DNA from: a virus
Length of the DNA stretch: 24,828 nucleotides
Virus record (IMG/VR): IMGVR_UViG_3300025096_000122
Coordinates: 1-24,828 of that record
Reading direction: 5' to 3' (one strand)
In this document: positions 1 through 24,828 of the stretch, in pieces
How the letters are laid out: every line of letters begins with the position of its first letter
Numbering within the stretch: position 1 is the first letter of the stretch
Notes under the pieces: model-generated
What the model was told of the DNA's origin: nothing
Databases searched by the model: none
The model's input: only the letters and a program-made list of their open reading frames with translations
Position numbers and translations under genes: made by a program

Positions 1-2706
1 AATTTGAGAATTAGATAATTTCTCAGCACACAGAGCAATTGCGTTACTTGTCTGACCTACTAACTGTTCTCCAATAATCAATTCTGTAGTTGTAGTGGAT
101 GCTGTAGTAAGGGAACTTAAATCTACCGTAGGAGCAGATGCACCTGATGTATCCGAAGATTCAAAAACTCCATATATTTTAACTATATCGGGAGTATTTA
201 AAGATAAGAGTTCATCTTGAACTCTGGTTCCATATGGATAAGTACCATAAGTTAATCCATCATCAAGAGATGTAGATCCAATACCCGATCCTTGTGTTTT
301 TGACTTATTAACGACAAGATTATTAACCCTATTTCTTACTTTAATCTTAGCAGTAGGATTTGATTTATTAAGAGTAGCAACCAAAGTTGTTCTATTAATT
401 GAATCATTAGACCCCAATCCAATAATTTGAAGGGTGGTCATAGTAGCATTAAAGATTAACTTGTCAGAAGTTAATGCTTCAGTACTTCCATCAGACCTAA
501 TAACTGCATATCTTTCTTCATCAAAAGAAAGGAATTTTTCATTTCTTCCTGCTTCAAAAGTCCCAGTCAATTCTCCACTAGCAATATTAAGACCAGTAAA
601 AGTCTTTCTTATACTAATAGATGCATCAGTTAAATCTACATCTGATATATCATTTTTAGGTAAAAGAGTATAAAGACTATTATCTGAAGAAGACTGTAAT
701 GCTGTATTTACAATCTTAAGATCACTAACATCGATTTGAGAGGTGGGTAATAATCCACTCACAATCTGTGATACAGTTGCTACACCGGTAACAGTAATTT
801 GAGTAGAAGAAGTACCAACAACCTTTCCATAAATTGGATCTGGACTTACCAGAGATCCATCAGTAAATGAAACTAAATCATTTAATCTCAAAGTTCCTGG
901 GAAAACATTAAGATTAGGACTAGTTATTGTACTAATATAATTTGCACCCGATCCTGCAGTAATAGTAGCAACTCCAACAGTTACTTCATTAGATTGTATT
1001 ATATCAGCACTAAATGTATTAATTCCAATAACACCACTATTTGTACCATAAACAGATTTAACGTCTGATACATCGTAAGTAGTAATAGCAACTGCTACCC
1101 TTGGATTCTGAACTCCATTAAAGATAAGATCTTCATTCTTAATAAAGGAACCTTCTACTTCATAAGCAGTTAAAGCAGTCCCTGCGGAAACAGATTCCTT
1201 AAGAAATGCTGTGGCACCACTATTAGCACCTTTAATATAAGTAGGAGTGGATAAAGTAATGGATTCATTAACAGCAATATCAGTTACGGTCTGGACATCA
1301 TAAAGGGACATGTCCCATTCATTTAATTGCCCATATGTCGCATCATAACTTCCTGATTCTAATGCAATATCATAAACCCTAGCAACACCTATTTCTTTTC
1401 CAGGAACACCTGTTTGATCTACTCCAATTCTTTCATCCCGTAAAGTTAGAATATAAGTATTACCAATACCAATAGTTGGTGTTCCATAGACATTGTTTAA
1501 TCTAACAGTAGGTCCAGTATTATAGATAATGGATTGATCTTCAGTTAATTGTGTAGTTCTAGTCTTATCTGCATCTAAAGCAGCAGAAGATATAGTTTCT
1601 ACTTCATATCCTTTAACAAATGCTTTTCCGGGAGAAACATTATATAATGCCAAATCGGTAGAAGGGTTCCCTCCCATTTGAGTGAATTGACCTTCTTGAT
1701 AAACTCCTCTATTGCCAATATTATCGTTTAAAGAATTTAAAACAGTAATATCAAATGGTTTTACATAATAATCTCCAGATTCATCATAAGTTCTACGAGC
1801 TAATTCAGATGCTAAATGATTATAGGCAGTAGTATTCTTTTTACTTTTAAGAACACCATCATTAACTGTTGCTAATTCAATAAAACTATCATCATTTATA
1901 TCACTTAAATCTTTTTTAAATAGACTCACAGAAATTTTAAGTCTATCTGCTCCCGGAGCAGCATAGTTATTATATCCCTGAGAATTATCTGCTAGGGTTT
2001 CGTCAAGATCAGCATTAATTATTTCTTCTAATATATTGAATCCAATTCTATAAGAAGGGGTATTATTATATTGATCTAAAATTAAAATTTCTGCGCTAAC
2101 ATTAATAAATTGACCCCTAACAAAATAAACACCATCTTCTACATGGAAAGCAGATCCTACAGCACTAGCATCTGATGCTATAGTAGCAGCAAAAGGACTA
2201 TCAATAGCAATAGCGTTATTGCTTAGAAGTCCGGTAGTAAGAGTGGTATCACAAACTAAATTTTCAGCATCATCAAAGGTTTGTGCCGAATTATTTGCAG
2301 TACTAGAAGAAATATAATTAACATAAAGAGTTATATTACCATTTTCAGAATCTTCCGCTTGAAGAATTTTATTAACAACTGCAGTTGTACCAGAAGTTTG
2401 ACCAGTAATTTTAGTTCCTACTAATTGATCAGCATATGCTGCAACTGGTACTCCCTGAAAAGTATTAGATAACTGAACTGCATAATAATTTTGACTATAA
2501 CTGGTGTTGCCAGGTATTACCTTTGTTCCATCCTTGAAAAAATGCTCACCAAATTTTTCAATTTGATTCTGTAATATTGACTGCAGATTTGTTAATTCTC
2601 TTGCTTGGACTGGAAATCCAGGTTTAAACAGCACCTTATAATAATCCTTAGCAGGATCAAAGTCATCAAAGTATGGTGAGACGTTTAGATTCGTTTGCTG
2701 CGGCAT
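1..2706 (-). CDS. DUF4815-type virion structural protein (3' end outside window)
   Basis: Read on the minus strand from ATG at 2704-2706. I checked the frame codon by codon and found no stop down to base 1, so 902 residues are visible and the C-terminus is missing. The N-terminus (MPQQTNLNVSPYFDDFDP, then YYKVLFKPGFPVQARELTNL, about residues 1-45) carries the PYFDDFDP...VQAREL...LQSILQNQIE signature that I associate with DUF4815, a phage structural family usual next to gp8 in cyanomyoviruses. The remainder is Thr/Ser/Gly-rich and beta-prone, with a likely beta module near residues 95-115 (ITGQTSGTTAVVNKIL). It starts six bases after the gp8 stop, so it is probably co-transcribed with gp8 as a late gene. 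There is no convincing Shine-Dalgarno sequence. A peripheral baseplate or tail-fibre-attachment role is inferred from position only; T4 has gp9 and gp10 here, but I see no specific similarity to them. Confidence 0.85.
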   Translation of the reverse strand, partial: MPQQTNLNVSPYFDDFDPAKDYYKVLFKPGFPVQARELTNLQSILQNQIEKFGEHFFKDGTKVIPGNTSYSQNYYAVQLSNTFQGVPVAAYADQLVGTKITGQTSGTTAVVNKILQAEDSENGNITLYVNYISSSTANNSAQTFDDAENLVCDTTLTTGLLSNNAIAIDSPFAATIASDASAVGSAFHVEDGVYFVRGQFINVSAEILILDQYNNTPSYRIGFNILEEIINADLDETLADNSQGYNNYAAPGADRLKISVSLFKKDLSDINDDSFIELATVNDGVLKSKKNTTAYNHLASELARRTYDESGDYYVKPFDITVLNSLNDNIGNRGVYQEGQFTQMGGNPSTDLALYNVSPGKAFVKGYEVETISSAALDADKTRTTQLTEDQSIIYNTGPTVRLNNVYGTPTIGIGNTYILTLRDERIGVDQTGVPGKEIGVARVYDIALESGSYDATYGQLNEWDMSLYDVQTVTDIAVNESITLSTPTYIKGANSGATAFLKESVSAGTALTAYEVEGSFIKNEDLIFNGVQNPRVAVAITTYDVSDVKSVYGTNSGVIGINTFSADIIQSNEVTVGVATITAGSGANYISTITSPNLNVFPGTLRLNDLVSFTDGSLVSPDPIYGKVVGTSSTQITVTGVATVSQIVSGLLPTSQIDVSDLKIVNTALQSSSDNSLYTLLPKNDISDVDLTDASISIRKTFTGLNIASGELTGTFEAGRNEKFLSFDEERYAVIRSDGSTEALTSDKLIFNATMTTLQIIGLGSNDSINRTTLVATLNKSNPTAKIKVRNRVNNLVVNKSKTQGSGIGSTSLDDGLTYGTYPYGTRVQDELLSLNTPDIVKIYGVFESSDTSGASAPTVDLSSLTTASTTTTELIIGEQLVGQTSNAIALCAEKLSNSQI

Positions 2707-2712
2707 GATTTC

Positions 2713-4281
2713 TTAGAATTGCAAGATAACTTTTATATCTTCTTTTTGGTTAGAGGACCTAGTAATAGATGGTCGGTTGTCCACATAAATCACTTTACCT
2801 GAGTATTTTTTAACTTCAGGGTTCGCAATACCACTATTAAATTCTTGACCAAGGTAATAGGTTCTATTATTTATTACGGTACTTATAGCTACCGCACCAG
2901 AACCAAAACTGGTATCAATTGCTAAATTAGAACCGGATGATGGAACTATAGTTAAACTTCCACCAGTACTTGGAGTAGCAGTAAAGGCATTCAACTTGAA
3001 TCCGTAGGTAGGTTCAGTAACTCCCACACCGGCAGTATTAAATCCTGCAAGGGACTTATCTTGCCAATATTTTAAAACTCCAGTAGTTTGATCATAATTT
3101 ACAACTCTTCCTACTGCAGTTGAACCTGTAGCAATAGTTTGAGTAACATAAGCATCAGCAGTGAAAGAAGCACTACTATACCCCGTTCCTGTTAATCTCA
3201 ATGCATAAGTTGCTGCCGCTTTATCTAGACCTAAAAGAGAAGTACTATCAAAAGACTGAGGATTGCATACAACCCCTACTCTTGCAATCTGATTATTGGT
3301 TATAAAATCAGGATTTTCTGCATCATTTTCAATTCTAGAATAAAGAAGAACATTATATGCACCCAATTCCTCATAGATATTAAATCCATGCCCTCCAGGT
3401 GGAGAAATAATAACATCAAAAAGAGGACGAGTGGTTCCGGTAGGAACACTTCCTGCTTCTAAATCAACACTACCATAGGTATATCCAGAACCTTGATTAG
3501 TAACTGTTACTGTAGATACTTCATTAGAAGCATTAACAACTATAGTACATTCGGCGCCGGAACCATTTCCTTTAATAGGAACTCTAGTGTAAGACTTTCC
3601 GCCAGTAGGACCAATAGCAACTCCTCTATTAGTGATAGTAACTATTTTAATAGAACCATCAACAGCATTATCTCTAACAGCAGCATTATCACTACTAGTA
3701 GACCAATCTGAAGGAGTGGGAATATAATCAGTGGATTCAAACTTTACAATATCACTAGGTTTAATAGTATAAAGATATTTCCAAATATATCCATCTCCAC
3801 TACTTCCAGCACTTCTAGGTTCTAAATCCGTAAAGGTTGGCTCATCCAAAGAAGGTCTTCCATTAGGATTATCTGGATCAGTACCGTTCTGGAGACACTC
3901 ATAAACTCTATAATCACTATTCAGTACATAATAAGTGGCAGAGTATAAATTAGTTGCACCAGAAACCTTTGCAGTATTAGTACGACTATAATCACTCCGA
4001 TAATAATCGTAAGTAGTACCAGAAGACCAACTATTTTTAGCCACTACTTGCCGCGCATCAGAAGCATTAACCTTCTTCATTGCGATCATAGTATCCCAAT
4101 AATCATCTTCCTGATCGAAGTTATCTTTCGGAGATGGTGGATCAGTGTCCCAATCCGATTGATAATCTGTAGGATTGCAAAGACCAATAAAAGAATAATA
4201 TGCATTAGCAGTGGATGTTACCCCAGCAACAAAATTCTTTGCATTTAATATTCTAAGTTGATCGGTTATAATTGCGGCCAT
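2713..4281 (-). CDS. 8: Baseplate wedge subunit gp8
   Basis: This 522-residue protein resembles cyanophage homologues of T4 gp8, a dimeric component of the baseplate wedge that packs against gp7 and gp10 in the tail. Hallmarks visible are the N-terminal AAIITDQLRILNAKNF, the core DGYIWKYLYTIKPSDIVKF (residues 163-181), PPGGHGFNIYEELGA (295-309) and the C-terminal KKYSGKVIYVDNRPSITR. It is longer than T4 gp8 (334 residues); the extra material includes a Gly-rich TNQGSGYTYG stretch (261-270) of the type repeated in the upstream giant protein. It lies between the giant gp7-position gene and the DUF4815 gene, as T4 order predicts. Two overlapping ATAAATA boxes sit 15-26 bases upstream, so it probably also has its own late promoter. 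No Shine-Dalgarno sequence precedes the ATG. The identification is firm; the exact function of the extra sequence is unknown. Confidence 0.93.
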   Translation of the reverse strand: MAAIITDQLRILNAKNFVAGVTSTANAYYSFIGLCNPTDYQSDWDTDPPSPKDNFDQEDDYWDTMIAMKKVNASDARQVVAKNSWSSGTTYDYYRSDYSRTNTAKVSGATNLYSATYYVLNSDYRVYECLQNGTDPDNPNGRPSLDEPTFTDLEPRSAGSSGDGYIWKYLYTIKPSDIVKFESTDYIPTPSDWSTSSDNAAVRDNAVDGSIKIVTITNRGVAIGPTGGKSYTRVPIKGNGSGAECTIVVNASNEVSTVTVTNQGSGYTYGSVDLEAGSVPTGTTRPLFDVIISPPGGHGFNIYEELGAYNVLLYSRIENDAENPDFITNNQIARVGVVCNPQSFDSTSLLGLDKAAATYALRLTGTGYSSASFTADAYVTQTIATGSTAVGRVVNYDQTTGVLKYWQDKSLAGFNTAGVGVTEPTYGFKLNAFTATPSTGGSLTIVPSSGSNLAIDTSFGSGAVAISTVINNRTYYLGQEFNSGIANPEVKKYSGKVIYVDNRPSITRSSNQKEDIKVILQF

Positions 4282-4295
4282 TGGACAGAAGTTTT

Positions 4296-4307
4296 TATTT
4301 ATTTATT
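4296..4307 (-). promoter_or_regulatory. Late promoter motif (NATAAATA, doubled) ahead of gp8
   Basis: On the minus strand this reads AATAAATAAATA, giving two overlapping matches to the T4-like late motif NATAAATA, in the 32-base gap between the giant gene and gp8. Using T4 spacing, transcription would begin about 6 bases downstream and leave a leader of only 10-15 bases. The gap otherwise holds no hairpin, so read-through from the giant gene is also likely. Confidence 0.55.
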
Positions 4308-4313
4308 TAACAA

Positions 4314-7300
4314 TTAAGTAGCATAATTTTTAGACTTCAACTTATTGGTTCTTTGAACAATCATAGAAGTTGAAATCCCGGTTCCATTTGTTCCAATACC
4401 TGCTCCAGTGTATGCAGTATATGAAACTAATCCACTGCGAGAGGTAAGATCAATTCTTCCCCAACTAAAGGATCCGTAGAAATTAGAAGTAGTAATACCA
4501 ACTGTAGTATAAGGTTTAAAGTCCCCATCTATCTTAACAAAAACCCGATTCAAATAAGTAGTTCCTATTCCAACTCCTGAAGAATCAAGACCAGTAGGAG
4601 CATAAACAATTTCAGAACCATTAACCTCATAAACATTATCTATAAAGGCAGTTCCTACTCCTGTTGTACCCCCACCAGAATTAAGAGCAGTTATTGATGT
4701 AGTGGCGATACCTACATTAGAGAATTCAACAACAAAGTAATCATTAGTACTTATTCCACTAATAGTAATAGCAGTTCCTGTAAGAGTAGAATTCCGTAGG
4801 AATGAATTATCAGGGATATGAAGATCCATAATAAATTGTGTTCCTCCACTAATGGTAGTGGTTCCAAATCCAACAATCTCTCCTTGATCTCCCGCGTATA
4901 CATTTACACTATTTCCTTCCTCTGTATAAACAGGAGGAGAAATCAGAACCTTAGGTGGGGAATCTGTAGTGTATCCATAACCAGGATTAGTAATTGCTGC
5001 ACCCGTAATTACCCCATTAGCAATCGTTAATGAACCAAAAGCAGTAGTAGTTGTACCAATTCCAATTCCACCCTGAACTGTACTTCCGATACTCAATGTA
5101 GCAGTTGAATAACCTACACCACCTTCGGTAATATCAATAGATGAAATAGTTCCTAAACCAGAAACAATAGCAGTTGCAGCAGCAGAAGTCTTAGTTTCTT
5201 GGGCAACAAAGAGAACTTTATTCTGGAAACTTAATGCACTAGAATCTACATTCTCATTCTGCGAGTCAAATATTGGTCTTAAAGTATCAACATAGATTGT
5301 AGTTGAACCAATTCCTACAGTCTTAGTAATATATGCGAAAGGATGAATACGTGGTTCATATAAATCTCTATCTTTACCAATAGGTAAATCATTTACAAAC
5401 ATATCTTCAGTTTGTCTGCACCAGTTAACTGGTCTTACCAAAGTTTCATCTGCACTATTGCCAGGACCATAATAAGGATTAGTAGTGACCAAATCGGTAG
5501 AATTAATTTCCTGCACTCCGCGAGAATCTTCTTGAAGATTCTTTCCTTGTCCAAGAGAAGGACTATGACCAATTGTAAGATTGTCTCCAATCTTAACAGT
5601 CTCAATAATATCCTTGAATACTACGTCACTATCACCACTTCCCTTATAGAAGATAAGTTTAGAAGTATCATCTTTCTTAGGTGCTTCAGTAAATTCTATA
5701 ACGCTACCACCGCTGAATTTATATCCTTGACCAGGAACCTGTAGAATGTCATTGATGAATACCAGAATAACATCCTGCACATCAATATTAGAACCTTTTC
5801 CTGCTCTAATAGAAACTACATCTCCACCATTCTCAGTAAGAGTAAAGGATTGAGTAACTCCATCGAACTTATCATCCAAGTTATCTAACATATAGAGATA
5901 ACCTAAAGACCATCCATTAAACTCATCATCAAAGACTCTATCAATATTAATTAAGAATTCCTTATAGGAAGAAGTAGTAGGGATACCAACTGTACCGCCA
6001 ATACCAACTGTTAAGGATTCTCCTTGACCATATCCATATCCAGTTTCCCCAATACGGAATTCAATTACGCTAGAACCTTGACCCACTTGAATATCAATAG
6101 TAGCTTCAGTTCCTACACCAGCAGATCCAGAAGCATAAACAAGAGGAATATTAGAGTAAGAAAGTGGATCATCAATTACAACTTCTAAATGTGGTTGTAC
6201 ATTACCACCTCTGGCATAATGATGTGCACATGTAGAAGTTCCAGTGTTAACAATGAATTTCTTATTATCAAGTACTTCAAGGACTGTTACTTCTTTAGCA
6301 GCAGGATCTTGCTTACTTGCAGAATTATTACTTGTTCTAGGAGCCACAATAGTTCCTTGAACTGTTCCACTCCCTTTAAAGTAACTAGCAACAGTGGATA
6401 TTCCTACATTAACTTCAAACTCTGTAGTACTATTAACCGCAGTAACAGGGGTTCCTGCATAAGTAGGATCTGGTTTTCTAGGATATCTGTGATAGGTAGA
6501 ATTAGAATCCTTACTGCAAGAGAAAGTAAGAGATTCTTCCGCCAACTTAATGGTCTCACCAGTTGTTAATGTATGAGCACCAATAGTCATCGTAAGAATA
6601 CCAGTATTTGCGCTATAATTAGCAGCACTAACTGTAAACTTCTGAATAGTGGTTACTCCAACATTAATGGTCAATGTATCCGAAGTAGTGCCAGTAATGG
6701 ATAAAGCAGTACTAAATCCTGGATCAGTAGATCTTGGATAAGTATGAATTGAAGAATAATTATCTTTAGCACACCTGAAACTTAAACTACTATCTTCCAA
6801 TCTAATACTAGTTGAAGTAGTTAAACTATGTGATCCCACCGTCAGAACTAAGTCTCCAGTAGTTGGAGTGTAAGCAGCATCCGAAACATCATAATATACG
6901 AAAGGTGATGCCCCAACATTAACAGTAATAGTACTATCACCGATTGATGTAATAGCAGTGTTGATTCCAATAACAGGATCCGTAGAACGAGGATAATCAT
7001 GCTGAGTAGCATTATCATCCATAGAGCAAGTGAATATTAATGCACTTGTTCCTATGCCTACAGTATCGCTAGTAGTATAAGTATGACCAGACCCTACAGT
7101 TAGTACCAAAGCACCTGTAGAAGCAGTGTAAGAAGCGTCTGTAACAACCGTAGACCCTATTCCAGCAATGGTAATAGTACCAACTCCTACACTTACAAAC
7201 GTATGAGTATAATCACCACCAGTAATAACTGCATCCGCCTCAGCACTTACAAATTGGTGTGTATAATCTCCACCAGAAAGAACAGCACTGGTTCCTACTC

Positions 7301-10300
7301 CTACAAAAGTATGAGTAAATTGATTGTTAGGTGCTGCATAACCAACATCTACTGTAATAGCGGTAGCAGTCGTAGCAGCAATTGATATTGCAGTATCATA
7401 TGCAGGATCTCCACCTCGTGGATAATAATGCGTCGTAATTCCTGCATCAATGCTGCAAGTAAATCCCAGTCCAGTAAAGATGACGTCTCTTCCAACAGCA
7501 AATCCATTTGCAGCAGAAGTAGTGACTGTCATAATACCACTAGCAGTATGATAACCAACTGTACTAATATCTAATGGAGCAGCATAAGAACAAGTAAAGG
7601 CAATACCTGATAATTCAACTTCATCGCCTTGAGAATAACCATGTACCTTATGAGTGGTAACTGTAGTAACTCCTGTTGTGGAATTATACCCAACATTAGA
7701 GATTGTCTTAGGAGAAGCAAATACATGTGTATTAGTAACTGCTATTCCTGTAATATATCCATTCGTAACGGTTGCGGTACCAATCGGAGTGAGATTAACA
7801 CCAATAAGGGATTCTGTCTTAATTGCAACATTAACAGAAGATGTAACACCTGAACGATAACCAGATCCACTATTACCAATAGCAATAGAACTAACCGTTC
7901 CTGCACTAGAAACAACTGCAGTTCCTCCTGCAGAGATGAGTGGTTGATATCCAAATCCTTCACTCGATCCAACAGAAACCAGTGCACCACCCATTGGAAT
8001 ATTAGAACCACCAGGATCAGTCCCTATTGAAGTTGCAGTGCCTACCCAATTAACTGTAGAAATTCCAGAACTTTCGGTTATAGTATACTGGTAATTAGAT
8101 CCACTTGCTTGATATACATCATTAACTAGAAGGAAAGATTCAGTCTTAATTCCAGTTACATTTTCATTATTAGAAGTTAAAGTAAAGTCTCTTGTAACTC
8201 CATTAAATCCATGAAGAGAATCAAACACATAATTTTGAGCATATGTGTCAGTTGAACCACCAGAAACACCAGAACGCATAAAGGTTCTTCCTTGGAAAGT
8301 AGAATGAGTGGATATTCCTACCCAATCTCTATCATCTGGTTGATTAGTGGTGCTGCTTAATGGGGTAAGTCCATATGGTGCCTCCACAAAGTTGAGAACA
8401 TTATCTACAATATTATAATTACCAATAACTTTTGTTACAAGATCTCCCGTACCAAATCCAGCAATTCTAGTACCCATCCATCCTCTACTTACTCGCAAGG
8501 CATTAGTTGTACCAACTCCCACTGATGTAACCTTCATTACCTCATCACCAACCTTAATGAGGTCAGCACCGAATATAGAAGTAATCCCACTAACTTCTAT
8601 TACATTGGTTGTATCCAAAATTTGATCAGCAAGAGTTGTAGTTACTGCAGTAGATACTAAAGGAGATTGAATAATATTATCTAAAGCAACAACTGCCTTG
8701 GCATTTTGATTAGTTGATACAAATCTATGGGAAGTTCCTATTCCTACACTAGTAATATCAATTACATCAGGAACAACCTTTAATGCATTTTCAGCACTTG
8801 ATGCAAGTTTAATTGTATCAGCATCTACCTTAACTACAAAAGGATTCTCAGGGAGGTATTCAGTAAATCCTACACCAGCAAACGAAGTGGATGCAATTCC
8901 AACTGCTGATGTAGCACTTCCAACATGCTTATACTTAAGTCTTTCTCCGGTAACCCAGAAATGATCTGGAATAGTAATGGTGTTATTAGTAACATCAACA
9001 ACAGCACTATCATTACCAGTGAAATATCTTTCAAAAATATCTCTATTTTTATGCTGTAATCCAAATGCTCTCAGAATATCAGAGTCTGTACCCGTATAAC
9101 TTCCAAAAGCACTTCTAATATAAGCATTAGTAAAGTCTATTTCATTTGCCGCTTCTGGATCATCAGGATGATACAGTGCATTCATAAAGACCTTCACTTT
9201 ACATGCAATACTTGCATTAGGAGTAAAGACCAAAGAAGTTGTGCCAGCAGTACTCACTCTGCTTCCAAATGTTCCTAATCCGGCAGAAGTATAAAGATCT
9301 GCAAATTGGGTTTCATAGGTATCTACGGTAATGGTCGAATCTTCAATAAATTGATCAACAACAATAATTTCAGTTGTTTGATGCTCATTATTAGTAGTAT
9401 CAGTAACTTGAACTATAAAGTAAGCAGAATCATAAGTATCAGGATACTGAGCAATTGTATTAATTCCAGGAGTTCCGGAAGAAGCAATAGTAGTTGCTTT
9501 TGCTTCTAATCTTACGTGATTAAGATCTTGAGTCCCTATTCCAGAAGAAGTTTCACTTGCAAAACCAACTTGGAGGGTATTAATAACCCCGGTCGTTCCA
9601 ATTCCTGCATTAGGAATGAAATCAACCTTTAAGTTAGATCCTGAAATATAAGGATACCAAGTACCCAGTCCAGACAAAGTAGAGTAATCACTTATTTCAG
9701 TGGATAATTGACCATATTCAAGCATTGCAACATCGGTTCCATCATGTAGAATATTAATTTCATCAAATTCAAATTCATTATCATTTCCACTTACATCTGC
9801 TGTAATATTGGCAAGAATCTTAAGTGAAGTATAAGTAGCAGCAATTGAAACAACATTAGTAGTAGTCCCAGAAGGAACTTCAACACTATCACTATCAATA
9901 ATGACTACATCACCAAATGTGGTCGCACCTACACCTAAATAAGAATCTTCTAAATTATAGGATAATGTAGTAATCCAATAATCATTTACACTATACTTGG
10001 TAGGATAGAATTGTAATTGACCTTCTGTTCCAACAATTTTGAAATCAAATGAACCTTGATCATAAACAGTATCAATACGTCCATATTGATTAATAAATCC
10101 AAATGATCCGTCATGAAGAAGATCTACGATCATCAATTGGCGCTGTTGAACATATCTCTTATCTCTAATATAACAGAGATACTTGTTAGACCTTACAGCA
10201 GTTAAATCAAACGTATCAACTACACTATACTTGGTAGGACGTGGATTACTGTTAAAGGTTCCACTCATATCATCAATAGAGAGAACTCGGTTTCCTACCG

Positions 10301-13300
10301 ATTCATAATAGTCTTGTAAAATACGACTAGAGAAGACTATCTCATCCGATACTACTTGATCACTTATTACAAGAGAATTTTCTTTAACAAGATCAAAATC
10401 ATATACACAATTTATATTTCCAAATCCAACTAAATCACTGACGATATCAACCGCTGTCTGATCAGTAGTTAAACCAACCACGGATTGTGCTTTACTCTCT
10501 AATTGATAATCAGAGAATTTCTTAAATCCCAAACTGTGGTTTAAAGTACTTACAACATCATCCCAAGTATCATAAGTAACTTTTGATCTCAAAGAATAAG
10601 CAAATCTTTGATAATAATCACTATCTTGTATTCTTTGAAGATTATAATTTAACCATCCAGAATCTACTTGCCATCCATGAAGAACCTTAGAAGTGGGTCC
10701 ATAATTAAATGAAGATGTATAGGAAGTAATAGAAGATGCTACTCCTTGAGTACCTGATGACTGTCCACGAATAGTTTCATTAACAGCAAAACTCTCACCA
10801 GAAGATATTTTTAATAATCCTGACTTCGGATTCCACGATTCGACTATACCAGTCGCAGAGTTAGACTTAACAGTCTCTGCAGTCAAATATTCATTAGTCT
10901 TTAAGTGTATATCAAATAATGGGAAGTATTGTTGTGGAATAACTCTACCCGAAGAATTTGCTGAATCAAATGTGCCTGGTATTGAACCTGTTGGTTTGGA
11001 AGCAAGTACACCTTCAATATTATAATAAACGGTTCCTATGCCACCTAAATTCTCATCAACAGCAGTTACATCGAAAAGTTTATAACCATAATCAACAGAG
11101 TTATACCCCACTCCAGTGCTTGCCACTCCAACACTAACATTCTCAACTAAAATCTTATCATCAACTCGGAAGGGGAAACTATTAGCAGTACTGAATCCTA
11201 CAGAAAGAGTAAGACTGACTTCTTTAGTAATTGTGTTAAATCCAACTGTACTAATACCAACACCATTGCTATTATGAACAGGAAGAATAGTTGGGGTAGT
11301 ATTACTCATCCCAAAGGTATTTTTCAGAATAGTTACCTGAGAATCACCCAGACTATACTTAAGATCAACATCAGTAATTTCTTTCTCAGTTTTTCCATCA
11401 AGAACTCTGAGTTCTGGTGCAGAAGAATACCCTCTTCCACCAGAAGTTATTCCAATAAATTCAAAGGAAGCCAATGCTTCAATGTCTATTAACTGAGGTA
11501 ATTCAACAGTAGGTCTGAGAGTAGTATCTACTGGGAAGTTATATCCAATATTATTAATTTGGGTCTTTTTAACTTCTCCAATTGTTGTACTTGCTGCCTC
11601 AATGATTGCACCCTTACCAACAGAAGTAGTAATAGTGGTAATTCCGGGCAGTGAATAATAATGAGATCCTTTATTCTTAATTTCAAACTCTGTAATAGGA
11701 CCATAAGCATTTGTGGAAATAGTCTCATATCCTAAAGAAGATGTAGTAGCAGCATATGAAACTGCTTCTGGATATTGGGGTAGAGTATATGTAAATGTAT
11801 TAGTCCCACCTACTGTTATGGTTTGCTGACCATTATAATCACTTTCCAATATTTCTACCTGGTTATTAGAAATAACTTCAGTATCAATATTAATTTCTTC
11901 TTTTACTACGGGAAGAGTACTTTCTTCAAGAGGATCAAGTTTATAATGAAGAATGTTTGGTGCATTATCATTTACAGTTAAAGTAACTTTAGCACCAGAT
12001 GTTCCTACTTGACCTGAACGTGTAACCTGGAAATCCTTATTAAGTATACCCTTATTCCACAATTGAGTGAAATTCTCATCTGTATAGAAATTAAGTTCAA
12101 ATGCTGGATAGTCAGTTGATTGAACCGTATATGCCAATGAAGAATCGGACATATCAAATTCAATTGAAGAATTCTTATAGAATTTAAGAGCTGGGTTAAC
12201 AGGACTTAAAGTTCCTGCAGAGGTACTAGTAATACCAATAGTAAAGGGAATAAGTTTAGTAGAATTATAATAGGTATCAGATAACTTAAACTCAGAATCA
12301 CTTTCTCTAACTACATAATAAATTCCATTATTTGTTAATCCTTCTATAGGACTACTAGAAGTATAAACAACCTTCTGTCCCATTACAAAACCATGATCAG
12401 TTATGGTAAATGTATTTGTAGAAGTATTGACTCCAACAGCAGTAAATGGTTGTGCATCAATTAAAACCTTACGATTATAATCATTATACTTAACAGTAGT
12501 AAATCCCGTAGTTTCAGGATTAACATCAACATCCACCACATCGTTGTTTATAAGTCCATGAGTGGTCCCTGTGGCGACCGTGACGAGGTTTCTAGTCAAC
12601 GTTGCTGTAATGGGACCATAATTCGTTTTAAGACTGTGGTAGACCCCTGTACCCACTCCGCTAAAGAATAAAGTAGTTGAAGAAGTGCTGTGGATTCCTA
12701 CAAAACTTCCTGTGGATCCCAACCCAACCGCTGTTGTCGCCAACCCTACTAAAGTTTGATTAATAACACCAGCATACAATTTCTGCCCATCTGTAAGAGT
12801 AGCAACTCCAGATGTAGCGTTTTCCCAATATGCAAGACCTGTTCCATTACCAGGAGAATAAGTTAGTTCATCACCTGTGCTTAATTCGTGCCCAGGAATA
12901 TAAAGTGCTTTTGTAGGAATAAAGAGTTCGCTAAGTCCAGTACCTGGATTTGAGAATACTAAGGTTGATCCAATACCCACTCCAGCAGTAGTTCCCAAAC
13001 CAACAGTTTCGGAAGGTTGGAAATAAATCTGTTCATTCTGCTTAACACTATAACTAGTCTTAAATCCCGCATCAAACGTTAATTTACGTTGGTCAGGATA
13101 CAATACAGATGTGACAGTGTGAGCACCGCCTACAGTCCCTTCTACTGCTCTTAGAACGCGAATCCTAGACAGTTGTGGTTCAACATTAAGTACTTTTACT
13201 TTCTCTGTACCGATCCCCAAAATATCATTGGATCTAATTTGATAAATGGAATTAAGATCACCCGATACATTAAAATGAGTAACAAATCCAGTAACCCCTA

Positions 13301-16300
13301 CAGTCGCTATCCCAGAAGACGTAGTTCCCACTCCAGTTACAATAAGTTTACTCGTTACAACCCCAACATTATAATATCCCCCAATCTCTGAAGAGGTAGT
13401 GGATAAACCACTGATTATAATATTATCCTTATTTTTGAAGTTATGAGGATTAGTAGAGAACGCAATATATTGACCATTTTCCTCTCCACTATAAAGTTCT
13501 ACACCAGTAATAGTGCTTTGTGCAACGCTAACACTAGTTACTGTTTTACCTTTAAGTTGTGAAACTTGAGCAGCAGCAGCATATCCCTGAGTGCCTTCAT
13601 TATCAAAGACGATAGGATCTTCAACCTGATAAAGATCTCCACCTGTTTGAATACCAACACTAGTAACACCACCTGGAGTTACTCCCTTAATATCGGCACT
13701 TTGAGTCAAATCGTTAGGTATGTAAACATACTCATAATTTAAAGTCCCTTCAATCAAATTATAGGGGTGGGTATTTCTTAACCACTTAGAATTTTGAAGA
13801 TCTAGTGTATCTTGATTAGAAGTATGTGCATGATTAAAATCATTAAGAAGTGAATTATAATTATCACCAATTAAATATGGGAATACTGGTCTCTTATATC
13901 CCATAAAAGGTCCAGAAGAATCGGTCGAACCAGACTCAATAGTTGCAAAATATGCATAAGTTCCTTCTGGATATTCGGGGGTAACACAGAATCTTCCATT
14001 ATTTTCATCAAGAACAGTGTTATCAACTACATCTTTATAAGTATAATCTTCAACAAAGAATCCTTCACCCCAAAGTGATGTAGGAGGTCTAGTAGCATCT
14101 ATAGAAAGAGAATATCCAGATCGCATCTGAGATACAATACCACCCTCATTAGTAATATAACCATAAGGTCCATAAATGGGATTTCCATCATATGCCCACC
14201 CAATGATAGGAGAATGTTGATCAGAAGCAACCTCTAAACTAGCAACCCTCTTTAAATCCTTATCACCATATAATTTTACTCCTGTTTGATCAGTAGCAAA
14301 CATTACCTCCCTTAATTTTCTAGGAGCATATAAAGCTGAATATTGAAGTCCCCTATTCTTATTAAACTCATGAGCAATATATCCATCATCCCCAGTAAAC
14401 TTATCTAAATTCCTTTGAAATATATTAACAGTCCATGTTTGTAAAAGAGGTCTTAAACTAACTCCAGAACCTGGGAAAACCACTGTTACCGTGGTAGATG
14501 CCTGAACATATCCAGATCCACCTGATATTACTTTAACAGAAGTAATTTGATTATTCTCAAACACAGGAGTAATAATTCCCCCTACACCATCTCCTGTTAT
14601 TGTCAAATTAGGTGCTGAATTATATTTTTGTCCTACATTTAATACTACAACTTCACTAATAGCACCATCAACAATAATTGGAGTTAATTGAGCATCATTT
14701 CCAGATACTAAAGACACCTCAGGTTCTCTAACAAAGTTTAAAACTTCAGATGAACCATATCCAACACCTTGATTAGATAAATGGATAGATGTTACTTCTC
14801 CTCGGAATATTGGTTGAACTTCACATTCAAATGTTTCTAAACCAGTTGATGCAATACCAACCTTACCTGTTAAGGTTACATTTATAGCAGGATAATCAAA
14901 TCTTTGAGTTCCTACTCCTACAGATGTTAAATCAACATACTGTTTTGTTCTATAATTGTATTCTTTATCACTAGCAACACCAACAGCAGATAATTTAAAC
15001 TTATCATCATCTACTCTTGTTACATAGTACTCTGTACCTACAGAAAGTCCACTTATACCAGTGTCAGTGGTACTGGTATACTTAACAACTTCGCCGGAAG
15101 CATAATCATGATTATCAATCGTAATTTGATCTAAAGAAGTACTAACTCCAGTTGTTCCAGTCGTTCTGGTTTTATTTTGATAACCAGATCCAGAATCCAA
15201 TACATTAATGGAATCTACAACAGATTTCTGGAAATAAGATTGTAGACTTTGCTTACCTACACCATAAGAAGTTAATTCAACAGTATTAATTCCTGCTAAA
15301 GCATCTCCTTGAGTCTTATGAAGCTTAACTGTAGTCAACCCAACTAAAGAAACATAATAAGGAGATTCTGTAGTAATTCCTCCAATATTTTGCTGTCCAC
15401 CAGTAATATAGAAAACTTGTTCGCCCGATCCAAACTTATGGAAAGTAGAGAATCCAATAGTGGACTGAGTACTACCTAATGATACTTTTTCGGAGAATGC
15501 TTCAGAATCAAAATCTACCGAATGGGTAATTTGCTTCATATTTGCTGAAGCAACAGCACCTTTTCCATTTCCTCCAGTAATAGTGACTACGGGTGTTTCT
15601 TGATAATCAAAACCAGGACTACTAACTCTAATTTCACGTAAATTACCAGAAAGTGCAGGATATCCCGTTGCAGCTGTTCCAACAGGGTCTTCAAGGAGTA
15701 ATAGAGGTGGATTAATTATATCATAATCTGCTCCCGAAGATTGGACTTCTATTTCATTGATTTTTCCATAATAAACCCTATCTCTAGACTTGTAATTTAA
15801 AACTTCTACTCCATTTACCAAAATACCAGTAAAACCAGGTAGAGTTTCAGTAGTAACTCCATCCGTCTGTGCAGGAGATATTTCTCTTAAAAGTCTTTGT
15901 GATTCTAATGTTTTAAACTTAAAGTCATAAGGTTCAAGGATGTTATCAGTTAAAGCAACAGTGACAGATGCCGCAATAAAGTTATCAGCATAGATTTGAT
16001 CTTTACTATAGGATAATTTAACTGTTGTTTGATCTACTCTCTTGATAAAATAAAGTTTTTGACCATTTGGGATTAATTCAGTTTCGGTAGTATCACTAAC
16101 ATCTTCAAGACAAACAAATCCAACATCAGAAGGAAAAAATGAAGATTTAACAACCAATTTATATTTCTTTGTACCTACTGAATTAAAATATTCCTCTTCA
16201 ACTTTTTGGGGAATATAATAAACCATATCCCCAGTATAGAATCCATGATCCCCAGTAATACCTATCTCAATATTAGTTGCTCCTTCATCCACAGTTGTAG

Positions 16301-18047
16301 TAAAGATGGATTTCTGACTAGAAACATCTAAAGGTTGATTTGCATAAGTTGGAAGTGAAGGAGAAGCAATTAAAAGTCTTTCATCATCCAAATAAACATT
16401 TTGGACATTACTTGCATATATTTCTGCTTTGGGAAAAGTATTGGATTGAACTTTTGAAATATCTCTTCTAAGTCTATAAGTTTCAGTAGGAAGAGTTCCT
16501 TGTCCTCTAATTAAAACTGTATTTGCTGAAGTAACATTAATAATCTGTGTACTACGTGTAACATCATTAGAATCAATGATAGATGCAGCATCACCTATCT
16601 TAAAGATATGATCAACACCTAGAACTACACTATAACTTTTATCCGAAGCGTCTGCTAAGGTCAAAGAATCAACTTTATAGATAGGGGCAACATTATAGAA
16701 CCAATTCTTTGGTTTAAAGGCAGTTGCGCCAATTCCTAAGGTTTTAATCTTAGCAGTATCTCCAGCGGAATAATAATGAGTATTATCTTCATATTCTAAA
16801 TCTTTTAAGACAGAATTAATCCTTACAAGGATAGTTTCATCTTGATCAGAGAAAGAACTACCGAAAGCAAAAGTATTAATTCCAACAATAGACGCATTAG
16901 GAAGAGTTCCTGTTATTTCATCAACTCCAAAGAACTGTGTAAGGGATTTGGAGGTATAAGAAACTACACCAGTAGTAGAATCATTATAAGTAACAAAAAG
17001 ATCGCCAGTAGCGCCAAAACCAACGGTAGAGTCAACATCTAGAACAGTAGATCCTGCTGCAACTTGTCCAATTATTTGAGTACTTGGTTGAACAGAGAAT
17101 GAACCATAAATTGAGCCTTCAACCCGAACATCTCTATTATATCCAGCATCTATAGAAATCTTATAGTAAGTTCCGCCAATACTAGGACTAATTTTCTCTA
17201 CACTAGTAATAGGAGCATATGCTTTATGAGGATTAGATTCAAAGGGGTACTGGAACAGTGTTGATTGCTCCAAGTCCATTGGATCACCACCATCAGGAAT
17301 GGATTCTACTACTAAATCATTCGTAATTCTATATTCAGCATTAGAAGGGGTGAAAAGAAAATCTTTTGGTCTAACAATTCTTACTTCTTCATCATAAAGT
17401 GCTTTAAAGAGAATTTCAAAAGATTTATCAGTACCTTTACTTAAGTAAAAGTCTTTTGCTTGCTTAATAAAGATCTCTTGGTTTAAATTTTGGGTTAAAG
17501 TCCTATCTTCTAATCCAGGAGTAAGTTGATGTTTAGATTTTAGTAAAAATTGCTTAAGAAAGAGTGAACTAAGATTAGATATTGTTGATTCTACTTCATG
17601 CTCTGCTGCTTCACTCTGAGTGAAAACTAATTGATCTGTAGTTGCCTCTTTTTCATAAGAAGTAATACCACTAAACCCTCTTATGCATCCAGTAAAGGAA
17701 AAAGAGGTTTTGGCAGTATATGTAATAATCTCATCATTAATTTTTAACAACCCATAGGTATCAGGAAATCCCTCTGTACCTTTGGGGGATTGTACCGCGT
17801 CTACTTCAATGGTAGTGTCATCATACCCTAGTGCAGTGTCTAAAACGACACTATCTACCACATGAGTTAACTCACTTATCTTAATATATTCATCAATGTT
17901 CTGAATAAGATCAATGGGTGCTCCTTGAAATTCCTGAGCAATATAATATTGCTTTAAAAAGTCAGAAATTAACGGAAACTCCTCCTTTACATAGGACGGG
18001 AGTTGGTTCTGAACAATGTTACTAAATTGAATCCTCTTTTCTGCCAT
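4314..18047 (-). CDS. Giant 4577-residue virion structural protein in the gp7 position (baseplate wedge initiator-like)
   Basis: One uninterrupted 13.7-kb frame between gp6 and gp8, the slot held by gp7 (1032 residues) in T4; the core of gp7 bridges the baseplate wedge proteins. I see no direct gp7 motif, so the wedge role is inferred from synteny. Layout: an N-terminal non-repetitive part (residues 1-300, beginning MAEKRIQFSNIVQNQLPSY), then long beta-rich tracts full of GIGT, GVGT and GSGY turns; a YHYH-like domain near residues 1275-1400 (AYDGNPIYGPYGY, then EYPEGTYAYFAT); a less repetitive region near 2360-2710; an HxYPR tandem array near 3490-3950; and a C-terminal part with NDILQVPGQGYKF (about 4085-4097). 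At least three further module types recur along the chain. The start ATG lies one base after the gp6 stop and has only a weak Shine-Dalgarno sequence. It probably projects from the baseplate as a fibre-like or rim structure. Assembly error is unlikely because the frame stays open throughout. Confidence 0.9.
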   Translation of the reverse strand: MAEKRIQFSNIVQNQLPSYVKEEFPLISDFLKQYYIAQEFQGAPIDLIQNIDEYIKISELTHVVDSVVLDTALGYDDTTIEVDAVQSPKGTEGFPDTYGLLKINDEIITYTAKTSFSFTGCIRGFSGITSYEKEATTDQLVFTQSEAAEHEVESTISNLSSLFLKQFLLKSKHQLTPGLEDRTLTQNLNQEIFIKQAKDFYLSKGTDKSFEILFKALYDEEVRIVRPKDFLFTPSNAEYRITNDLVVESIPDGGDPMDLEQSTLFQYPFESNPHKAYAPITSVEKISPSIGGTYYKISIDAGYNRDVRVEGSIYGSFSVQPSTQIIGQVAAGSTVLDVDSTVGFGATGDLFVTYNDSTTGVVSYTSKSLTQFFGVDEITGTLPNASIVGINTFAFGSSFSDQDETILVRINSVLKDLEYEDNTHYYSAGDTAKIKTLGIGATAFKPKNWFYNVAPIYKVDSLTLADASDKSYSVVLGVDHIFKIGDAASIIDSNDVTRSTQIINVTSANTVLIRGQGTLPTETYRLRRDISKVQSNTFPKAEIYASNVQNVYLDDERLLIASPSLPTYANQPLDVSSQKSIFTTTVDEGATNIEIGITGDHGFYTGDMVYYIPQKVEEEYFNSVGTKKYKLVVKSSFFPSDVGFVCLEDVSDTTETELIPNGQKLYFIKRVDQTTVKLSYSKDQIYADNFIAASVTVALTDNILEPYDFKFKTLESQRLLREISPAQTDGVTTETLPGFTGILVNGVEVLNYKSRDRVYYGKINEIEVQSSGADYDIINPPLLLLEDPVGTAATGYPALSGNLREIRVSSPGFDYQETPVVTITGGNGKGAVASANMKQITHSVDFDSEAFSEKVSLGSTQSTIGFSTFHKFGSGEQVFYITGGQQNIGGITTESPYYVSLVGLTTVKLHKTQGDALAGINTVELTSYGVGKQSLQSYFQKSVVDSINVLDSGSGYQNKTRTTGTTGVSTSLDQITIDNHDYASGEVVKYTSTTDTGISGLSVGTEYYVTRVDDDKFKLSAVGVASDKEYNYRTKQYVDLTSVGVGTQRFDYPAINVTLTGKVGIASTGLETFECEVQPIFRGEVTSIHLSNQGVGYGSSEVLNFVREPEVSLVSGNDAQLTPIIVDGAISEVVVLNVGQKYNSAPNLTITGDGVGGIITPVFENNQITSVKVISGGSGYVQASTTVTVVFPGSGVSLRPLLQTWTVNIFQRNLDKFTGDDGYIAHEFNKNRGLQYSALYAPRKLREVMFATDQTGVKLYGDKDLKRVASLEVASDQHSPIIGWAYDGNPIYGPYGYITNEGGIVSQMRSGYSLSIDATRPPTSLWGEGFFVEDYTYKDVVDNTVLDENNGRFCVTPEYPEGTYAYFATIESGSTDSSGPFMGYKRPVFPYLIGDNYNSLLNDFNHAHTSNQDTLDLQNSKWLRNTHPYNLIEGTLNYEYVYIPNDLTQSADIKGVTPGGVTSVGIQTGGDLYQVEDPIVFDNEGTQGYAAAAQVSQLKGKTVTSVSVAQSTITGVELYSGEENGQYIAFSTNPHNFKNKDNIIISGLSTTSSEIGGYYNVGVVTSKLIVTGVGTTSSGIATVGVTGFVTHFNVSGDLNSIYQIRSNDILGIGTEKVKVLNVEPQLSRIRVLRAVEGTVGGAHTVTSVLYPDQRKLTFDAGFKTSYSVKQNEQIYFQPSETVGLGTTAGVGIGSTLVFSNPGTGLSELFIPTKALYIPGHELSTGDELTYSPGNGTGLAYWENATSGVATLTDGQKLYAGVINQTLVGLATTAVGLGSTGSFVGIHSTSSTTLFFSGVGTGVYHSLKTNYGPITATLTRNLVTVATGTTHGLINNDVVDVDVNPETTGFTTVKYNDYNRKVLIDAQPFTAVGVNTSTNTFTITDHGFVMGQKVVYTSSSPIEGLTNNGIYYVVRESDSEFKLSDTYYNSTKLIPFTIGITSTSAGTLSPVNPALKFYKNSSIEFDMSDSSLAYTVQSTDYPAFELNFYTDENFTQLWNKGILNKDFQVTRSGQVGTSGAKVTLTVNDNAPNILHYKLDPLEESTLPVVKEEINIDTEVISNNQVEILESDYNGQQTITVGGTNTFTYTLPQYPEAVSYAATTSSLGYETISTNAYGPITEFEIKNKGSHYYSLPGITTITTSVGKGAIIEAASTTIGEVKKTQINNIGYNFPVDTTLRPTVELPQLIDIEALASFEFIGITSGGRGYSSAPELRVLDGKTEKEITDVDLKYSLGDSQVTILKNTFGMSNTTPTILPVHNSNGVGISTVGFNTITKEVSLTLSVGFSTANSFPFRVDDKILVENVSVGVASTGVGYNSVDYGYKLFDVTAVDENLGGIGTVYYNIEGVLASKPTGSIPGTFDSANSSGRVIPQQYFPLFDIHLKTNEYLTAETVKSNSATGIVESWNPKSGLLKISSGESFAVNETIRGQSSGTQGVASSITSYTSSFNYGPTSKVLHGWQVDSGWLNYNLQRIQDSDYYQRFAYSLRSKVTYDTWDDVVSTLNHSLGFKKFSDYQLESKAQSVVGLTTDQTAVDIVSDLVGFGNINCVYDFDLVKENSLVISDQVVSDEIVFSSRILQDYYESVGNRVLSIDDMSGTFNSNPRPTKYSVVDTFDLTAVRSNKYLCYIRDKRYVQQRQLMIVDLLHDGSFGFINQYGRIDTVYDQGSFDFKIVGTEGQLQFYPTKYSVNDYWITTLSYNLEDSYLGVGATTFGDVVIIDSDSVEVPSGTTTNVVSIAATYTSLKILANITADVSGNDNEFEFDEINILHDGTDVAMLEYGQLSTEISDYSTLSGLGTWYPYISGSNLKVDFIPNAGIGTTGVINTLQVGFASETSSGIGTQDLNHVRLEAKATTIASSGTPGINTIAQYPDTYDSAYFIVQVTDTTNNEHQTTEIIVVDQFIEDSTITVDTYETQFADLYTSAGLGTFGSRVSTAGTTSLVFTPNASIACKVKVFMNALYHPDDPEAANEIDFTNAYIRSAFGSYTGTDSDILRAFGLQHKNRDIFERYFTGNDSAVVDVTNNTITIPDHFWVTGERLKYKHVGSATSAVGIASTSFAGVGFTEYLPENPFVVKVDADTIKLASSAENALKVVPDVIDITSVGIGTSHRFVSTNQNAKAVVALDNIIQSPLVSTAVTTTLADQILDTTNVIEVSGITSIFGADLIKVGDEVMKVTSVGVGTTNALRVSRGWMGTRIAGFGTGDLVTKVIGNYNIVDNVLNFVEAPYGLTPLSSTTNQPDDRDWVGISTHSTFQGRTFMRSGVSGGSTDTYAQNYVFDSLHGFNGVTRDFTLTSNNENVTGIKTESFLLVNDVYQASGSNYQYTITESSGISTVNWVGTATSIGTDPGGSNIPMGGALVSVGSSEGFGYQPLISAGGTAVVSSAGTVSSIAIGNSGSGYRSGVTSSVNVAIKTESLIGVNLTPIGTATVTNGYITGIAVTNTHVFASPKTISNVGYNSTTGVTTVTTHKVHGYSQGDEVELSGIAFTCSYAAPLDISTVGYHTASGIMTVTTSAANGFAVGRDVIFTGLGFTCSIDAGITTHYYPRGGDPAYDTAISIAATTATAITVDVGYAAPNNQFTHTFVGVGTSAVLSGGDYTHQFVSAEADAVITGGDYTHTFVSVGVGTITIAGIGSTVVTDASYTASTGALVLTVGSGHTYTTSDTVGIGTSALIFTCSMDDNATQHDYPRSTDPVIGINTAITSIGDSTITVNVGASPFVYYDVSDAAYTPTTGDLVLTVGSHSLTTSTSIRLEDSSLSFRCAKDNYSSIHTYPRSTDPGFSTALSITGTTSDTLTINVGVTTIQKFTVSAANYSANTGILTMTIGAHTLTTGETIKLAEESLTFSCSKDSNSTYHRYPRKPDPTYAGTPVTAVNSTTEFEVNVGISTVASYFKGSGTVQGTIVAPRTSNNSASKQDPAAKEVTVLEVLDNKKFIVNTGTSTCAHHYARGGNVQPHLEVVIDDPLSYSNIPLVYASGSAGVGTEATIDIQVGQGSSVIEFRIGETGYGYGQGESLTVGIGGTVGIPTTSSYKEFLINIDRVFDDEFNGWSLGYLYMLDNLDDKFDGVTQSFTLTENGGDVVSIRAGKGSNIDVQDVILVFINDILQVPGQGYKFSGGSVIEFTEAPKKDDTSKLIFYKGSGDSDVVFKDIIETVKIGDNLTIGHSPSLGQGKNLQEDSRGVQEINSTDLVTTNPYYGPGNSADETLVRPVNWCRQTEDMFVNDLPIGKDRDLYEPRIHPFAYITKTVGIGSTTIYVDTLRPIFDSQNENVDSSALSFQNKVLFVAQETKTSAAATAIVSGLGTISSIDITEGGVGYSTATLSIGSTVQGGIGIGTTTTAFGSLTIANGVITGAAITNPGYGYTTDSPPKVLISPPVYTEEGNSVNVYAGDQGEIVGFGTTTISGGTQFIMDLHIPDNSFLRNSTLTGTAITISGISTNDYFVVEFSNVGIATTSITALNSGGGTTGVGTAFIDNVYEVNGSEIVYAPTGLDSSGVGIGTTYLNRVFVKIDGDFKPYTTVGITTSNFYGSFSWGRIDLTSRSGLVSYTAYTGAGIGTNGTGISTSMIVQRTNKLKSKNYAT
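6200..7580 (-). repeat. Tandem HxYPR protein repeat inside the giant protein
   Basis: About residues 3490-3950 contain four full copies of a unit of roughly 85 residues. Each has a strand pair ending VxVG, a segment like FTCSxD, and then HxYPRxxDP: HYYPRGGDP, HDYPRSTDP, HTYPRSTDP and HRYPRKPDP. A decayed end copy (HHYARGG) and an initial half copy (AFTCSY) flank them. The HxYPR motifs fall near 7420, 6990, 6730, 6480 and 6218. The first gap is longer because it holds three short (F/Y)THxFV mini-repeats. Copies share amino-acid pattern but little nucleotide identity, so the duplication is old. Confidence 0.85.
7195..7320 (-). repeat. (F/Y)THxFV mini-repeat, three copies
   Basis: Inside the HxYPR array the protein reads FTHTFVGVGTSAVLSGG, then DYTHQFVSAEADAVITGG, then DYTHTFVSVGVG. 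This makes three consecutive short units of about 18 residues, an expansion nested within the larger repeat. Confidence 0.75.
8720..8975 (-). repeat. One copy of a dispersed 'HGxxxGD' module (others at 12205-12400, 12690-12897, 14895-15115, 15240-15450 and 15960-16255)
   Basis: At least six segments of the giant protein share a plan of about 65-100 residues. Each opens with a line like DHGFxxGDxVxY (DHFWVTGERLKY, DHGFVMGQKVVY, GHELSTGDELTY, NHDYASGEVVKY, FHKFGSGEQVFY, DHGFYTGDMVYY). Several continue with a G-YYV line and a VDxxxxKLS line, and end in a TSxGxGTxxF-like strand. They are scattered rather than tandem, so the protein appears to have been built by repeated copying of a few beta modules. 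Confidence 0.75.
13850..14225 (-). other. YHYH-like domain within the giant protein
   Basis: Residues of about 1275-1400 read HSPIIGWAYDGNPIYGPYGY, then LDENNGRFCVTPEYPEG, TYAYFAT and PVFPYLIGDNY. The DGxPIYGPYG core and the later NGR...TPEYPxGTYxYF line follow the YHYH domain found in many secreted bacterial proteins and some phage structural proteins. The eponymous Y-H-Y-H appears here as TYAYF, so the histidines are absent. The domain's function is not established; on a virion a surface or receptor-contact role is a guess. Confidence 0.7.
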
Positions 18048-18048
18048 T

Positions 18049-19974
18049 TTATGATCTTACTAGAGTCCCGTTGTGATAACTTGATGTAACAATGTAATTT
18101 GATGCTGCTGGATCTAATCCTGACGAAATTTCATCAACTATCATTTCAAAATTACTATTACTAATATCTAGTTGTAAATAAAGATCCTGTAATCCGATAA
18201 CATCATTGGATTTAGGACATGCAGATATCTCAATGATAGTCTGACCGTCTTTCACTTTGCCTGATAAAATATTAACAGGGTTAATAGTAACAATACCACT
18301 CTTATAATTTATGGTACCAACATTCCTCCTTATAATGGAAGGAGTAGTAGAATTAGGAGTAGGAAGACTAAAGAAAAATAAATTTCCCGTAATTCCATCT
18401 TGATTAGGAAGATCGGAAAGGTAAATATTTCCGTTAACCCCACTTATCTGGAATGGTGATGATTTAATGTTATATCCATTAACATCTTTAATATAAAATG
18501 CATTACCAAACCCAATAGTATATTCAGCAAACGTATTCAGTACACATCTTAAGTCTCTTCTCATTTGAAGAGTGGTAATATTGGATGTAACTGCCTCAGA
18601 ACTCTCATCAATGACTTTTAAGAACTTACTATACTTAAATCTTGCACCATAACGATTCAATTCAGTAGATTCGGCATATTTGGTAGCATTATTTTGAACC
18701 AAAGTCGAAACATCTGCCGCAGAAGGTGTTAAATTACTATTATAATAGATTTTTGAGTCAACTTCAAGATAAAGATACTTCAAATCAAGTATTTCAGGAA
18801 CAATTCCTGCTACTGCATACTTTTTAAGTTTGGTTTTGATATTTTGCTTGATCAAATTGGGTAAAAAGTCCCCAGTTCGTGGTTTTATGCTAATAAAGAC
18901 TTTACCATACTGTGGAGGAACCAATTCTTCCCCTCCAAAAACAGAAATTGACTCTGTTTCAGGATAAATCTTTGCAGGAATTAGTGTTTCATAATCATTT
19001 GCTGTTAAACAACGATTTTGGGAAGCATAAATGCGTGGTGCAAACTTTTTAACAGATTCTACTGTCTCAATTGTCTCTCCACCACCAGATTGTAGTCCAG
19101 TAGTGACCAAAGAGATGCCAGAAGTAATTGTATAGTTAATAGAATTGCGTGTATACTCTAAATTTCCAGCAAATGTGAATTCTCGCACTCCATTTCCACT
19201 AGCACCACTAGAAACTAGGTAAGTTGCAGTAATAAAATTGTTTTCTTCTAGGGATTTTCCAAAAATACCGTCACCAAAGAAGATTTCATACTTTTCATCT
19301 TCAATTTCTTGAATATAAAAGGCTTTAGATTGCGAATCAATATCAAAAAGACTATCTTGAAGAGAATATTTGGTTTCAGTAGTTGCCTGTTGGTTATTTT
19401 TAACTGTAACGGTCAATAAACTAGTATCAATTCCAGAATTTCCTAAAATAAATCTTTGATTTGCTTGTCGAGAGGAAAATGTGAAACTATTTGTTAAAAT
19501 ACTACCTTCATAAACAGAAATTTCATCAAAAGTAGCAACACCATCGACTACTGGAACAGTAATATCACTAATAATTGAAAAAACAAAGGACTGATTACCA
19601 AAAGTTCCCGATGTTGCACACACAGGACCCTTTTTAAGGGTTAGTGAAGCAGGAGAAGGGGAAATATTAGTAGTATCAACGAAAAAACTAATGTTTGCAA
19701 CTGCTGCTTTACGTGATCGGGGTACATAACCTATGTTACGTGCTAAAGAAACAACGTTTTCTCTTAAAGTAGCACTATCAATAAAGACTTCATTAGATAC
19801 CATGTTGGCATTGTATGAAGTGATGTAAGTATTATATGCCAACAAGTCAATTATTGTTGAAAGGTTAGACCCTTCAAAGTCATAATCGGTAAAATTGGAG
19901 TTTGCTTTCAGATAATCTGTAAGCGTTATTTTAACCTGGTCAAAATCCAGGTCTGAAAAATTGACTAATGGCAT
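18049..19974 (-). CDS. 6: Baseplate wedge subunit gp6
   Basis: At 641 residues it is close to T4 gp6 (660), the baseplate-J-like protein whose dimers form the inner ring and tie wedges together during baseplate assembly. The N-terminus carries the family's conserved lines: LVNFSDLDFDQVKITLTDYL (residues 3-22), TIIDLLAYNTYITSYNANM (40-58) and NEVFIDSATLRENVVSLARN (61-80), followed by IGYVPRSRKA. Its ATG is separated by one base from the gp25 stop, and its own stop by one base from the next start. The three genes therefore form one late transcription unit with probable translational coupling. Only a weak AAGA lies upstream of the ATG. Expected partners are gp25, gp53 and the protein in the gp7 position. 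Confidence 0.95.
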   Translation of the reverse strand: MPLVNFSDLDFDQVKITLTDYLKANSNFTDYDFEGSNLSTIIDLLAYNTYITSYNANMVSNEVFIDSATLRENVVSLARNIGYVPRSRKAAVANISFFVDTTNISPSPASLTLKKGPVCATSGTFGNQSFVFSIISDITVPVVDGVATFDEISVYEGSILTNSFTFSSRQANQRFILGNSGIDTSLLTVTVKNNQQATTETKYSLQDSLFDIDSQSKAFYIQEIEDEKYEIFFGDGIFGKSLEENNFITATYLVSSGASGNGVREFTFAGNLEYTRNSINYTITSGISLVTTGLQSGGGETIETVESVKKFAPRIYASQNRCLTANDYETLIPAKIYPETESISVFGGEELVPPQYGKVFISIKPRTGDFLPNLIKQNIKTKLKKYAVAGIVPEILDLKYLYLEVDSKIYYNSNLTPSAADVSTLVQNNATKYAESTELNRYGARFKYSKFLKVIDESSEAVTSNITTLQMRRDLRCVLNTFAEYTIGFGNAFYIKDVNGYNIKSSPFQISGVNGNIYLSDLPNQDGITGNLFFFSLPTPNSTTPSIIRRNVGTINYKSGIVTINPVNILSGKVKDGQTIIEISACPKSNDVIGLQDLYLQLDISNSNFEMIVDEISSGLDPAASNYIVTSSYHNGTLVRS

Positions 19975-19975
19975 T

Positions 19976-20377
19976 TTATCTTGTTGGTTGCAACGCGAAT
20001 TGTAATTCTTGTGGAGGAATTTCAGAACCTATGATTTCATAAGTAATGATTACATCAAATTGATTATTATCGAAATTAGGAAATGCTTCCACATCCAATA
20101 ACTCCACCCTGGGTTCATAATTTCTAATAGATTCTTTAATTTCATCGACAATAACCGATGCAGTTATGTCGTCTATGTTTTCAAATAGCACTTTTGAAAT
20201 TTTAGATCCAAAGGTTGGTTGAAAAAACTTCTCTCCAGGTAGAGTAAAGACAATATTTCTTACTGAACGTGCAATTGCGTTCTCGTTCTTAATGGCAATA
20301 AGGTCACTATTCAGGGGATTAGCCTGAAATGTCATACTAATATCCTTAAAACCTCTACTAATCCGCTCTACTGGCAT
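19976..20377 (-). CDS. 25: Baseplate wedge subunit gp25
   Basis: This 133-residue protein matches T4 gp25 in length (132) and in the family core. The conserved NYEPRVEL line, with the EPR triplet at residues 88-90, is the hallmark of gp25/TssE-type sheath-initiator proteins. The N-terminal RGFKDISMTFQANPLNSDL and the NIVFTLPGEKFFQPTFGS segment (41-58) are also typical. In T4 the protein sits where the wedge meets the inner tube and starts sheath polymerisation. It heads the gp25-gp6-giant gene run. A late motif AATAAATA lies 22 bases upstream of the ATG and there is no strong Shine-Dalgarno sequence. Confidence 0.96.
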   Translation of the reverse strand: MPVERISRGFKDISMTFQANPLNSDLIAIKNENAIARSVRNIVFTLPGEKFFQPTFGSKISKVLFENIDDITASVIVDEIKESIRNYEPRVELLDVEAFPNFDNNQFDVIITYEIIGSEIPPQELQFALQPTR

Positions 20378-20398
20378 TTATACTATGAGAATATTAGT

Positions 20399-20406
20399 TA
20401 TTTATT
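20399..20406 (-). promoter_or_regulatory. Late promoter motif AATAAATA ahead of gp25
   Basis: An exact NATAAATA match on the minus strand, 22 bases from the gp25 ATG and downstream of the stop of the 52-residue ORF. Its placement at the head of the 16-kb gp25-gp6-giant run makes it the best late promoter in the window. Confidence 0.7.
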
Positions 20407-20417
20407 AAGACTAATTA

Positions 20418-20576
20418 CTAAAATTCTGCAGAAGGTATTACATCGGCGTCATAATCCAATCCTTCCCAGAATTCTTCGTCTTCTTTCCTTTCATAAAGGT
20501 CGTTTACTGTCTTATTATCTTTCTTTTTAGGTGTTTGAATATCATTTGCTATTTCTCTAAGCATTTTCTTTTCCAT
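20418..20576 (-). CDS. Small acidic conserved-type phage protein, 52 residues
   Basis: Read from ATG at 20574-20576 to TAG at 20418-20420. The sequence begins MEKKMLREIANDIQTPKKKD and ends DYDADVIPSAEF, with a very acidic middle (ERKEDEEFWEGLD). It has no signal peptide or membrane segment. AGGA stands only two bases before the ATG, so the second Met (position 5) is a possible alternative start. It lies between a hairpin terminator and the late promoter of gp25, and the late motif at 20621-20628 could drive it. I do not recognise a function; an acidic peptide beside baseplate genes could be an assembly factor, but that is speculation. Confidence 0.65.
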   Translation of the reverse strand: MEKKMLREIANDIQTPKKKDNKTVNDLYERKEDEEFWEGLDYDADVIPSAEF

Positions 20577-20593
20577 GATCCTTACCTGTCTAC

Positions 20594-20616
20594 AAAAAAA
20601 GGACTCCTTCGAGTCC
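20594..20616 (-). terminator. Intrinsic terminator after the tiny basic genes
   Basis: On the minus strand GGACTC-GAAG-GAGTCC is followed at once by seven T residues: a 6-bp perfect stem, a tetraloop and a U tract. It lies eight bases after the stop of the 50-residue gene and separates the sigma70-driven unit from the late block. Confidence 0.8.
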
Positions 20617-20620
20617 CTTT

Positions 20621-20628
20621 TATTTATT
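20621..20628 (-). promoter_or_regulatory. Late promoter motif AATAAATA abutting the terminator hairpin
   Basis: An exact NATAAATA match on the minus strand, overlapping the stop codon of the 50-residue gene. With T4 spacing the start site falls near 20615, so the transcript would carry the GGACTC hairpin at its very 5' end before reaching the 52-residue ORF. Confidence 0.45.
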
Positions 20629-20776
20629 TTCCTTGTCCTCGGTACTTTTTTTGAGCACCATTACGAGAGGTCGCGGCGTGTTTAGTATGTTTGCCCGTTC
20701 CTTGACGAGTTTTCTTCGGGGTGGTTTCCACATATTCTGTAGATCCCCATGCCCCTTGTTTAGTCTTAACTGCCAT
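20624..20776 (-). CDS. Tiny basic cyanophage-type protein, 50 residues
   Basis: Starts at ATG 20774-20776, directly abutting the stop of the gene before it, and ends at TAA 20624-20626. It begins MAVKTKQGAWGSTEYVETTP and continues KKTRQGTGKHTKHAATSR to NGAQKKYRGQGK. It is strongly basic (Lys/Arg/His), lacks hydrophobic segments and ends in a KKYRGQGK tail. An AGGGGA lies seven bases before the ATG. I recall similar small KKTRQG...KKKYRGQG proteins in many T4-like cyanophages, though no function is known to me. Its charge suggests nucleic-acid or ribosome contact, which is inference. A longer overlapping frame here (20620-20898) is a shadow of this gene and its neighbour. Confidence 0.8.
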   Translation of the reverse strand: MAVKTKQGAWGSTEYVETTPKKTRQGTGKHTKHAATSRNGAQKKYRGQGK

Positions 20777-20902
20777 TTAACGTCCCCTGCCGCTATGTTG
20801 TTGATGACCGCCGGATTTAATGTCGGTCTGATTAGGTGGTCCCCCTTTGGAACCTTTTGTACTTTTTGGTTTCTTTCCTTTACCAGGTTTTTTATCACCC
20901 AT
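20777..20902 (-). CDS. Tiny Lys/Gly-rich basic protein, 41 residues
   Basis: Runs from ATG 20900-20902 to TAA 20777-20779, whose last base adjoins the next ATG. The sequence begins MGDKKPGKGKKPKSTKGSKG and ends GGHQQHSGRGR, so it is low-complexity, basic and probably disordered. The start is decided by a strong AAGGAG (20909-20914) six bases upstream, which overlaps the stop codon of the glycosyltransferase-like gene; the three genes look translationally coupled. The function is unknown. It may bind nucleic acid or act as a disordered partner of the following tiny protein; both ideas are inference. Confidence 0.75.
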   Translation of the reverse strand: MGDKKPGKGKKPKSTKGSKGGPPNQTDIKSGGHQQHSGRGR

Positions 20903-20912
20903 AAGTTACTCC

Positions 20913-21698
20913 TTATATAATACGAGTTTTTTCGTGCCCTACACGAATACGTGGATCACACCAGATGTCAAATCCTTTATCGATTGCATCGAGACAGAAA
21001 CTAACGTCTTCCCCACACATATCTTGAACCGCACCAGATTCAAAGACTTGCATCTTTGGAGCAAACCAAGGATATTCAAGTTGTTCAAAGACACCCTTCT
21101 TAATAAGAACCCAACCGAACCCAGTATAGTCTACTGTGAAAGGCTTCTTTCTTTTCGAGATACTTTCGACGGTTTCGTGATTCATAACACCCCCGTTCTT
21201 GCGGAAGTCTTCTTCTTCTAACCAGTGTGCAACTGAGGTAGTAACACCATCTTCTGTAGCATACCAACCACCAACGATCTCTTTCTCTTCTTCACCTGAT
21301 CCTTCAGCAGGGAATGCCATGTCGCAGAGTGCCCAGAACTTGTTAGCATCAAAGACAATATCCGAGTCAATCCAAAGTTGGTAATCATACTTAAGCTTAC
21401 CGTCCCATGGAATCTGCTTCGGTCCCCTTAGAACATTTGCTCCGAGACACTTGCATCTTGCAAAGTTAACCATAGATGAATAGTCCTGGGATATCTGGAT
21501 AGACATACCACTCTGAACCATATCAAAGCATAACTGCACAAAGTTTTTCAGGAAGATGTAAGAACATCCACGCCCTGGAAGACAAAATACAATTGTCTTT
21601 CCTTTCATTCTTGCTTTAATCGCAGGTACATCCCATTCTTCTGCTTCTTTTTTCTTTGCGGGACGTGGTGCTGCTTTAACAGTAAATCCTTTTGCCAT
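20913..21698 (-). CDS. Glycosyltransferase-like protein (GT-A fold), 261 residues
   Basis: The protein has the features of a small GT-A glycosyltransferase: TIVFCLPGRGCSY at residues 35-47, a DSD metal/nucleotide-sugar motif in LWIDSDIVF (111-113), GGWYAT (143-148), the acceptor-side GFGWVLIKKGVFE (193-205), GEDVSFC (229-235) and a late His in VGHEKT (253-258) where GT-A enzymes often hold the metal. It has no membrane segment, and its N-terminal 30 residues are basic and probably flexible. I recall it as a conserved gene upstream of gp25 in cyanomyoviruses. Donor and acceptor cannot be read from sequence; modification of a virion protein or of phage DNA is conceivable. A good sigma70 promoter overlaps the stop of the gene before it, so early expression with the two tiny basic genes is likely. 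Confidence 0.75.
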   Translation of the reverse strand: MAKGFTVKAAPRPAKKKEAEEWDVPAIKARMKGKTIVFCLPGRGCSYIFLKNFVQLCFDMVQSGMSIQISQDYSSMVNFARCKCLGANVLRGPKQIPWDGKLKYDYQLWIDSDIVFDANKFWALCDMAFPAEGSGEEEKEIVGGWYATEDGVTTSVAHWLEEEDFRKNGGVMNHETVESISKRKKPFTVDYTGFGWVLIKKGVFEQLEYPWFAPKMQVFESGAVQDMCGEDVSFCLDAIDKGFDIWCDPRIRVGHEKTRII

Positions 21699-21722
21699 AA
21701 TTGTTTAATTACCTTCAATTCA

Positions 21723-21751
21723 ATTATACTCGATAATTATGTATAAGTCAA
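21723..21751 (-). promoter_or_regulatory. Host-type sigma70 promoter for the glycosyltransferase unit
   Basis: On the minus strand TTGACT (21746-21751) and TATAAT (21723-21728) are spaced by exactly 17 bases. The start site would be near 21716, giving a leader of about 18 bases. It suggests expression by host RNA polymerase early in infection. Confidence 0.75.
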
Positions 21752-21999
21752 TAACTTGGCTCCCCCGGTGGGTCTTGCCAGGTAACCGAACCTCCGCCTC
21801 CCCCAATACCTGCAGGAATCTTCTCATATGATAAATCATCCGTTGTATAATCAGTCTTCATTAATCCTACCATCCCCTGTAGTTCTGCCCATTTTTCTTT
21901 AAACTCACCTTCATTCAGACAATTATAAAGACACTGCCCTTTGGCATATATGTGATATACTTCTGAATCCCCGGTGATGTTCTGTGTAAAACCTGACAA
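21748..21999 (-). CDS. Conserved-type cyanophage hypothetical protein, 83 residues, TTG start
   Basis: Begins with TTG at 21997-21999 (SGFTQNITGDSEVYHIYAKG follows the initiator) and ends at TGA 21748-21750. The TTG is chosen because a perfect AGGAGG (22008-22013) sits eight bases upstream, an in-frame stop lies two codons upstream, and the first internal Met is at residue 43. The C-terminus has a Gly run (PAGIGGGGGSV) followed by TWQDPPGEPSY. It has no signal peptide or membrane segment. I recall similar proteins (GDSEVYHIYAKG...DLSYEK...GGGG) in T4-like cyanophages, without known function. It precedes the glycosyltransferase-like gene, whose promoter overlaps its stop. Confidence 0.8.
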   Translation of the reverse strand: MSGFTQNITGDSEVYHIYAKGQCLYNCLNEGEFKEKWAELQGMVGLMKTDYTTDDLSYEKIPAGIGGGGGSVTWQDPPGEPSY

Positions 22000-22030
22000 A
22001 CCTTATACCTCCTGGGGCGATTTTTTTATA

Positions 22031-22057
22031 TATTTAGTTTTTATTTCCTGAATTATA
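22031..22057 (-). promoter_or_regulatory. Possible promoters of the 83-residue gene
   Basis: A TATAAT at 22052-22057 has a weak TTGATT 19 bases upstream inside the preceding hairpin. A CTAAATA at 22031-22037 differs by one base from the late motif. Either would give a short leader carrying the AGGAGG. Confidence 0.4.
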
Positions 22058-22064
22058 TACACCC

Positions 22065-22113
22065 AAAAACCCCAAGAATCAAAAGGGTAATCAGTCCACT
22101 TTTTTTCTTGGGG
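22065..22113 (-). terminator. Long hairpin terminator, possibly bidirectional
   Basis: CCCCAAGAA (22070-22078 on plus) pairs with TTCTTGGGG (22105-22113), a 9-bp stem whose 26-base loop contains further complementary arms (AAAAGGG against the CCACTTTT side). On the minus strand five T residues follow the stem. On the plus strand GA and eight T residues follow, so it could stop transcription both ways. Confidence 0.65.
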
Positions 22114-22258
22114 GATTTTTTTTATCTTTGTTGTTCTAGAAATCACTTGGACGTACCCACTTTTGTAGGTTAGGGACTTATCGGTTTTTATAAACGGGCA
22201 ACGCGACGCGGCACGTTAACAACGAAGGGGCATAAACACTGTCCAAACGACTGTTACT
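22065..22258 (-). ncRNA. Candidate small RNA of about 190 nt
   Basis: A consensus extended sigma70 promoter predicts a start near 22257, and the first hairpin with a T run ends near 22065. No ORF longer than a few codons lies between in any minus frame. The interval is less AT-rich than its surroundings (GCCGCGTCGCG on the minus strand) and holds self-complementary parts, including ACCTAC-AAAA-GTGGGT, CGTT-GTT-AACG and the terminal stem. It matches no RNA family I know (not tRNA, Yfr1 or glnA). The alternative is a long attenuated leader for the 83-residue gene. Confidence 0.5.
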
Positions 22259-22263
22259 TAACC

Positions 22264-22292
22264 ATCATAACATACACTGTGGTTTGTGTCAA
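22264..22292 (-). promoter_or_regulatory. Strong sigma70 promoter without a following ORF
   Basis: Minus strand TTGACA (22287-22292), 17-base spacer, TATGAT (22264-22269), with TGT directly before the -10 hexamer as in extended -10 promoters. The nearest downstream gene starts about 260 bases away, beyond a terminator hairpin. Confidence 0.75.
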
Positions 22293-22330
22293 GAACTGTA
22301 TAACCACTATGTAATACTTAGTAATGTAAT

Positions 22331-22359
22331 AAGAAAGGGCAGACTGTTAAGAACTGCCC
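22331..22359 (-). terminator. Hairpin terminator after the 34-residue gene
   Basis: Minus-strand GGGCAG and CTGCCC form a 6-bp stem with an 11-base loop followed by TTTCTT. It lies 17 bases past the stop codon of the 34-residue gene. Confidence 0.6.
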
Positions 22360-22376
22360 ATTACGGTTTGTGTTAC

Positions 22377-22481
22377 TCAGAGAACAGTATCTGTCACCTC
22401 CGAGATATCATCAAGAACAGCAAGGATTTCATTGCCATTGTTTGCATTTTCAAGAAGGAAGATTGCAAAGGTCTGGGACAT
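22377..22481 (-). CDS. Tiny phage protein, 34 residues
   Basis: ATG at 22479-22481, TGA at 22377-22379. The peptide is MSQTFAIFLLENANNGNEIL followed by AVLDDISEVTDTVL, an amphipathic acidic helix type resembling short cyanophage proteins that begin MSxxFAIxLLExAxNGxExLAVLD, from memory. It is followed directly by a terminator and preceded by a promoter-like repeat (22550-22578) about 70 bases upstream, so it appears to be its own small transcription unit. There is no Shine-Dalgarno sequence. The function is unknown; tiny early phage proteins often modulate host enzymes, but nothing here proves that. Confidence 0.65.
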   Translation of the reverse strand: MSQTFAIFLLENANNGNEILAVLDDISEVTDTVL

Positions 22482-22549
22482 GATCAAGAGTCAAATTAGG
22501 GTTTACAAAGTATCACTGACAGTTTAAAGACTTGAGTGATCTGGTCTAT

Positions 22550-22578
22550 ACTATAAGGACAGTTTAAGCGTCCCCCTT
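22550..22578 (-). promoter_or_regulatory. Repeated promoter-like hairpin element, copy A
   Basis: The plus-strand text ACTATAAGGACAGTTTAA then GCGTCCCCCTT recurs almost unchanged at 24345-24375. On the minus strand it gives a GGAC/GTCC hairpin followed by TATAGT, which could be a -10 box about 62 bases before the 34-residue gene's leader ends. There is no sigma70 -35; that position is G-rich. A partial third copy (GACAGTTTAA) lies at 22518-22527. Confidence 0.5.
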
Positions 22579-22582
22579 ACTG

Positions 22583-22756
22583 TTACCAACTGACAGGATT
22601 ACTTAGATCTTCAGTGTAACTTTCCAATGCTTCATCTGCACCGATATCTAACATTTTCGCCCAGTCAATTGCATGGGGATTAAAGTCATCGTGGACATCA
22701 ACTTCTAGCGTTATTCTATACTTAGTGAGTGTACGGTTGTAGTAAGAAACGGTCAT
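22583..22756 (-). CDS. Small phage protein, 57 residues
   Basis: ATG at 22754-22756, TAA at 22583-22585. It begins MTVSYYNRTLTKYRITLEVD, a beta hairpin-like start, then VHDDFNPHAIDWAKMLDIGA, and ends DEALESYTEDLSNPVSW. The layout (two strands, FNPHxxDWxxMLDLG, acidic tail) is one I associate with small cyanophage proteins of unknown function. It is too short for the usual ORF cut-offs, but two promoters point straight at it: a perfect consensus sigma70 promoter and, just upstream, a TATAAATA late motif. No Shine-Dalgarno sequence is visible. It ends just before the promoter-like repeat that serves the next gene. Confidence 0.75.
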   Translation of the reverse strand: MTVSYYNRTLTKYRITLEVDVHDDFNPHAIDWAKMLDIGADEALESYTEDLSNPVSW

Positions 22757-22785
22757 CGGACTTGGGGGAGAAGGTGACTAATAGT

Positions 22786-22814
22786 ATTATAGAATAAGGA
22801 AGCAATATTGTCAA
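22786..22814 (-). promoter_or_regulatory. Perfect consensus sigma70 promoter of the 57-residue gene
   Basis: Minus strand TTGACA (22809-22814), exactly 17 bases, then TATAAT (22786-22791). The predicted start near 22779 lies 23 bases before the ATG. Confidence 0.85.
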
Positions 22815-22826
22815 GTTTGGTAGGTC

Positions 22827-22834
22827 TATTTATA
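22827..22834 (-). promoter_or_regulatory. Late promoter motif TATAAATA upstream of the 57-residue gene
   Basis: An exact T4-type late box on the minus strand, 13 bases upstream of the sigma70 -35 hexamer. In tandem, the two boxes would allow both early and late expression. Confidence 0.6.
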
Positions 22835-22927
22835 GTACATTTGTAATACTATACGAACCTAAACTGTCGGTTCTAGTTTGTTACTGAACTGGTTTGTATT
22901 AGACTGTGTAGAATTATATCGAAGGTC

Positions 22928-22964
22928 TTGTAATTCGCGAGCGTTTGTGTTATACTACGCTCGC
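22928..22964 (+). promoter_or_regulatory. Plus-strand promoter framed by a GC-rich inverted repeat
   Basis: TTGTAA (22928-22933), 17 bases, then TATACT (22951-22956) with TGT before it, pointing into the DnaA-box region. GCGAGCG (22937-22943) and CGCTCGC (22958-22964) form a perfect 7-bp inverted repeat around the -10, which could be an operator or a cruciform. No plus-strand gene follows, so an RNA product is implied if it is active. Confidence 0.45.
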
Positions 22965-23126
22965 TTAGATCACTATAAGAACTAACATTTATCCACACAA
23001 TTACAAACGTTTCTAACACTTATTCCACAGTATTAGTAAGGGTTTTATACAACATTGTGGAAAACGTTTAAATCAGACAAGTATATTTAATTTGCTATTT
23101 ATTCGGGCAAAAAATACTTATCTTTG

Positions 23127-23166
23127 TAGTTTTCCACAGGTAAGTGTATAAAACTGTGGAAAACTA
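23127..23166. repeat. Perfect 13-bp inverted repeat containing two TTTTCCACA boxes
   Basis: TAGTTTTCCACAG (23127-23139) is repeated as its exact reverse complement at 23154-23166 with a 14-base AT-rich spacer. Each arm holds the 9-mer TTTTCCACA, known as the DnaA-box form in Synechococcus. It lacks the T run of an intrinsic terminator. Confidence 0.9.
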
Positions 23167-23221
23167 TCTATTAAACAGTAGTAAGACTAAGACCCTTCCT
23201 ACTATAACATAGAACAAGAAA

Positions 23222-23545
23222 TTAGTCCATCTTTGTATCATTTTCCTCCTCTAAATCCTTCTGTATAATTGTATCTAATTGACCTATTATCTTATTCAGT
23301 AATGTATCAATTTTATAACCTAATTTGTAGATAGATTCTGTTAAATTACTGGTATCAATCTTCTCTCTTTCCTTATCAACTAACTGCTTGTAATTACTGT
23401 ATGCTTGTGTATCAAATGGTGGGTTAGATTTGTTCATTGATTGTACTAAATGATCGACTGATTGATTGTAGTTGTTGTTAGCTTTGGGGTTGTTACTTTC
23501 GTTAGAATGTAATAACGAGTTGTTGTAAAAGGCACGGTCAAACAT
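23222..23545 (-). CDS. Hypothetical protein, 107 residues, Asn-rich with C-terminal helix
   Basis: Starts at ATG 23543-23545, immediately after the stop of the gene before it (TAA then ATG with no gap), indicating translational coupling. The first half is rich in Asn and Ser (SNESNNPKANNNYNQS) and probably disordered. From about residue 66 (LTESIYKLGYKIDTLLNKII) to 98 there is a heptad-like amphipathic helix that may form a coiled coil, and the tail is acidic. It has no signal peptide or membrane segment. I do not recognise it. It is the last gene before the candidate origin region, so a DNA-related role is conceivable but unsupported. Confidence 0.7.
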   Translation of the reverse strand: MFDRAFYNNSLLHSNESNNPKANNNYNQSVDHLVQSMNKSNPPFDTQAYSNYKQLVDKEREKIDTSNLTESIYKLGYKIDTLLNKIIGQLDTIIQKDLEEENDTKMD

Positions 23546-23776
23546 TTAATTAAGACTCCAATTTATGCGTAAGTAACTATCATCATGGTAGCGTGGAATG
23601 TGCTCTTGTTCTTTACCACATAGGAAGACAAATTCCTCTGCAAAGTATTCACAACTGATACCACCCAATTCTTCACATACTCTCAACATTTCACCTATTT
23701 GATTATCATCTAGGTTAAGATAATCAATACAAAATTCAAGGTCTTTTTCTAACTGGTTGTTGTTGATTTGTGTCAT
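23546..23776 (-). CDS. Hypothetical acidic protein, 76 residues
   Basis: ATG at 23774-23776; the stop abuts the start of the next gene. The protein is acidic and apparently helical (LEKDLEFCIDYLNLDDNQIG, then EMLRVCEELGGISCEYFAEE), with cysteines at about 16, 34, 42 and 53 that show no clear zinc-finger spacing. It has no Shine-Dalgarno sequence, and its first 41 bases overlap the end of the preceding small ORF in another frame. I do not recognise a family. It belongs to a chain of tightly packed or overlapping small genes (24031 to 23222) that is probably one transcript. Confidence 0.7.
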   Translation of the reverse strand: MTQINNNQLEKDLEFCIDYLNLDDNQIGEMLRVCEELGGISCEYFAEEFVFLCGKEQEHIPRYHDDSYLRINWSLN

Positions 23777-23891
23777 TAGATTTGAATGGAAAAGGATAAG
23801 GAATGGGGTGAAACTTAGGGAACCGATAGTGATAATCTAATAGAATTTCTTCGTATAGACCTTTATACTCTGGTCCTGAATAATCAATCAT
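23736..23891 (-). CDS. Small overlapping protein, 51 residues
   Basis: The ATG at 23889-23891 shares its A with the stop of the preceding gene (TAATG), a classic coupled start; a second ATG three codons upstream (23900) is possible. The product begins MIDYSGPEYKGLYEEILLDY, continues HYRFPKFHPIPYPFPFK, rich in aromatic residues and Pro, and ends QQQPVRKRP at TGA 23736-23738. The last 41 bases overlap the following gene. It fills a gap that would otherwise be empty between two genes. I do not recognise it; base pattern alone cannot prove it is translated. Confidence 0.55.
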   Translation of the reverse strand: MIDYSGPEYKGLYEEILLDYHYRFPKFHPIPYPFPFKSNDTNQQQPVRKRP

Positions 23892-24031
23892 TAGTAACAT
23901 TTAACCTCTGCTTTAAATCCATCTATTGTTGTTAGTAACCTGATCGCATTTAGTGCTTCTTGATAATTACTGAAACTCATATATCTGCACTGTTGATTAT
24001 CAGGAAACCAGTAGCGAATTGTCGTGTTCAT
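23891..24031 (-). CDS. Small hypothetical protein, 46 residues
   Basis: I place the start at ATG 24029-24031, giving MNTTIRYWFPDNQQCRYMSF then SNYQEALNAIRLLTTIDG and FKAEVKCY. The frame opens further upstream (ATG at 24103 or 24067), but those starts lie inside or beside the terminator hairpin of the previous gene and add MNWWVNSPQFF-type sequence produced by that hairpin. The pattern of a beta strand, a helix (YQEALNAIRLL) and a beta strand (GFKAEVK) suggests a compact alpha/beta fold. The function is unknown. Its stop overlaps the next start (TAATG). Confidence 0.65.
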   Translation of the reverse strand: MNTTIRYWFPDNQQCRYMSFSNYQEALNAIRLLTTIDGFKAEVKCY

Positions 24032-24068
24032 TGTGTTATTAAAGAATGGAATAATCATAGGTGACATT

Positions 24069-24101
24069 AAAAAGAACTGGGGGGAATTAACCCACCAGTT
24101 C
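24069..24101 (-). terminator. Intrinsic terminator containing the stop codon of the 76-residue SYKTPVA gene
   Basis: GAACTGG (24074-24080 on plus) pairs with CCAGTTC (24095-24101). After one mismatch GGG pairs with CCC around an AATTAA loop. Five T residues follow on the minus strand. The gene's stop (24087-24089) lies in the loop, so its last codons form half the stem. Confidence 0.75.
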
Positions 24102-24317
24102 ATATAAAGATTCTTGGGAAACTTCAGTTACTTCAGTAATACCTTTCAACCACTTATTAATGTGGCGGGATGTTGTCGTAGACCATTTCTTTGCAGTCTT
24201 GATATAACCCTGAACTGGGCAATATGCGGCAACAGGTGTTTTGTAACTGAAGAAAACTTGCGTGCCATTGTTTAGACTTAGTTCGGTCTGATTAGCGGCA
24301 ATTGGTGTCAGTTTCAT
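24087..24317 (-). CDS. Small cyanophage-type protein with SYKTPVA...TTSRHINKWL motif, 76 residues
   Basis: Start at ATG 24315-24317 (MKLTPIAANQTELSLNNGTQ). The protein contains VFFSYKTPVAAY (about residues 21-32) and KKWSTTTSRHINKWLKG (about 43-59), a pairing I recall from small phage proteins of unknown function, possibly DUF8033, usually beginning MKLT. The frame continues upstream to an ATG at 24470. I reject that extension because it would translate the duplicated promoter-like element (24345-24375) and make the protein abnormally long. TATAGT lies about 28 bases before the chosen ATG. Its stop codon sits inside a terminator hairpin, so it is probably a single-gene transcript. Confidence 0.75.
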   Translation of the reverse strand: MKLTPIAANQTELSLNNGTQVFFSYKTPVAAYCPVQGYIKTAKKWSTTTSRHINKWLKGITEVTEVSQESLYELVG

Positions 24318-24344
24318 GTGCGTTTGATTTGAATCAATGCTTAC

Positions 24345-24375
24345 ACTATAAGGACAGTTTAACCGTCCCCCCTTT
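24345..24375 (-). promoter_or_regulatory. Repeated promoter-like hairpin element, copy B
   Basis: Nearly identical to 22550-22578: ACTATAAGGACAGTTTAA is followed by CCGTCCCCCCTT here and GCGTCCCCCTT there. The minus-strand TATAGT would place the start site near 24338, about 20 bases before the ATG at 24317. The GGAC/GTCC stem is retained, and one difference lies in the loop. Confidence 0.5.
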
Positions 24376-24565
24376 GTGCAATCTTCCCTTGGGTGATTAA
24401 TCCCTTTAAAGTTATATACAACCTCTCGAACAAACGTCACAAAGTTAGTTATCATTTGGGGGAATTTCATTAGTGGTTGTTTATACTTTTATGTTACAAA
24501 AAAATCGCTCTCCTATCTCGTATCTGTAAGACTTACACTGATTATGTTATACTATTAAAGATGAA

Positions 24566-24598
24566 ATAAAAACGGAAGGTTATTACATCCCTCCCGTT
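24566..24598 (-). terminator. Terminator of the gene at the right edge
   Basis: Minus-strand AACGGGAGG pairs with CCTTCCGTT (9 bp with one G-T pair) around a 10-base loop, followed by a T-rich run. It lies about 60 bases after the TGA of the 55-residue gene. Confidence 0.7.
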
Positions 24599-24656
24599 AT
24601 TACTATGTGGGTTACTACTACTAGTGTCACACCTTGTATAAACATCAGCGTGAATT

Positions 24657-24827
24657 TCATTCAAAGTTCTCATCAACTATCTTCTGAAGTTCTTCAACCT
24701 TAGTATCACTTATTAGATACACATATTCATCCATAATGTATTCTAATAAGGTCTTATCTTCAACGACTGCATCACATAAATCACGGGTTAAATGCCGTCC
24801 TTCTTTTGCACTTAGTGTATTCATCAT
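24657..24827 (-). CDS. Small acidic phage protein, 55-56 residues, possibly 5' incomplete
   Basis: Two consecutive ATGs (24827 and 24824) begin the frame, which ends at TGA 24657-24659. The protein starts MNTLSAKEGRHLTRDLCDAV, continues VEDKTLLEYIMDEYVYLISD and ends TKVEELQKIVDENFE. It is wholly helical in character and acidic. Because only one base precedes the first ATG in the window, a longer N-terminus cannot be excluded, though the start looks natural. I associate the pattern ARxLxxDLxDAVxEDxxLxEYIMDEYVY with small T4-like cyanophage proteins of unknown function. It has its own terminator downstream. Confidence 0.7.
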   Translation of the reverse strand: MMNTLSAKEGRHLTRDLCDAVVEDKTLLEYIMDEYVYLISDTKVEELQKIVDENFE

Positions 24828-24828
24828 T

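Follow-up and report, generated by a model that had tools for sequence, protein, structure and literature searches.

The locus and its gene surroundings

The window, i.e., the whole stretch of DNA that was analysed, is a virus fragment of 24,828 bases (24.8 kb) that carries the baseplate genes 6 and 25 and shows distant similarity to Synechococcus phage Bellamy, to Prochlorococcus phage P-TIM68 and to a viral contig from a marine single cell. Judged by its sequence, it derives from a T4-type cyanophage (Kyanoviridae or near). An intergenic stretch of about 465 bp (22757-23221), lying between two small genes on the minus strand (22583-22756 and 23222-23545), holds a cluster of DnaA-type boxes, in agreement with the initial annotation, which had placed such a cluster in a gene-free region.

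Three minus-strand genes serve as landmarks for this site. The small conserved gene immediately to its left (22583-22756, 57 aa) has a homologue that marks the site in relatives; the gene for a conserved 261-aa protein (20913-21698) was used as an anchor for picking relatives regardless of boxes; and the homologue of the baseplate wedge gene 25 (19976-20377), about 2.6 kb from the cluster, provides the positional anchor for whole genomes. Elsewhere in the window, a single ORF of 4,577 aa (4314-18047, minus strand) adjoins gene 6 and apparently encodes a giant structural protein. A second conserved non-coding element, TGTAGGTTAGGGACTT..TTTTTATAAACG, is found at 22163-22193, its 31 bases being identical to positions 52077-52107 of S-SSM7; it usually lies 0.5-0.8 kb from the transcript start described below, and is also found near the cluster in Syn9 and P-TIM68.

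The box cluster

The repeats at the site are 9-mer boxes in both orientations. Pattern searches locate TTATCCACA at 22989-22997 (plus strand), the near match TATTCCACA at 23021-23029 (plus) and TTTTCCACA at 23056-23064 (minus; also recovered from the alignment of relatives), 23130-23138 (plus) and 23155-23163 (minus). The last two boxes lie inside a perfect 13-bp inverted pair, TAGTTTTCCACAG at 23127-23139 and CTGTGGAAAACTA at 23154-23166, while the palindrome AAACGTTT is present at 23005-23012 and 23062-23069. All five sites of the initial annotation are thus where it had put them, and its two palindromes are present.

Exact TTWTCCACA occurs four times in the 24,828 bases, always within 22989-23163, and 100 dinucleotide-preserving shuffles of the window gave a mean of 0.64 and a maximum of 3. 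At one mismatch the window has 22 matches, not an unusual number against the 19.5 expected, so that the signal resides in the exact boxes and their clustering, together with the comparison with relatives. When TATTCCACA is counted, the spacings in the window are 32, 35, 74 and 25 bp, all within the classes seen in relatives; the near match itself stands 32 and 35 bp from its neighbours.

Predicted promoter and transcribed start

The boxes are preceded by a promoter-like sequence, TTGTAA-17-TATACT with TG before the second hexamer (22928-22956, plus strand), which would fire rightward into them, and for which the consensus in relatives is TTGACA-17-TGATAGACT. It is followed by a GC-rich discriminator and the beginning of the transcript, GCTCGCTTAGATCACTA (22959-22975, plus; GCTCGCTWAGATCACWA as given from alignments), with the start predicted near 22963, and by a spaced ACATTT (22985-22990, plus) that is part of the conserved transcribed start. 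This anatomy was derived from alignments of 44 relatives and, separately, of 26 loci picked regardless of boxes. Along the direction of transcription, the promoter is followed by the discriminator and start, then by ACATTT, then by the boxes, most of which fall between +40 and +200, and lastly by AT-rich DNA. The initial annotation had overlooked both this promoter/leader module and the conservation of position.

The module is more widespread than the boxes. At least 83 distinct viral sites have the discriminator and start, and 25 of the 26 loci picked regardless of boxes, box-less ones such as Bellamy among them, have promoter and start. At about 73.3 kb in the Bellamy genome the promoter, the transcript start and the AT-rich stretch are all kept and no exact DnaA box is found, which suggests that the module has a function of its own.

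The predicted transcript runs against the neighbouring genes, and would accordingly be non-coding rather than the mRNA of a downstream gene: no plus-strand ORF of at least 40 aa was found between 22,500 and 24,113 of the window, and in complete genomes a single strand, the one opposite this promoter, is about 80% coding. A search of Rfam returned only one non-significant match, to a snoRNA family far under its gathering score, and no terminator was found. On the other strand, a perfect sigma70-type promoter, TTGACA-17-TATAAT (12/12; 22786-22814, minus), points leftward toward the gene at 22583-22756; it is divergent to the promoter at 22928 and about 115 bp from it, and similar leftward promoters were seen by eye in S-SM2 and Bellamy.

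Occurrence in relatives

The cluster is a real feature and is not peculiar to this contig. Searching the viral collection for the dyad pattern alone gave at least 119 contig stretches, more than half of which hold homologues of the baseplate-side genes on the same side, although these stretches were selected for their boxes. For a sample independent of boxes, the gp25 alignment was too poorly conserved as a query and the neighbouring 261-aa protein was used instead; at least two exact boxes were found just upstream of the 57-aa gene in 16 of the 26 usable loci. On that upstream side there were 66 boxes in 171 kb, as against 6 in 570 kb on the other side, the reversed-pattern controls being 7 and 15.

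The largest comparison relies on the 83 distinct sites picked by the conserved transcript start alone. At least two boxes lie within 350 bp of the start in 49 of them and fewer than two in the other 34. Box density is 4.68 per kb within 350 bp of the start and 0.014 per kb elsewhere in the contigs, with 0.21 and 0.018 per kb, respectively, for the reversed pattern. Counts from the different samples are not independent, as some contigs recur across samples and the contigs are mutually related. The comparison of density proposed in the initial annotation comes out in its favour in these contigs and in the genome scans, exact boxes being near zero elsewhere. Some 40% of relatives keep promoter and start but have no exact boxes.

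Spacing, orientation and AT-rich DNA

Among the 83 sites, the distance between neighbouring direct boxes is 12, 19-22, 32 or 42 bp, with one case of 56, and that between neighbouring inverted boxes is 12-14, 22-25, 34-35 or 65-67 bp. These spacings are in helical phase (Rayleigh p of about 1e-12 and 1e-8), though the sequences are related rather than independent and the p-values are overstated; it is therefore the count of distinct spacing classes that matters. Both mixed-orientation and one-orientation arrays occur. The combination of helical phasing with mixed orientations is in keeping with a protein that binds cooperatively, and not with an RNA hairpin.

A conserved AT-rich stretch resembling an unwinding element, TATATTTAATTTGCTATTTAT (23082-23102, plus strand), was recognised from the alignment of relatives. 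In 24 of 30 loci, the DNA is least stable somewhere between +40 and +300 relative to the start. For the window, the stability profile reaches its local low to the right of the boxes, at about 23264, and not at the 23082-23102 stretch.

Position in complete genomes

In a scan of 13 cyanomyovirus genomes, in which the best 500-bp box window was taken for each, the densest box window of the whole genome lies 1.6-8.5 kb upstream of gene 25 in eight, as is likewise the case in the present window. Relative to gene 25, the starts are at -8.0 kb in S-PM2, -6.2 in Syn9, -7.6 in S-CREM1, -2.0 in Syn19, -7.8 in DSL-LC03, -3.2 in S-SM2, -2.5 in P-TIM68 and -8.5 in S-BM3. In genome coordinates, the cluster is at about 19.2 kb in S-PM2 and at about 52.6 kb in Syn9. 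By a rough estimate, random placement would bring a given cluster into that interval upstream of gene 25 about 5% of the time (8.5 kb out of some 180 kb). A sensitive DNA search found the dyad in S-PM2, S-CREM1, DSL-LC03 and S-BM3, and a homologous locus in AG-345-O18. The check for the cluster at the same place in related cyanophages, asked for in the initial annotation, comes out positive for the eight genomes. The other five of the 13 (P-SSM2, P-SSM4, P-HM1, S-RSM4 and Bellamy) lack a comparable cluster genome-wide, and no box cluster was found at gene 25 in T4 or in Pelagibacter phage HTVC008M.

GC skew, which the initial annotation had suggested as a means of locating the origin, was computed both raw and detrended at third codon positions with strand correction; it showed no consistent agreement with the cluster across phages, and does not place the origin.

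Candidate binding protein and host genomes

The 9-mer TTTTCCACA is a cyanobacterial DnaA box, bound by domain IV of Cyanothece DnaA in EMSA and footprint experiments (PMC4674748), and its earlier identification as such is consistent with this in vitro binding. It is from this Cyanothece box, rather than from the origin of the marine host itself, that the class of the phage boxes was assigned. In the phages, G precedes the box in 51% of cases and G or A follows it in 89%. No DnaA C-terminal domain was found among the proteins of 14 complete cyanophages, and a phage-encoded initiator with this domain was rejected as a candidate. Host DnaA is encoded in Synechococcus WH7803 (GGKDHTTV motif) and RCC307.

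Sampling of the WH7803 genome in 20 blocks gave skew switches at two places, one near dnaN and the other near 1.15 Mb, and the former points to a host origin beside dnaN. The dnaN side of WH7803 bears only degenerate boxes, e.g., TTTTCCACG and TTTTCCCCA, unlike the exact TTTTCCACA of other cyanobacteria, and the same holds for the dnaN-side origin of RCC307. The dnaN-side host origin was therefore rejected as a source of matching boxes in both genomes, and, given these degenerate sequences, TTTTCCACA is a presumed preference of picocyanobacterial DnaA. Over the whole WH7803 genome the 9-mer is not enriched (14 occurrences vs. 15 of the reversed pattern).

An inverted TTTTCCACA pair within 60 bp can be found on the host chromosomes in 29 of 31 host-genus genomes, at a single place per genome (two places in one genome). 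It nearly always measures 53-54 bp end to end. In WH7803 it lies at 1819368-1819420, mid-arm and away from the skew-defined origin, between two small genes, which we take to encode DUF2811 and DUF1818. Its surroundings include the conserved near-boxes GTTCTCCACA and GTGGAGAAA and the motif ATTGATCAG..CTGATCA, and a pair of the same spacing is also present in many smaller, Prochlorococcus-size genomes of the family. Measured start to start, its 44-45 bp come close in phase to the inverted pairs of the phages (2.3 vs. 3.1 bp modulo 10.5), a closeness which suggests that one host protein reads both, without proving that this protein is DnaA. A datA/DARS-like, DnaA-regulating site of picocyanobacteria is a possible reading of this pair. 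No description of such a single-copy chromosomal DnaA-box pair was found in the literature searched.

Interpretation of the site

From the boxes, their phasing, the promoter, the conserved start, the position and the lack of a phage DnaA, all of which can be read in the sequence, we infer binding of host DnaA, R-loop formation and origin activity. The proposal, to which about an even chance can be given, is that the site is an origin combining the promoter/R-loop design of T4 with recruitment of host DnaA. The host-type promoter at 22928-22956 would make a short transcript, not an mRNA, against the neighbouring genes; this transcript would pass the phased DnaA-box array and then, in most relatives, AT-rich DNA, and it might form an R-loop and serve as primer for the leading strand, as in T4 oriF, while host DnaA bound to the boxes would help to open the DNA for loading of the phage helicase-primase. 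Since about 40% of relatives keep promoter and start without exact boxes, the part played by DnaA would be optional, an accessory open to loss. Phage T4 itself is not known to need DnaA. The full scenario, namely early replication at a hybrid origin where a non-coding transcript primes and host DnaA opens the DNA, some lineages having dropped the DnaA part, is put forward tentatively, at not quite even confidence. The origin reading has to contend with the five of 13 genomes lacking a cluster, with the 34 of 83 start-selected sites that have fewer than two boxes, with a skew that does not place the origin, with the AT-rich stretch of the window not being its least stable DNA locally, and with the degenerate boxes on the dnaN side of host WH7803.

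The boxes could instead control transcription, host DnaA (or its ATP form) sitting just past the non-coding start, near the divergent promoters, in the role of repressor, roadblock or timing switch of early baseplate-side transcription, with no role in the start of replication. While the location of the boxes, mostly 40-200 bp downstream of a conserved promoter, the perfect divergent sigma70 promoter about 115 bp away in the window and the wider conservation of promoter and start than of boxes would all suit such a switch, a simple repressor has no need of three to four phased boxes over 170 bp together with AT-rich DNA, and the rightward transcript encodes nothing; this explanation is considered unlikely, though it keeps some weight. 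The alternative raised in the initial annotation, a decoy whose boxes titrate host DnaA and so stop host initiation or free the host machinery for the phage, would agree with the exact consensus of the phage boxes as opposed to the degenerate ones on the host dnaN side, with the hundreds of boxes that dozens of replicated phage genomes would hold, and with the conserved host dyad at a mid-arm, datA/DARS-like position. A decoy, however, would need neither the fixed position nor the coupled promoter and start nor the adjacent AT-rich DNA, and only two to seven boxes per genome are available at entry. Of the two possibilities offered in that annotation, origin or decoy, promoter coupling, phasing and fixed position favour an origin (or DnaA-controlled transcription), and a pure decoy seems quite improbable.

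It can also be asked whether the protein is DnaA at all, given that a different sequence-specific protein of host or phage might bind TTTTCCACAG. The preferred context exceeds nine bases (the G before and the G or A after the box), the 9-mer shows no enrichment in WH7803, and the one dyad of this box that is conserved in the host is found elsewhere than at the skew-defined origin. Similar flanks are nevertheless a property of E. coli DnaA boxes, and a box with phasing and AT-rich DNA is the usual oriC pattern. As the 9-mer is, moreover, identical to the one bound by a cyanobacterial DnaA in vitro (PMC4674748), another binder is regarded as improbable. Hardly credible, finally, are a chance cluster, at odds with a roughly 300-fold enrichment of boxes relative to the same contigs, and an RNA hairpin or terminator. 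The inverted pair at 23127-23166 could fold into a 13-bp RNA hairpin, but a shared hairpin or terminator was rejected in view of the 21 of 49 box-bearing sites that have boxes in one orientation only, and neither an Rfam match near threshold nor a terminator was found.

Relation to known systems and significance

Several known systems resemble parts of this locus. T4 has at least five origins, which are not known to use DnaA. In oriE, clustered repeats go with what is apparently an early promoter, and in oriF and oriG a promoter accompanies an unwinding element (PMC3016281). An R-loop has been shown for oriF and suggested for oriE. The present site likewise belongs to the T4 superfamily and has a promoter directed into non-coding repeats or AT-rich DNA, as do oriE and, with a middle promoter, oriF and oriG, but its repeats are cyanobacterial DnaA boxes instead of the 12-nt iterons of oriE, and its R-loop is a prediction. 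With the oriC of cyanobacteria (Synechococcus PCC 7942, Anabaena PCC 7120 and Cyanothece 51142) it shares clustered TTTTCCACA boxes and, in most relatives, AT-rich DNA nearby; it differs in being carried by the genome of a lytic phage that has its own helicase, primase and polymerase, and in not being beside dnaN.

DnaA boxes are known at origins of other phages, and that of the plasmid-phage P1, too, has such boxes for the initiator of its host. P1, however, is a plasmid-prophage with a phage initiator, RepA, and iterons, whereas the present phages are T4-type and no DnaA-like phage initiator was found in them. The datA and DARS elements of E. coli are small intergenic arrays of DnaA boxes, some with inverted pairs; these are chromosomal, and it is the mid-arm dyad of the host, not the phage site, that is comparable to them. 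No description of a DnaA-box or DnaA-using origin in cyanophages was found in the open-access papers searched, and for Syn9 only a predicted single theta origin is noted in a review (PMC2984593).

T4-type cyanophages are abundant killers of ocean picocyanobacteria, and the site described here is a precise, conserved origin candidate shared by many isolates and by uncultured relatives. Were DnaA to be used there, a phage group long deemed self-sufficient for replication would depend on, or interfere with, the initiator of its host, and its replication might thereby be coupled to the cell cycle of the host. Should the hybrid origin prove true, the onset of phage replication would be tied to the host's own initiator.
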